A stretch of DNA of 64,000 nucleotides, taken from NCBI GenBank assembly GCA_018714205.1, contig DVNR01000053.1, positions 62,001-126,000 on the forward strand, given 5' to 3'. Position numbers and translations under genes: made by a program. Within the stretch, counting starts at the first letter, position 1, and the number at the start of each line of letters is the position of its first letter. The notes below the pieces were generated by a model. That model saw only the letters and a list, made by a program, of their open reading frames with translations. It ran no database searches and was not told the DNA's origin. Of the stretch, positions 1-64,000 are shown one piece after another. This stretch comes from Candidatus Aphodousia faecipullorum (GTDB lineage: Bacteria > Pseudomonadota > Gammaproteobacteria > Burkholderiales > Burkholderiaceae_F).

Positions 1-342
1 GAAATTATATTCCTGGGCACAACGACCAAACATTTGGAAAACCTCTTGTTTTGTGTGTTTACCAGGAATGACTAATTTAAAGTGTTCCTCATTCATTAAC
101 AATTCTTTCCCAATAAACTGCCCCTGCTTATCAAAGTGCATCCAATAACACTCCCGCCCATAGGGCTGACTGGAATACACCAAAGTAAACGAGCCGTCAC
201 CGTGATCAATTCGAGAATCTGGCGCCCCGAGCTCATTGACGACCAAGCTCTCGGACTGACCGAGCTCTATCAAATCCGGGTGAGCGCAGCCGGCTAAAAC
301 CACTGCACCCGCAAGAGCTGCTACGATAAGTTTTAACCGCAT
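1..342 (-). CDS. Small outer-membrane-type lipoprotein, 3' end cut by window edge
   Basis: Manual reverse translation from CAT at 340-342: MRLKLIVAALAGAVVLAGCAHPDLIELGQSESLVVNELGAPDSR...; lipobox LAGC; open to window edge; absent from the ORF track. Confidence 0.8.
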   Translation of the reverse strand, partial: MRLKLIVAALAGAVVLAGCAHPDLIELGQSESLVVNELGAPDSRIDHGDGSFTLVYSSQPYGRECYWMHFDKQGQFIGKELLMNEEHFKLVIPGKHTKQEVFQMFGRCAQEYNF

Positions 343-461
343 GACAACCTCCTACTCATCGCATATTTGTACGAATTGTAGCCCCACAACGACTTCTCCC
401 ACAATCTTTCATACAAAAACAAGGCGTACTACAATAAGGTAAAACTCGACAGAAATTCACT

Positions 462-1658
462 ATGTCCGTTATTCGACTTGCTCTCTCTTCGACAATGACC
501 ATCCAAGCGATGGCCACTGCCAGCACGGTGACGCTTTCGGCTATTGCACCTTTGGTTGCTCAAGCCATTGGCGTGCCAAGTTCTTTTATCGGTACTTATG
601 TCTGCTTCCTTTACATAGGAGCAGCCTTTGCTGCTGTTTCAGGTGGCACCATGGTCACCCGATTTGGCGGCATCCACGTCTCTCAAGGTTGTTTAATTTT
701 GGCCGCCATCGGGCTAATCATCAGCGCGATTCCTAATTTTTGGATCATCTGTTGCGGTGGATTTCTACTGGGTTTGAGCTACGGACCGATTACCCCTTGC
801 TCCAGCGACATTCTGGCTCACACAGTCCCGAAAGAGCAAATGGGGTTTGTGTTTTCTTTAAAACAAACTGCTGTGCCATTAGGTAGCGCTATTGCCGGAT
901 TTATTGTTCCGAGTGTGGCTCTTTGGGCAAACGATTGGAAAGCTGGCCCTCATTTTATGGCGATCGCAGCACTGTGCGTGGCACTTTTAGCTTTATATCA
1001 CCGAAACCTTTTGGACGATCACTATGACAAAAACGCCCATTTCGATGCTCGCGCGGTGATTAAGGCATTGCGATTAGTAACCTCTCAAAATGGCTTGCGC
1101 CGTATGTGCATCGTCTCTTTTGTATACAACGGAACACAAATGTGCGTATTCAGTTTTATCGTTGCATACATGGTTGAAGACATTCACATCCCCATTGTGC
1201 TAGCCGGCATGGCCCTAAGCGCTGCCAGTATAGGAGGTATGTGCGGAAGACTTTTCTGGGGTATCTTCGCAGACAAAATTCACTCACCTCGAATCACATT
1301 AGCCATACTAGGCGCTCTGATGGCAAGTATGTTAGTTGTGACTGGCTTTTTCTCTGAATCGGTTCCAGCCATTTTGATGATAGCTGTCTGCTTTTGTTTA
1401 GGTGCCTCAGCGATAGGCTGGAACGGCGTCTATCTTGCACACGTCGCTCGAATTGCCCCCAAAGGTCAAGCTGGCGTGGCAACCGGCGGTACTCTATTCT
1501 TCACATTCGCCGGAGCCATTTTTTTACCACTTGCGTTTGGGACCGTTCACTCAATATTTGGAGACTATTACGAAAGTTTTTACCTAACCGCAGCGCTTTG
1601 CTTGGCGATCGCGCTTTGGTTGTTTGCTAGTAAAGGCGAAACATCATCTCAAGGATGA
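462..1658 (+). CDS. MFS transporter
   Basis: 398 aa with about 12 hydrophobic segments and an MFS-like repeat pattern. Confidence 0.85.
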   Translation: MSVIRLALSSTMTIQAMATASTVTLSAIAPLVAQAIGVPSSFIGTYVCFLYIGAAFAAVSGGTMVTRFGGIHVSQGCLILAAIGLIISAIPNFWIICCGGFLLGLSYGPITPCSSDILAHTVPKEQMGFVFSLKQTAVPLGSAIAGFIVPSVALWANDWKAGPHFMAIAALCVALLALYHRNLLDDHYDKNAHFDARAVIKALRLVTSQNGLRRMCIVSFVYNGTQMCVFSFIVAYMVEDIHIPIVLAGMALSAASIGGMCGRLFWGIFADKIHSPRITLAILGALMASMLVVTGFFSESVPAILMIAVCFCLGASAIGWNGVYLAHVARIAPKGQAGVATGGTLFFTFAGAIFLPLAFGTVHSIFGDYYESFYLTAALCLAIALWLFASKGETSSQG

Positions 1659-1888
1659 ACCTGCTCTTCACGAACATCGAGATTAATCTCGTCGATTAAC
1701 TCATGGAAGCTCGCTCGCACTTGATCCTCTGAGCATCCGAGGATCAGAGCGTCCTCTAACGCGTCTTTGAGCATGACGCGCAATTCTTCGTAATTTTCGT
1801 TAAGGACCTTTACCTTTTCAGTGCAGGAAACCGGTGTTCCATCCGGTTTTGTCCAACAAGGGACCTTAAAATCATTTTTGTTTGCCAT
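1649..1888 (-). CDS. Small hypothetical protein with two Cys (VPCWTKPDGTPVSCTEK)
   Basis: ORF overlaps the end of the upstream aldolase gene; internal ATG at 1888 (MANKND) preferred over 1897. Confidence 0.65.
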   Translation of the reverse strand: MANKNDFKVPCWTKPDGTPVSCTEKVKVLNENYEELRVMLKDALEDALILGCSEDQVRASFHELIDEINLDVREEQVHP

Positions 1889-2546
1889 AGGTTTCAAATT
1901 TCTTTAATACCAACGCCATTTGTCGGTCATCCAACAACTTCGGCTCACCCAATTGGCGAACCATCAAATAGCAGCGCGCCAAATTTTCCACTTCAACGGC
2001 TAATTGCAACGCTTTGTTTAAATCAACGCCTGTAGCAATCACACCATGATGCGCAAGAAGACACGCTCGAATATTTTCCGACAGTGCTGAAGCGGCAACT
2101 TTTGCAAGTTCCATACTGCCAAAAGGCTGATACGGTACACAAGGGATATGATCGCCACCAGCCGCAGCAACCATGTAGTGAAAGGGCGGGATCGACATTT
2201 CTTGGCAAGCAAGCGCCGTCGCGCACGCTGAGTGAGTGTGAACAATGGAGGCAATGTCTGAATTTTGACGATAAATCTGGGCATGCATCTGCCATTCACT
2301 AGACGGCAATCGATCACTCAGAATGTCGGCAAGCGAATCAGCCGCCAAAGGAACAAACACGATATCACCCGGCTCAAGCAGATCATATGCGATGCCTGTC
2401 GGTGTAATTAGAAATCCTGATACTGAGTGAAACTGAAAACGAACTGACACATTCCCGCTTTTATTGACATTGATGCCAAGCGAGTTCATTTGCCGAGCTG
2501 TCTCTATCACCTGTGATGCGACTTGCATTATCCCATCGATCACCAA
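1872..2546 (-). CDS. Class II aldolase/adducin family protein (fuculose-phosphate-aldolase-like; candidate Ald2)
   Basis: HTHSACATAL metal-binding motif, PSSEWQMHAQIY, LLAHHG; overlaps mtnA stop. Confidence 0.85.
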   Translation of the reverse strand: MVIDGIMQVASQVIETARQMNSLGINVNKSGNVSVRFQFHSVSGFLITPTGIAYDLLEPGDIVFVPLAADSLADILSDRLPSSEWQMHAQIYRQNSDIASIVHTHSACATALACQEMSIPPFHYMVAAAGGDHIPCVPYQPFGSMELAKVAASALSENIRACLLAHHGVIATGVDLNKALQLAVEVENLARCYLMVRQLGEPKLLDDRQMALVLKKFETYGKQK

Positions 2547-3637
2547 CGCGTTCTCCTTCTGGCTCCTTCAGGGAAAAGGCGAGTTAAAAATTCAGGCGCG
2601 CACACTCCTCTTTCTGTCACAATCCCTGTAACAAGACGGGCAGGCGTCACATCAAAAGCGGGGTTCTCCACATTAGTCAATGGACTGATAATCTCGACCT
2701 CTGTGACCTGCCCCTTGGCATCAAGCCCCTTAACGTACCGCAACTCATCACCATTGCGATTTTCGATTTCAATGCTGTGCTTGCCATCCTGGATAGACCA
2801 GTCGATCGTTGAAGAGGGCGCCGCAACATAAAAAGGAATATCCATGTCTTTGGCTGCCAGCGCCTTCAGGTAAGTTCCAATCTTGTTTGCCACGTCGCCA
2901 ATTGCCGTGATTCGATCTGCGCCAACTAAAACCATGTCGACTTCACGATGTTGCATCAAGTGACCACCCGCGTTATCTGCAATAACAGTGTGAGGCACGC
3001 CGCCTGCCTCGAGCTCCCAAGCCGTTAATAGCCCTTGATTGCGCGGACGAGTCTCATCAACCCAAACGTGTAACGGAATCCCCTGTTCAAATGCGATATA
3101 TACCGCAGACAAAGCAGTACCATAATCAACAGTCGCAAGCCACCCCGCATTACAATGCGTCAAGATATTAACTGGCGCTCTTTTTTTCGCGTAAAGCTCA
3201 GCGATTACACGCGCTCCGTGAGTGCCGATGGCCCGATTCGCCAACACATTGGCTTGCGTTAGGGTTTCAGCCATCTTCACGGCCATCCGAAAACGTTCTC
3301 GCGGGCAATAAGGCATCACCGCGGTCACAATCTGGTCCACTCCCCACTGCAAGTCAACAGCAGTAGGCCGAGAAGCGATAAGTTCGCTACGGGCAGCATG
3401 AATCGCATCGTCTTCAGGATTGTCGCGAATAGCCAAAACCATTCCCCAGGCGCCGGTAACACCAATAAGGGGAGCCCCGCGAACTTTCATTGTTGCTATT
3501 GCGTCAACGACTTCCCGCCAATCGGAAAGCTCCACCTTTTTAAAACAAAACGGCAACTGGGTCTGATCAATAATGCCAATTCGCTGACCGTCATCCAATG
3601 ACCAAATACTGCGAGTCGGTACGCCGTTGACTTTCAT
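2540..3637 (-). CDS. mtnA: S-methyl-5-thioribose-1-phosphate isomerase (or related 5-deoxyribose-1-P isomerase)
   Basis: ILTHCNAGWLATVDYGTAL, VWVDETRPRNQG, MVLVGADRITAIGDVANKIGTY motifs. Confidence 0.93.
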   Translation of the reverse strand: MKVNGVPTRSIWSLDDGQRIGIIDQTQLPFCFKKVELSDWREVVDAIATMKVRGAPLIGVTGAWGMVLAIRDNPEDDAIHAARSELIASRPTAVDLQWGVDQIVTAVMPYCPRERFRMAVKMAETLTQANVLANRAIGTHGARVIAELYAKKRAPVNILTHCNAGWLATVDYGTALSAVYIAFEQGIPLHVWVDETRPRNQGLLTAWELEAGGVPHTVIADNAGGHLMQHREVDMVLVGADRITAIGDVANKIGTYLKALAAKDMDIPFYVAAPSSTIDWSIQDGKHSIEIENRNGDELRYVKGLDAKGQVTEVEIISPLTNVENPAFDVTPARLVTGIVTERGVCAPEFLTRLFPEGARRRTRW

Positions 3638-3931
3638 AATAAATCGGCGCTTCTAGCTTGATGTGACTCAAAGCGAAAGCGCCGCCTCCGATAGTATGAG
3701 CAACTCTGAAAAGCCGCTTAAAGGTTCAAAAAGCGAACCGTACGAGTCCACAATCACCCGCTGCAGACACTCAAGCGGCCACTGAGAAAATCCACGAGGA
3801 CTTCCTTCTGTTTTTATTGTATCAAACCTCTTTCTCATCACGAAGTAAGAAATGCTCCGATAAGCGCTTTGGCGCCGATACGGTACAATGGCACCGAATT
3901 GTTGGTTTTTTATAATTTTTTTTCGTTCGCA

Positions 3932-6607
3932 ATGAATACTTCACATCAATTAAATCAAGCATTAAAACCCCGCTCGATTGCTCTTATTGGCGCAAGCGAT
4001 CGACCGAATTCTCGCGGTGCGGTTTTATGGCGTAATCTTGTGAACGGCGGGTTCCAGGGCTCGTTATATCCCATCAACCCAAAGTACCAATTTTTAGGTG
4101 AAATTCCCTGTTACCAATCAATCAAAGAAATTGCCGATCCTATCGACCTTGTAATTTTGGCAACCCCGGCCAAAGCGGCGGAAAAACTTTTAAGCGAAAT
4201 TGCACAAAAAGGAACTCGCTGGGTTGCGCTAGCTCCCAGTGATGCGGATATTACTTCAGACCCATCCTGGCAGGCGCACATTGTCAATCAAGCGAGATCT
4301 TTAGGACTGCGACTAATCGGCACCGATTGCTTAGGCATCATGCGACCGGAAATCGGTCTAAATGCCAGCTATTGGGACGCTCTTCCAATAGCTGGTGAAG
4401 TTGGCTTTGCCTCTCAATCAGGCGTGATCGGAACGTCTGTACTTTCTTACGCTCGAATTAACGGACTTGGCTTTTCAACCCTCATTAATACAGGTGATGA
4501 AATTGACGTCAGTATGGACGAAGTCATTGACTTTTTGGCCCAGGACAAAAATACGCGTCTAATTGTCGTTCATGTGGAGGGCATTCGTAACCCCCGAGAG
4601 TTTTTCTCAGCTGTCCGATCTGCCTCTCAGGTAAAACCCGTGATCGTTCTCAGAGGGGGCCAGAGCTTACCTGCTGGCCAGCTTTTAACAAGCCGCATGG
4701 GAGTGCCGGCCGGAGAAGACAGTTCGTTTAACGCGCTTTTAGATCGCGCCGGCGGCATTCGCGTTGTCAATTTTGACGATCTGATTACCGCAATTGAAAC
4801 GTTTACTCAGCGGCGTTTACCTAGAGCCAATCGAATTGGCATTATCAGCAACGGAAGCGGGTTTGGCGTTCTGGCAGCCGATGCGGCCTCTTCCTGTGAT
4901 ATCCAACTAGCTTCACTTTCACGCAATACGACACGACGCTTATCAGAAATTTTCAACAATCCGCTGATCACCACCAATCCTGTTGATCTCTGGGCCGATG
5001 CCGACCCAAGACGGATTAAACTGACTGTCGACGCGCTTAACCAAGATGAAAATGTGGATGCCATTTTGGTCATTACTGCCCCCACATTCGCGGCTCCAGT
5101 TGAACGAGTTTGCGATGCCATCGCCTACTCAACCGATACAACCTTTAAACCTGTATTTACCGCCTGGCTTGGAGACACACAAACCAGCATTGCAGCCAAT
5201 CGTCTGCGCGGTCATCCGATTACCGTCCTTCGAAGCCCTGAAATGGCAATTCGCGGCTTCTCATGGATGAGCCGCTATGCGCAAAACAAACGCTTCATAA
5301 CAAACACAGTGGCTCAAAATGAACCGCATTGGCCTCTTGACATTCAAGCAGCTCGCCAGGTTATCAAAGAGGTACTTCAAAATGGCCGGTATGAGCTCAA
5401 TGAATGGGAGACAAAACGCGTCTTTGCCTGCGCTGGCCTGAGCACTGCGAGTGGCATTCTCGTAAAGTCACCAGTGGAAGCTGTCGATGCTGCTCGAACA
5501 TTGGGCTTTCCTGTCGTGCTTAAAGTCCTCGCTGACGGAATTGATCACAAAAGTAACGTCGGAGGGGTTTTATTAGATATTCGAAATGAAAAGGATGTTC
5601 ACGATGGGGCGATGCACATGCTTGAAGATGTACAAAAGAAGGCGCCTTACGCAGCCATTCGCGGCATCTTTGTTCAACGCCACATCCACTTGCCCAATGG
5701 ACGTGAGGTAAGCGTCACTGTTCACACGGATCCCCGATTCGGACCTGTTATCAGTTTCGGTCCAGGAGGAATCGCAAACAGCCTTTATAACGATTCTGCT
5801 GTCGAACTTTTGCCACTGACCGATTTATTGGCTCGTCGATTGATTCAAAAGCCTCGTATGGCGAAACTTCTTGGTCAATACCGAGGCATGCCCGCAATCA
5901 ATCAAGAGGCGTTGATACAGGTGTTGATGCGAATCTCCAAGTTGGTCACAGAAATCCCCGCCATTCGCAATCTGCACATTGAGCCGCTTCTCGTTGACGA
6001 TGGAGGCTGCATCATCCTTGACGCGCATATCGGAGTAGCCGATATGCCTTTAACAAAAGACGGCACTGCCTCACATATGATCGTCTCGCCAGAACCACAA
6101 CTTACGGAAGAGTTCCTCTCCGTTAGGAACGGCTCGGTTACTTTGCGTTCCATTCGGCAACAAGACTTTGATGCCATCAAAAAATTCTTATCCCGTCTTT
6201 CTCCGAGAACGGCGTACTTACGCTTTCACATTTCATCAACAGATCTGGCTCGGGAAAAGATTATTGAGTTAACCAATATTGACCATAACCGAGAGGTTGC
6301 AATTGTCGCCTGCGATACGGAAATACCTGAGGAGATTCGCGCCGTAGCACGCTACAAACGCTTAAATGGTTCCGATATCGCAGAGTTCGGTGTTGTCGTT
6401 GAGGATGCTTGGCAAAGGCGAGGGTTAGCTAGATTGATGATGACTCAGCTAGGATTGGAAGCGCGGCGCATGGGTGTAAAGACACTCATCGGTTACGTGC
6501 TCAAGGGCAACGAAGCGATGTACTCGCTGATGCAATCTCTCGGGTATGAGCGTCATCAAAACAATGGCGATGACTCCTTTGTCCTCTTTACTCTAAATTT
6601 AGATTAA
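3932..6607 (+). CDS. Pat/PatZ-like protein: NDP-forming acyl-CoA synthetase domains fused to a C-terminal GNAT acetyltransferase
   Basis: N-terminal CoA-binding region (RSIALIGASDRPNSRGAVLWRNLVNGGFQGSLYPINP), ATP-grasp-like region, C-terminal GNAT (VVEDAWQRRGLARLMMTQL); ATG at 3932 chosen over 3869. Confidence 0.88.
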   Translation: MNTSHQLNQALKPRSIALIGASDRPNSRGAVLWRNLVNGGFQGSLYPINPKYQFLGEIPCYQSIKEIADPIDLVILATPAKAAEKLLSEIAQKGTRWVALAPSDADITSDPSWQAHIVNQARSLGLRLIGTDCLGIMRPEIGLNASYWDALPIAGEVGFASQSGVIGTSVLSYARINGLGFSTLINTGDEIDVSMDEVIDFLAQDKNTRLIVVHVEGIRNPREFFSAVRSASQVKPVIVLRGGQSLPAGQLLTSRMGVPAGEDSSFNALLDRAGGIRVVNFDDLITAIETFTQRRLPRANRIGIISNGSGFGVLAADAASSCDIQLASLSRNTTRRLSEIFNNPLITTNPVDLWADADPRRIKLTVDALNQDENVDAILVITAPTFAAPVERVCDAIAYSTDTTFKPVFTAWLGDTQTSIAANRLRGHPITVLRSPEMAIRGFSWMSRYAQNKRFITNTVAQNEPHWPLDIQAARQVIKEVLQNGRYELNEWETKRVFACAGLSTASGILVKSPVEAVDAARTLGFPVVLKVLADGIDHKSNVGGVLLDIRNEKDVHDGAMHMLEDVQKKAPYAAIRGIFVQRHIHLPNGREVSVTVHTDPRFGPVISFGPGGIANSLYNDSAVELLPLTDLLARRLIQKPRMAKLLGQYRGMPAINQEALIQVLMRISKLVTEIPAIRNLHIEPLLVDDGGCIILDAHIGVADMPLTKDGTASHMIVSPEPQLTEEFLSVRNGSVTLRSIRQQDFDAIKKFLSRLSPRTAYLRFHISSTDLAREKIIELTNIDHNREVAIVACDTEIPEEIRAVARYKRLNGSDIAEFGVVVEDAWQRRGLARLMMTQLGLEARRMGVKTLIGYVLKGNEAMYSLMQSLGYERHQNNGDDSFVLFTLNLD

Positions 6608-6609
6608 TC

Positions 6610-7365
6610 ATGTCTGACCTATCTATCACTTTTGAAAAAAATGTTTATCAAATCGCGATAACTCGCACACAAAAGCGCAATACGCTTTCATCTGAGACAT
6701 GTGTACAAATGATCGAGGCACTGGCAGAAGCCCAACGCAATCCCGATGTGCATTGCGTCATTTTGCGAGGTGATGATGCGATCTTTTGTGCCGGTGCCGA
6801 TTTGCAAGAAAGCATTCATCGTACCGAAACCACTTCGTCAGCCTATGACGCTCTTATTGAAGCGATGATTGCCTTCGATAAGCCTCTCATGGCTGCTGTC
6901 TTGGGACCCTGCGTCGGATTAGGTGTTGCGCTTTTAAGTTACTGTGATTTGGTGTACTGTGGTGAAAACGCGCTCTTCTCCGTTCCCTTTACAGCATTGG
7001 GATTAACCCCTGAATTCGGCCTGTCCTACACCATTGTGGCAAAAGCCGGTTACCACAAAGCAAGTGAAAAACTCTTCTTAAGTGAACCAATTTCTGCTAA
7101 AGAAGCATTGGATATGGGCATTGTGAACGGAATTTTCAAAGATGAAAACCTTGTCAGCGAGGTGCTCACTCGTGCGGTCCGTCTAAGCCAAATGCCTCTT
7201 GGCAGTCTTCGCGCCACCAAGCACTTGCTGCGACACGCTCAAGCTCAAGCACTGCGAGCAGCGACCTCCCTAGAAAAAGAAGTTGTCGCAGAACGCCTTC
7301 AAAGTGAAGAAGTTCACGAGGCTTTCCAAGCATTTGCTGAAGGTCGCAAGCCCAACTTTTCTTGA
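6610..7365 (+). CDS. Enoyl-CoA hydratase/isomerase family protein
   Basis: Crotonase fold motifs: FCAGADLQES, ALLSYCDLVYCGENALFSVPF. Confidence 0.9.
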   Translation: MSDLSITFEKNVYQIAITRTQKRNTLSSETCVQMIEALAEAQRNPDVHCVILRGDDAIFCAGADLQESIHRTETTSSAYDALIEAMIAFDKPLMAAVLGPCVGLGVALLSYCDLVYCGENALFSVPFTALGLTPEFGLSYTIVAKAGYHKASEKLFLSEPISAKEALDMGIVNGIFKDENLVSEVLTRAVRLSQMPLGSLRATKHLLRHAQAQALRAATSLEKEVVAERLQSEEVHEAFQAFAEGRKPNFS

Positions 7366-7395
7366 TAACCGATCTATATAAAGGACCTCACTGTC

Positions 7396-8133
7396 ATGGC
7401 AATGATCGAAATTAAAAATGTGAGCAAATGGTATAGCGAAACCTTTCAAGTACTCAAAAAGTGTTCTGCTACTGTTAACAAAGGTGAGGTTGTCGTCGTT
7501 TGTGGTCCGTCAGGCTCTGGCAAGTCGACCTTGATTAAGACCGTTAACGGTCTGGAAGCTTTCCAAGAGGGAGAAATTTTTGTCAATGGAATTAATGTCG
7601 GTGACCCTAAAACCGACCTTCCCCGATTGCGCACCCATATTGGAATGGTTTTTCAACACTTTGAACTTTTCCCGCACCTAAGCATCATTGACAACTTGAC
7701 TCTAGCGCAAATGAAAGTCTTGGGACGCTCCCGCTCTGAAGCAACCGAACGAGGGTTGTCACTTTTAAAGCGTGTCCACCTATCCAGTCAGACCAATAAA
7801 TTCCCCGCACAGCTTTCTGGTGGTCAACAGCAGCGAGTTGCAATCGCCAGAGCGTTGGCCATGGATCCTGTCTGCATGCTCTTTGATGAACCAACTTCAG
7901 CACTGGACCCAGAAATGATCAATGAAGTGCTTGACGTCATGGTCGAACTGGCTCATGATGGAATGACCATGATGGTTGTCACTCACGAAATGGGCTTTGC
8001 AAAACGAGTCGCCGACAGGGTTCTTTTCATGGAAAACGGCGAAATATTGGAAGATGCTCCGACACAAGAATTTTTCACGAATCCTCGCTCAGACCGAGCT
8101 GTGCAATTTCTGTCGAAAATTCTCAACCATTGA
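7396..8133 (+). CDS. Amino-acid (polar/glutamine type) ABC transporter ATP-binding protein
   Basis: GPSGSGKST Walker A, LSGGQQQRVAIARAL signature, LFDEPTSALDPE Walker B. Confidence 0.92.
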   Translation: MAMIEIKNVSKWYSETFQVLKKCSATVNKGEVVVVCGPSGSGKSTLIKTVNGLEAFQEGEIFVNGINVGDPKTDLPRLRTHIGMVFQHFELFPHLSIIDNLTLAQMKVLGRSRSEATERGLSLLKRVHLSSQTNKFPAQLSGGQQQRVAIARALAMDPVCMLFDEPTSALDPEMINEVLDVMVELAHDGMTMMVVTHEMGFAKRVADRVLFMENGEILEDAPTQEFFTNPRSDRAVQFLSKILNH

Positions 8134-8232
8134 TTTTTTCCTGACACGATTTGACATACATTCAAAAACCGAAAGATGAGGCCTTGCCACCCTTCAATGG
8201 TATGATTGTATGGTAGTTTTTGAAGGACTAGT

Positions 8233-9219
8233 ATGATTGAACACGCGCACACCAACCACTCCACGATCACGCTTGCGCGAACCGTATTGGAAAAAGAAGC
8301 TCAAGCCATTGAGCACCTTGCCACCCACTTAGACGACTCATTTTTAAGAGCTGTCCAGTGTCTATTGAGCTGCAAAGGACGTGTTGTTGTGTCCGGTGTT
8401 GGCAAAAGTGGTCATGTCGGACGGAAATTGGCGGCAACCTTGGCCTCAACCGGAACTCCTGCATTTTTCGTTCACGCAGCAGAGGCCGCACACGGTGACC
8501 TAGGCATGATCACCAAAAATGATGTCGTCATTGCCATTTCAAATTCTGGCACCACATCAGAATTGTTAACTATTGTGCCCCTTCTTAAACGTGAAGGGAC
8601 GCCACTGATTGCGATGACCTCTTCGCCTGACAGCACGCTCGCTCACTATGCCGATATCCACCTGGATATCGGCGTGCGGCAAGAAGCCTGCCCTCTCGGG
8701 TTAGCACCAACAACCAGTACGACAGCCACGCTTGCCATGGGAGATGCCTTGGCCGTTGCCTGCCTGGACGCCAAAGGTTTTAATGCCGAAGACTTCGCAC
8801 ACTCTCATCCAGGTGGCGCCTTGGGACGTCGTCTATTAATTCACGTCAAAGATGTGATGCGCACTGGCGAGGCAGTGCCCAGCGTGGAAGACTCCGTTAC
8901 TGTCTTAGATGCTGTGCGAGAAATTACAAAGAAACACATCGGCATGACTGCGGTTGTCAACAAGAACAATCAAGTCGTTGGCATTTTTACAGAGGGCGAT
9001 TTGCGCCGCCTCATCGAAAAGCGAGGTGACATCCGCTCCATCGGCATTGCCGAAGTCATGACACCAACGCCGAAAACCATTTCAGAGGGCGCTCTGGCCG
9101 CCGAGGCTGCGCACATACTCGATCTGGCACTCTGCAATCAACTTTTGGTTGTCGACTCTGAGAATCATTTGATCGGTGCGCTGCACCTGCACGACCTCAT
9201 GACCGCCAAAGTAATTTGA
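8233..9219 (+). CDS. kdsD: D-arabinose-5-phosphate isomerase (KpsF/GutQ family; SIS + 2 CBS)
   Basis: SIS (SGVGKSGHVGRKLAATLASTGTPAFFVH) and CBS domains; adjacent to kdsC. Confidence 0.94.
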   Translation: MIEHAHTNHSTITLARTVLEKEAQAIEHLATHLDDSFLRAVQCLLSCKGRVVVSGVGKSGHVGRKLAATLASTGTPAFFVHAAEAAHGDLGMITKNDVVIAISNSGTTSELLTIVPLLKREGTPLIAMTSSPDSTLAHYADIHLDIGVRQEACPLGLAPTTSTTATLAMGDALAVACLDAKGFNAEDFAHSHPGGALGRRLLIHVKDVMRTGEAVPSVEDSVTVLDAVREITKKHIGMTAVVNKNNQVVGIFTEGDLRRLIEKRGDIRSIGIAEVMTPTPKTISEGALAAEAAHILDLALCNQLLVVDSENHLIGALHLHDLMTAKVI

Positions 9220-9228
9220 GAACGACTT

Positions 9229-9780
9229 ATGACTTTAATTGAGCGCGTTTGCAAAATAAAATTGCTTATCTGTGACGTTGATGGTGTTCTGACCGACGGC
9301 AAGATTTATATTGGCAATGAAGGCGAACTGTTTAAAGCTTTCAACGTCAAGGATGGCTTGGGCATTAAAATGTTGCTCGCCAACGGTATTGATGTCGCCA
9401 TTCTGACCGCACGTTCGTCACAGATTTTGCAAAGGCGAACTGCCGAACTGGGAATCACAAATGTCTTACAAGGGCAGCGTGACAAAGTCAAAGGGTTGGA
9501 AGTCTTATTGAAAAAAACCGGTCTGCAACCAGACGAAATTGCCTATATCGGTGACGATCTTCCAGACTATGCTGTCATTCAGAAAGTGGGCTTAGCGGCC
9601 TGCCCAAAAGATGCCAATGATGCCATCGTTGACCTCGCCCACTTTCAATGTCGATTCAACGGCGGAGACGGTGCGGTGCGCGAACTTTGTGAGCTGATCT
9701 TAAAGAGTCAAGGGCTATGGCAAAAAACGTTGCAAACAATGTTCCTGAACCCTGATCCGCAAGCCAAACATCATTATTGA
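9229..9780 (+). CDS. kdsC: 3-deoxy-D-manno-octulosonate-8-phosphate phosphatase
   Basis: HAD motif LLICDVDGVLTDG, YIGDDLPD; after kdsD. Confidence 0.94.
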   Translation: MTLIERVCKIKLLICDVDGVLTDGKIYIGNEGELFKAFNVKDGLGIKMLLANGIDVAILTARSSQILQRRTAELGITNVLQGQRDKVKGLEVLLKKTGLQPDEIAYIGDDLPDYAVIQKVGLAACPKDANDAIVDLAHFQCRFNGGDGAVRELCELILKSQGLWQKTLQTMFLNPDPQAKHHY

Positions 9781-9791
9781 GAGAAACCGCC

Positions 9792-10391
9792 ATGCGTGAG
9801 CGTATTACTGCCATTATCGCCATTATCTTATTGCTCATTCTCATTGCAGCAAGCTACTGGTATGCGATGCAGTCCACATACAGTAATTTACGTTATCTCC
9901 CCAGTGAGGAATCTCCGGATTTCATCGCTGGAGGGGCTACTCTCATTTCCTTTGACAAAAATGGAGTTGCGGATTCAAAACTGAAGGCCGAGGAACTTCG
10001 TCACTACTCAGATGACCGCATGACAATGGTCAAACCAGAAGCGGTTACCGTTTCGCCAGACAAACCCGTTACCCATGCCCAAGCGCTAGCGGGACGCAGC
10101 GACGATGGCGGCGCAACTTTTGTTTTTAAGGGAGATGTGATTATTACACGCGTTGCCACCGGCAACACCCCGACAACCCGTCTGGAAACGCAATCCATGA
10201 CTGTGTACACCGATACCAATCGATTTGTCACAGACGATGATGTTTTGATTACCAGTGGTCGGGATACCGCTCAAGGCCAGGGAATGGTTTTTGACAATAT
10301 GGAAAGAACCGTCGAACTGAAAGGTCAGGTTACCACTGTCTTACAACCCCGCAACAACAACCAACGTTTATTGCCGTCGTCTACTCATTAG
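9792..10391 (+). CDS. lptC: LPS export system protein LptC
   Basis: N-terminal TM anchor, position between kdsC and lptA; ATG at 9792 preferred to TTG 9777. Confidence 0.88.
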   Translation: MRERITAIIAIILLLILIAASYWYAMQSTYSNLRYLPSEESPDFIAGGATLISFDKNGVADSKLKAEELRHYSDDRMTMVKPEAVTVSPDKPVTHAQALAGRSDDGGATFVFKGDVIITRVATGNTPTTRLETQSMTVYTDTNRFVTDDDVLITSGRDTAQGQGMVFDNMERTVELKGQVTTVLQPRNNNQRLLPSSTH

Positions 10392-10414
10392 TCTTAAAGC
10401 TCAAGGTAATCATC

Positions 10415-10996
10415 ATGAAAAAATTCACAATACTTGCTTTGATTTTGACACTAGCGAGTAATTTTGCTTATGCGCTCTCGAGTGACAGAAACCAGCCTAT
10501 TCGTATTCAAGCAGATCATTTTTTAGGTGATGAAATCAAGCAAACAGCAACCTATACAGGTAATGTTCGAGTCGACCAAGGCACTATGAGACTCACAGGA
10601 AAACGCTTGGAACTCGTCGAAACGGCAAAGGGGTACCATGTCGGAACATTGACAGGGAATCTCGCGACATTTCGTCAAAAACGAGATCCAAGAATTCGAG
10701 GAGTTGAGGAGTGGATCTCCGGTCATGCTCAAAAAATTGTTTACGAAGAGCAAACGGGGGTCATCACATTGACAGGAGACGCACTGGTTGAACGCAGTGA
10801 AAACGGTGTCATCAAAGACCGAGCTGAAGGCTCCAAGATTATTTATGATACATTACGATCACGTACAATTATCCAAGGCAATCAAGACGGTCGCGCTCGG
10901 ACGGTAATTGCACCTAGAAACAAGCAACAAACCAACAGTGTGCAACAGCAAGATTCCGCACGACTAAGGTCAAATACCAGTGTTTCGCCTCGTTAA
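10415..10996 (+). CDS. lptA: LPS transport periplasmic protein LptA
   Basis: Signal peptide, OstA-like ([36 protein letters not shown]). Confidence 0.92.
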
Positions 10997-11010
10997 AAAA
11001 GGACTACGTT

Positions 11011-11835
11011 GTGACAAATAACACTCAACAGACACCTCAAAAAAATTTAAACACAGATCCGCTGGAAGCAGCAGCTCAAAAACCGCTTCAGCCGACCTAC
11101 ACGCTTGAGGCTAAAGGCTTAAAGAAACGTTACGGTAGCCGCTGGGTTGTTAAGGATGTGTCCTTGTCTGTCAAAAGCGGGGAAGTCGTCGGCCTTCTCG
11201 GGCCAAATGGCGCTGGGAAAACCACAACATTTAACATGGTCGTTGGTCTGATTGTTGCCGATGGCGGGACGATCGAGCTTAATGGTCAATCCATCGCGCA
11301 TCTTCCGATATACAAACGGTCTCGCCTGGGGGTGTCTTATCTCCCACAGGAAGCATCGGTTTTCCGTCGAATGACCGTTGAAGAGAATATTCGAGCCATT
11401 TTAGAGCTGCAAACCGATGAAAACGGTAAAGCGTACTCCTCAGGCGTCATTGACCAAAAGCTTGATGAATTGCTTGATGAACTACAAATCGCCCGTCTTC
11501 GTACCAACACCGCCATGAGTTTGTCCGGAGGTGAACGACGCCGTACGGAAATTGCACGAGCGCTCGCAGCGGAGCCGAAGTTTATTTTACTTGACGAACC
11601 TTTCGCCGGTGTGGATCCGATTGCCGTCATTGAAATCCAACGCATTATCCGATTTTTAAAAAATCGAGGAATCGGAGTTTTAATCACAGACCACAATGTT
11701 CGTGAAACGTTAGGGATCTGCGATCATGCATACATCATTTGCGACGGTGGAGTACTCGCAAGCGGTCACCCGAATGATATCGTGCAAAACGAAGATGTAC
11801 GCCGAGCCTACTTGGGTACCACTTTCCGTATGTAA
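11011..11835 (+). CDS. lptB: LPS export ABC transporter ATP-binding protein LptB
   Basis: [49 protein letters not shown]. Confidence 0.96.
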
Positions 11836-11843
11836 TTAGGGCA

Positions 11844-12473
11844 ATGAATCAGATTTATCAATATCTCCCATCGTCAAATGTGATCTTTCTGTCTTCAATG
11901 CAGCACACAACCAAAAAGCGTGCGTTTGAAGAAGCAAGTCTCGTTTTCCAGATGTCTGGTGTGCCCCACACCACGGTATTTGATGCTCTTTTTGCTCGCG
12001 AACGGTTAGGGAATAATTCCTTGGGCGGTGGAGTCTGCCTTCCACATTGCCGATTGGTAGGTATTGAACGACCAATGGCTGCGATTGTTTTGTTGCACCG
12101 CCCTATTCCTATTGACCCAATCCCTATTGATACAAAACCAGTTGATATTTTCTTCTTTCTTGTCGTCCCGGAAACTGGCAATGATGAAGATTACTTGGAT
12201 TTACTCCGCGAAAGTATCACTATGCTTGAAGATCGCCAGTTTTGCGATCGTTTAAGACGCTCCGAAAATTCCGTGGAGGTTTGCTCTTGTGTTATGAACT
12301 GGGTACCTCCCAACTCCTTGGAGATTGAATCACAAGATGAAAAATTATCTCAAGAATGGGAACAATTGAATGAAGAAGTGGAGGCAGAGGCGGAACACGA
12401 GTTACCGACTCAAGGAGTAGAAAGCCCGGCAGTGGCGGCCGTCGAAACAGAAAATACTCATTCTCGTGGTTGA
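11844..12473 (+). CDS. ptsN: PTS IIA-like nitrogen regulatory protein (EIIA-Ntr)
   Basis: LGGGVCLPHCRLVGIERPMAAI phospho-His motif; downstream of lptB, upstream of rapZ. Confidence 0.85.
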   Translation: MNQIYQYLPSSNVIFLSSMQHTTKKRAFEEASLVFQMSGVPHTTVFDALFARERLGNNSLGGGVCLPHCRLVGIERPMAAIVLLHRPIPIDPIPIDTKPVDIFFFLVVPETGNDEDYLDLLRESITMLEDRQFCDRLRRSENSVEVCSCVMNWVPPNSLEIESQDEKLSQEWEQLNEEVEAEAEHELPTQGVESPAVAAVETENTHSRG

Positions 12474-12563
12474 CTGATCCTTTAGGACAACAAAAAAACT
12501 ATCGGTTGAATACATTTTCAGTACAATGGTTTTGCCCTAAGGTTGCAAGCGAAGGAGTCTCCC

Positions 12564-13460
12564 ATGCGGTTGATCATCGTCACCGGCTTGTCCGGTTCTG
12601 GAAAATCAGTAGCCATTCGACAACTTGAAGACATCGGCTATTACTGTATCGACAACTTACCGTTGCCGTTCATTATTCCCGTCGCAAAGGACCTATCAAA
12701 AACCCAAGATTATGTCGCTTTTGCCGTTGACGCCCGTAGTAGCTTCTCCGACAATGACCAGCCCAATGCATTGCTGGCGGAATTGCGAAAACAAAATTGG
12801 GATATTCGTATTCTTTTCCTGACGGCATCCACACCGGAACTCGTGCAACGATTCTCAGAAACCCGACGTCGACACCCCTTGACATTGCGTTTGGAGGCTG
12901 CCGGTGAAACGTTAAGTCTTTCCGAAGTAATCACGCGAGAGCGCGAAATTATGGAGCCGTTTAGCCTTACGGCACACGTTCTTGACACGACCGGGCTGCA
13001 AAGCAACACATTGCGTACCTGGGTTAAAACCTTTGCCGATGCACCGCACAGTAGTCTCAATCTTACGTTTGAGTCGTTCGGTTACAAACATGGAATTCCT
13101 ATCGCTGCTGATTTGGTGTTTGATGTTAGAAATCTTCCCAACCCTTATTACGATCCGGCTTTAAGGCCATACACCGGAAAAGACGTTCCCATTATTGAGT
13201 ACATGCAGCAACAACCCATCGTGCAGGAGATGGTTGACGATATTGCCAATTTCATCACGAAATGGCTTCCCAGTTATCAAGCAACCAACCGCCAATACCT
13301 AACGATTGCCATTGGTTGCACTGGAGGGCAACATCGTTCAGTCTACGTGGCTGAAACTTTAGCTAAGCGCTTCTCCGAGCAATTTCCGTTTGTCTGGTTG
13401 CGTCACCGTATCATTGGCCAGCGAAAAGAACCAGCTAAAGGATCAACTCAAAGCGTTTAA
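12564..13460 (+). CDS. rapZ: RNase adapter protein RapZ
   Basis: MRLIIVTGLSGSGKSVAIRQLEDIGYYCIDNLP; AIGCTGGQHRSVYVAE. Confidence 0.95.
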   Translation: MRLIIVTGLSGSGKSVAIRQLEDIGYYCIDNLPLPFIIPVAKDLSKTQDYVAFAVDARSSFSDNDQPNALLAELRKQNWDIRILFLTASTPELVQRFSETRRRHPLTLRLEAAGETLSLSEVITREREIMEPFSLTAHVLDTTGLQSNTLRTWVKTFADAPHSSLNLTFESFGYKHGIPIAADLVFDVRNLPNPYYDPALRPYTGKDVPIIEYMQQQPIVQEMVDDIANFITKWLPSYQATNRQYLTIAIGCTGGQHRSVYVAETLAKRFSEQFPFVWLRHRIIGQRKEPAKGSTQSV

Positions 13461-14491
13461 TGAAAGAAAAACGCTTTTACCAACGCTTCTATCGGCATAG
13501 GTAGCGCGACGTGTTGCATTTCCGAGGCTTTTACCCAAAGCCCAGACGGCAAAGCGCTCTCATTTCTTAGTTTTAAGGCAATCGGATAAAGATGCAAACG
13601 ATAATGAGAAAAGTCGTGTACCACCGGTGATAGTTTGCGGGCGTTTTGCACACTGGCTCCTTTTTGACGCCAAAACTGCTCCGCACTTAGCTCGTCAACG
13701 ACGCCGTCAACTTGTGGCAGACAATAAAGTCCTTGCCAAACCCCCTTATCCACTCGTTTCTCAACAAAAAAACAGTCCCCTGTCCATAGCAGAAAAAATG
13801 TCGCTTCTTTTTCAGGACGCGTTTTCTTTGTTTTTGCCACCGGTAAAGCATTTTGTCGTCCAAGTTGATTCGCCTTGCAGGATTGGCAAAACGGACAAAC
13901 TGTGCAACTGGGATTTCGAGTGCAGACCGTTGCTCCCAAATCCATTAGGCCCTGAACGTAGCTTTCAATGTCATGATCTGGTAACAAACTTTCTGCCAAA
14001 GTCCACAAATCTCTAGTCGCTCGAGCACCTTCCAATGAATGTTCAATTGCGAAGTAGCGAGCCAACACTCGCTTAACATTTCCATCCAATATGGTCTCTT
14101 TCCGACCAAAACTGAACGCTACAATCGCCGCGGCAGTACTTCGACCGATACCTGGCAATGCTTCCCATTCCGTGCGTGTGGTAGGAAAAAATCCCCCATA
14201 TTGATCGACAAGCATCTTCGCAGCCCTATGCAAATTTCTTGCTCTAGAGTAGTAACCCAACCCAGCCCAGAGGGCCATCACATCATCTTCTCTGGCCTCA
14301 GCTAAAGCCCTCACCGTCGGGAAGCGCTCCATGAACCGTTTAAAGTACGCGGTCACGGTTACAACCTGCGTCTGTTGCAACATCACTTCCGAAACCCAAC
14401 GCGAATAAGGGTCTTCCGTTTGCCAAGGTAATTGATGACGCCCAAATTGTTTTTGCCAACGAATAAGTGTTTCCGCAAAATCCTTTTGCAT
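13457..14491 (-). CDS. mutY: Adenine DNA glycosylase MutY
   Basis: LPWQ, EVMLQQTQV, ALPGIGRSTAAAI, C-x6-C-x2-C-x5-C cluster. Confidence 0.96.
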   Translation of the reverse strand: MQKDFAETLIRWQKQFGRHQLPWQTEDPYSRWVSEVMLQQTQVVTVTAYFKRFMERFPTVRALAEAREDDVMALWAGLGYYSRARNLHRAAKMLVDQYGGFFPTTRTEWEALPGIGRSTAAAIVAFSFGRKETILDGNVKRVLARYFAIEHSLEGARATRDLWTLAESLLPDHDIESYVQGLMDLGATVCTRNPSCTVCPFCQSCKANQLGRQNALPVAKTKKTRPEKEATFFLLWTGDCFFVEKRVDKGVWQGLYCLPQVDGVVDELSAEQFWRQKGASVQNARKLSPVVHDFSHYRLHLYPIALKLRNESALPSGLWVKASEMQHVALPMPIEALVKAFFFH

Positions 14492-14554
14492 TTTTCAGTG
14501 ATGATCCTCTGATATTGTCAGTACAATTAGGCGAATATTTCGTTTAAAACCGCC

Positions 14555-16276
14555 ATGACTGTGAAATTTTCTTTAAAAAAATGGGCCTTTTTGCTTGCCC
14601 TTGGCTTTAGCGGCGCTACATTCGCCGCTACTAATACGGCGTTGCCCAATGTTGAACTGACCGGTCAACTGCTATACCAAATTATGGCCTCAGAGATCGC
14701 ATTGCAACGTAACGAGCCAGCCCTAGCCTACCAAACCTATATGCAAATGGCTAGGAGTACAAAAGACCCCCGACTTGCCCAACGAGCGTTTCAAATCGCT
14801 GACGCCGTGCATGCCTTTGCTGATGCGCAAAAAGCAGGCGAGCTCTGGACAGAATTGGCTCCCGGCAATGCAGATGCACAGTTGGCTGATTTGCTAGCCG
14901 CCATCCGAACCGGACAGATGACGCCAGAGATTCGCAAAGAAGCGGAAAAAATTATTCAATCCGCTACGACAAAGGAAAAAAGACAACAGTTTTTCCAAGC
15001 GATCACCATACAAGCTGACTTAAGTGGGGCACCAGCCGCTAAAGTGCTGGAGTTCATCCGACCTTTGGCACTTTTGCTAAAAGATCGAGAGCAAGCAGCT
15101 TTAGCACTTGCCAAACTTTATCGAGTAACTGGAGATACCAAGCAAGGCGCCGCCTTTGCTCTCAAAGCGTATCAGCAAATGCCTGATAACACGGCGGCTC
15201 TTTTAGAGTATGCTGACTCGCTGCTAAAGGCGCAACCTGGGAAAGCAACATCGGAAATTGAAAAATTTGTAAAAAAACATCCTGATGACATGCAAGCACA
15301 ACTTGCATTGGCAAAAGCCTACGCACACCAGAAAAATGTTCAGGGTATCCAAAAACAGTTGCGCATTTTAGAGCCATTTGCCGAACGCTCTGGAGCTCTT
15401 GCTTATACCCTGGCTAGTGTCACGGATGCAGCCCGAATGGACAACGATACCAAACGGTTGCTGCTTCTTTTCGAAAGACTTGCTCAAGGCGATTCGAGTC
15501 TATCGGAACGTTTACCTCAAACGCATCTTTCACTTGGCCTTTTGGACTTTCGGCAAAAGCATTTTGAAGCTGCAATTAACTGGCTATCAAAAGTGCCGGC
15601 CAAAAGTGATTTCTACACACAGGCCAGACTGTTGCAAGCCCAAGCGTTGGTTGAGTTAAATCGCTCAAAAGAGGCGATTCACTTATTGGACAAAACTGTC
15701 GTTAAAAACAAGGATGCGCAAGCAGAGTTGTTGCACAAAAAGGCTCAAATTTTATATGCGAGTGGCAAACTGCGTGAATCTTATAGCGCAATGCGTGATG
15801 CTTTGAATAAAGCACCAGAAAACCCTGCATTGCTCTATCAATGTGCACTTTTAGCTGTGGAAGATAAACAGTACAAAGATGCAGAGCAATTTTTACGCAA
15901 GGCCATTGATCTTTACCCTGATCGGGCTGATTTTTATAACACACTGGGGTATTTGTGGGTTGAGCAAAACACAAAGCTTGACGAAGCCCAAGCGATGCTT
16001 GAGAAGGCCTTGTCCCTTGATCCGGAAAATGCCGCCATCTTGGACTCGATCGGTTGGCTACACTTCAAGCTTGGCAATTACGCTCAAGCTCAGAGCTATC
16101 TTGAAAAAGCGGCTCAGCGCTACAAAGATCGAGAAATTCTTTTGCATCTTGCCGAGCTTTACCATGCGCAAGGTCAAACATCAAAAGCCATGGCGATTCT
16201 CAGACCGATGCTACAGGCCGCTCCAAACGATGCGACATTAGATGCCTTCATGGAACGGTTGCATCTGCACTTTTAA
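14555..16276 (+). CDS. TPR-repeat exported protein
   Basis: Signal peptide followed by multiple TPR-like repeats (NTLGYLWVEQNTKLDEAQAMLEKALSLDPENAAILDSIGWLHFKLG). Confidence 0.88.
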   Translation: MTVKFSLKKWAFLLALGFSGATFAATNTALPNVELTGQLLYQIMASEIALQRNEPALAYQTYMQMARSTKDPRLAQRAFQIADAVHAFADAQKAGELWTELAPGNADAQLADLLAAIRTGQMTPEIRKEAEKIIQSATTKEKRQQFFQAITIQADLSGAPAAKVLEFIRPLALLLKDREQAALALAKLYRVTGDTKQGAAFALKAYQQMPDNTAALLEYADSLLKAQPGKATSEIEKFVKKHPDDMQAQLALAKAYAHQKNVQGIQKQLRILEPFAERSGALAYTLASVTDAARMDNDTKRLLLLFERLAQGDSSLSERLPQTHLSLGLLDFRQKHFEAAINWLSKVPAKSDFYTQARLLQAQALVELNRSKEAIHLLDKTVVKNKDAQAELLHKKAQILYASGKLRESYSAMRDALNKAPENPALLYQCALLAVEDKQYKDAEQFLRKAIDLYPDRADFYNTLGYLWVEQNTKLDEAQAMLEKALSLDPENAAILDSIGWLHFKLGNYAQAQSYLEKAAQRYKDREILLHLAELYHAQGQTSKAMAILRPMLQAAPNDATLDAFMERLHLHF

Positions 16277-16288
16277 TAGGAACGAAAC

Positions 16289-16843
16289 ATGCGGCGACTC
16301 GTTTTTGTGATGATTTTTTCAAGCTTTTTAGTTGGCTGCATGAGTCTTCAAACGCCACATTTGGAAAAACTTTGGCAAGGACGCTTTTCATTATCGGTGC
16401 GCAGTGCCACCATTGACAATCATCAATCGGGACACTTTCTACTGTCGCACACACCTGCTGTCCTTACGGTCTTGGACCTGAAAAGCGCTCTGGGCAATAC
16501 CCTAGCGCGAATTGAACAGGGACAAGACTATGCCCAACTGCAAGCAGTTGGAATTGATACCATCAAGGCTCAGGATGCTCAAACTTTGATGAAAACAGCG
16601 CTCGGTTTTTCCGTTCCCATTAACGGTCTGGAATATTGGTTAGATGGGCAGGCTTCTCCATGGTCAAAAGCGGAGACCGTCCCTGATAAAGCACCATATG
16701 AAACAATTATCCAGAACGGCTGGACAATTACCTATCTAGCCTATGTAAACGGCTTGCCTAGCCGTTTACGCTTAACCCGTGCAGAGACATCTGACAATCC
16801 TGCTATTTCGATGACAATAGTGATTAATTCACGGACTCCATAG
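16289..16843 (+). CDS. lolB: Outer membrane lipoprotein insertase LolB
   Basis: Lipobox LVGC, LWQGRFSLSV, position before ispE. Confidence 0.87.
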   Translation: MRRLVFVMIFSSFLVGCMSLQTPHLEKLWQGRFSLSVRSATIDNHQSGHFLLSHTPAVLTVLDLKSALGNTLARIEQGQDYAQLQAVGIDTIKAQDAQTLMKTALGFSVPINGLEYWLDGQASPWSKAETVPDKAPYETIIQNGWTITYLAYVNGLPSRLRLTRAETSDNPAISMTIVINSRTP

Positions 16844-16845
16844 AA

Positions 16846-17694
16846 ATGCCTTCAATATCGCTTCAAGCACCAGCTAAACTTAATTTATTTTTACATGTTA
16901 CCGGCCGTTTACCGAACGGCTATCACACGCTACAGTCGGTGTTTGTATTGATTGATCTCTGCGATACGATCGAACTCAACTTAATAAACGACGGTGTGAT
17001 TCGACGAACAGGTGACGTCATCGGTCAACCGGAAAAAGATCTTTGCGTGCGTGCGGCTCGGCTTCTTCAACAAAAATTTTCCGTACCACTTGGAGTTGAA
17101 ATTAACGTCACCAAAAGAATTCCAGCTGGCGCGGGCATGGGAGGTGGATCATCAGATGCCGCCTCAACGCTTTTAGGGCTAAACCAACTATGGGGTTTAA
17201 AGCTTTCAAAAGAAAGACTGATGGAACTTGGCCAAAACCTTGGAGCCGACGTCCCTTTCTTTCTTCTCGGAACCAATGCGTGGGTTGAAGGCATCGGAGA
17301 AAAATTAACCGCAATCGATGTCCCTGAAATGACTTTTGCCGTCGTGTGGCCTGGTGTCAGTCAAAGTACGCCAGAAATTTTTTCACATCCCCTCTTGACA
17401 AGGGATTCAAAATCCTTCAAAATGTCGATCCTCGACAGCGTTAACTCGCCAAGCGAGTGGATGAAGCTAGGACGCAACGATTTGGAACCTGTTGCAAAAT
17501 TGGTCAATCCTACAGTTGCCAAGCTTTTCGAGCTGTTGCCAGAATTCCGTTTGACCGGATCGGGATCAGCCGCTTTTGCGCAGGTGTCCGAAGAACAAGC
17601 GGAACGGATATTTAAGGCCTTGCCAACAGATTGGCGACATTTTTTAGTAAAAAGCCTTAAAATACATCCGGCATCGTCAGCATTCATATGCTGA
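16846..17694 (+). CDS. ispE: 4-diphosphocytidyl-2-C-methyl-D-erythritol kinase
   Basis: APAKLNLFLHVTGRLPNGYHTLQSVF, KRIPAGAGMGGGSSDAAS. Confidence 0.97.
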   Translation: MPSISLQAPAKLNLFLHVTGRLPNGYHTLQSVFVLIDLCDTIELNLINDGVIRRTGDVIGQPEKDLCVRAARLLQQKFSVPLGVEINVTKRIPAGAGMGGGSSDAASTLLGLNQLWGLKLSKERLMELGQNLGADVPFFLLGTNAWVEGIGEKLTAIDVPEMTFAVVWPGVSQSTPEIFSHPLLTRDSKSFKMSILDSVNSPSEWMKLGRNDLEPVAKLVNPTVAKLFELLPEFRLTGSGSAAFAQVSEEQAERIFKALPTDWRHFLVKSLKIHPASSAFIC

Positions 17695-17706
17695 CCCAGA
17701 ATTTGT

Positions 17707-17784
17707 AGGGGAGTCGCCAAGCTGGCCTAAGGCACCGGATTTTGATTCCGGCATTCGAAGGTTCGAATCCTTCCTCCCCTGCCA
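17707..17784 (+). tRNA. tRNA-Gln (anticodon TTG)
   Basis: Acceptor AGGGGAG/CTCCCCT, anticodon arm CCGGA-TTTTGAT-TCCGG, T arm GAAGGTTCGAATCCTTC, encoded CCA. Confidence 0.97.
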
Positions 17785-17789
17785 ACTTT

Positions 17790-17827
17790 CGGGAGCAAGC
17801 GTGATGCGCGAGCTCCCGTTTGTTTTT
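17790..17827 (+). terminator. Intrinsic terminator after tRNA-Gln
   Basis: CGGGAGC...GCTCCCG followed by T-rich tract. Confidence 0.8.
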
Positions 17828-17896
17828 CTACCACCGCAGTTCGTTTTTTTCGAACTGCAGAAGACTAACCGAAGAGCTCTCTCTTCTTAACTTTCG

Positions 17897-18868
17897 GTGC
17901 GTAATATCATGGTCCCTATGGTTCCGGATAATCTCATGGTCTTTACGGGCAATGCCAACCCCAAACTTGCCCAAGCAGTCGCAGCTCATCTCAACATTCC
18001 TCTTGGAAAAGCCGTTGTGAGTCACTTCTCTGACGGTGAGGTGATGGTTGAAATTGATGAAAAAGTCCGCGGCCGCGACGTTTTCATCCTTCAAAGTACG
18101 TGCTCTCCCACCAATGATAATTTGATGGAACTAACGATTATGGTTGATGCCCTGCGTCGTGCATCAGCTCGTCGTATCACTGCGGTTATGCCCTATTACG
18201 GCTATGCTCGTCAGGACCGCCGTCCTCGTTCTGCTCGTGTGGCCATTTCCGCTAAAGTCGTTGCCAACATGCTTCAATCCGTTGGTGTAGACCGCGTGCT
18301 GACGATGGATTTGCATGCCGACCAAATTCAAGGCTTCTTCGATGTGCCGGTTGACAACATTTACGCAACACCAATCTTGTTAAAAGAGTTAAGAAGCCGC
18401 AACTATGAAAATCTCGTGGTTGTTTCGCCTGATGTTGGAGGTGTAGTGCGTGCTCGCGCCATGGCTAAATCGTTAAATACTGATTTAGCAATTATTGACA
18501 AGCGTCGTCCTCGTGCTAATGTCGCCGAAGTGATGAATTTGATTGGCGATGTTTCTGGACGCACGTGCATTATCACGGACGACATCGTAGATACAGCGGG
18601 CACGCTTTGCAACGCAGCCAAAGCCCTTAAGGATCGTGGCGCAGTTAAAGTTTGTGCATACATCACTCATCCGGTGCTCTCTGGTCCTGCCGTTGAACGC
18701 ATTACACACTCTGAATTGGATGAGTTAGTTGTCACTGATACGATTCCTTTGAAGGAAGACGCTCAGAAGTGCCCAAAGATCATTCAAGTTTCTGCTGCGG
18801 ATCTTTTTGGAGAAACCATCTCTCGCATCGCTCGCGAAGATTCCGTCAGCGCGCTTTTTGAAGAATAG
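17897..18868 (+). CDS. prs: Ribose-phosphate pyrophosphokinase
   Basis: [49 protein letters not shown]; start ambiguous (GTG 17897, ATG 17909 or 17918). Confidence 0.96.
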
Positions 18869-18889
18869 CGCTTTTGCAAAAGCATTTGT

Positions 18890-18925
18890 CCGAGCGGATT
18901 GTTATGCTTTCCGCTCGGTTCTTTT
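18890..18925 (+). terminator. Intrinsic terminator after prs
   Basis: CCGAGCGG...CCGCTCGG then TTCTTTTT. Confidence 0.8.
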
Positions 18926-19063
18926 TCGAGTTTGGTTTTTTACACAAAATCAGTAAAATAACCACCTCGTTTGTCACTGAAAAGTGATTTTTAAAGGATT
19001 TCCGAATCCTTTGCTCCTGGTGGATGGTCGCGTCCCGGGAATTTTATTTTTGGAGAAACTCTT

Positions 19064-19711
19064 ATGAACATTATCGCCACTACGCGTCAAGCGCAAGGTA
19101 CGGGTGCGAGCCGCCGTCTGCGCCGTGCTGACAAGTTGCCGGGTATCCTCTACGGCGGCAACGAAGCTGCCACGATGATCGAGCTTGATCACAATCCGAT
19201 TTTCTACGCTTTGCGCAAAGAAAGCTTCCACTCCTCGATCTTGACGATGGAATTGGACGGCAAGGAACAATTGGTGGTTTTGCGTGCCTTCCAAATGCAC
19301 CCGTACAAACCACAAGTGCTTCACATTGACTTCCAACGCATCAACCCGAATGAACCGGTTGTGATGACGGTTCCGTTGCACTTCTTCGGCGCTGAAAACA
19401 GCCCAGCCGTCAAGGTCAGCAAGGGTATGGTCAGCCACGCGATGAGCGCTATCACGGTCAGCTGCTTGCCGAAAGACTTGCCAGAGTTCATCTCTGTGGA
19501 TTTGTCTGGCTTAACAGCCCAAACGACAATGCGTGTTTCTGACATTGCTTTGCCGGAAAATGTTCGTGCTGTTGTTCGCGGTAACGAAGATCCTGTGGTG
19601 GTTTCTGTGGTTGCCCAAGTTGAAGATGAAGATGAAGACGCTGCTGCGGCCGCTGATGCAACTCCAACTCCAGCTGCTGACGCCGCTCCTGCTGCTCCGG
19701 CTGCCAAGTAA
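19064..19711 (+). CDS. rplY: 50S ribosomal protein L25/general stress protein Ctc
   Basis: ASRRLRRADKLPGILYGG; C-terminal CTC domain; acidic/Ala-Pro tail; follows prs. Confidence 0.95.
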   Translation: MNIIATTRQAQGTGASRRLRRADKLPGILYGGNEAATMIELDHNPIFYALRKESFHSSILTMELDGKEQLVVLRAFQMHPYKPQVLHIDFQRINPNEPVVMTVPLHFFGAENSPAVKVSKGMVSHAMSAITVSCLPKDLPEFISVDLSGLTAQTTMRVSDIALPENVRAVVRGNEDPVVVSVVAQVEDEDEDAAAAADATPTPAADAAPAAPAAK

Positions 19712-19735
19712 TCGATATCTATCGAAACATGTGAT

Positions 19736-19772
19736 AAAGGGCGAAATCCAAAAGGTTCGCCCTTTATTTTTT
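19736..19772 (+). terminator. Intrinsic terminator after rplY
   Basis: Perfect 10-bp stem AAAGGGCGAA/TTCGCCCTTT then ATTTTTT. Confidence 0.88.
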
Positions 19773-19801
19773 AGGTTCTCTTCAAGTTTTATGACACTTA
19801 T

Positions 19802-20581
19802 TCAGTACGATACTTGAACGGCCAATCCAGCCTCTTTAACAAGTTCTCCAATACGATCAAGTTCCTGAGCCGAAGCTTTCATCAAACCGGATTCTGGGGT
19901 TTCCCGATCAATCGTATAAACCATCACTTCTTCCGGCTGAATAATCTTTAACGCCTCTATCCAAGGCAAAACAAAATGATCGCTCACATTGGCGACATCA
20001 TGTCCGTCAGCGTCCGTCCCTTTCAAAAACATTGTTTGTATAATGGCGTGCCCCTTAAATCGAGCAAAAGCCTCAATCTGCGAATGAACGCTATAGTGTG
20101 AGGTCGGTCGATCAACCAATGCGATGTAGTCTTCATCAACTGTGTCAAGCTTCAAAATATTGTTATCAACACGCATTAATGCCGAAAAAACAGCCTCTTT
20201 ATGAACCTGCGTCCCGTTGGTCAGCACGCTGATTTTTGCATCGGGATAATACCGGTTACGAAGTTTGATCACATCATCAACGATTTCCGCAAAATGAGGA
20301 TGGGCTGTCGGTTCCCCATTACCAGCAAACGTAATAACATCAAGAGCACGACCTTCTTGTTGCATCTTGACTAAGGTATGCTCCAACTCTTCGGCAACTA
20401 ATACTCGAGATGGTAACTTTTGCGACGTTTTCGTTTGGGCGTTCAAACCGCATTCACAGTAGATGCAGTCGAAAGTGCACACTTTACCGGTCTCCGGTAG
20501 CAAATTAATGCCTAATGACACTCCGAGACGGCGACTTTGAATCGGCCCAAACACAGGAGAAGCAAATAAGATCGTCGACAT
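19802..20581 (-). CDS. Radical SAM protein
   Basis: CTFDCIYCECG cluster motif, TFAGNGEPTAHPHF. Confidence 0.88.
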   Translation of the reverse strand: MSTILFASPVFGPIQSRRLGVSLGINLLPETGKVCTFDCIYCECGLNAQTKTSQKLPSRVLVAEELEHTLVKMQQEGRALDVITFAGNGEPTAHPHFAEIVDDVIKLRNRYYPDAKISVLTNGTQVHKEAVFSALMRVDNNILKLDTVDEDYIALVDRPTSHYSVHSQIEAFARFKGHAIIQTMFLKGTDADGHDVANVSDHFVLPWIEALKIIQPEEVMVYTIDRETPESGLMKASAQELDRIGELVKEAGLAVQVSY

Positions 20582-20722
20582 TCTGTTTTCCTCTTAAAGC
20601 AGTCTTTTACGGCACAGTGAGCCGCATGCGGATTCCAAAGACAGCTACAATGCGGCTTCTTCGGTACAATTCGACTGTTCGATCATTATATACGTGCTCT
20701 ATAACAGTAAATAACAAAACAA

Positions 20723-21346
20723 ATGGCGCAAATACGTTTAATTGTCGGACTGGGTAACCCCGGTCCCGATTATGAAAATACTCGGCACAATGCGGGCTTT
20801 TGGTTTTTGGATCGTTTAGCCCTAAAACAATCTGTTTTTTTTCATGAAGAAAAAAAGTTTTTCGGTCAAGTTGCCAAGGTGCGCATTGCCAACCAAGAAG
20901 TCTGGCTATTAAAACCGAGTACTTATATGAATCGCTCTGGTCAGGCTGTCGTTGCTCTAGCACTGTACTATAAGATCCTGCCCGAAGAAATCCTGGTCGT
21001 TCACGACGAAATGGACCTTTTGCCTGGCTGCATGAAAGTAAAAAAAGGCGGGGGTAATGCGGGTCATAATGGCTTAAAAGATATTACAGAAAAATTATCA
21101 ACTCCCAATTTTTGGCGTCTCCGCTTGGGAACAGGTCATCCGCGATCGCTTGGTTTGGCGCAGCCGGTCATTGATTTTGTTCTTCATGCACCCTCTAGCG
21201 AACATCGAGCTTTAATTGATGAGTGCATTGATGCCGCACTAAAAACAATTGCCGATATTGCCGTGGGTGATATGGCTCGAGTACAACGCTCCATAGCGAA
21301 ATTCGGTCATCCGCGTGAAAAAAAAGATAACGAGGAATCATTGTGA
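20723..21346 (+). CDS. pth: Peptidyl-tRNA hydrolase
   Basis: [50 protein letters not shown]. Confidence 0.97.
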
Positions 21347-21837
21347 AACAAAAAGAAAAGATTCTCGCTAGCGGCTGCCTCTTAGGCGAACGTGTCCGCT
21401 ATGATGCTCAAGTTCTCCAAATTACTGATCAGCGCATTTTCCAATGGGCTCGAGAAAAACGATTTGTCCCGATTTGCCCGGAATGCATGGGCGGTTTGTG
21501 GGTTCCTCGTGAACCTTGTGAAATTGAACCAGGCAAAACAGCTCAAGATGTTCTGGATGGGAATGCCAGAATCTTCAGTAAAACCGGAAATGATTGTACC
21601 GATGACTATCTTTTCGGAGTTCAAGCATGCATAAACTTGGCCAAACGCCATCATATCCGACTTGCCCTGTTAAAACAGCGTAGCCCGGCTTGTGCAACTC
21701 GTCACCTTCACGACGGTCATTTTAACGGCACCCTTATCGAAGGACTAGGCGTACTAGCGCTTGCCTTGCAAAAAGAGGGAATCCAAACGTTTGATGAAAC
21801 ACAATTGGACGAATTGCAGGCTCAACTTATCGATTGA
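21343..21837 (+). CDS. DUF523-type protein
   Basis: [54 protein letters not shown]; overlaps pth stop. Confidence 0.8.
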
Positions 21838-21896
21838 GACCGCATCTACTGAATGTTAAAATTGGTTGGTTACAGACTTTTTTACCGGAATTCATC

Positions 21897-22991
21897 ATGG
21901 GATTGAAATGTGGTATTGTCGGATTACCCAATGTGGGAAAATCCACGATTTTTAATGCATTAACCAAAGCAGGCATCGCCGCAGAGAATTATCCTTTCTG
22001 CACCATTGAACCCAATGTTGGCATTGTCGAAGTGCCTGACCCTCGTCTAAAACAATTAGCCGACATTGTTTCTCCGCAACGCATTGTCCCTGCAGTCGTC
22101 GAATTTGTCGATATTGCAGGATTAGTTGCGGGTGCCAGCAAAGGCGAAGGACTCGGCAACCAGTTTTTAGCAAATATTCGTGAATGTGATGCCATAGCTC
22201 ATATCGTCCGTTGTTTCAACGATGACAACATTGTGCATGTTGCCGGCCATGTGGATCCAACAGAAGACATCGAAGTCATTAACACAGAACTTGCTCTGGC
22301 GGACCTGGCTACCGTTGATCGCATGCTCAACAAGTATTCAAAACAAGCTCGTCAAGGTGGGGACAAAGAAGCCCTCAAATTAGTTACGGTACTAGAAAAG
22401 ATTCAACCGGTTTTAAACGAGGGCAAACCGGCACGGCAAGTCGAATTGACTAAAGACGAAAAGGCAATCATTAAGCCACTTTGCTTGCTAACCGTCAAAC
22501 CCACCATGTACGTCGCAAACGTAGATGACACTGGTTTTGAAAACAATCCTCTATTGGATTCCGTAAAAGCCATCGCCGCCAAGGAAAATGCGCCCGTCGT
22601 CGCTTTGTGCGCCAAAATTGAAGCAGAAATCGCTGAATTGGATGAAGAGGATAAGGCCATGTTCCTTGAGGACATGGGAATGCATGAAGCAGGACTTGAT
22701 CGTGTTATTCGCGCTGGCTACGACCTTCTTGGTTTGCAAACGTACTTCACGGCAGGTCCGAAAGAGGTTCGTGCTTGGACGATTCACAAAGGCGACACAG
22801 CGCCTCAAGCCGCCGGTGTCATTCATACCGACTTTGAACGCGGCTTTATTCGCGCCCAAACCATTTCTTTTGAAGACTACATCGCTCACAACGGTGAAAA
22901 AGGCGCTCAAGAAGCAGGAAAGATGCGTGCCGAAGGTAAAGACTACATTGTTCATGATGGTGACATCATGAATTTCTTATTTAACGTTTAA
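21897..22991 (+). CDS. ychF: Redox-regulated ATPase YchF (OLA1)
   Basis: [28 protein letters not shown] track start 21834 is upstream of the conserved N-terminus. Confidence 0.97.
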
Positions 22992-23004
22992 ATACTTTAC
23001 AATC

Positions 23005-23034
23005 AAAGGGTCGGTATCGTCGCCGACCCCCTTT
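23005..23034 (+). terminator. Probable terminator hairpin after ychF
   Basis: GGGTCGG...CCGACCC; weak T tract. Confidence 0.5.
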
Positions 23035-23053
23035 CATCCAGATTTTTAAATCT

Positions 23054-23431
23054 ATGGCAACTGTCCTATCCAAACGTCGTCGCGAGTTCGGTGAGAGGCT
23101 TCGTACCGAACGGGAGCGCTTAGGTTACACAGAGTTGCAAATTGCTCAACTCTTGGGGGTACCGTTGCAAACTTATCAAAAGTATGAAGAGGGACAAGAA
23201 GATCCTGGAATCTTTCGCATGCCTCGTTTAAACGACTGTGGCTTTGACATTCTTTTTATTATCACCAGCGAGCGTCATAATCCAATAGAAGAAGAAAATG
23301 AATTGCTTGCCCGTTTCCGGGAACTCTCCAATAGAGGGAGAAATTCTATTTTCATGACACTGGATGCGTTGGAGCGGCTTGCTCCCAACTTACGTCAAAC
23401 AATCCGTGATAAGTGGAAGCAGCCTAAGTAA
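23054..23431 (+). CDS. XRE-type helix-turn-helix protein
   Basis: RLRTERERLGYTELQIAQLLGVPLQTYQKYEEGQEDP. Confidence 0.82.
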   Translation: MATVLSKRRREFGERLRTERERLGYTELQIAQLLGVPLQTYQKYEEGQEDPGIFRMPRLNDCGFDILFIITSERHNPIEEENELLARFRELSNRGRNSIFMTLDALERLAPNLRQTIRDKWKQPK

Positions 23432-23520
23432 AAATTTTTAGCCTGTGCGTTACCCGCCCATAATTTTGTGTTATTTTACGTCTTGTTGACTCTGTTATTT
23501 CCTTTGCACGGGTTTGTTTC

Positions 23521-25689
23521 ATGCGAATCTTACGGCGACTTCTGTGGTTGATTGCTTTCATCGCCTTAGCAACGATGGTGTGCGTGGTCACGCTTTTCTT
23601 ATTGATCACACCAGAAAACGTACAACAACACCTTCAGAAGATCTGCGCCGAAAACGGTCTAACACTTCAAATGAACGAAGTTCCGTCGGTCAAAATTCTG
23701 CCTACCGTTGAAATTCATCTTCCAGCAGCAACAATCAAAAACTCCTCTGATGTAACGATCGCTCAATTTCGAATGGCCCGCTTTGACCTAAAGCCTTGGT
23801 GGCTCCTGTTGGGTCGCTCGCACATTCAAGTCTTAACCTTGGAAGGTCTAACGGCGCAAATAAATGATCCCGCCAAATTCTTTCAAACGATTCGCACTTA
23901 TAGAACGGAAAATGCGAGCTTTTTTACAAATGTCGTTATTGAGTCACTGACGTTAAAAGAGGCTGACTTTCGCTTAATTGCTCCACAATATACAGTTCAA
24001 TTAGCCAATCTATCTGCCTATATTGCTAATCCGGCCCCTCAGATGCATGCTCCCGTGAGTTTTAGCTCACAGCTGCGATTGAAGACAGACTCCAAAGACC
24101 TTCTTTTAGAAAACGAAAGCAGTTTCACATTGGATGTCGATATGGCATCTGGCTCCATCGCTTTTGAACAATTACATCTACACGCCAGCGGTACCTACAA
24201 TGGCGCCGCCACCCAGTTGGGACTCGATTCGCCGCTATTACAGATAAGAAGTGACTCTCTTTATAGCAAAACGGCTCTGTTGAGCCTCTCTCACGCAGAA
24301 CAATCTCAGCAACTGACGCTCTCAACTGCTGAACTCAAAATAACACCGGACCAGATCGAAGCGCCAGACTTAAGAGTGGTCTATCAGCGAGGATTAGGTA
24401 AAAATCATTTTGAATTGGATCTTCGCTCACCCATCATATTTAAGCAACTAGAAGGACTCTGGGAGGCCGGGCACTTGCAAGGGCGTGTTTTATTGCCTCA
24501 AGCGACCGCCCCCAGCCCGATTTCCGGCCAAGCCCATGGCAGTCTGGAAAACAAACTCGTTAATTTGACACTCTTTAGCCGACTGAATGACTCCCCTGTC
24601 AATTTCCAAGGCGAAATCGTTGGTTACCAACATCCTAGCATCGAAGGGGAGTTGGTTATAGGACGTTCACGAATTAAAGACCTTGAACTTTTGTCAAGTG
24701 TCTCTAATTCTTCGCAACCTTTAGAAAATACTGTGGGTGACCAACCATCCACTGATGACGATCAATCAACAAGATTATCTGACAAAGAAACAGCAATCGA
24801 ATCGGTCCAATCAGCACCTCATCAAACTTCTTCGGATTTGCCAACGACTGCCTTAGATCATACTCAACAAGCTTCAGAGGAGGTGGTGCAGACCCCAAAC
24901 TCTCCTCGGTACGATTTTGAGCTTTTAGACCATTTTGACTTCAAAGGAAATATCGTTATTGGCGAATTGGAAATGGCTCGATTAAAGGCGCAACAAGTCA
25001 AAGCGCCCGCCACGGTTCAAAATGGTGTCTTACGTCTTAGTCCGATTTCAGCGTTGCTCTACGATGGTCGAGCTGAAGCCGACCTAACCATACAGGCTTC
25101 TGGTCAATGGAATATCACGGCAGATGCAGGCAATATCAGCGTGGAAGCGTTGTCTCAATCTGCAGGAGCGACACAGAAAATTCCCGGAATCATGAATCTA
25201 CAAATTCATTTTTTCGGCAATGGAACCTCGACAAGCAGTGCAACCGGTCAAATCGGCTTTTCAACAATCAATACGAAGCTATTTGGTTTGAATTTATACA
25301 ACGCATTGAAAAAGGTAGAAAATTTTGAGCCCCTACGAGAGGATCCGACAGAATTTACACCGGTCGACCAAATCAGTGGCGTAGTAACCATTCATAATGA
25401 ATCGGCAAAAATTTCTCCGCTCACTATTCAATTCAAAGGAGTTCCAATGAGCGGTGCCGCTGACCTAAACATTGATGATGAGACTGTGACAGGAGAAATT
25501 AACGGATCGTTGCGAGGTCTAAAAACAAAGCTCTATATTTCTGGCAACTGGTGGCAACCCACATTGTCGCTCAATAGTGAAGAGTTCCAGGCTATTAACC
25601 AAATAACAGCCCCAGAGCCGATTGTGAAGCCTCAAGAGCAGTCAACTCGATGGGATAAGATCAAAGAATTTATAAAAAAGCACTTCTAG
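23521..25689 (+). CDS. AsmA family protein
   Basis: N-terminal TM, AsmA-like N-terminus and C-terminal region (GVVTIHNESAKISPLTIQFKGVPMSGAADLNIDDETVTGEINGSL). Confidence 0.85.
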   Translation: MRILRRLLWLIAFIALATMVCVVTLFLLITPENVQQHLQKICAENGLTLQMNEVPSVKILPTVEIHLPAATIKNSSDVTIAQFRMARFDLKPWWLLLGRSHIQVLTLEGLTAQINDPAKFFQTIRTYRTENASFFTNVVIESLTLKEADFRLIAPQYTVQLANLSAYIANPAPQMHAPVSFSSQLRLKTDSKDLLLENESSFTLDVDMASGSIAFEQLHLHASGTYNGAATQLGLDSPLLQIRSDSLYSKTALLSLSHAEQSQQLTLSTAELKITPDQIEAPDLRVVYQRGLGKNHFELDLRSPIIFKQLEGLWEAGHLQGRVLLPQATAPSPISGQAHGSLENKLVNLTLFSRLNDSPVNFQGEIVGYQHPSIEGELVIGRSRIKDLELLSSVSNSSQPLENTVGDQPSTDDDQSTRLSDKETAIESVQSAPHQTSSDLPTTALDHTQQASEEVVQTPNSPRYDFELLDHFDFKGNIVIGELEMARLKAQQVKAPATVQNGVLRLSPISALLYDGRAEADLTIQASGQWNITADAGNISVEALSQSAGATQKIPGIMNLQIHFFGNGTSTSSATGQIGFSTINTKLFGLNLYNALKKVENFEPLREDPTEFTPVDQISGVVTIHNESAKISPLTIQFKGVPMSGAADLNIDDETVTGEINGSLRGLKTKLYISGNWWQPTLSLNSEEFQAINQITAPEPIVKPQEQSTRWDKIKEFIKKHF

Positions 25690-25694
25690 GACTG

Positions 25695-25717
25695 GATCAG
25701 GGGAGATTCCCCTGATC
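25695..25717. terminator. Strong inverted repeat between convergent asmA-like gene and ftsY
   Basis: GATCAGGGGA-GAT-TCCCCTGATC, 10-bp perfect stem between convergent genes. Confidence 0.65.
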
Positions 25718-25739
25718 TGCTTTATTAAAAACAAAGCTT

Positions 25740-26669
25740 CTACAATCCAATAAGCGCGTTAGCAAACTCCTCCGCCTTGAAGGGCTGAAGGTCATCAATG
25801 TGCTCTCCAACACCAATAAAATAGATTGGTATGGGTTTATCTTGACGCATTTTTGTAATAGCTGCCAGCACGCCTCCCTTAGCCGTTCCATCCAATTTGG
25901 TAATGATGAGTCCAGTCAATGGAACTGCCTCATCAAATGCTTTGACTTGAGCGAGTGCATTTTGTCCGTTTGTTCCGTCAATGACTAAAATAACTTCGTG
26001 CGGAGCCCCTGGTAGAGCTTTGTTTTGCGAGCGAGCGATACGTTTCAGTTCTTCCATTAAGCGGGTCTGTGTTGTCAAACGTCCTGCCGTATCCACAATG
26101 ACAACGTCCATCCCGCGCGCTTTCCCTGCGCTAACAGCATCAAAAGCAACGGCTGCGGGATCCCCTCCTGCCTGAGCGATCACCTCCACACGATTACGTT
26201 CTCCCCAAACAGCCAATTGCTCTCGCGCTGCAGCTCTAAAGGTATCTCCAGCCGCCAACAGGACACTTTTGCCCTCCTTAGAAAACCATTTACTAATTTT
26301 CCCAATTGAGGTTGTTTTGCCTGCTCCATTGACACCAATCATCATCATGATTAGTGGTTTTTCTCGGTTGATATCGAGCTGCCCCTCAGCAGGTTTTAAG
26401 AGCTTGACTAATTGATCACGAAGCTCCAGGCGAACTTCATCTTGGGTTTTCAACCCCTTTAACTGAATAGCTTCGCGCAACGAAGTCAAGATTTCACTAA
26501 CAGTTTGCACACCCATATCAGCTGAAATCAGTGCAAACTCTAGCTCTTCTAAAAACTCCTCGTCGACTTTTCCACCTGTGAAAAGACCGATAATATTCAC
26601 ACGGGTTTTATGTAGTCCCTCTTTTAAGCGACTAAACCATCCCGTTTTTTTCGTCTCAGACGTTATCAT
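25740..26669 (-). CDS. ftsY: Signal recognition particle receptor FtsY
   Basis: GVNGAGKTTSIGKISKWF, VDTAGRLTTQTRLMEEL, TKLDGTAKGG; start MITSETKK at 26669 preferred. Confidence 0.96.
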   Translation of the reverse strand: MITSETKKTGWFSRLKEGLHKTRVNIIGLFTGGKVDEEFLEELEFALISADMGVQTVSEILTSLREAIQLKGLKTQDEVRLELRDQLVKLLKPAEGQLDINREKPLIMMMIGVNGAGKTTSIGKISKWFSKEGKSVLLAAGDTFRAAAREQLAVWGERNRVEVIAQAGGDPAAVAFDAVSAGKARGMDVVIVDTAGRLTTQTRLMEELKRIARSQNKALPGAPHEVILVIDGTNGQNALAQVKAFDEAVPLTGLIITKLDGTAKGGVLAAITKMRQDKPIPIYFIGVGEHIDDLQPFKAEEFANALIGL

Positions 26670-26684
26670 TAGCTTATGAGTCCT

Positions 26685-27314
26685 ATGAAAATGAAATCGA
26701 GTCACAATCAACGTGACGTAAGTTTACCAAGAGTCAGCCCTAGAGGCGGTAGTGGTTCCGTTCGAATCATTGCTGGGGTGTGGCGTCGTACCCCATTAAC
26801 AGTCTCGGATACTCAGGGCCTCAGGCCCACCGGTGATCGTATACGCGAAACCCTTTTCAATTGGTTGACATTCCTTTATGGAGACTTTTCCAATCGAAGC
26901 GCGCTTGATATGTTTGCTGGCTCTGGAGCGCTCGGATTTGAATTTGGTAGTCGAGGCGGTCAACGAATTGTGATGGTTGAAAAAAACACGTCAGCCTATT
27001 CTTTGCTGAAAGCTGCCCAAGAAAAGCTTAAAGCTAACCAAATTGAGCTGCTGAGAGGCGATGTTTTTTCTCTGCTGTCAAAACATAATGAACATTTTGA
27101 CATCATTTTTATTGACCCCCCCTTCAACCTGAATTACCATGAAAAAGCGATAACGGTTGCTCTTTCTCACTTGAAAACCGATGGAGTCATGTATGTTGAA
27201 TCTCCGAACGAATGGTCGTGTAAAGAGTTATTTGAAAGGCTTCATCTTGAGATCATACGAGAAGGGCATTCTGGAGCTGTTGCCTACCGACTTGTAAAGA
27301 TCAAGGACTTGTAG
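26685..27314 (+). CDS. rsmD: 16S rRNA (guanine(966)-N(2))-methyltransferase RsmD
   Basis: RIIAGVWRRTPL, LRPTGDRIRETLFNWL, ALDMFAGSGALGFE, FIDPPF; start 26676 or 26685. Confidence 0.94.
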   Translation: MKMKSSHNQRDVSLPRVSPRGGSGSVRIIAGVWRRTPLTVSDTQGLRPTGDRIRETLFNWLTFLYGDFSNRSALDMFAGSGALGFEFGSRGGQRIVMVEKNTSAYSLLKAAQEKLKANQIELLRGDVFSLLSKHNEHFDIIFIDPPFNLNYHEKAITVALSHLKTDGVMYVESPNEWSCKELFERLHLEIIREGHSGAVAYRLVKIKDL

Positions 27315-27316
27315 TT

Positions 27317-27805
27317 ATGACCATTGCTGTCTACGCCGGGACATTTGACCCATTTACACTTGGACATGAGGATGTTTTAAACAGAGCCTGTCAAATTTTT
27401 GACAACATCATCGTTGCCGTTGCCGCAGATACAGGGAAAAAAACGTTTTTCTCTTTTGAGGAGCGAGTCCTTTTAGCCAAAGAGGTCGTTGGAAAGCGTC
27501 AGGGTGTTGAAGTCGTTGGGTTTGAAGGCCTATTAAGCGAATTTGTCAAAGCCCGTTCGGCGAAAGTACTCATCCGAGGAGTTCGCAACGGTAGTGATTT
27601 CGATTACGAAACGCGAATGGCCGCTGTCAATAGAGCACTCAATCATGACGTTCAAACCATTTTTTTCCCACCGATTAGCGGAACACAAGCGATTTCCGGT
27701 TCTCTTGTTAGAGAGATTTACCGATTGGGCGGCGATGTTTCTGCCTTTGTCAGTCCTGCTGTGTGCCGTGCATTAGCTACCAAACGAGAAGCCCACAAGG
27801 AATAA
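27317..27805 (+). CDS. coaD: Pantetheine-phosphate adenylyltransferase
   Basis: AVYAGTFDPFTLGHEDVLNRA, LIRGVRNGSDFDYE. Confidence 0.97.
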   Translation: MTIAVYAGTFDPFTLGHEDVLNRACQIFDNIIVAVAADTGKKTFFSFEERVLLAKEVVGKRQGVEVVGFEGLLSEFVKARSAKVLIRGVRNGSDFDYETRMAAVNRALNHDVQTIFFPPISGTQAISGSLVREIYRLGGDVSAFVSPAVCRALATKREAHKE

Positions 27806-27810
27806 GTCGA

Positions 27811-29283
27811 ATGCATGTTGCCTCTGTTGATCTTGGCTCAAATAGTTTCCGATTGCAAATCGGTCGTGTTGAAGCGGGGAAAATTATTCCTGTAAATTAC
27901 TTCAAAGATGGGGTAAGAATTGCGGCTGGTTTGGATGAGAAGGGGAACCTTTCCCAGGAAGCTCAGGAACGGGCACTCAAAACGCTTTCTAAATTTAAGG
28001 CGCTTTTAGTCGGCTTTCCAACTAGTCACGTGAGAGCGGTTGGAACTCAAACTCTTCGGGTGGCTAAAAACGCACCGGAATTTATTGAGAAAGCGCAGAA
28101 AGCACTTGGCTATCCCATAGAAGTTTTAAGAGGCAATGAAGAAGCCCGGTTAATTTTTGTAGGCTGTTCTCACGCCTTGCCACCATCCAGAGCTCGCCGC
28201 CTATTTGTCGATATTGGTGGTGCCTCAACCGAACTCTCCGTTGGTCAAGGCTACCAAGCTCAAATTTGTAGTTCTTTTCATATTGGATGTGTGAGTTTGA
28301 CCTTGGCTTATTTTGCCGACGGAGTGATTACAAAAAGTCGCTTTGAAGCTGCTCAACTTGCAGCCTATTCGCAGTTGATTGAGGCCAGAAAAGTTTTCAG
28401 TGCCCCTCAAATTTGGGATGAAGCGTACGGATCTTCAGGTTCTATGGAGGCTGTTTGTTCCATTGCTCGCATACTTGGTCTCGGTGATGGTGGTATCTCA
28501 CAACATGACTTAGTTCAAATTCGAGACTACTTTATTCGTTGTGGGGAAATAAACAAATTGCAACTTGAAGATCTCCATCAATCCAGAAGGGATGTGATTG
28601 CTGGAGGACTTGCCGTCTTGTGCGCAGTCTTTGATGCTCTTGGCATTGAGCGAATGGCTTTTTCTTCCGGAGCTTTGCGCATGGGGGTACTCTATGACTT
28701 GCAAGATAAACTCAACAATAACGATTGCAGAACACAAAGCATTGATCGTCTGTTGTCTTTTGTTCAATGGGACCGTGAACAAACCGCAAGAGTTGACTTA
28801 TTAAGCTCGATGCTCATGTGTTCCCTTGTGCCCGATGGACTGGATGAAGAAAAAAAATGTCTTCACTGGGCTGCGCAATTGCACGAAATTGGAACGAATA
28901 TCAGCCATAATGGATTTCATCGCCACGGCGCTTATATTGTTGAGCATGCCGATCTTGTTGGTTTTTCAGCTTCCACTCAATGCTGGATCGCAGATTTGAT
29001 TTTGGCACAACGCGGAGCACTGCAAGAGTTCAATGAGCAAATGAGAGATTCCGCTTGGACATTGTCGTTGCTTTGTCTACGCCTAGCATGCATCTTTGCT
29101 CAAGAACGAACAAGTGCTAGATTACCTGAACTACAACTCCTGTCCTTGGGAGCAAGACACTTTGAGCTTCGAATCAAGTCAACGGGCTGGTTAGAAACAC
29201 ATCCTTTAATAAAATTCCTATTAGATGGTGAAGTAAAGCACTGGAAAGCCGTACAATATACTTTTGATTTTTGCTATTGCTGA
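27811..29283 (+). CDS. ppx: Ppx/GppA phosphatase family protein (exopolyphosphatase)
   Basis: MHVASVDLGSNSFRLQIGRV, FVDIGGASTELSVG; ATG at 27811. Confidence 0.9.
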   Translation: MHVASVDLGSNSFRLQIGRVEAGKIIPVNYFKDGVRIAAGLDEKGNLSQEAQERALKTLSKFKALLVGFPTSHVRAVGTQTLRVAKNAPEFIEKAQKALGYPIEVLRGNEEARLIFVGCSHALPPSRARRLFVDIGGASTELSVGQGYQAQICSSFHIGCVSLTLAYFADGVITKSRFEAAQLAAYSQLIEARKVFSAPQIWDEAYGSSGSMEAVCSIARILGLGDGGISQHDLVQIRDYFIRCGEINKLQLEDLHQSRRDVIAGGLAVLCAVFDALGIERMAFSSGALRMGVLYDLQDKLNNNDCRTQSIDRLLSFVQWDREQTARVDLLSSMLMCSLVPDGLDEEKKCLHWAAQLHEIGTNISHNGFHRHGAYIVEHADLVGFSASTQCWIADLILAQRGALQEFNEQMRDSAWTLSLLCLRLACIFAQERTSARLPELQLLSLGARHFELRIKSTGWLETHPLIKFLLDGEVKHWKAVQYTFDFCYC

Positions 29284-29294
29284 TTCGTTTATCA

Positions 29295-29981
29295 ATGTCA
29301 AATCCCATTGCTACCCAAGACAACCCCCTCGTGGAATTAGCGCATGTCTTCATGGATTTTGATGACATGCAAGTGTTGCGCGATGTTTCTGTCAAAATTT
29401 ATCGGGGTGAGTTTGTCGTCTTACATGGTGACACTGGGTGTGGTAAATCGACCGTTTTACGATTGATTGCCGGCTTGCTTAATCCTTCACGCGGAGCCGT
29501 TCGAGTCGCTGGCGAGGATGTTCAGAATTTTTCAATTCTTCAAAGGCGCTGGCTTCGTCGTGCGATTGGTCTAATGATGCAAGACTCCCCACTTCTGCCA
29601 GATCGTTCGATTTTGGAGAATGTTATGTTACCTGCGCTTGCAGCGGAAGCCACCACCGCTCAAGCTCGGCAACAAGCACTTGCCGCACTGTCACGTTGCC
29701 ATGTTTCCGAATTAGCCTATGCAATGCCAATTGACCTCTCTTCTGGACAACGACAACAGGTCAGTCTCGCAAGGGCCGTGGTTAATTTACCTGTTTTGAT
29801 CTTAGCTGATGAACCGGCGGCTCATTTAGATGCCAACAACGCCCAAACGCTTATTAACCTGCTTGGCGAATTCTCTAGCGCTGGAGTAACTGTCATTGTG
29901 GCTTCTCACCTTTTACTCACCCCCTACGGTATTCCTTACCGTGAGGTCCGTTTTGCTTCTCAACATGGGGCTCTGAGATGA
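29295..29981 (+). CDS. ftsE: Cell division ATP-binding protein FtsE
   Basis: HGDTGCGKSTVLRLIAGL, LSSGQRQQVSLARAV, LADEPAAHLD; followed by ftsX. Confidence 0.9.
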   Translation: MSNPIATQDNPLVELAHVFMDFDDMQVLRDVSVKIYRGEFVVLHGDTGCGKSTVLRLIAGLLNPSRGAVRVAGEDVQNFSILQRRWLRRAIGLMMQDSPLLPDRSILENVMLPALAAEATTAQARQQALAALSRCHVSELAYAMPIDLSSGQRQQVSLARAVVNLPVLILADEPAAHLDANNAQTLINLLGEFSSAGVTVIVASHLLLTPYGIPYREVRFASQHGALR

Positions 29982-30889
29982 GTTTTTTATCGTCTCGCGC
30001 ATGGGCGCTGCAACAAGTTTTACGTGGCATTAACAATGCAAAAGGGTTGTTTTTCCTTGCGCTGGCACTTGCTAGCCTCTCCTTAACCATCCCTGTTTTT
30101 GTTGCAAGTATTGTTTATGGTCTTTCCGAACCATTGCGATCGGTTCCCGTATCGCCAGAGGTCACCGTCTTTACCGATGAAGGCATTACGAAAAGTCAAA
30201 TGACCAACCTCGAAGCTCGAATTGGTCGTCATGAGCATGTCATGAAAATCACGACGATTCCCAAAGAGGAAGCCTTCAAAGCACTTAACGAAAATTTAGG
30301 AATCAAAACAAACAACAATGATAAAGCGGCCAACCCCCTGCCAGACTTGATCATCGTAACCTTGGACCAAAATATGGCGCCCGAGGACATTGAAAAAACT
30401 GCCAAGAATATTGAGAAACTCTCGGGCGTTGACATGGTCGCCTACGACAGTACTTGGTTAACAAAATTAAACGCAATTTCCGACGCATTAGTTAATCTCG
30501 GTGTTATATTTACGATCATTACTCTGATGTTGCTGGTCTGTGTGATCACCGCGAGCGTGCGACTTGCCACGGATGCTCAGAAAAACGAATTGAGTATGCT
30601 GTATTTGTTCGGCGCCTCGGCCTCTTTTTCTATTCGTCCTTATGCGTGGCGTGGATTTCTAACAATGGGATTGGCGGCAATCGTTGCCCTTGGTTTGTCA
30701 CGCTTTGCGACTGGATTTCTAAATGAGGCTTTGCAAAGTGTTGGGGATCAATACGGCACTTCCATTGTGATTTCCGCCCTGCCTTGGGAATTCAATGCAG
30801 GCTTTATTGTATTTTGTGCACTTTTGGGCGGTTTGATCGCCAGTATCATTACTCAACGAGCTATAGCAAAAATCGAACGTATCGATTAG
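29978..30889 (+). CDS. ftsX: Cell division protein FtsX (permease-like)
   Basis: Four TM segments; overlaps ftsE stop by 4 nt. Confidence 0.9.
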   Translation: MSFLSSRAWALQQVLRGINNAKGLFFLALALASLSLTIPVFVASIVYGLSEPLRSVPVSPEVTVFTDEGITKSQMTNLEARIGRHEHVMKITTIPKEEAFKALNENLGIKTNNNDKAANPLPDLIIVTLDQNMAPEDIEKTAKNIEKLSGVDMVAYDSTWLTKLNAISDALVNLGVIFTIITLMLLVCVITASVRLATDAQKNELSMLYLFGASASFSIRPYAWRGFLTMGLAAIVALGLSRFATGFLNEALQSVGDQYGTSIVISALPWEFNAGFIVFCALLGGLIASIITQRAIAKIERID

Positions 30890-30911
30890 ATCGCCAATCA
30901 AGAGCATTTCC

Positions 30912-31844
30912 ATGGCTGAAGTTACAAACGAAAAAAATGCCTCAAGCGGTGCGCTGGTTCCCTATCAAAGCAAGGTGCCTGCTGTCATCCCCAGTTTGGG
31001 AAACTTAGATGCCTACATTCAGGCAGCTAATCGTGTACCCATTTTGTCGTACGAAGAAGAAAAGCGTTTAATGGAACGCCTGCATAACGAAAACGACATG
31101 GCCGCTGGTCGCGATCTTGTTATGGCACATTTAAGGTTGGTTATTGCGATTGCACGCTCCTATCTCGGATATGGTATTCCGCACGCTGACTTAATCCAAG
31201 AGGGCAACATTGGTCTAATGAAAGCCATTAAACATTTTGATCCCTCTCACGGTGCTCGCCTAATGACGTTCGCCGAGTACTGGATTCGATCAGAAATTCA
31301 AGATTACATCATTAAAAATTGGCGCCAAGTTAAGTTGGCAACAACCAAAGCTCAGAGAAAACTGTTCTTTAACCTTCGTTCAATGCGAGGAGAAAACGCT
31401 CTAACCTACTCTCAGGCAGATAAAATCGCTCATACGTTGGATGTTAAGCCTTCTGAAGTATTGGAAATGGAGCAGCGCATGTATGGCAACGATACATCGT
31501 TGGATACTCCGGCAGAAGAGGATGAGGACGGAGCATCCAATGCCCCCATTCAATGGCTATCATCCGATAAAGATGAACCTTCGCTTGTACTCGAACAAAA
31601 AGATGAAGAGCGCATGCAACGAGAGGGGATTCGCCAAGCATTGTTAAGTTTGGACGATCGCAGTCGTAAAGTCATACAAGCCCGCTGGCTCAATGAGGAT
31701 GAAAACGGAAATTTGGCTCCGAAAACTCTCCAGGAGCTCGCCAAAGAGTTAGGTGTTTCCGCTGAGCGTGTTCGCCAAATCGAAAAAAATGCATTGATCA
31801 AAATGAGAAAGGCGCTGACGGCGCCAGCTGATGAATATGTTTAA
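30912..31844 (+). CDS. rpoH: RNA polymerase sigma-32 factor RpoH
   Basis: [58 protein letters not shown]; RpoH-like QRKLFFNLR. Confidence 0.96.
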
Positions 31845-32307
31845 AGTAGTTTTAGTCGCTCCTGAAATTCCGCCCAATACTGGGAACATCATCCGATTAT
31901 GTGCCAATACCGGATGCGAATTGCATTTAGTTGAACCCTTAGGCTTTTCGTTAGATGATAAACACATGATTCGTGCCGGGTTGGACTACCACGAATATGC
32001 AACGGTCAAAGTTCACAAAAGTTTTGATGATTTTCTAGCCTCCGAGAATCCGGATAGAAAGCGCATGTTCGCTATGACAACAAAAGGCTCGCACCCCTTT
32101 GCCGAGTCGGATTTTTTACCCGGAGACTGGTTTGTTTTCGGCAGTGAGGGACATGGGCTACCAGACGACATTCGCAACAGTTTCGCACCAGAGCAACGAA
32201 TTCGCTTACCAATGAGGCCCAATAACCGCTCACTGAATTTGTCAAATTCTGTCGCCATCACTGTTTACGAGGCGTGGAGACAAAATGGATATATTGGGGG
32301 TATTTAA
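31831..32307 (+). CDS. trmL: tRNA (cytidine(34)-2'-O)-methyltransferase TrmL
   Basis: SPOUT motifs: [48 protein letters not shown]. Confidence 0.94.
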
Positions 32308-32345
32308 TTTCATTCTCCCCCGTTGAGGTAAATACACTCTTGCAA

Positions 32346-32369
32346 AGCCGCACACTGATGTGTGCGGCT
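32346..32369. terminator. Bidirectional-looking hairpin between trmL and response regulator
   Basis: AGCCGCACAC-TGAT-GTGTGCGGCT, 10-bp perfect stem between convergent genes; T-rich on + side. Confidence 0.75.
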
Positions 32370-32377
32370 AAAGATTT

Positions 32378-33079
32378 CTAATTTTTTTGTTGCAAGCTTT
32401 CCAACAGATAGCGATCCATATGGCGTTCAGCAGCGAAAACCGCAGCTTGAACACGAGAACTGAAATCAAACCGACGCATTATTCGCTGTAAGTGTGCTTT
32501 TACCGTGCTTTCAGACATGTTTAGCATTTGTGCCATTTCACGATTGCTAGCTCCTTGCGCCAAACAACCCAAAATTTGACGCTCCCGCTCTGTGAGACTC
32601 CGAACGGTCTCGGGTCTGACTTCAGGCATTAAACTCAAATTCTTAGCACGAATACCGTTAACAAATTTACTAGTCATCTCGGGTGACATGACACTCTCGC
32701 CAGCCACAATCTTACGGATGCTGTTAACAAGATAGTCTGCGTCAATATTTTTGACTAAATAACCTCTAGCTCCCAAAACAAATGCTTCTTTCAAGTCATC
32801 CGCATCCTCGCTCACCGTCAGCATCACGACCGGAAGCTGTCGGTTCATTTCCATCATCTGCGCCAATGCCTCGGTCCCATTCATAACGGGCATATCTAAA
32901 TCCAAAAGGACTAAATCCGGCTGCAACTGTTCAGCCTGTTTAACTCCTTCCAGACCATCTGAAGCTTCTCCAACAACTTCGAAATCATCTTGACGAGACA
33001 ACAAAGCTTTTAAACCGGAACGAAACAACGTGTGATCGTCAACCAATAAAATCCGAATTGACATTGCATTCTCCGACAA
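32378..33079 (-). CDS. NarL/FixJ-family response regulator
   Basis: Receiver (LLVDDHTLFRSGLKALL, DLVLLDLDMPVMNG) + LuxR HTH (LTERERQILGCLAQGASNREMAQMLNMSESTVKAHLQRIMRRF). Confidence 0.92.
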   Translation of the reverse strand: MSENAMSIRILLVDDHTLFRSGLKALLSRQDDFEVVGEASDGLEGVKQAEQLQPDLVLLDLDMPVMNGTEALAQMMEMNRQLPVVMLTVSEDADDLKEAFVLGARGYLVKNIDADYLVNSIRKIVAGESVMSPEMTSKFVNGIRAKNLSLMPEVRPETVRSLTERERQILGCLAQGASNREMAQMLNMSESTVKAHLQRIMRRFDFSSRVQAAVFAAERHMDRYLLESLQQKN

Positions 33080-33105
33080 AGAAAACTTTTCACCACGAAG
33101 GCGCC

Positions 33106-35031
33106 CTAGGCTCCATTGAGGGCTACGCGTTTAGCCCTTGGCAAGAAAAAGCGTACCGTCGTACCCTGATTAAGCTCGGACTCGATTTCAATGCTTGCAG
33201 AAATTCTTTGAGCCCGTTCCTTCATGATTGACAAGCCGACATGACGTTGCTTTCGGGATTCTAACAGTTGCGAGTCAATTCCAACGCCGTCGTCCATAAT
33301 TTTCATTTCAAAATCTTCACCGTTTTTCACCGAAACAAAAACGGTGGATGCTTTTGCGTGTTTTCTGACATTTGAAAGAGCCTCCTGCAAAATAAAAATT
33401 GCCTGAAGCTTTTGGGCCGAATTAAGAGCCACACCATTACCGGTCATCGTTAGGTGGGCTTTAACGTGTGTTTGACGCTCAAAACGATCGAGAACGCTAC
33501 GCACGATATCGTCAAACGCCTCATTGCTGACCCGCGTTCGGAAGTTCAGCAACAATTCACGAACGTCATCATAACATTCTTGAACCCCGCCCTTGATTTG
33601 TTTGATGCCGTCATTGATCTGTTCTTGATTCTTATGCTTTAACGCATCGTCAAGCATCTGTACTTGAAGATTCAAGAAGGACAACGTTTGAGCAATGGAA
33701 TCATGCAAATTTTGAGCTAGCAAATTGCGTTCTTGCCCAACTGCCAACTGTTGATCCAATGCCGCCAACCGCATATTTTCAATAGCCGCTCCCAAGTGTC
33801 GCCCCAAGTTCTCAAGCAACGTATCCACACCATTGTCAACAGGTCGAACTTCGTCAAAATATAGGCTAAACAGTCCGATATTTTTCTGCTTATGCCGGAT
33901 ATGGTACACAGCAACCAATTTATAGCCACTGTGCCTACAGAAACCATCTTCAGGCATTTCTTTTTCAGTCAGGCGCTGCGGGTATGGGCTATCAACAGTA
34001 GTGGGCAATGGCAAAATCTCCAATAACACATTGGGTTTTCCATCTATCGGTTTAAATCCTTTGCCCCAAACGGTTTGGCATCGTCCTGAAGCCTCGTCAA
34101 TTAAACGAATGTCTCCAGCCTGAGCTCCGGTCAGTGTCATGGTACGGACTAAAAACGATTCGTACATTTCATCCATGGAGTGCTGTTCACCCAAATAGGC
34201 CGTCAATCCGTAAAGCGTCGTCAAATACGCATTTTTTTCTGCCAATGAACTCGTTTTCTCCGCAACTTTTTTTTCCAAGTTGCTGTAGACATCATCCAAG
34301 TGGCTGGCCAAATCGTTAAAACCCGCGGAAATCTGAGAAAACTCTTGCGTTGACTCTGCGTGAACTTGCGTTTTCCAATCCGAAGCCCTCAGTCTCTCAA
34401 TCCCCTCCCCCAACTGATTTAATGGCCTCAGTACGGAAACGACTAAAAACCACATCACAATAATGACGCTTAGGATAGAAACTCCCCCCAAAGCCACCTG
34501 TGTATAGCGCAGCACCACAATATTGCGATTCGCTTGGGCATCAATCAACGCAGTCCAATGTTCAATTTGCTGATTCAGCTGGTACAAGTTCACGAGGAAT
34601 TGTTCTCTTTCGGGCACTGAAAAATCATGTCCCTCATTCCAACGAAGAAGAGTGGGCTTGACTTGTTGACGCCAACGTTGGTCAATAGAGCCTAGCAGTT
34701 GATCCCCTCGATCATCCTTGGCCATGACGCTATAGGTTGAATCATCCCCAATCATTACTTGTGTCAGTGCATGATCAATCCGCCAAACTGCACCCTGAAT
34801 ATCCAGTCCGACACGGTCAACATCACGAGCTTGCGTTGAAAATGTGTATCCTACCTGATACAGATCATTCCGTATGACATTGGCCTGCCGAACGATTCCC
34901 GTCGCATTTTCCATCTGCCAAGTTACAGATAGGGTGTAGACCACCGAGGCAATGAGTATCGCTACCCATAAGAGCGATAATCTGAGCAAACGACTAGATA
35001 ATTGTGGTGCTTGAGTTTTTGTATTTGCCAT
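33106..35031 (-). CDS. NarX-like sensor histidine kinase (HAMP, GAF-like, HisKA_3/HATPase)
   Basis: LLAQNLHDSIAQTLSFLNLQ H-box, two N-terminal TM segments, HATPase; start ATG 35031 or GTG 35070. Confidence 0.88.
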   Translation of the reverse strand: MANTKTQAPQLSSRLLRLSLLWVAILIASVVYTLSVTWQMENATGIVRQANVIRNDLYQVGYTFSTQARDVDRVGLDIQGAVWRIDHALTQVMIGDDSTYSVMAKDDRGDQLLGSIDQRWRQQVKPTLLRWNEGHDFSVPEREQFLVNLYQLNQQIEHWTALIDAQANRNIVVLRYTQVALGGVSILSVIIVMWFLVVSVLRPLNQLGEGIERLRASDWKTQVHAESTQEFSQISAGFNDLASHLDDVYSNLEKKVAEKTSSLAEKNAYLTTLYGLTAYLGEQHSMDEMYESFLVRTMTLTGAQAGDIRLIDEASGRCQTVWGKGFKPIDGKPNVLLEILPLPTTVDSPYPQRLTEKEMPEDGFCRHSGYKLVAVYHIRHKQKNIGLFSLYFDEVRPVDNGVDTLLENLGRHLGAAIENMRLAALDQQLAVGQERNLLAQNLHDSIAQTLSFLNLQVQMLDDALKHKNQEQINDGIKQIKGGVQECYDDVRELLLNFRTRVSNEAFDDIVRSVLDRFERQTHVKAHLTMTGNGVALNSAQKLQAIFILQEALSNVRKHAKASTVFVSVKNGEDFEMKIMDDGVGIDSQLLESRKQRHVGLSIMKERAQRISASIEIESELNQGTTVRFFLPRAKRVALNGA

Positions 35032-35034
35032 ATG

Positions 35035-35079
35035 AAAAAAGAGAAAGCTCACAACTCTTAGGCTGCTCACTTTCTCTTT
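35035..35079 (-). terminator. Terminator-like hairpin between secB and histidine kinase
   Basis: On minus strand AAAGAGAAAG...CTTTCTCTTTTTT, 10-bp stem plus T tract. Confidence 0.6.
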
Positions 35080-35097
35080 CTGCTCAAAGACAGGAGG

Positions 35098-35601
35098 TTA
35101 ATTTGGTTGTTGTGCTTTTTCCTGCGCAGCAGCCTGGGCCAAGCGTTGTTGGTACAACGACTCAAAATTCATTTCCGGTAAATGAACAGGAGCCATAGAG
35201 GTGCGGGAAACCAAGTCAGCCACATTAGCTCGCAAATACGGGAACACAATCGTCGGGCAGACCACATTGCAGATATGAGCCATTTGTTCCTCAGTGAAGC
35301 CACGGATTTGGAAAATTCCCGCTTGCTTAACTTCAGTGATCAACATAACGTTTTCATCTTCCTTGATAGTGACCGTCGCGCGTACAGTCACCTCACGATG
35401 AGCCTCGTCAAGGGTTTTGATGCTCACTTCAAATTGCATATCAAGCATCGGCTGCTTTTGCAAAGGCTTGACAAACACTTCAGGGGCATGCGGCATCTCA
35501 ACAGATGCATCCTTCATATAGCAACGTTCTAATTGGAAAGCAGCGGCGGGAGCGGCTTCTTGGTTTTGTACAGCTTCACCATTCATGTTTTCTTCGGCCA
35601 T
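35098..35601 (-). CDS. secB: Protein-export chaperone SecB
   Basis: FQLERCYMKDASVEMPHAP, GIFQIRGFTEEQMAHICNVVCPTIVFPYLRANVADL. Confidence 0.96.
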   Translation of the reverse strand: MAEENMNGEAVQNQEAAPAAAFQLERCYMKDASVEMPHAPEVFVKPLQKQPMLDMQFEVSIKTLDEAHREVTVRATVTIKEDENVMLITEVKQAGIFQIRGFTEEQMAHICNVVCPTIVFPYLRANVADLVSRTSMAPVHLPEMNFESLYQQRLAQAAAQEKAQQPN

Positions 35602-35635
35602 GATTTAGTCCTTTTTTTGATTCAAAAGTCAATGT

Positions 35636-36040
35636 TTATCGTGTAAAGGGAAGTCGAGCGTCAACCCACCCCTTAATACCGTCAGTCAATACAAAGACAT
35701 CTTTGTAGCCCTTCTTGCGAAGCAAGGTCGCAGCCTTGTGACTAAAAGTGTGCACCGTATCAACCACAATAATCGGGCGATCTTTGGGACATTCTTCCAG
35801 GCGTGCTTCAAAGTTTTCAAAGGGGATGTTCTTTGATCCAGCGATAGCGCCTCGCTTAAACTCCTTAGGCGATCGCACGTCCAGTACAAAAGCATTTTTC
35901 CGATTGATGTATTCAATCGCTTGGTCATTATCAACGACCGGTCCCATCGTCTTATTGGAGATCAAGGGCCAAACTAATAAGCCCCCGGAAACCAAAACAA
36001 CTGCCACTAGCAATAAATTATCAAGAATAAATTCAATCAC
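35636..36040 (-). CDS. Rhodanese-like domain protein, membrane anchored
   Basis: N-terminal TM; VLDVRSPKEFKRGAIAGSKNIPF; candidate Cys position reads VVDTVHTFS (no catalytic Cys). Confidence 0.88.
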   Translation of the reverse strand: MIEFILDNLLLVAVVLVSGGLLVWPLISNKTMGPVVDNDQAIEYINRKNAFVLDVRSPKEFKRGAIAGSKNIPFENFEARLEECPKDRPIIVVDTVHTFSHKAATLLRKKGYKDVFVLTDGIKGWVDARLPFTR

Positions 36041-36223
36041 GATTTTCTCACCATATAGGCTGTCTAAATTACACCAGCGACAAGCTCAACGAACTCGCCG
36101 ACTCAGATTCTGAGGGATAGTACAACAAATTACAACTTTTTTGTGGCGAACTCCGTGAAGATCCGAATTTTCTTCTAGAATTAAAGAATCTGTTTATTCT
36201 TTTCTAATCCAGAGAGAAACACC

Positions 36224-36973
36224 ATGTTTAAGCTCGTTTTAATGCGTCACGGCGAAAGCCAATGGAATTTGGAAAACCGCTTCACCGGTTGGACCGATGT
36301 CGACTTGACAGAAAAAGGCCGAGAAGAGGCTCGAAAAGCAGGCGAATTGCTCAAAAAAGAGGGGTTTCAATTCGATCTTTGCTACACCAGCGTGTTGCGT
36401 CGAGCTATTCACACGCTTTGGATTGCTTTGGATGCAATGGATTGCCCATATCTACCTATCAAAAATTCTTGGCGTCTCAACGAACGCCATTACGGGGCGC
36501 TGCAAGGTCTTAACAAGGCTGAAACTGCTGCAAAATATGGTGACGAACAGGTATTGATTTGGCGTCGCGCTTACGCAATCCCGCCCAATCCGCTCTCTCC
36601 TGACGATGAACGCTGGGCAGGCAAGGACAGTCGCTACGCAGACTTAAAGCCAGAGGAAATCCCTGCCACAGAGTGTTTGAAAGATACTGTTGCTCGCGTT
36701 ATTCCTTACTGGAAGGAAGAAATTGAACCAACCATCCGCGCAGGCAAACGCGTGTTAATTGCTGCGCACGGCAACTCCCTTCGGGCTTTGATCAAATACA
36801 TTGATAACATGAGCGACGAGGAGATTGTTCACTTGAACATCCCCACCGCTCGCCCGCTCGTCTATGAATTTGACGACGATATGAATCCCATTCGCCATTA
36901 CTATCTCGGCAATCAAGCTGAGATTGAGGCCGCAATGGCAGCAGTTGCCGCTCAAGGCAAAGCGAAAAAGTGA
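36224..36973 (+). CDS. gpmA: 2,3-bisphosphoglycerate-dependent phosphoglycerate mutase
   Basis: [29 protein letters not shown]. Confidence 0.97.
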
Positions 36974-38391
36974 TCCGAAAGCGTTGTCTTTTTTCTTTTA
37001 CTAAAGCGCTTGGCGTTGCCGGCGCTTTAGTCAGTTTGGCTCTAGCCCCTGCGGGAGGTGATTGGCTGGTCCCGCAGGTTTTTGCTGCCCAGTCAAATGC
37101 TCAAACAGCAAAAAAAACAACGCAAACTAAAAAGACTTCAACAAAAAAAGCGACAACAAAAAGTCGCACAACCAATCGGACGACTAAATCCACAGCGGCC
37201 ACCCAGAAAAAAAAGAGCGATGAAGTCAGCGTTAAACGGCGCAATGAATTACAAAATCAGCAAAAGTCCCTTCAAGAGCAATTAGGCTCGCTTAAAAAGC
37301 AGCTTTCCGAAGCGGAAGCGAGCCAGAACGAGGCCAGCGATGCGCTACGAGCCAGTGAAGAGGCCATCTCTAAAGCGAACCGACGCTTAAGAGATTTAGG
37401 CAACGAGCGAGCTCGTGTGGAAAAGCAACTCCGCGCGTTGCGCGAGCAAGAACTTGCGGTCAGCGGGGAGCTCACCAGTGCTGAAAAACAAAGTCGAGCC
37501 ATTGCTCGCGCCCAATACCTCAACACGCGCCGGCAATCCTGGCAAACGTTAGTTGCAGGCGTTAATCCTCATGTCGTAGCACGCGATGCTGCCTCCTTAA
37601 AATACTTTGCTCAGGCACAAGAGAAAACCGTCCACCAACTTTCCGAAGAGCAAGCGAGTATTCACAGTGTGTCTGAGCAGACAAAGAGCAAACGCAAAGA
37701 GCTCTCCGAGATCGCCGCAAACGAGGAAAAAGGCAGAGCTCAGCTTGTCAAAGAACAAGCCGCCCGCAAAGAAACATTATCAAGACTACAAAAACAAATT
37801 TCTGAACAAAGAGCCTCTATTGACAAACTCGAAAGAGACCAAGCTCGTTTGGGCGAATTGGTTGCTAACATTGACAAAGTGTTGGCTCAGCGCAAGGCGG
37901 AGGCTGAGCGTCGTGCCCAACAAGCACGACGTAATCAACCCGCCAGTGGCAAGGTCTCTGTCGGAGGCAAAGTGCCTAGTGGCACTTTTGCTAAACAAAA
38001 AGGACGACTCGTCATGCCGGCACTCGGCAAAATTACAGGTCGCTATGGGCGGGCTCGGGCCAACGTTTCCGGCAAGAGCACGACCTGGCGAGGTCTTATG
38101 ATTCAAGCTCGACAAGGTTCAGACGTTTTAGCTTGCGCCAGCGGACAAGTCGTTTTTTCTGATTGGCTTCGTGGCTTTGGCAACTTAATCATTGTGGACC
38201 ATGGCGACGGATATCTATCGATTTACGCAAATAACGAATCGCTCTTTAAGAGCGTAGGTGACAAAGTCAACCGTGGTGAAACCATTGCCTCGGTAGGCAA
38301 TACCGGAGGCGAAGAAAAACCAGGCTTGTATTTTGAACTTCGCCGAAACGGACAACCATTCGATCCATTGCCTTGGATCGGGAAAGAATAA
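36970..38391 (+). CDS. envC: EnvC-like murein hydrolase activator (degenerate LytM/M23 domain, coiled coil)
   Basis: Signal peptide, coiled coil, C-terminal M23 fold with missing catalytic His/Asp; after gpmA, before ctpA. Confidence 0.88.
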
Positions 38392-38394
38392 ACT

Positions 38395-39882
38395 ATGATG
38401 CATATTTTCACTCCCTTAACCAAGACTGTTATTTCTGCAGCCGTCTGTGCTTTTCTATCAACGACGGCACTAGCTGCGGCGACTCAGGGCAAAGAACCGT
38501 TGCCCTTACAAGAGATACGCCAATTTACAGATGTTTATAGTGCCATCAAAGCCTATTACGTGGACGAAGATCAGACCAAAGACGCACAGTTACTTGAAAA
38601 TGCGCTCGCAGGAATGCTCGCGGGTTTGGACCCTCATTCCGCATACTTGGACGAAGAAGCATTCAAGGATATGAAAGAGGGAACAGAAGGAGAATTCGGC
38701 GGTCTTGGTCTCGAGGTCACTATGGATGCCTCTGGTGTCTTGGTGATTGCGCCGATTGATGATACCCCTGCCGCTCGCGCCGGCATTCTTGCCGGTGACA
38801 TCATCATTAAGATCGACAATCAGGCAACGCGGGCGCTTAGTCTCTCAGAAAATGTCAATCGCATGCGCGGCAAGCCAAAAACAAAAATCGATTTGGTTAT
38901 TGCGCGCAAAGGACTAGATAAACCTCTGGAGATGACCATCACACGCGACATCATCAAGGTTCAGTCCGTCAAAATGAAGGAGCTAGCTGACGGCATTGGT
39001 TATATCCGTATTTCACAGTTCCAAGAGCACACGGCTAACGATTTAGCCAAGTACCTAATTGAACTAAACAAGAAAAACCATTTAAAGGGTTTGGTTCTCG
39101 ATTTACGCAATGACCCTGGTGGTCTGTTGAACGCCGCCGTTGGTGTTGTGTCTGCTTTTGTGGATAAAGACAAGATTGTGGTGAGCACAAAAGGGCGCAC
39201 CCCTGACGCCAACCGAGACTTCAAAACTCGCCCGGCCGATTACCTTAATTTTGATCAAAAGCCATCAGATGATCTGATCGCCAAATTGCCAGCCAGCACG
39301 AAAACAGTGCCTATGGTCGTTCTCATTAACTCGGCTAGCGCCAGCGCAAGTGAAATCGTGTCCGGCGCATTGCAAGATCACAAACGAGCCAAGATCATGG
39401 GGCGTCAGTCTTTCGGCAAGGGAAGTGTACAAACAGTCTTGCCTATTCGTCCCATGGAAGGTGGCGAACCGAAAACAGGGATTAAGCTCACAACATCGCG
39501 TTACTATACGCCCTCCGGCCGGTCTATCCAGGCAACCGGTATCACCCCTGATATTGAAATCGCTGACACGGCTGAAGGCAACTACGCAAGCTTTAATATT
39601 CGCGAAGCAGACCTTGCTCATCATCTCAAGAGTGAGCAGGAACGTCGTGAGTCAGAGAAAAAAATGATCGAAGCATCCAAAAAAGAAGTTAAAAATTCCG
39701 AGCAACCTAAGACTCGTTATTTCTTCGGTGATGACAACGACTTCCAATTACAACAAGCCGTCCACGTCCTTAAAGGAGAACCCTACGTCACTGGATTTGA
39801 GTCTAAAGCAGTAAAAACTAATCAGGCTGACAAAAAATCCGTTTCAAGTAGCAATGTAAAAAACAAAAAAATCGATCAATAA
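38395..39882 (+). CDS. ctpA: S41 family C-terminal processing peptidase
   Basis: PDZ domain; LRNDPGGLL, INSASASASEIVSGALQD, GRQSFGKGSVQT. Confidence 0.93.
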   Translation: MMHIFTPLTKTVISAAVCAFLSTTALAAATQGKEPLPLQEIRQFTDVYSAIKAYYVDEDQTKDAQLLENALAGMLAGLDPHSAYLDEEAFKDMKEGTEGEFGGLGLEVTMDASGVLVIAPIDDTPAARAGILAGDIIIKIDNQATRALSLSENVNRMRGKPKTKIDLVIARKGLDKPLEMTITRDIIKVQSVKMKELADGIGYIRISQFQEHTANDLAKYLIELNKKNHLKGLVLDLRNDPGGLLNAAVGVVSAFVDKDKIVVSTKGRTPDANRDFKTRPADYLNFDQKPSDDLIAKLPASTKTVPMVVLINSASASASEIVSGALQDHKRAKIMGRQSFGKGSVQTVLPIRPMEGGEPKTGIKLTTSRYYTPSGRSIQATGITPDIEIADTAEGNYASFNIREADLAHHLKSEQERRESEKKMIEASKKEVKNSEQPKTRYFFGDDNDFQLQQAVHVLKGEPYVTGFESKAVKTNQADKKSVSSSNVKNKKIDQ

Positions 39883-39888
39883 ACAATC

Positions 39889-41016
39889 ATGCAACAGCTC
39901 TTAATTCATGTGATCCCTTTGTTTTTCGCCCTTTATGCCTACATCAGCATTTTCGGCAAATCCCACCTGCACTGGGTCATCAAGGGGATCGCATTGCTGT
40001 TCATTTTCTTTGCAAGCCAATATCCCGCATTTTGTCGATCCTTTTTTGCCGGACATGACGATGCAATACCCTACTTAGGCATTATTCTTTGGAGCTGGCT
40101 CTTTGCTTCTCAACTTTTACTGATTATCTTTGCCTTCCTCAAGGATATTGTTTTCTGTATCTTTAACCTCGCAGGGCGCCCTATCCTTGTATCAAAAACA
40201 AATTTGGCTTTTGTCATTGGAACTTTTTGCATGATCTTGGGTGCCTATGGGTCTTTTTGCGCACTAAAGCAACCGCAAATACGACATGTCACCGTTGAAA
40301 TTGAAAATTTACCACCTGCCTTTAACGGTTTCACCATTGCCCAATTATCAGACTTGCACATTAGCGCGCTGTTGGAGAGGTCCCGTTTAGAGAAAATTAT
40401 TCAAAGCACCCTAGCTCTAAAGCCAGATTTGATTGCTGTGACGGGAGATATTGTCGACGGACGAGTAGACGTCCGTAAGCAAGATGTGACGCCTTTGTCG
40501 AAGTTGCACGCTCCATATGGGGTATTCGCCGTTGAAGGTAATCACGATCATTATGTGGATTATGACGGATGGATGCGGTTTTTACCCACTCTTGGCATTG
40601 CCGTTTTACATAATAGCCATCAACTTATTACTCGTAACGGGCAATCAATAGCCATAGCGGGCGTCAATGATCCAATGGCCAAACGTTACCATAGAGAACT
40701 TCCCAACATCGAAAAAGCGCTGAGCGGCTTGCCAAAGGAGATGCCTGTCGTCCTATTGTCCCATCAAATAAAAAATAGCCGTGATTATGCCCGCCATGGA
40801 GTTGCTCTTCAACTATCTGGCCACACTCACGGTGGACAAATTTTTGGCATGCATTGGTTAGCTCAAGCCCTTAACGACGGTTTTGTAAAGGGAAAATACG
40901 ATGTTGACGGAATGACGCTTTACGTCAATCGTGGAACCGGTCTTTGGTATGGATTCCCAATACGAATCGGCATTTTTGGAGAAATTACACTGTTCACTCT
41001 ACACAAGCCGTCCTAG
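39889..41016 (+). CDS. Membrane-anchored metallophosphoesterase (YaeI/YkuE type)
   Basis: AQLSDLHISA, VTGDIVDG, VEGNHDHY, LSGHTHGGQIFG. Confidence 0.92.
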   Translation: MQQLLIHVIPLFFALYAYISIFGKSHLHWVIKGIALLFIFFASQYPAFCRSFFAGHDDAIPYLGIILWSWLFASQLLLIIFAFLKDIVFCIFNLAGRPILVSKTNLAFVIGTFCMILGAYGSFCALKQPQIRHVTVEIENLPPAFNGFTIAQLSDLHISALLERSRLEKIIQSTLALKPDLIAVTGDIVDGRVDVRKQDVTPLSKLHAPYGVFAVEGNHDHYVDYDGWMRFLPTLGIAVLHNSHQLITRNGQSIAIAGVNDPMAKRYHRELPNIEKALSGLPKEMPVVLLSHQIKNSRDYARHGVALQLSGHTHGGQIFGMHWLAQALNDGFVKGKYDVDGMTLYVNRGTGLWYGFPIRIGIFGEITLFTLHKPS

Positions 41017-41111
41017 CTGGCAGAAACGTCATGTTGTTTTTCACGTGCCGTAGTGTTTAAAAGCGACTAAGATGATAGTCAGTAGACATCCGTTTTTATA
41101 AGGATCGTATT

Positions 41112-42035
41112 ATGCTAGATAAGAAGAACTTTCGTTACTCTGCCGCCATTGAAGCCTTGATGGAAAAGCACACAACCGAAGGTAGCGACAGCATGTGGAG
41201 TGTTTGGCGTGACCGTCAGATTAACCGCAACAGCAACGGGGGCAATTATTCTTTTGTCCTTGGACGTAACGATGATAAAGATTCGTTGGTCTATCTTAAT
41301 TTCGAAACCGCATTTGAGGGACAAGCCCGCCATGCTCCCTACACATTGATAACCGGCATGACTGGCTCCGGCAAGAGCTCTTTCATTCGTAACCTTATTT
41401 TGGATATCGCAATTACCAATCGTCCCGATTTGGCTGCCATTAAAGTGTTCGATCCTAACGGTGGCTGGGCGTTTGAAAGTTTGAAGGGCTTACACCGTTT
41501 ACGCGTGGAAACGAATATTGAAACAGCTAAAAGCTATCTTGATAGCATAGTGAAATCCATCGAAGCTCACGAGAAGCTATTCGAAACATTAGGTGTGAAA
41601 AGCTTAGAAGAGTGCAATAAAGTACTTGGTTTAAAAAAACGCCTATTGCGCACTTTCGTTATCATCGATGAAATCGCTGTTTGGCTTATCGACGATGACT
41701 TTAAAGAAAAACTCCTTAACGCACTCAAAGCGATTTCAACTAAAGGTTGGAGCACTGGCTATCACCTCATTTTAGCGACACAATGGCCGGATCCGAGAGT
41801 CTTGCCTGAAGAGGTTAAACAATATTTTGGAAACCGAATTTCATTAAAATTGCCGACAGCTGAAATGTCAGAGTATGCCCTTGGAATCAAAGGGGCTGAA
41901 TCACTAACAGAACTCGGGCATATGCTGATGGTTCTTGCCGGAGAAGCTCAACCAATCCATTGCTGGGTGCCTTGGCTATCCGATGAGGATGCAGAACGGA
42001 TGGTAACAGCAATCCGCGTTGCCGAAGATCGATAA
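41112..42035 (+). CDS. Stand-alone FtsK/SpoIIIE-type DNA translocase ATPase domain protein
   Basis: Walker A ITGMTGSGKSSF, Walker B TFVIIDEIAVWL, LILATQWPDPRVLPEEVKQYFGNRISLKLP, GAESLTELGHML; no TM segments. Confidence 0.88.
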   Translation: MLDKKNFRYSAAIEALMEKHTTEGSDSMWSVWRDRQINRNSNGGNYSFVLGRNDDKDSLVYLNFETAFEGQARHAPYTLITGMTGSGKSSFIRNLILDIAITNRPDLAAIKVFDPNGGWAFESLKGLHRLRVETNIETAKSYLDSIVKSIEAHEKLFETLGVKSLEECNKVLGLKKRLLRTFVIIDEIAVWLIDDDFKEKLLNALKAISTKGWSTGYHLILATQWPDPRVLPEEVKQYFGNRISLKLPTAEMSEYALGIKGAESLTELGHMLMVLAGEAQPIHCWVPWLSDEDAERMVTAIRVAEDR

Positions 42036-42044
42036 CAAGAATTC

Positions 42045-42072
42045 AGAGCGCCTCATTCAGGCGCTCTTTTAA
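42045..42072 (+). terminator. Intrinsic terminator after FtsK-like gene
   Basis: AGAGCGCCT-CATTC-AGGCGCTCT then TTTAAA. Confidence 0.75.
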
Positions 42073-42075
42073 ACG

Positions 42076-42837
42076 ATGAGCGACTTTAAGTTTTATCACC
42101 CATCAGGAAGAATCTATCGTCCAAAGCTTTGGCTGATTGACCTGGATGACACTTTATATTCTGCATCCGCAGGAATGTTTCACGACATTCACGTGTTGAT
42201 GGACGACTATATCCAGAGCGCTCTGGGAGTTAGCTCTCAGACGGCAAATCTGTTACGAAAAGAATACTGGCAACGATATGGAGTCACCTTCTTAGGATTA
42301 TGGTTACACCACGGCATTGATCCTGTTGACTTTTTGACAAAAACACACAATGTCGACATTTCCAGTGTGAAAACTCGTGGTTTGATGCGTCAATCACTCG
42401 TGTCTTTACCTGGCAAAAAGGTCCTTTTTACAAATGCTCCCAATCACTTCGCAGAGCGAATTTTAAAAAAAATCAATTTGCGCGGTGTCTTTCAAGCAAA
42501 GTATTGTGTCAACGACATGAAAGTATTCGGACGGTGGTGCCCCAAGCCATCAGCGGCAATGTTGCAGAAAGTTTTAACAAATCACGGCATCCGACCTACC
42601 GAGGCATGCTTGATTGACGATAACCTTTGCAATTTAAAAGTTGCCCATCAACTGGGGTTACAAACCGTCTTGTGCAAAGGATGGCATCATCACGGCACGG
42701 AAATCGTGAAACCTATTAACTATGTTGATGCCCAAATTTCGCATCTTCGCGATATCCCAAAAGTTTTAACACGTCGTCAGGAATCGAAAAACAATAAACG
42801 TCTACGTAAGCTGCCAATGCAGAATCCTTACGACTAA
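42076..42837 (+). CDS. HAD-superfamily pyrimidine 5'-nucleotidase-like protein
   Basis: LWLIDLDDTLYSAS, VLFTNAPNHFAERIL, ACLIDDNLCNLKVAHQLGLQTV. Confidence 0.88.
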   Translation: MSDFKFYHPSGRIYRPKLWLIDLDDTLYSASAGMFHDIHVLMDDYIQSALGVSSQTANLLRKEYWQRYGVTFLGLWLHHGIDPVDFLTKTHNVDISSVKTRGLMRQSLVSLPGKKVLFTNAPNHFAERILKKINLRGVFQAKYCVNDMKVFGRWCPKPSAAMLQKVLTNHGIRPTEACLIDDNLCNLKVAHQLGLQTVLCKGWHHHGTEIVKPINYVDAQISHLRDIPKVLTRRQESKNNKRLRKLPMQNPYD

Positions 42838-42874
42838 AATAGCGCTTGGAATTACCTAAATAAAAGGATAGACA

Positions 42875-44665
42875 TTGTTTATATTTCGCTACATTGCTAA
42901 GTTTTTTAAACTGATAGGCAAGGTTTTCTGTGCAATTGGAGCTTTTTGTTTTGGGGCTATCGGATTAGCCGTTATCCTGATTCTCGGTTACGGTTTTTTA
43001 TCTGCGTTTTATCAACCGTCAATTCCTAAGCAATCGGTTCTTGTTCTTGATCTCACAGGAGAAGTTCTAGAGCTACCCACCGAAAGTCCGCTTTCCATGC
43101 AATTGTTCGGCAGTGCCTCACCAACCAATACCGCGCTTCACGATGTTATTGCTTCATTAGAAAACGCATCTAAAGACGATCGCGTTGATGGTGTTTTACT
43201 GAAACTCGACAAACTAGAAAGCGCCGGCATTGATAGTGTCAGAGAAATCGGCTTGGCCCTTGACCGATTTAAAACAAGCGGCAAGCCTGTTTTTGCCTGG
43301 GGCACCAATTTCTCGCAAGCCCAGTACAGCATCGCCGCGCATGCCAATGAAATTTACTTGCATCCGATGGGATTTATCGGCGTTAAAGGTCTAAGTTCAG
43401 ATCGCTTGTACTACGGCGATCTTCTACAAAACCTTGGCGTCAATATCCACGTATTTAAAGCTGGCGCATATAAAAGTTTCCCTGAGAGCTTTACTCGCAA
43501 TTCCCCTTCAAAAGAGTGGATTGAAGCGGAAAGCTATTGGCTAAATGACGCCTGGCACTCACTCACAACGGATATTGAACGCTCTCGAGGCTTAATTCCT
43601 GAAAGCGTTAACCACTACATTGACACACTGGTTGAAAATGTCCAGCACTCTCAAGGAAATTTAGCTCAGGCAGCCTTAGAGGCTAATCTTATTGACGGTA
43701 TAAAAACGTACGACGCGACCATAAGCTATATCGAAGAAAAACTCTCCAAAGGCACCCCAAGCAAATTTAATTTTGTATCGGTTTATGACTATGCATCCAC
43801 TTTGTTAACACCGATTTCTGCTCCAGTGGCAGTTCTTATCGCTGAGGGGGAAATTCGTGAAGGAGAATCAGAACCCGGCATTGTTGGAGCAGAAACATTA
43901 ATTGAACAAATTCAGGCTCTTAAAGAGCAACCGGATGTTAAGGCCCTCGTGCTGCGAGTCAACTCTCCGGGTGGCTCAGCAGTCGCAAGTGAAATGATTC
44001 GAGACGCTCTGGACCAATTTAAAAAAGCTGGCAAACCTATTGTTGTCAGCATGGGGGACATGGCCGCTTCCGGAGGTTACTGGATCAGCATGGCTGGATC
44101 CGAAATTGTTGCCTCTCCTGTCAGCATCACTGGTTCGATTGGTGTTTTTGGTTTAGCGCCAACATTTGAAAAAACATTGGATAAGATCAAAATTGGTCAT
44201 GGCAGTGTCAGCACAACCTGGTTGGCGAATGCTGAAAAACTAAGTGGCCCATTAGATCCGCGGCTTGAGAAAGTGCTCACACAATCCGTGGCCAGAACCT
44301 ATGCCGACTTTACAAAATTAGTCAGCCAGAGCCGAGGCTTACCGATTCAACAAGTGCAAATTGTCGCACAAGGACGCGTTTGGACTGGACAACAAGCTCT
44401 GGATCGGCACCTGGTAGACTCAGTGGGAGACTTCAACTTTGCGATAGATAGAGCAAAAGCTTTAGCCAAACTCCCTCCAAATACGAATTACACCATCGTG
44501 AACAGTCAAGTCGAGGACATCAGCTCTTTACTGCAAGGATCACTTAAAAAGTGGACCGCCCCTCTTTCATTTATGGGTATGGATGCTTTGCTGATGAATG
44601 CTCAGCTATTCAACTTAAATGAACCAGAGCTTTACGCACACAGCCTCGTTCGCTGCCGTCCATAA
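42875..44665 (+). CDS. sppA: Signal peptide peptidase SppA (67-kDa type)
   Basis: Two protease domains; VLRVNSPGGSAVASE, GDMAASGGYWISMAGSEIVASPVSITGSIGVFG; TTG start. Confidence 0.93.
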   Translation: MFIFRYIAKFFKLIGKVFCAIGAFCFGAIGLAVILILGYGFLSAFYQPSIPKQSVLVLDLTGEVLELPTESPLSMQLFGSASPTNTALHDVIASLENASKDDRVDGVLLKLDKLESAGIDSVREIGLALDRFKTSGKPVFAWGTNFSQAQYSIAAHANEIYLHPMGFIGVKGLSSDRLYYGDLLQNLGVNIHVFKAGAYKSFPESFTRNSPSKEWIEAESYWLNDAWHSLTTDIERSRGLIPESVNHYIDTLVENVQHSQGNLAQAALEANLIDGIKTYDATISYIEEKLSKGTPSKFNFVSVYDYASTLLTPISAPVAVLIAEGEIREGESEPGIVGAETLIEQIQALKEQPDVKALVLRVNSPGGSAVASEMIRDALDQFKKAGKPIVVSMGDMAASGGYWISMAGSEIVASPVSITGSIGVFGLAPTFEKTLDKIKIGHGSVSTTWLANAEKLSGPLDPRLEKVLTQSVARTYADFTKLVSQSRGLPIQQVQIVAQGRVWTGQQALDRHLVDSVGDFNFAIDRAKALAKLPPNTNYTIVNSQVEDISSLLQGSLKKWTAPLSFMGMDALLMNAQLFNLNEPELYAHSLVRCRP

Positions 44666-44726
44666 GATAAAGGGAAGGCGCTATAGGCACCTTCCCTTCA
44701 GTCAAAACAAAAACAATCGCTATTGG

Positions 44727-45149
44727 CTAGTCGCCGTACATTTTTTGGCGAATTTCACGACGCATTTGAGCTTCGAGCGACAAAGTAGCCGTCGGGCGCG
44801 CCAAGAGTCGAGCTACTCCAATCGGCTCACCGGTTTCTTCACACCAGCCATACTCACCGTTATCAATACGCTGTAATGCGGCTTGAACTTTTTTCAAAAG
44901 CTTGCGCTCACGATCTCGAGTACGCAACTCCAACGCATGTTCTTCCTCAATGGTTGCACGGTCTGCCGGATCAGGTGCAACCGTCGTTTCACGCAAATGC
45001 TCCGTTGTTTGACCAGCGTTACTGCGCAATTCCTTTTCCATTTCTTGCAAACGGTTACGGAAAAAAGCGAGTTGCCGATCGTTCATATAATCGTCTTCGG
45101 GCATGGCGAGCAATTCTTGCTCAGTCAACAACTTTTTCTTCGTGGCCAT
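44727..45149 (-). CDS. dksA: RNA polymerase-binding transcription factor DksA (single-Cys form)
   Basis: EEEHALELRTRDRERKLLKKVQAALQRIDNGEYGWCEETGEPIGVARLLARPTAT. Confidence 0.94.
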   Translation of the reverse strand: MATKKKLLTEQELLAMPEDDYMNDRQLAFFRNRLQEMEKELRSNAGQTTEHLRETTVAPDPADRATIEEEHALELRTRDRERKLLKKVQAALQRIDNGEYGWCEETGEPIGVARLLARPTATLSLEAQMRREIRQKMYGD

Positions 45150-45353
45150 AAAACATCAAAATCGAACTGTTTTAAGGTTCGGTATTATTTCATTGGTTAC
45201 TACATATACCCGTTATGTTAAAGGGTACTCTTTCTTATCAGCAGTGATAACTGCTAAAAATTATTGGGAACACTTTATACAGGAAAAACAAGATATCTGC
45301 TTGCTTTTTTCCATACTTTCCACAAAATATCACAAAGATGTCATACTACCAAG

Positions 45354-46358
45354 TTACGGAGCGTCTACGAGACAGGTCTCCAAACCTGTGATAATGGCAC
45401 TTTCCGGTAGATTGCGTCCAATGAACACAATCTTGCTCATCGGACGTTCTCCCTCGGCCCATTTTGGTCCTAAATCTGCCGCAACTAACATGTGCACTCC
45501 CTGTGTAATCATCTTATGATCGGTCCCTTGCAAGTAAAGGACCCCTTTATAGCGCAACAAATCGGGCCCATAGACCTGAGTGATTGTTCCCCAAAAGCGC
45601 TCGAGACGGAACGGGTCAAACGGTGTATACGATGTAAAGACAAAGGAGCCAATTTCATCACCATGATGGTGATGGTGACCAACGTCGACCAAAAACTCCG
45701 GATCAATATCCAAGACGGTATTGAGGTTGAAACCCTCAATATTGAGAACCTTGTCTACAGCGACCTCGCCCATATGAACATTCTCAATCGGCGCCCTTGG
45801 GTTCATCCGGCGCAAGCGCGCACGAATATCCGCCGCTTCCTGTTCAGTGACCAAATCCGTTTTGGTCAGGAAAATCCGATCTGCAAAACCAACCTGGGCC
45901 TGGGCTTCTGCTTCTTTATCAAGCGTTTCGTTGCCGTGTTTGGCATCAACAACGGTAATAACGCCATCCAAGCGATAAAAAGCCGCTACGGCGTCATCCA
46001 TGAAAAATGTCTGAGCAACGGGTCCAGGATTCGCAACACCCGTCGTTTCAATCACCACCCAGTCAAACTGAATGCCTCCGCGATCTCGACGGTGCCGCAA
46101 GTCAGTTAACACTCGAGACAAATCGCCTCGGATTGTGCAGCAAATACAGCCGTTGCTCATTTGAACAATCTGCTCTTTATCGGTTTGTACCAATAACGTG
46201 CTATCAACGTCTTCCTCACCGAACTCGTTTTCTATGACAGCAATTTTATGACCGTGCTCTTCACGAAGGATTCGATTTAAAAGTGTGGTTTTTCCTGCGC
46301 CCAGAAAGCCCGTGATGATCGTCACCGGGATTTGAGGCACCATGTCCATTACGTCCAT
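45354..46358 (-). CDS. CobW/ZNG1-family GTP-binding metallochaperone
   Basis: TIITGFLGAGKTTLLNRIL, NGCICCTIRGDL, His-rich VGHHHHHGDEIG; start at 46358 preferred over 46511. Confidence 0.92.
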   Translation of the reverse strand: MDVMDMVPQIPVTIITGFLGAGKTTLLNRILREEHGHKIAVIENEFGEEDVDSTLLVQTDKEQIVQMSNGCICCTIRGDLSRVLTDLRHRRDRGGIQFDWVVIETTGVANPGPVAQTFFMDDAVAAFYRLDGVITVVDAKHGNETLDKEAEAQAQVGFADRIFLTKTDLVTEQEAADIRARLRRMNPRAPIENVHMGEVAVDKVLNIEGFNLNTVLDIDPEFLVDVGHHHHHGDEIGSFVFTSYTPFDPFRLERFWGTITQVYGPDLLRYKGVLYLQGTDHKMITQGVHMLVAADLGPKWAEGERPMSKIVFIGRNLPESAIITGLETCLVDAP

Positions 46359-46411
46359 TCCTATTCTCCCAGAATAGGCTTCAACATTGAGAAGCCTTGA
46401 ATTGTGTCCAA

Positions 46412-47617
46412 TTAACGAAGGGTTAATTGTAGTCCTTTCAAATACTCTCCTTCTGGGCATGTCATCATCAATGGATGATCTTCGCCGGCACCCAACCTTG
46501 TGATCATCCAAGCTTCTCGCTTCGAATCAATGACTGCACCAGCGATCACTTTTTGGAAAAGATCGACATCCATTGCTCCAGAACAGGAAAAGGTCAATAA
46601 ATCGCCTCCCTCTTTTACCAACCGCAGCCCATTCAAATTGATATCTTTATAGGCACGTGATGCGCGGTCGATATGGCGATGATTTGAAGCAAATTTAGGA
46701 GGGTCGAGAATAACAAGGTCGAATTGCTCCCCCTGATCTCGAGCCTGGCGAAGATAATCAAACACATCCGCTTGTAACCACTGAGCTCGATCCGCAGAGA
46801 AACCGTTTCGTTCAGCATTGCGTTTGGCCATCGCTAAAGCGTCTGCTGAAGAATCAACAGAAATGACTTCCTCCGCACCCCCTGCCAATAACGCTAAAGA
46901 AAATCCACCGGTGTAGCAAAAACAATTCAATGCACGCATTCCACGACCGTGAAGAGCTCTAAATTGTTCGGCAAGCCGTTGTGCCAATAAACGGTTTTCG
47001 CGTTGATCAATATAAAAACCCGTTTTATGACCATGTCGAACGTCGACACCGTAGCGAACTCTATCTTCCACAATTTCAATTTCTTGGGGAGGTTCCAATC
47101 CACGTAGAACCCCAACAATTTCATTCAACCCCTCTCGATGTCGGGTCGCCGCGTCAGAACGTTCATAAATACCCTGAACATCGCAATGCCTCATTAGAAT
47201 ATCGGCAATATCATCTTTCCAAGCTTCAACCCCTGCGGCTTGGAACTGGGCGACAAGCCAATTATCGTATTGATCGACAACAAGTCCCGGCAACTGATCA
47301 GCTTCGCCAAAAATTACACGCACGGCACTAGTTCGAGAAAACAAACGCTTGCGAGCGCGCAAGGCTTTTGCAATTTTTTCTTCGAACCAAGCCTTATTGA
47401 TGCAATCAGACTCAATAAAGGACCAACAACGCGCTCGAATTGTGGACTCCTGAGAATAGGCAGCCCATGCGAGAAAACGTCCATCGTTGGACACCACACG
47501 AACCGTCTCACCCAATCCAGGTTTTCCCATGACTTTCTGCACAGCTGTGTCATACACCCATGGATGTCTGCGTAAAAGAGACCGCTCTTTGCCTTTTTTC
47601 AAAACCAAATCAATCAA
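46412..47617 (-). CDS. Class I SAM-dependent rRNA methyltransferase (RlmI-like, PUA + MTase)
   Basis: RRHPWVYDTAV, LNCFCYTGGFSLALLAGGAEEVISVDSS, DLVILDPPKFA. Confidence 0.92.
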   Translation of the reverse strand: MIDLVLKKGKERSLLRRHPWVYDTAVQKVMGKPGLGETVRVVSNDGRFLAWAAYSQESTIRARCWSFIESDCINKAWFEEKIAKALRARKRLFSRTSAVRVIFGEADQLPGLVVDQYDNWLVAQFQAAGVEAWKDDIADILMRHCDVQGIYERSDAATRHREGLNEIVGVLRGLEPPQEIEIVEDRVRYGVDVRHGHKTGFYIDQRENRLLAQRLAEQFRALHGRGMRALNCFCYTGGFSLALLAGGAEEVISVDSSADALAMAKRNAERNGFSADRAQWLQADVFDYLRQARDQGEQFDLVILDPPKFASNHRHIDRASRAYKDINLNGLRLVKEGGDLLTFSCSGAMDVDLFQKVIAGAVIDSKREAWMITRLGAGEDHPLMMTCPEGEYLKGLQLTLR

Positions 47618-47642
47618 TTTATGACCTCATCGAAAAATGTCT

Positions 47643-48536
47643 TTAATAAAGCGAGGGTTCACCCTGTGGACGAGTCTTAAAACGTCGGTGCGTCCACATA
47701 TATTGGTCCGGATACTTCTCAATCCAACGCTCAAGTTCTTGGGTAACTCGCAAAGTATCGGCCTCGTAGTCAGCCGTAGGGAAATTTTCAAACAATTGCG
47801 TCACATGCACCTGATAGCCCTTTTCAGTCATTTCAGGAATACACATCAGCACCTTAGCCTTAGTGACTCGAGCTAATCGCGATGCCATCGGCAACGTCGC
47901 TGCCGGTATACCAAAGAAAGGAACAAAAATTGAATTTTTAATTCCGTGATCCATATCCGGCAAGTAGTAAAACGGCAACCCCTGATGCATGGCTCGAATG
48001 ACCGCTTTCAAATCATCTTTACCGGTCTTTGCGATTAAGATGGGATCGCTAAATCGTTTTCGTCCATCAAAGGCGGCTTTGTCCCAAACAGGATTGGCCT
48101 GACGCTGATATAGGGAAACGCCCCTGACATACAAATTCAACGCAATCCCCGCAGCATCCAAACCAGCAAAGTGCGGAGCAATGACAATCAGTGGACGATT
48201 CTTCTCACTTGTGATCCGTTCTATAGCACCCGGATCAAACCGAACGAAATCGCGCACTGCTTCTGCTGATCCTTTCCAAAGCACACTGTGATCAAGAGCG
48301 GCGCGAGCTAGATGAAAATAACAGCGCTTGGCAACCTCAAGTCGCTTTTGGTCACTCCATAGAGGAAAACACAACTGAAGATTACGTAGAGCGATTTTGC
48401 GACGTTTAGGCACCATTTGCCAAAAGAGCCATGCAACAACACGAGCCATGCGTGTTCTTGATTCAGGGCTCCAAGATGCCATCAGATCAACAACAAAGAG
48501 CCAAAAATACGTTAATAGGTTAAGAACTTTTTTCAT
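47643..48536 (-). CDS. Lipid A / lysophospholipid acyltransferase (LpxL/HtrB family), paralog 1
   Basis: VIAPHFAGLDAAG (HX4D), YYLPDMDHG, VPFFGIPAAT. Confidence 0.9.
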   Translation of the reverse strand: MKKVLNLLTYFWLFVVDLMASWSPESRTRMARVVAWLFWQMVPKRRKIALRNLQLCFPLWSDQKRLEVAKRCYFHLARAALDHSVLWKGSAEAVRDFVRFDPGAIERITSEKNRPLIVIAPHFAGLDAAGIALNLYVRGVSLYQRQANPVWDKAAFDGRKRFSDPILIAKTGKDDLKAVIRAMHQGLPFYYLPDMDHGIKNSIFVPFFGIPAATLPMASRLARVTKAKVLMCIPEMTEKGYQVHVTQLFENFPTADYEADTLRVTQELERWIEKYPDQYMWTHRRFKTRPQGEPSLY

Positions 48537-49395
48537 TTTGCGTTGGCTTTATTACGCCCTGAGGACACTTGTACCGATTGTAAGACCAAAGATACTGTTC
48601 AGGACTCTTCAAAATGGTTTCTGCCAGTTTCTGATTCATCACCGCCGTGTCCTTTAGAAGATCTCCGGTAACTTGGTAGTCTAAAGGCTCGCAGTAAATG
48701 CACCATCCCCCTTTTTCACGCAAGGCGCGGGCTAAAATGACTTGCGCATTAAACTGTTTTGCCAGACGCATGGGAAAAGTCATGGTATAGGCAGGCTCTC
48801 CAAAAAAGTTCACCCAAAGCCCCTCGCCATTTGACGGAACCTGGTCCGGCAAAATTCCGGTTATTCCACCATGCTTCATAATGCGAATAATTTGGCGAAC
48901 TCCCTTAAGGTCTGCTGAGGCCGGAACAATATTTTCCGAGATACGCCCTTGACCGACAATGTTGCGCAAATAAGATTTCCTTGGTATGCGGTAAAGTACT
49001 GCAAATTCTCTGTCGGACCCTTTTAACCAACGTTCGGCTACCCACATGGGAGCCACTTCATAGCAACCAATATGGGGAGTGAGAAAAATAATCGATCGGC
49101 CACTTCTGATCGCCTGATCAATCAAATCAATGGTTTTATCTTCTCCTCGTGTTAATTCGAGAACCTTATGTCGACCACGCCCCCATACCCAAGGCGCCTC
49201 GACTCCTTGGATAGCCTGCTGTTCTGCAACTTGCCTAGCCAGCGCTTCGGAGTAAATGCCCGCCCGACGAAGATTCTCTTTGATGCGCTCCCTATACCCT
49301 GGCGCCAATCGATACATCAGCCTACCGATCAAAGCAGCAACGCTTCGAAGAGCTTCTAGTGGAATACGAGAAATTAAAAATATTAAGAATTTCAT
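48520..49395 (-). CDS. Lipid A / lysophospholipid acyltransferase (LpxL/HtrB family), paralog 2
   Basis: FLTPHIGCYEVAP (HX4E), GILPDQVPSNGEGLWVNFFGEPAYT; start 49395 preferred over 49446. Confidence 0.9.
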   Translation of the reverse strand: MKFLIFLISRIPLEALRSVAALIGRLMYRLAPGYRERIKENLRRAGIYSEALARQVAEQQAIQGVEAPWVWGRGRHKVLELTRGEDKTIDLIDQAIRSGRSIIFLTPHIGCYEVAPMWVAERWLKGSDREFAVLYRIPRKSYLRNIVGQGRISENIVPASADLKGVRQIIRIMKHGGITGILPDQVPSNGEGLWVNFFGEPAYTMTFPMRLAKQFNAQVILARALREKGGWCIYCEPLDYQVTGDLLKDTAVMNQKLAETILKSPEQYLWSYNRYKCPQGVIKPTQNEKSS

Positions 49396-49622
49396 GGAAG
49401 TGATTTTGCCAAACTTTTTCTCTTTCGGCGCAGTCCAGAAATACACTATTTAACATTTGTGACTGCCTAATTTCTTTTTTTGGAGTAAGATTCGCAAACA
49501 CGCCGAGTTAATAGGACAACTTGCGGGGCGTTACCAAAATACCGCTAAAGCGTCAGCCGCATTCCGGATCATTTCGCGGTGGACGCTCGTTCCGCCCATA
49601 AACTATTTAGGAATGTAGCACC

Positions 49623-50798
49623 ATGACTGATTCTTACCTTTTTACTTCTGAGTCCGTGTCTGAAGGACATCCGGACAAAGTAGCCGACCAAATTTCTGAT
49701 GCTGTTCTTGACGCTATTTTGGCTCAAGATCCCTATAGCCGCGTCGCAGCTGAGACCCTCTGCAACACCGGACTAGTTGTTTTAGCCGGTGAGATTACCA
49801 CTCAAGCAAACGTGGATTACATCGACATTGCTCGTGAGACACTTAAACGTATCGGGTATGACAATTCCGAATACGGTATTGATCACCGCGGTTGCTCTGT
49901 CCTCGTCGGCTATGACAAGCAGTCCAATGATATTGCCCAAGGCGTTGACCGCGCGAGTGACGACTACCTGGAACAGGGCGCTGGAGACCAAGGTTTAATG
50001 TTCGGCTACGCCTGCGATGAAACTCCCACCCTCATGCCTGCAGCCATTTATTATGCGCACCGCCTGATGCAACAGCAATCAATTGTGCGTCGTAACGGAA
50101 CACTCGATTTTTTGCGCCCAGACGCAAAGAGTCAGGTTACCTTACGCTATGAAAACGGTAAACCAGTTGCCATTGATACGGTGGTGTTGTCAACACAACA
50201 CCACCCCAGAATGAGTGATGGCAACAAAATGAAGCCGGAATTCATTGAGGCAGTAATTGAACATATCATCAAACCCGTATTACCTGCTGAGTGGCTTAAA
50301 AATACACGCTTTTTGATCAACCCGACTGGACGTTTCGTCGTTGGCGGTCCCCAAGGTGACTGCGGATTGACAGGGCGTAAGATCATTGTCGACACATACG
50401 GTGGAGCCTGCCCACACGGCGGTGGTGCTTTCTCGGGAAAAGATCCATCGAAGGTTGATAGATCTGCTGCCTATGCTTGTCGTTATGTTGCTAAAAATGT
50501 CGTTGCATCTGGTTTAGCCACGCGCTGTCAGGTTCAGGTTTCTTACGCCATTGGGGTCGCACGACCAATTAATGTCACTGTCCGCACATTTGGCACTGGT
50601 AGAATCGCCGATGAGAAAATCGCCGAATTGGTCAATCGCCACTTTGATTTGCGTCCTCGCGGTATTATTCAGATGCTTGACCTTTTACGACCGATTTATT
50701 CGAAAACCGCCGCCTATGGCCATTTCGGGCGTGAGGAGCCGGAATTTACTTGGGAAAAGACCGATAAGGCCGAAGCTTTGCGTAGCGATGCTTGCTAA
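49623..50798 (+). CDS. metK: S-adenosylmethionine synthetase
   Basis: [57 protein letters not shown]. Confidence 0.98.
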
Positions 50799-50820
50799 CT
50801 CATAATTACTTTGTTTTAAC

Positions 50821-50859
50821 ACCCGCCGCTACCTTATAGGGTTCGGCGGTTGTTTTTTG
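50821..50859 (+). terminator. Intrinsic terminator after metK
   Basis: CCGCCG...CGGCGG followed by TTGTTTTTT. Confidence 0.82.
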
Positions 50860-50944
50860 TAGTCAGATACTCATTTATTTGGCATTTTTGACCTTTCGAT
50901 AACTGACTCATACAATATTTTCTCCACTATTTTTGGGAAAAGCC

Positions 50945-52315
50945 ATGACTACTCGTGTTTTAACCGGTATTAATACCACAGGAACGTTACACATCGGTAA
51001 CTACGTTGGCGCTATTCGTCCTGCTATTCAAGCCAGTCTCCAAAAGGACGTCCAAAGCTTCTTTTTCATGGCTGACTTACATGCTCTAATCAAGTGCCAG
51101 GACTCAGATCGAATTGAGCGCTCTCGACTGCAGATTGCCGCGACTTGGCTTGCTGCCGGTTTAGATCCTGAACGGGTTATTTTCTATCGTCAAAGTGATA
51201 TTCCAGAAATCCCGTTACTAAGTTGGATGCTTACCTGTGTGACAGCGAAGGGGCAAATGAATAGAGCTCACGCGTACAAGGCGGCTCTTGAAGCTAATGT
51301 GGAAAATTCCGATGACCCCGACGCCGGCATTTCAATGGGTCTTTATAGCTACCCGATTCTCATGGCGGCAGACATTCTCATGTTCAATGCCAATAAAGTT
51401 CCTGTCGGCAAAGACCAAATTCAACATCTTGAAATGGCCCGAGATGTAGCAACTCGTTTTAACCGTCTATATGCCAGCGAGGAGCATCCTTTCTTTGTGA
51501 TGCCAGAAGCCGTTGTCGATACTACTCATGAGGTTTTGCCCGGTTTAGACGGACGCAAAATGAGTAAAAGTTACAATAACGTTATCCCTCTTTTTGAAGG
51601 TGGAGCCAAGGCTATCCGTGATGCCATTACCCAAATCAAAACGGACAGCCGTTTACCCGGTGAACCCAAGGACCCAGATTCCACGTCTTTAACAGCGATC
51701 TATGAGGCCTTTTCTACTCCAGAAGAGTATGCGCAATTCCGTGCTCAATTAGAGCAAGGCATGAGTTGGGGAGACGCTAAAGAGGCTCTTTTCGAACGCA
51801 TTGAAAGTGAAATTGGCCCAATGCGCGCGAAGTATGAAACGCTGATGGCTGATCCAGCAAAAATTGAAGCCATTTTGCAAGATGGCGCTCGCAAAGCGCG
51901 CGCCTTAGCCATACCATTCATGGCTAGAATTCGTGAAGCTGTTGGTCTTCGTAATTTTGCAAACTTTGGCATCCACCAAAAGACAAATGACCCAAAGAAA
52001 AAGACGGCTTTACCGCTTTTCAAACAATATCGTGAAAAAGATGGGAAATTCTACTTCAAACTAACGAGCGCCTCTGGGAAAGAGTTACTCCACAGTATGG
52101 CCTTTGATAGTGGTAGAGATTGCGGACGGGTTGTAGCAACCTTAAAATGCTCCGGACTTTGCAACGAAACCTCTGTTGTAGCAGTTATTGATGGCGAAAA
52201 CGTTGAAATAAAATGCGTTCAACTTTGCCCTGGCATTAGCCCCGAAGAAGTACAACAAGCGCTTCATGCATTAAAAATTGCTGAAGAAGAAAAACTCAAA
52301 AAGTCGTCAAAATAA
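50945..52315 (+). CDS. trpS: Tryptophan--tRNA ligase with C-terminal extension
   Basis: [20 protein letters not shown] (HIGH), [10 protein letters not shown] (KMSKS); about 100-aa C-terminal appendage. Confidence 0.95.
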
Positions 52316-52323
52316 CTTACATA

Positions 52324-52350
52324 AGAAACGCTTGCGAACCAAGCGTTTCT
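52324..52350 (+). terminator. Hairpin terminator candidate after trpS
   Basis: AGAAACGCTTG-CGAAC-CAAGCGTTTCT, 11-bp perfect stem, followed by TCGATTTT. Confidence 0.6.
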
Positions 52351-52357
52351 TCGATTT

Positions 52358-52421
52358 TCTCAAGGAGCGCTGCGAGACTCATGGAGTTCCCAGGCTTGAG
52401 ATCAAATAATAACGGCGCTCG
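52358..52421 (+). promoter_or_regulatory. SAH (S-adenosylhomocysteine) riboswitch upstream of ahcY
   Basis: P1 TCTCAAG(52358-52364)/CTTGAGA(52395-52401); conserved GGAGCGCTGCGA and CCCAGGCTTG; pseudoknot GAGCGC(52365-52370)/GCGCTC(52415-52420). Confidence 0.93.
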
Positions 52422-52452
52422 TTTAATCATTTACCTTTTGGGAGGCTCTTTG

Positions 52453-53847
52453 ATGAGCGAGAACTACGTCATTGCCGATATCGGATTGGCCGATTGGGGC
52501 AGAAAAGAAATCAAAATTGCTGAAACTGAAATGCCGGGATTGATGGCTATTCGAGAAGAATATGCCAAGGATCAACCGCTCAAAGGCGCCCGTATCTCCG
52601 GATCGCTTCACATGACTATTCAAACAGCAGTGCTAATTGAAACGCTGGTGGCTTTGGGAGCTCAAGTCCGCTGGGCGAGTTGCAATATATTCTCCACCCA
52701 AGATCATGCAGCCGCCGCCATGGTTGCCGAGGGCATCCCCGTCTTCGCTGTTAAGGGAGAAAGTGTTGATGATTATTGGGAATACACACACCGCATTTTC
52801 GAATGGGACGATGGTGGCTACTCCAATATGATCCTTGATGACGGTGGCGACGCAACTTTGCTGTTACACCTCGGCAATCAAGCAGAAACCGATCCCGAGG
52901 TGATCGCGCATCCTCACAACGACGAAGAAAAGGCTCTTTTTGCAGCCATTGCTCGACATCTGGAAAAAGATCCTCACTGGTACAGCAAGCGCATTACCCA
53001 AATTAAGGGCGTTAGCGAGGAAACAACCACCGGCGTGCATCGACTCTATCAAATGGAAGCCAAGGGTACACTCAAATTCCCAGCCATGAACGTCAATGAT
53101 TCAGTCACCAAATCGAAATTTGATAACCTCTACGGTTGCCGAGAATCATTAGTCGATGGTATTAAACGGGCGACAGACGTTATGATTGCCGGAAAAGTTG
53201 CCGTTGTCGTCGGGTATGGCGATGTTGGCAAGGGCTGTGCGCAGGCTCTGAGGGCGCTTGCAGCGCAGGTCTGGGTTGTTGAAGTCGACCCCATCTGCGC
53301 TCTTCAGGCCGCCATGGAGGGCTATCGCGTCGTTACAATGGATTACGCCGCTGATAAGGCGAATATCTTTGTAACGGCAACAGGCAACATCAATGTCATC
53401 ACACACGATCATATGATCAGGATGCAAAACGAAGCCATCGTCTGCAATATCGGTCACTTTGACAGTGAAATTGATGTCGCGAGTATGCGTAAATATCAAT
53501 GGGAAAACATTAAACCTCAAGTTGATCACATTTTGTTGCCTTCTGGCAACAAAATCATCTTGTTGGCCGAAGGCCGTTTAGTGAATTTGGGTTGTGCCAC
53601 CGGTCACCCAAGCTATGTAATGTCCAGTTCCTTTGCTAATCAAACTCTTGCTCAAATCGAACTGTTCACACACACAGAAAAATATCCAATCGGGGTATAT
53701 GTTTTACCAAAGATTTTGGACGAGAAGGTCGCGCGTCTACAACTTAAAAATTTCAATGCCCAACTTTCTGAATTAACCGATGAGCAGGCTGCCTATATTG
53801 GCGTTTCCAAAGAGGGCCCCTTTAAGAGCGATGCTTATCGCTACTAA
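52453..53847 (+). CDS. ahcY: Adenosylhomocysteinase
   Basis: Start [37 protein letters not shown]-terminal [11 protein letters not shown] track start 52381 falls inside the riboswitch. Confidence 0.97.
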
Positions 53848-53868
53848 CTGATTCTCTATGGTTTTGTT

Positions 53869-54465
53869 TTAATGGCGGCGTGGTTTTTGAACAGCGCCGC
53901 CATTTTTTTTGAACACTAAAAGCCCTTTTTCCGTCAAACAACCATTAAGCAAATAATCCTGTGACTCTCGAGGTAATGTGTCGAATAGGTAATCAGAACA
54001 CAAAACTCCTAATGAGAAGGCTTTGCAGTGGGGTAATGTGCGATCGTACCAGCCTCCGCCGTAACCCAACCTGACTCCCAATCGATCCATCGCTAAACAC
54101 GGGACAATAATTAATTCCGGCTCTATAACCACTTTCCGCACAGGCTCACAGATACCCATGAATCCTTTTCCCATCATACAGTTCGGTCCCCATTGAGCAA
54201 AACGCATTATTCCTTCTTGAATAAAAGGAAGCCCCAAAACGCGTTCGCTTTTACCACCTAGCCACGTTAACGCAACGTCACGTAGATCGATTTCGCCTCG
54301 AATTGGCCAATACAGTGCGACGCGAGTAAATGCACTTTCGTGCAAAAAAACTGCCAATTTTTCTGCTATTTTCCGACTATCATCTGAGTAGTTGCCATGT
54401 TGTCTGCGAGAAAGGCAATACTGGCGATACAATCTTTTATTTAGTTGGTTTTCTTTATCAGACAT
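53869..54465 (-). CDS. 5-formyltetrahydrofolate cyclo-ligase
   Basis: VALYWPIRGEIDLR, PCLAMDRLGVRLGYGGGWYDRTLP. Confidence 0.93.
   Translation of the reverse strand: MSDKENQLNKRLYRQYCLSRRQHGNYSDDSRKIAEKLAVFLHESAFTRVALYWPIRGEIDLRDVALTWLGGKSERVLGLPFIQEGIMRFAQWGPNCMMGKGFMGICEPVRKVVIEPELIIVPCLAMDRLGVRLGYGGGWYDRTLPHCKAFSLGVLCSDYLFDTLPRESQDYLLNGCLTEKGLLVFKKNGGAVQKPRRH
53872..53911 (+). terminator. Intrinsic terminator after ahcY
   Basis: ATGGCGGCG...CGCCGCCAT followed by TTTTTTT; lies within 3' coding end of the convergent gene. Confidence 0.82.
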
Positions 54466-54479
54466 TATTGGGCGTTTTC

Positions 54480-56534
54480 ATGCAAAGCAGAGTCAGAAAA
54501 CATTTTATGCACACTCCACTTTTTTTAGTGGTTGTTTTTCTCGTGTTGTGGTGTGTCAGTTGTGATGCCTTTGCCAAAACGGAGGCAACGTTCGCCAGTG
54601 ATAAAGCGACCTTGGCGCAGGAATTTCTTACCCTTAAGAAGGCATATGAAAGTCATCATCCAGTTAGCTTTTCTCAAACCGAATGGGCTGATCATCCATT
54701 AATAGGATACGTACAAGCGTGGAGTCTTCTCACAGAAATTAAACAACTACCGACCATAACCGAAAAAATCCAAAAGCTGGATGCATTCCGCAAATCCCAT
54801 CAAGGAGAATTTGTAGAGGAATACTTCACTCGCGAGTGGTTGAGTTCCGAGGCACAGGAACTTCATCAAAAAAATCAATGGAAGACTTTTGACAAAGTTC
54901 GAAATGAACTCAAGCTTTCCCGCAACGATCCCGAGTTTGTTTGCTGGTCGATATATCACGATTTGCAATCTGCGACTTCCACGAAAATCAAAAAAATTTC
55001 TCAAACAGCGTTGCCATTGTTTAGACAATCAACCTTTGAGAACAACGCTTTATGCAAAAAAGCGTTCAACCTTCTGATTGATGTCAATCCGTCATTAGGT
55101 TTTAACCGCCTGGTCACTCTCATGCAGCTTAATCGCGGACACCAAGCCAAAGTTGTTTTAGAGTCACTCATTAAACACAAGCGCTTACCCAAAACTCTGG
55201 CAACAATGGCCTTCAATCGTCCAAACACATGGTATAAAAAGTATCGTCACCAAATTGATCGGCAAAATAAATTTGTAGCCTTAATTGCTGCATATCGCCT
55301 TAGCCGATCTGATCTAAATAAAGCTGCTTTCGTTGCCAAAGCCTTAAATAAGCGTTTAAACCGTGAGGAAAAGGGAGCCCTCTGGGGTCACATTGGTTAC
55401 ACAGCCGCCTTGCGCCAAAACAAAAACGCCCTGGCTTGGTATCAAGTAGCCGGCACTGCAACGTGTCGTGGACGTTATGCGGCCAACCAGCAGGCCTGCC
55501 TTGAATGGCAAGTCAGAACGGCATTGAAGGCTGAGAATTGGAAGCTCGTAAACCAGTATATCCAGCAATTACCTAAATCATTGCAACAAAAAGACACTTG
55601 GCTTTATTGGCGAGGTCGTGCATTAGCAATACAAGGACAGCCTGTGGCTGCAAAAAAACTATGGGAACAGATTACAAACGTTAGAACGTACTATGGGAAG
55701 CTTGCCGCCCAGGCTTTGGGGCGCTCCATCGTTTACCAACCCATGGCTGCAACTCAAATCACACAAGAACAAGTTGCCGCCATTGAAAATAGTAGTTTTT
55801 CCCGGGCGGTCGCCTTTTATGACTTAGGGCTATATGGTTGGGGGCATCGGGAGTGGAATTGGGGGTTAAGAAATCTTCCAGACGTTGAGCGCTTAACTGT
55901 CGCTCAGTGGGCGTTGGAACATGGTCGGCTTGACCGGATGATTAATACAGCCGTTCCAGTCGCCTCAAGGTTACCGGTTTCTCACAACATGCTGTATCCA
56001 CGCCCCCACGAGCGCATTATTCAGCAGTTTGCGCGGCGGTTTGATGTAAATGAGGATTGGATCTACGGCTTGATTCGCCAGGAATCTCGTTTCATTGCTT
56101 CTGTAAGTTCCAGTGCTGGAGCAAACGGTTTAATGCAAATTATGCCAGCGACTGCTCAATGGATTGCAAGACAACTCGAACAAACGACATTTCAGCGCAA
56201 TGATATTTACCAGATAGACACCAATATTCAATTTGGAACCTATTATCTCCGCTCCTTGTTGGATCGACTAGACCAAAACGTTATTTTGGCAACAACGGGC
56301 TACAACGCCGGTCCTCAACGAGCCAAACAATGGCGAGCGACACTCACAAAACCGATAGAAGCGACCATTTTCATTGAAACAATTCCCTTTACTGAAACGA
56401 GGGGTTATGTGCAAAATGTGTTAGCAAACACAGTGGAATACGCCAGTCATGGTGAAGAACCCATTGAGGATTTCAATCGTTGGCTTGGCGTCATTTCACC
56501 CAAACCACTTGATGACTCGGAGGAACCGATTTAA
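54480..56534 (+). CDS. slt: Soluble lytic murein transglycosylase
   Basis: SLT domain GLIRQESRFIASVSSSAGANGLMQIMPATAQWIA; TTGYNAGPQRAKQWR; ATG at 54480. Confidence 0.93.
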   Translation: MQSRVRKHFMHTPLFLVVVFLVLWCVSCDAFAKTEATFASDKATLAQEFLTLKKAYESHHPVSFSQTEWADHPLIGYVQAWSLLTEIKQLPTITEKIQKLDAFRKSHQGEFVEEYFTREWLSSEAQELHQKNQWKTFDKVRNELKLSRNDPEFVCWSIYHDLQSATSTKIKKISQTALPLFRQSTFENNALCKKAFNLLIDVNPSLGFNRLVTLMQLNRGHQAKVVLESLIKHKRLPKTLATMAFNRPNTWYKKYRHQIDRQNKFVALIAAYRLSRSDLNKAAFVAKALNKRLNREEKGALWGHIGYTAALRQNKNALAWYQVAGTATCRGRYAANQQACLEWQVRTALKAENWKLVNQYIQQLPKSLQQKDTWLYWRGRALAIQGQPVAAKKLWEQITNVRTYYGKLAAQALGRSIVYQPMAATQITQEQVAAIENSSFSRAVAFYDLGLYGWGHREWNWGLRNLPDVERLTVAQWALEHGRLDRMINTAVPVASRLPVSHNMLYPRPHERIIQQFARRFDVNEDWIYGLIRQESRFIASVSSSAGANGLMQIMPATAQWIARQLEQTTFQRNDIYQIDTNIQFGTYYLRSLLDRLDQNVILATTGYNAGPQRAKQWRATLTKPIEATIFIETIPFTETRGYVQNVLANTVEYASHGEEPIEDFNRWLGVISPKPLDDSEEPI

Positions 56535-57616
56535 TGCAAACTTATCTGGTAGGTGGATATGTCCGCGATTTGCTAATGCACCAGCTCTTGGGATATCCAA
56601 TCCAACCCAGTGATCGTGATTGGGTCGTTGTTGGCGCAAGCCCCGATGAGATGTTACAGCAAGGTTTTCTGCCTGTCGGCAAAGATTTCCCTGTTTTTTT
56701 ACACCCTCAAACACATGAAGAATACGCTCTGGCACGAACCGAGAGGAAAATAAGCCGCGGCTATCATGGCTTTCGCTTCTACGCCCAAGCAGACGTTTCG
56801 CTGGAAGAAGATTTAAAACGCAGAGACTTGACCATTAACGCCATTGCGATGAAGGGAAACCAATTGATTGATCCCTATGGCGGTGTTGAAGATATCAAAG
56901 CCAAATGCTTTCGCCATGTCTCTGAAGCATTTTCCGAAGATCCTGTGAGAATTTTGCGTGTCGCACGATTTGCCGCTCGATTTAAAGAATTTTCCGTTGC
57001 TGAATCAACCATGCAACTGATGACAAATATGGTGAATAGTGGTGAGGCGGATAGCCTCGTTGGCGAACGAATATTTAAAGAAATGCGACGAGCTCTGATG
57101 GCTAATGCTCCAGAGCGATTCATACAGACATTACAGGCATGTGGCTGCTGGCAACGCCTTTTTGCAGAAGTCCCCATCAATCCGGCTCAACTGTCTACCC
57201 TAAAAAAATCCGCTGACATTCAGAGCTCAGAATTAGTTCGCTTTGCCGTTTTAAGTGACCTGATCCCAAGTGAGGAGTCCCTCAATGGCTTTTGCGAGAA
57301 AATTAAGCCAACCGCTGAAATCCGGGACCTAATGATCCTGTGGCATCGTACAAAAAACCAATTTGAAAACTCTCCCGAGGGTTTGCTTAACTTAATGCAA
57401 AAGGCAGACGCCTTCAGAAGACCTCAACGCTATCAATCGCTTTTAGCGGTGGCCAAATTAGTTTTAAGTTACGATGACTTAAAAGCAAAGAGAGCACTTG
57501 AAGTGGCCAGCTCAATTGACACCAAACGAATTGCTCGGGAAACGGAAAATAAACGTACAATTGCCAACTCTATTTATCAGGCTCGATTACGAGCTCTTAA
57601 GGAGGCTATCCTGTGA
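56534..57616 (+). CDS. cca: CCA-adding enzyme / tRNA nucleotidyltransferase
   Basis: TYLVGGYVRDLLM, SDRDWVVVGASPDEM, LKRRDLTINAIAM, EDPVRILRVARFAARF. Confidence 0.95.
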   Translation: MQTYLVGGYVRDLLMHQLLGYPIQPSDRDWVVVGASPDEMLQQGFLPVGKDFPVFLHPQTHEEYALARTERKISRGYHGFRFYAQADVSLEEDLKRRDLTINAIAMKGNQLIDPYGGVEDIKAKCFRHVSEAFSEDPVRILRVARFAARFKEFSVAESTMQLMTNMVNSGEADSLVGERIFKEMRRALMANAPERFIQTLQACGCWQRLFAEVPINPAQLSTLKKSADIQSSELVRFAVLSDLIPSEESLNGFCEKIKPTAEIRDLMILWHRTKNQFENSPEGLLNLMQKADAFRRPQRYQSLLAVAKLVLSYDDLKAKRALEVASSIDTKRIARETENKRTIANSIYQARLRALKEAIL

Positions 57617-58002
57617 CATGGTATCTGGTTCCTGAGTTACGACATTGTCGACGAATTATTTTAAGAGACATTGAGCGCGAGATCTTCATTGGAGCTTACG
57701 AGCACGAAAAACAGGCTCCTCAACCTGTGTTACTCAATATTGAGGTATATGTGCGAACACATGCAGAAGACGATCAGTTGGAAAAGGCTTATAACTACGA
57801 TTTAGTGCTTCAAACAATTGACAGGGTCTTGAAGGAACAACCTTTTGCTTTACAAGAAACACTTGTCGATAAAATCGCTCATTTTCTACTACGGCACCCC
57901 CTTGTCAAAGCGGTGCTTGTACGGAGCGAAAAAACGCAAGCCTATCCCACTGCGACCAGTGCCGGTATAGAAATTTTTAAGATGAAAGAAGCCCATGATT
58001 GA
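57613..58002 (+). CDS. folB: Dihydroneopterin aldolase
   Basis: [31 protein letters not shown] start overlapping cca stop. Confidence 0.88.
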
Positions 58003-58870
58003 AAAAAACATTGTTCTCACTCCCCAATTGCCTCAAAAGGCTGGAAATCAGTCACAGGAGGTTAAAAACAAAAAATCGGTCTCTGAAAAGAAAAACGAAA
58101 AACGAATTATGCGGCTTGCCGGTAAAGCTGTTGCTGATTTTTCCATGATCGAAGGAGGAGATAAGATCATGGTCTGCATGTCTGGCGGCAAAGATAGCTA
58201 CGTTCTATTGGATGTCCTCATGAAACTTCAGAAACGAGCTCCAGTTCCTTTTGAACTTATTGCCGTACATGTCGATCAGCATCTGCCGAATTTTCCAAAA
58301 GAAGTTATTCCGAACTATTTAAAACAAATCGGCGTTCCTTTCCACATCGAAGATCAAGACACCTGGTCCATCGTACAGCGGGTTATTCCAGAAGGACAAA
58401 ACGTTTGTTCAGTTTGCTCTAGACTTCGCAGAGGGATCATCTATCGAGTCGCCAAAGAATTGGGAGTAACCAAAATCGCTCTCGGTCATCACATGGATGA
58501 CGCTGTCAGTACCCTTTTACTCAACATGTTTTATGGTGGAAGGCTAAAGGGGATGCCCCCCATTCTACGCAGTGATGACGGAGCCAACATCGTCATTCGC
58601 CCATTGATTTACGTTCGCGAATACGAAATTGAACGATGGGTGAAATACCACCACTATCCGATTATCTCAAAGGAGATCTGCCGAAAAATTGAAAATAAAA
58701 AGAGAGCGGAAATGAAAATGTTGATTCGTGAATGGGACACTCATTTTGACAGCCGTACCTATAACGTTCTAATGAGTATGACACGAGTGTCTCCTTCACA
58801 CCTTATGGATCCGAGCATTTATGATTTTAAGAAGATGCCAAAAGATCCCCTAAAAAAATCCTTAATCTGA
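57995..58870 (+). CDS. ttcA: tRNA 2-thiocytidine(32) synthetase TtcA
   Basis: [17 protein letters not shown]-loop, [10 protein letters not shown]. Confidence 0.96.
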
Positions 58871-59776
58871 CTTCGCTCCCTTTTGTTGCATAAGCCAGTG
58901 ATAGAGGTAGTCACGTTTCAATTCAGTGATCTTGGCACCAATAGCCGCCGCTTTTGAAAGCGGCATTTGTTGAGCCAAAGCTAATAACCAGGCCCGATCC
59001 TTAGCCGTCAACTCAATTTCACTTTGCTCCGGTTCAGCATCAACCAAGATCACGTACTCACCCCGAGCTTCATGCCCGTTTGCCCATTGCTTAACCTCGG
59101 CAGCTGCAAGGGTCGTAAAGGTTTCAAACTTTTTGGTAATTTCCCTAGCAATGACAATCCGTCTTTGAGGGGTTAGACACTCTGCCAAGTCACATAACAG
59201 ATCTTTAACTCGATGAGGAGCTTCATAAAGAACAAATGCTTCTTTTAGCGCACCTAGTTGCTGTAAGGCTTCACGACGAGCTTTCGATTGAGGCGCGACA
59301 AAACCAACAAAATGAAAACCTCCTGGCTCCAAGCCTGCTGCTGATAATGCCGTGACTACAGCACTTGCACCCGGTATCGGAATAACCCGAAAACCAGCCT
59401 GCATCACAGCCCGTACAACTCGGGAGCCTGGGTCAGAAACTGCCGGTGTTCCAGCATCAGTCACCAACATGACTCGCTCGCCCTTTTGTAATCGTTCAAT
59501 TATCATATGGGACTGAGCGACTTCGTTGTGCTCGCGCACGCTGACAGTGGGCACAGAAATCGAAAATCTTTCCAGTATTTTTTTTGTTTCACGTGTATCT
59601 TCGGCTGCGATCACATCGGCTAGGCTAAGCGCCCAAAGAGCCCTTAATGTGATGTCTGCGGCGTTGCCAATTGGCAAACCGATGATATACAGTGACGAAT
59701 CCGGAAAAACCTGTGTATCCAAACCAGCTTTAATCATTAGAGTCTGGTCTGACCATTGTTTTGAAGTGGATGACAT
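58862..59776 (-). CDS. rsmI: 16S rRNA (cytidine(1402)-2'-O)-methyltransferase RsmI
   Basis: [39 protein letters not shown]; start at 59776 (MSSTSKQW). Confidence 0.94.
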
Positions 59777-59777
59777 C

Positions 59778-61220
59778 GTGAATACCCGTTCGTTATTGCA
59801 TGTTCTCAGCGTGGCTATTTTAGCCGCCTTTGGCTCACAAAGCCTCGCACAGTCGGCTGTTTCATTCGGCGTAACCTCGTCTTTTTCAGCAGTTCCAGTC
59901 GTGTCGGCTGAAACTGAAGCTAATGCTACAGAGGTTACGACAAAAGAAGGCGTCGAAACACCGAATGCTCTATCGACACCATCTGTCCAATCCCCCGCCA
60001 CCGCAGGACTTTCCTTGAGTGTTCCCGTTCAGACAGATGCAACAACGTCAACCGCGCAAGCAGTAAACATCCCTAAAATTGCCGTGATTTTACCGCCAGT
60101 AAACAGCCCTTTCGATGGAATTAATGACGCCATCATCAAAGGAATTGAAGCCGCAAACAACAAAGCTGGAACACCAGTCGAAATACTCCCATTGCACCGA
60201 AAAGCTGGACAGAATGCCATGTCTCAGTTGCAAGATGCGGCACTAATGGGTGCTGTTGTCGCTATTGGACCGATGACCCGAGATGAAGTGGCAGAAGTCT
60301 CTCGGTTAAATTTCTTGCCATTACCTGTTGTAGCCCTCAACCGATCAGAACAAACCGGGCTTTCTCCCAAATTAATGATCAATTTCTCGCTGTCTGCAGA
60401 AGAAGAGGCCAAACAAATTGCTCAAATTGCGATTGCCGCCCTTCCCGCGACAAACTCCAAAGGCGAAAAGCCAAAAGTGATCATTTTTGAGGTATCAACT
60501 CCGCTAGAACAACGTATCGCCAATGTTTATGTTCAAGAACTGCAAGCGGCACAGATTCCTTTTGAACGTGTGCAACTAACCCAAGAGTTAATGAACCAAC
60601 CTCGCTTTTACGAAAGCCTTCAATCTGACATAGCGAAACCCAAACTAGAAGCCTTACCGAACAGAAAAGAGGATCCCTACAACTACAATCGTGTTAAAGC
60701 TCGCAATGATCGGCTCATGTCAGAATATCGCGCACAACTCGCTTTTGCCGAACCCCCTTACTTTGCCGCTTTGCTTGCCATGGACTCTCGTACAGCGGCT
60801 TTAGTCACACCGCGCCTGCCAAGGTTGACAAGGGCATGGGGCACAAGCCTTGTAAATCCTGGAGACACTAGCCAAAGTTACATTGCCTCATTAACGTATG
60901 ACCTTCGTAATGTCGGCCTTGTCGAAGCTCCGCTCGTTTTAAACCAATCAGGTGCCACCCCGGCCAATTTGGCGTCCGATACTATCCCCAAAGACGCATT
61001 GGAAAGACGACTGTACGCCTTTGGTACCGACGCGTTTCGCTTAGCAACCCAGTGGATGCACTGGCAGAAACAAATTGAATTTAACGGAGACACTGGCAAA
61101 CTCTACTTAAATGCTGACGCAAGCGCGGAAGTTGTTCGTCATGCGCAGCCAGCCATCATCGAGCCAAACAAGATCCGAGCCATTTCGGCACAAAAGCTAA
61201 TTGAACCCATTGATCGGTAA
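59778..61220 (+). CDS. LpoA/LppC-like penicillin-binding protein activator (periplasmic)
   Basis: Signal-peptide-like N-terminus MNTRSLLHVLSVAILAAFGSQSLAQ (GTG start); periplasmic-binding-like fold (KIAVILPPVNSPFDGINDAIIKGIEAA). Confidence 0.8.
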   Translation: MNTRSLLHVLSVAILAAFGSQSLAQSAVSFGVTSSFSAVPVVSAETEANATEVTTKEGVETPNALSTPSVQSPATAGLSLSVPVQTDATTSTAQAVNIPKIAVILPPVNSPFDGINDAIIKGIEAANNKAGTPVEILPLHRKAGQNAMSQLQDAALMGAVVAIGPMTRDEVAEVSRLNFLPLPVVALNRSEQTGLSPKLMINFSLSAEEEAKQIAQIAIAALPATNSKGEKPKVIIFEVSTPLEQRIANVYVQELQAAQIPFERVQLTQELMNQPRFYESLQSDIAKPKLEALPNRKEDPYNYNRVKARNDRLMSEYRAQLAFAEPPYFAALLAMDSRTAALVTPRLPRLTRAWGTSLVNPGDTSQSYIASLTYDLRNVGLVEAPLVLNQSGATPANLASDTIPKDALERRLYAFGTDAFRLATQWMHWQKQIEFNGDTGKLYLNADASAEVVRHAQPAIIEPNKIRAISAQKLIEPIDR

Positions 61221-61234
61221 CATTTTTTGCAATA

Positions 61235-63061
61235 ATGAGCACTCTTATTACTTTGCAAGCCGCAGAGCTTGCCTTTGGAGATTTACCCCTACTGGACAAG
61301 GCTGACTTAGTTATTCAAGAAGGTGAGCGTATTGGTCTAATCGGACGAAACGGCACAGGGAAAAGTTCCTTACTAAAAGTTATCGCTGGCATTGATCGAC
61401 TTGATGACGGAAAGAAAACGGTTAAGGATGGCCTTCGAATTGAATATGTTGAGCAAGAACCTGCCTTGCCAAAGGCAGATACGCTCTTGCAGTCCTTGCT
61501 TTTTCGCGCTCAATTTGATGAAAGCACCGATGAGAGACAAAAATGGCAATTTTTAGCCCGGTTGGAGGAATATCTTCACCGCTTCAATCTGAATGGAAAT
61601 AGTCGTCCAGACAGCGTCTCCGGTGGAGAGCGCAAACGCGCGGCGTTGGCGCTGGCTTTTGCCAGAGAAAACGATCTGCTGCTGCTTGATGAACCGACCA
61701 ATCATTTGGACATTGACGGCATTCTAACTTTGGAAAATTGGATACGTTCCGAATACCGTGGAAATAAAGCCGTCATGCTTATCACGCATGACCGGGCTTT
61801 CCTGGACGCTGTTTCCACTCGGATTGTTGAATTGGATCGGGGAATGCTCAGAAGTTACCCGGGTAACTTTTCGGCTTATGAAACGCTAAAAGAAGAGCAG
61901 CTTCAGATTGAACAAACAGAAAGACGAAAATTCGATAAATTTTGGGCTCAGGAAGAAGTTTGGATAAGAAAGGGGATTGAGGCGCGTCGCACGAGAAATG
62001 AAGGACGCGTACGTCGTCTGGAAAGACTTCGTGAAGAGAGGGCCGCTAGAAGAGAAAGTATTGGACAAATCAATTTAAATATTGATGCAGGGACAAAAAG
62101 CGGCAAAATTGTTGCTGAGCTAGAAAATGTCAACCTATCTTTTGGAGAAAAGACGATAGTTCGCAACCTGAATTTCCGTTTGCTTCGAGGGGATCGGTTG
62201 GGACTTATCGGTCATAATGGGATTGGTAAAAGCACGCTAATTTCACTAATCCTTGGCAAAAGGCAACCCGATAGCGGATCGGTCAAGTTAGGCACTAACC
62301 TACAAATCGCTTACTTTGACCAACTTCGAGCCCAATTAGATCCTAACAAGACCGTTGCAGAAACAATCTCGCCCGGTAGTGAATGGATTGAAGTCGGTAA
62401 TGCGAAAAAGCACATTATGGCCTATCTCGCTGATTTTCTGTTTCCTCCTCGTCGAGCAAATGTCCCAGTTGCCAACCTATCAGGCGGAGAGCGAAATCGT
62501 TTATTGCTAGCAAGACTTTTTGCTTTGCCGGCCAACTTATTAGTCCTAGATGAGCCAACAAACGACTTAGATATTGACTCATTGGAGCTTTTGGAACAAA
62601 CACTGCAAAATTACCCCGGGACTTTGATTTTGGTTAGCCATGACAGACGCTTTCTGGACAATGTGGTCACCGAAGTGTTGGCTCCGGAAGGTGAAGGCAT
62701 TTGGCGAGAGTATGTTGGTGGATATTCAGATTGGTTAAGGTACCGCCCGCTTCCCAAAGAAGAACCGAAGACGGTTGTTCAGACCAAAATTATCCCTAAG
62801 CGAGCCAAACCTGAAAAAATCAGGTTGAGCTTTAAGGAAAACAAAGAACTTAATGAATTACCAGAGCGATTAATCAGCTTGGAGCAAACTCGTGATGCCT
62901 TGCTAGCCCAAATGAATGAATCTGACTACTTTAGTCGGTGTACACCTGAAGAAATTAAAAACAATGCCGACAAGCTTGAAAGCCTGCAGATCAAAATTGA
63001 CGAGGGCTATCAGCGCTGGGAATTTTTAGAAACCAAACGAATGCAAAGTGAGCAAAAATAG
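61235..63061 (+). CDS. uup: ABC-F family ATPase (Uup-like)
   Basis: Two ABC domains (GRNGTGKSSLLKVIAG; GHNGIGKSTLISLI), SGGERKRAALALAFA, LLDEPTNHLDIDGI; C-terminal coiled coil. Confidence 0.92.
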   Translation: MSTLITLQAAELAFGDLPLLDKADLVIQEGERIGLIGRNGTGKSSLLKVIAGIDRLDDGKKTVKDGLRIEYVEQEPALPKADTLLQSLLFRAQFDESTDERQKWQFLARLEEYLHRFNLNGNSRPDSVSGGERKRAALALAFARENDLLLLDEPTNHLDIDGILTLENWIRSEYRGNKAVMLITHDRAFLDAVSTRIVELDRGMLRSYPGNFSAYETLKEEQLQIEQTERRKFDKFWAQEEVWIRKGIEARRTRNEGRVRRLERLREERAARRESIGQINLNIDAGTKSGKIVAELENVNLSFGEKTIVRNLNFRLLRGDRLGLIGHNGIGKSTLISLILGKRQPDSGSVKLGTNLQIAYFDQLRAQLDPNKTVAETISPGSEWIEVGNAKKHIMAYLADFLFPPRRANVPVANLSGGERNRLLLARLFALPANLLVLDEPTNDLDIDSLELLEQTLQNYPGTLILVSHDRRFLDNVVTEVLAPEGEGIWREYVGGYSDWLRYRPLPKEEPKTVVQTKIIPKRAKPEKIRLSFKENKELNELPERLISLEQTRDALLAQMNESDYFSRCTPEEIKNNADKLESLQIKIDEGYQRWEFLETKRMQSEQK

Positions 63062-63161
63062 TCACTAACACCATTCGCCGACCAAGTTAGCCTGTTGGGA
63101 TTAAAACGGCGCAGGTGAGTTAAAATCCACTCATCTTTTTTGGCATTACCAGAGGAATATT

Positions 63162-64000
63162 GTGAAAGATACGTCACAGAGCCGTTACGAGGCGCTTTGT
63201 CAGTTAAAAACATTGGATCAATTTGTCCCAGCCCGTGCAGCAGTTGCACCCCACACAGAGGCATTGCGCCAATTTGATCGGCGTACAAACTCCTGGGAGC
63301 GTATATCGTACCGGGACCTAAATGACCGAATCACCCAATGGCGCAAAGCCTTTGCAAAAATGGGCTTTGTCAAAGGTACTCGCATCGCCATTTTGTTGCC
63401 AAACGGAGTTGATGCTGTCTGCTGTGACCAAGCGGCTTTAGCTAATGGCTACACACCGGTCCCACTTCATGCCATCGATACCGCGGGCTCCAGCGCTTTT
63501 ATCCTTGCGGACAGCCAAGCAAGTGTTTTAGTTACAAACCGCCTAAGCCGTTGGGATTCAATTTTTTTGACCGGCATCGAGATGCCGAATCTGAAGCACG
63601 TTATTTTTACAGACGAATCTGCGCCAGCTCCCCGCAATTGCTCTGCCAAACTTTGGGATTTGGAAAATTGGCTCGCGATTGGTCATGACGTCACACAACT
63701 ACCAACAGGTCCTAAAGAGGAAGATCTCGCAGCGATTGTTTATACATCAGGTACAACCGGACGCCCTAAAGGCGTTATGCTCACCCACAAAAATGTTGTT
63801 CGCAATGTCATCAATACAGTAGCCACTGTCTTGCCCAATCCTCAGCCTGGTGATGTTTTCTTGTCATTTTTACCGCTATCACACACTTTTGAACGCATGG
63901 CGGGTTACTACCTTGCTCTTGGCATGGGTTGCACAATTGTATTTAACCGATCGATTCAATTGTTGGCAGAAGACTTTCGAACAGTGCGTCCAAACGTCAT
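63162..64000 (+). CDS. AMP-binding long-chain acyl-CoA synthetase, truncated by window end
   Basis: GTG start at 63162; AIVYTSGTTGRPKGVMLTHKNVVRNV; FLPLSHTFERMAGYY; open at window edge. Confidence 0.9.
   Translation, partial: MKDTSQSRYEALCQLKTLDQFVPARAAVAPHTEALRQFDRRTNSWERISYRDLNDRITQWRKAFAKMGFVKGTRIAILLPNGVDAVCCDQAALANGYTPVPLHAIDTAGSSAFILADSQASVLVTNRLSRWDSIFLTGIEMPNLKHVIFTDESAPAPRNCSAKLWDLENWLAIGHDVTQLPTGPKEEDLAAIVYTSGTTGRPKGVMLTHKNVVRNVINTVATVLPNPQPGDVFLSFLPLSHTFERMAGYYLALGMGCTIVFNRSIQLLAEDFRTVRPNV

Follow-up and report, generated by a model that had tools for sequence, protein, structure and literature searches.

An orphan SspH-type motor domain with altered motor residues is an apparent core gene in Parasutterella secunda, Candidatus Aphodousia and their relatives

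The window, by which we mean the whole stretch of 64,000 nucleotides of Candidatus Aphodousia faecipullorum analysed here, carries housekeeping genes around a gene for a stand-alone FtsK-fold ATPase. This raises the question of where such a motor domain came from and whether its product still pumps DNA. The locus presents the following features:

39889-41016, plus strand: neighbouring gene for a membrane metallophosphoesterase (Pfam Metallophos), which adjoins the ATPase gene in all eight relatives while being only 50-67% identical
41060-41073, plus strand: upstream box AAAnCGAyTAAnAT, about 40 bp 5′ of the start codon, recognisable with small variations in all nine species
41112-42035, plus strand: gene for the stand-alone FtsK-fold (SspH-type) ATPase, assigned from the open reading frame, the Pfam FtsK_SpoIIIE match, orthologues in 9/9 genomes of the genus, trees and a structural model
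42045-42072, plus strand: intrinsic terminator hairpin (42045-42067) and T run; the hairpin is found in all nine species, with changed sequence and conserved pairing
42076-42837, plus strand: neighbouring gene for a HAD hydrolase, which pairs with SppA in sister genera devoid of the ATPase gene

The ATPase gene starts with ATG and encodes 307 amino acids (open reading frame list of the window and its translation), and the presence of the same 307-aa product in eight other species indicates that this frame is not due to chance. FtsK_SpoIIIE is the only Pfam family detected above its curated cut-off (E=1.6e-16, 60.9 bits, residues 72-252), and no match to FtsK_alpha, FtsK_gamma or transmembrane-domain families was obtained in the 307 residues, which bears out the initial annotation of a stand-alone motor lacking transmembrane and gamma domains. 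Its proposal that the gene is monocistronic also holds, since the terminator-like hairpin at 42045 and the upstream box, both present in 9/9 species, make the gene its own transcription unit. The box, which is probably part of the promoter of the ATPase gene, occurs a single time in the window; chance also gives about one occurrence if a mismatch is allowed. At positions 41090-41110 and in relatives, about six of the nine species have a small inverted repeat with imperfect pairing, made up of ATCCGTTTTT...AAGGAT; it includes the probable ribosome-binding site, and its predicted folds are weak.

The genus was sampled by nine genomes of Parasutterella secunda, Ca. Aphodousia and relatives, from animal guts. 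All nine encode the ATPase with a common start and length, the proteins of the eight relatives being 81-88% identical to that of the window over all 307 residues, without stops, and the gene was detected in 0/58 other genomes of the family. The gene order is PGAM-EnvC-CtpA-metallophosphoesterase-ATPase-HAD-SppA-DksA-CobW-RlmI-HtrB across the relatives, except that PGAM was not found in two of them and that one contig ends after DksA. The stand-alone proteins thus constitute a distinct clade with conserved neighbours, and the direct adjacency of HAD and SppA in sister genera indicates that the ATPase gene arrived or was placed at this locus in the present genus. The location outside any division context, as first annotated, stands in the sense that no division gene is adjacent and is weakened by EnvC, three genes upstream, and by FtsE/FtsX-like frames (29271-30889); these frames and the EnvC-like one (36970-38391, M23 peptidase-type), all named by reading their translations, lie 3-12 kb upstream.

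In the genus comparison, the mean dN of the ATPase gene is 0.117, versus 0.354 for the metallophosphoesterase, 0.345 for HAD and 0.421 for SppA. It is therefore close to that of CobW and about one third of the values of the flanking genes; lower values were obtained for PGAM, DksA and CobW only. With synonymous sites at saturation (pS ~0.8), the dN/dS ratio was not used. Taken together, distribution, synteny and rate indicate that the ATPase gene is a vertically inherited core gene of the genus. Two pairs of frames in the window overlap: the CobW-like frame, as called from a TTG codon, shares 100 bases with the end of the RlmI-like frame (45354-46511 and 46412-47617, minus strand), its true start being probably further in, as the match is shorter in most relatives; and an RsmI-like frame (58862-60001, minus strand) overlaps an LpoA/LppC-like frame (59526-61220, plus strand) in antiparallel orientation by ~475 bases, both being named by reading and both starts being probably over-extended.

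Every close homologue of the 307-aa protein corresponds to the C-terminal motor of SspH, a protein of ~1,600-1,860 amino acids that belongs to SspABCD-SspFGH phosphorothioate restriction. Identity to SspH motors is about 35-39% (38-39% over residues 25-303 for the nearest ones, up to 205 bits), and identity to FtsK is 25-34%, with 51 bits at best. In a tree of 63 motor domains, the genus and SspH are split from FtsK and other FtsK-like proteins with a support of 100/100; the genus sequences form a single clade (100/100) whose stem is very long (4.9 changes per site) and whose inner branches are short. A second tree recovered the same grouping of the genus with SspH and did not reject SspH as one clade (p-AU 0.31), so that it is compatible with a position of the genus either inside or beside SspH, and a derivation of the orphan domain from SspH is likely rather than proven. 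In the 63-domain tree, stand-alone FtsK-like proteins of ~480-550 aa from other Proteobacteria (tree rows L060-L062, L064-L066, L068, L069, L076-L080) make up a clade of their own, apart from both FtsK and SspH.

Two sequence details also point to SspH: a lead-in motif WxVWxRxxINRN (W-x-V-W-x-R-R-x-I-N-R-N) common to the genus protein and one SspH subgroup, and H270, a position occupied by histidine in 16/16 SspH and by aspartate in FtsK and others. The PADLOC SspH profile (PDLC02806) matches the 307-aa protein with 241 bits (profile positions 1489-1766); this match is non-discriminating, as the FtsK of the same genome reaches 226 bits, and the kinship is based here on pairwise identity and the tree.

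In wider samples (399 genomes of the phylum, 399 of the order, 369 of the class, and 399 of the order with a wider profile), every match outside the genus with a comparable score was the C-terminus of a 1,784-1,856-aa open frame, and about 1,800 genomes yielded no further stand-alone copy of this type. Long proteins likewise end in the nearest plasmid homologues (38-39% identity; six loci opened), and the four SspH-type homologues on viral contigs are each preceded by a long open coding sequence, with no carrier of the short stand-alone form among the viral contigs searched. Literature searches retrieved nothing on this gene.

One SspH locus was examined in full: the long protein matches SspH from end to end (2,385 bits), and matches to SspF, SspG, SspC, SspD and SspB were obtained for its neighbours. 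In the nine genomes of the genus, which were searched for SspH, SspF and SspC, no match was obtained to SspH profile positions before ~1295, SspF was absent from 9/9 (5/5 positive-control genomes gave matches) and SspC was not found in a search run without positive control. No ssp genes flank the ATPase gene at its locus in the genus. The neighbours, together with the lack of SspF and of the SspH N-terminal region in the nine genomes, rule out a remnant of a local ssp operon.

The part of the protein that precedes the motor can be divided as follows:

41112-41189, plus strand: residues 1-26, a short lead helix replacing the FtsK-alpha-like domain of SspH; the SspH alignment begins at residue ~24-28
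41190-41291, plus strand: residues 27-60, an SspH-like lead-in (MWSVWRDRQINRN...SFVLGRN) defined by alignment with SspH

The ~60-aa N-terminus was first described as unrecognised, which remains correct for the first ~26 residues, in which the model has a single short helix. For residues ~27-60, the counterpart is the SspH segment that precedes Walker A (SLWDVWARREINRN...SFVLG), so that they are, from this alignment, the lead-in of the SspH motor itself. Upstream of its motor, SspH exhibits a weak FtsK_alpha Pfam match, just below the curated cut-off. The AlphaFold model (pLDDT 89.7) corresponds to an FtsK beta domain with an intact fold; among PDB entries it most resembles FtsK motor domains (TM 0.72-0.78 by query length), followed by EccC and TcpA. 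The alignment used for modelling contained 42 diverse sequences, without plasmid-record rows, and the nine genus sequences alone gave a pLDDT of 39.8. As FtsK and SspH sequences were part of this alignment, such a fold match was to be expected and does not count as an independent argument for kinship.

Motor residues were compared in 63 sequences (9 from the genus and 54 homologues outside it), with Pseudomonas aeruginosa FtsK numbering set on the 2iuu alignment through the spacing of R632, S634, V635, G640, K643, K657 and R661. The spacing and roles of R620 (arginine finger) and R632 (DNA grip) were taken from PMC7321959; in simulations, D599 holds R632 in the ADP state (PMC9410874).

41355-41381, plus strand: Walker A GMTGSGKSS, residues 82-90, intact; invariant in the genus, with G and K invariant in all homologues
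41655-41672, plus strand: Walker B and catalytic glutamate FVIIDE, residues 182-187, intact; E187 in 63/63
41679-41681, plus strand: V190 at the position of FtsK D599, the partner of R632; V in 9/9 of the genus, D in 49/54 homologues
41748-41750, plus strand: W213 at the position of the arginine finger R620; W in 9/9 of the genus, R in 54/54 homologues
41781-41783, plus strand: phosphosensor Q224, intact; Q in 63/63
41784-41786, plus strand: W225 at the position of R632 in DNA-gripping loop II; W in 9/9 of the genus, R or K in 54/54 homologues

Three further positions that are invariant in the 54 homologues are changed and fixed in the genus, namely K to N116, R to H153 (N116 and H153 in 9/9) and H to Y77. 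The loop I positions of K657 and R661 are occupied by A, E or S (residue 250) and by E254, and are variable in SspH too. The position of K643 (K, R or V at residue 236) is basic in eight of the nine proteins, the sole one to stay basic among the DNA-grip positions compared (R632, K643, K657 and R661). At the position of R548, a proposed second trans-acting residue of FtsK, K163 is found in 9/9; R242 remains basic, and R229 is a new invariant arginine near loop II. All the motif strings quoted in the initial annotation are present in the translation, but the FtsK landmarks are not intact, since ATQWPD and KGWSTG stand where FtsK and SspH have (A/T)QRP(S/D) and KARAAG. The suggestion of a dedicated DNA pump, if taken as an intact one, is not supported, since tryptophans replace the arginine finger and the DNA-grip arginine in all nine species.

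The long stem and the altered catalytic and DNA-contact residues, followed by strong constraint, suggest that function changed and was then kept. The reading that we prefer, with about even confidence, is that an orphan SspH-type motor domain became a core gene and was repurposed, probably as an ATP switch or scaffold rather than a processive DNA pump. The beta domain alone of such a motor would have become fixed, as a core gene transcribed by itself, in the ancestor shared by the genus, and its function would have changed thereafter. The protein would still bind ATP and may hydrolyse it slowly; the former subunit interface would probably still serve self-association or docking on a partner, and the FtsK-like ring cycling that pumps double-stranded DNA would have ceased. 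The protein would then act as a switch or scaffold under ATP control, much like those ATPase domains of EccC that are not motors. The sequences establish the SspH kinship, the distribution, the residue changes and the conservation; what is said here on function, oligomeric state, ATP binding and a partner is inferred, the switch or scaffold role being reached by elimination: conserved ATP-site residues combined with the loss of the trans finger and of the DNA-grip switch make it likelier than a DNA pump, an antagonist or a defence ATPase. As a caveat, another residue could serve as finger (K163 in 9/9, R242, or residue 236, basic in 8/9).

This caveat leads to the main alternative, possible and yet unlikely in our opinion, that the protein is still a DNA motor, re-engineered as a second small pump in which K163 or R242 makes the trans contact while R229 and K236 grip DNA. 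The ATP site, catalytic glutamate and sensor glutamine, intact in all nine proteins, are consistent with such a motor, as are the genus-wide invariance of K163 and R229, the predicted fold and the many SspH members that also lack loop I basic residues. However, the finger arginine is universal in the homologue set and has been lost here along with R632 and its partner D599, and the alpha domain, which also grips DNA in FtsK (PMC9410874), is absent.

A subunit that binds ATP normally but has no finger is classically dominant-negative. Since SspH systems are located on plasmids, such a finger-less and grip-less subunit might join and poison ATPases of the SspH type when phosphorothioate restriction systems come in on mobile elements. 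We consider this antagonist improbable: identity to SspH motors is in the 35-39% range with many otherwise conserved positions changed, no known pressure would make all species of the genus keep the gene, and SspH was not found in the nine genomes.

The relatives being defence proteins, the ATPase could also function in defence, as first envisaged, here together with partners from other loci of the genome. The mad8 protein of MADS is likewise a short FtsK-like defence ATPase (314-aa profile), which the genus protein matches weakly (51.5 bits, versus 241 bits for the SspH profile); none of mad1-mad8 is at the locus, where the neighbours are core genes. Vertical inheritance with conserved synteny in all species, slow evolution among housekeeping genes and the failure to find SspF (with responsive controls) and SspC in the genus make a present role in defence very doubtful. 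A domesticated conjugation or phage motor had been proposed as well; domestication fits the data, but the nearest relative is the C-terminal motor of a defence protein. Neither orthology to a conjugative element or phage nor a location in one was observed (phage matches below 29% identity, housekeeping window).

Finally, although the protein matches the last ~280 amino acids of SspH, a disrupted ftsK fragment or decaying SspH remnant is hardly credible and is refuted by the conservation data, since start, length and open frame are identical in 9/9 species with low dN. Moreover, the genome (1.8 Mb, 84 contigs, 89% complete) encodes its one other FtsK on another contig (C66); this FtsK is complete, its open frame of 842 aa comprising 4TM, alpha, motor and gamma domains, so that the window gene does not replace ftsK and is not a piece of it.

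Defence systems are known to acquire FtsK/HerA motors from cellular and mobile elements ('HerA/FtsK capture', PMC10853773). The present case looks like traffic in the reverse direction, from a defence-type motor domain to a slow-evolving core gene in which the two most characteristic motor arginines have become tryptophan. The gene offers a natural test of the capacities of an FtsK fold devoid of its finger, and is a candidate for a genus-specific cell function in culturable gut bacteria.

Compared with known systems, the genus protein shares the RecA-like beta-domain fold and the ATP-site residues of FtsK/SpoIIIE (PDB 2IUU/2IUS/6T8B), with an identity of only ~24-31%, but lacks their 4TM, alpha and gamma domains and is changed at the positions of R620, R632, D599, K657 and R661. 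With SspH it shares the lead-in motif, H270 in place of the FtsK aspartate, Walker A and B and the sensor glutamine, whereas SspH has an N-terminal part of ~1,300-1,500 amino acids, an alpha domain and sspF/sspG neighbours, all absent here, and keeps the arginine finger and the R632 position where the genus protein has tryptophan. The EccC/EssC proteins of type VII secretion include FtsK-fold domains that are not DNA motors (ATPases 2 and 3 were solved with a signal peptide, 4N1A); these are tandem domains of large ESX proteins and, unlike in the genus protein, the finger-position arginine is kept in the ATPase1 sequences aligned. Tentatively, and with somewhat less than even confidence, the gene may represent a defence motor stripped to its ATP-binding core, without finger and grip, and turned into a core cellular ATP switch with a new partner, outside type VII secretion.
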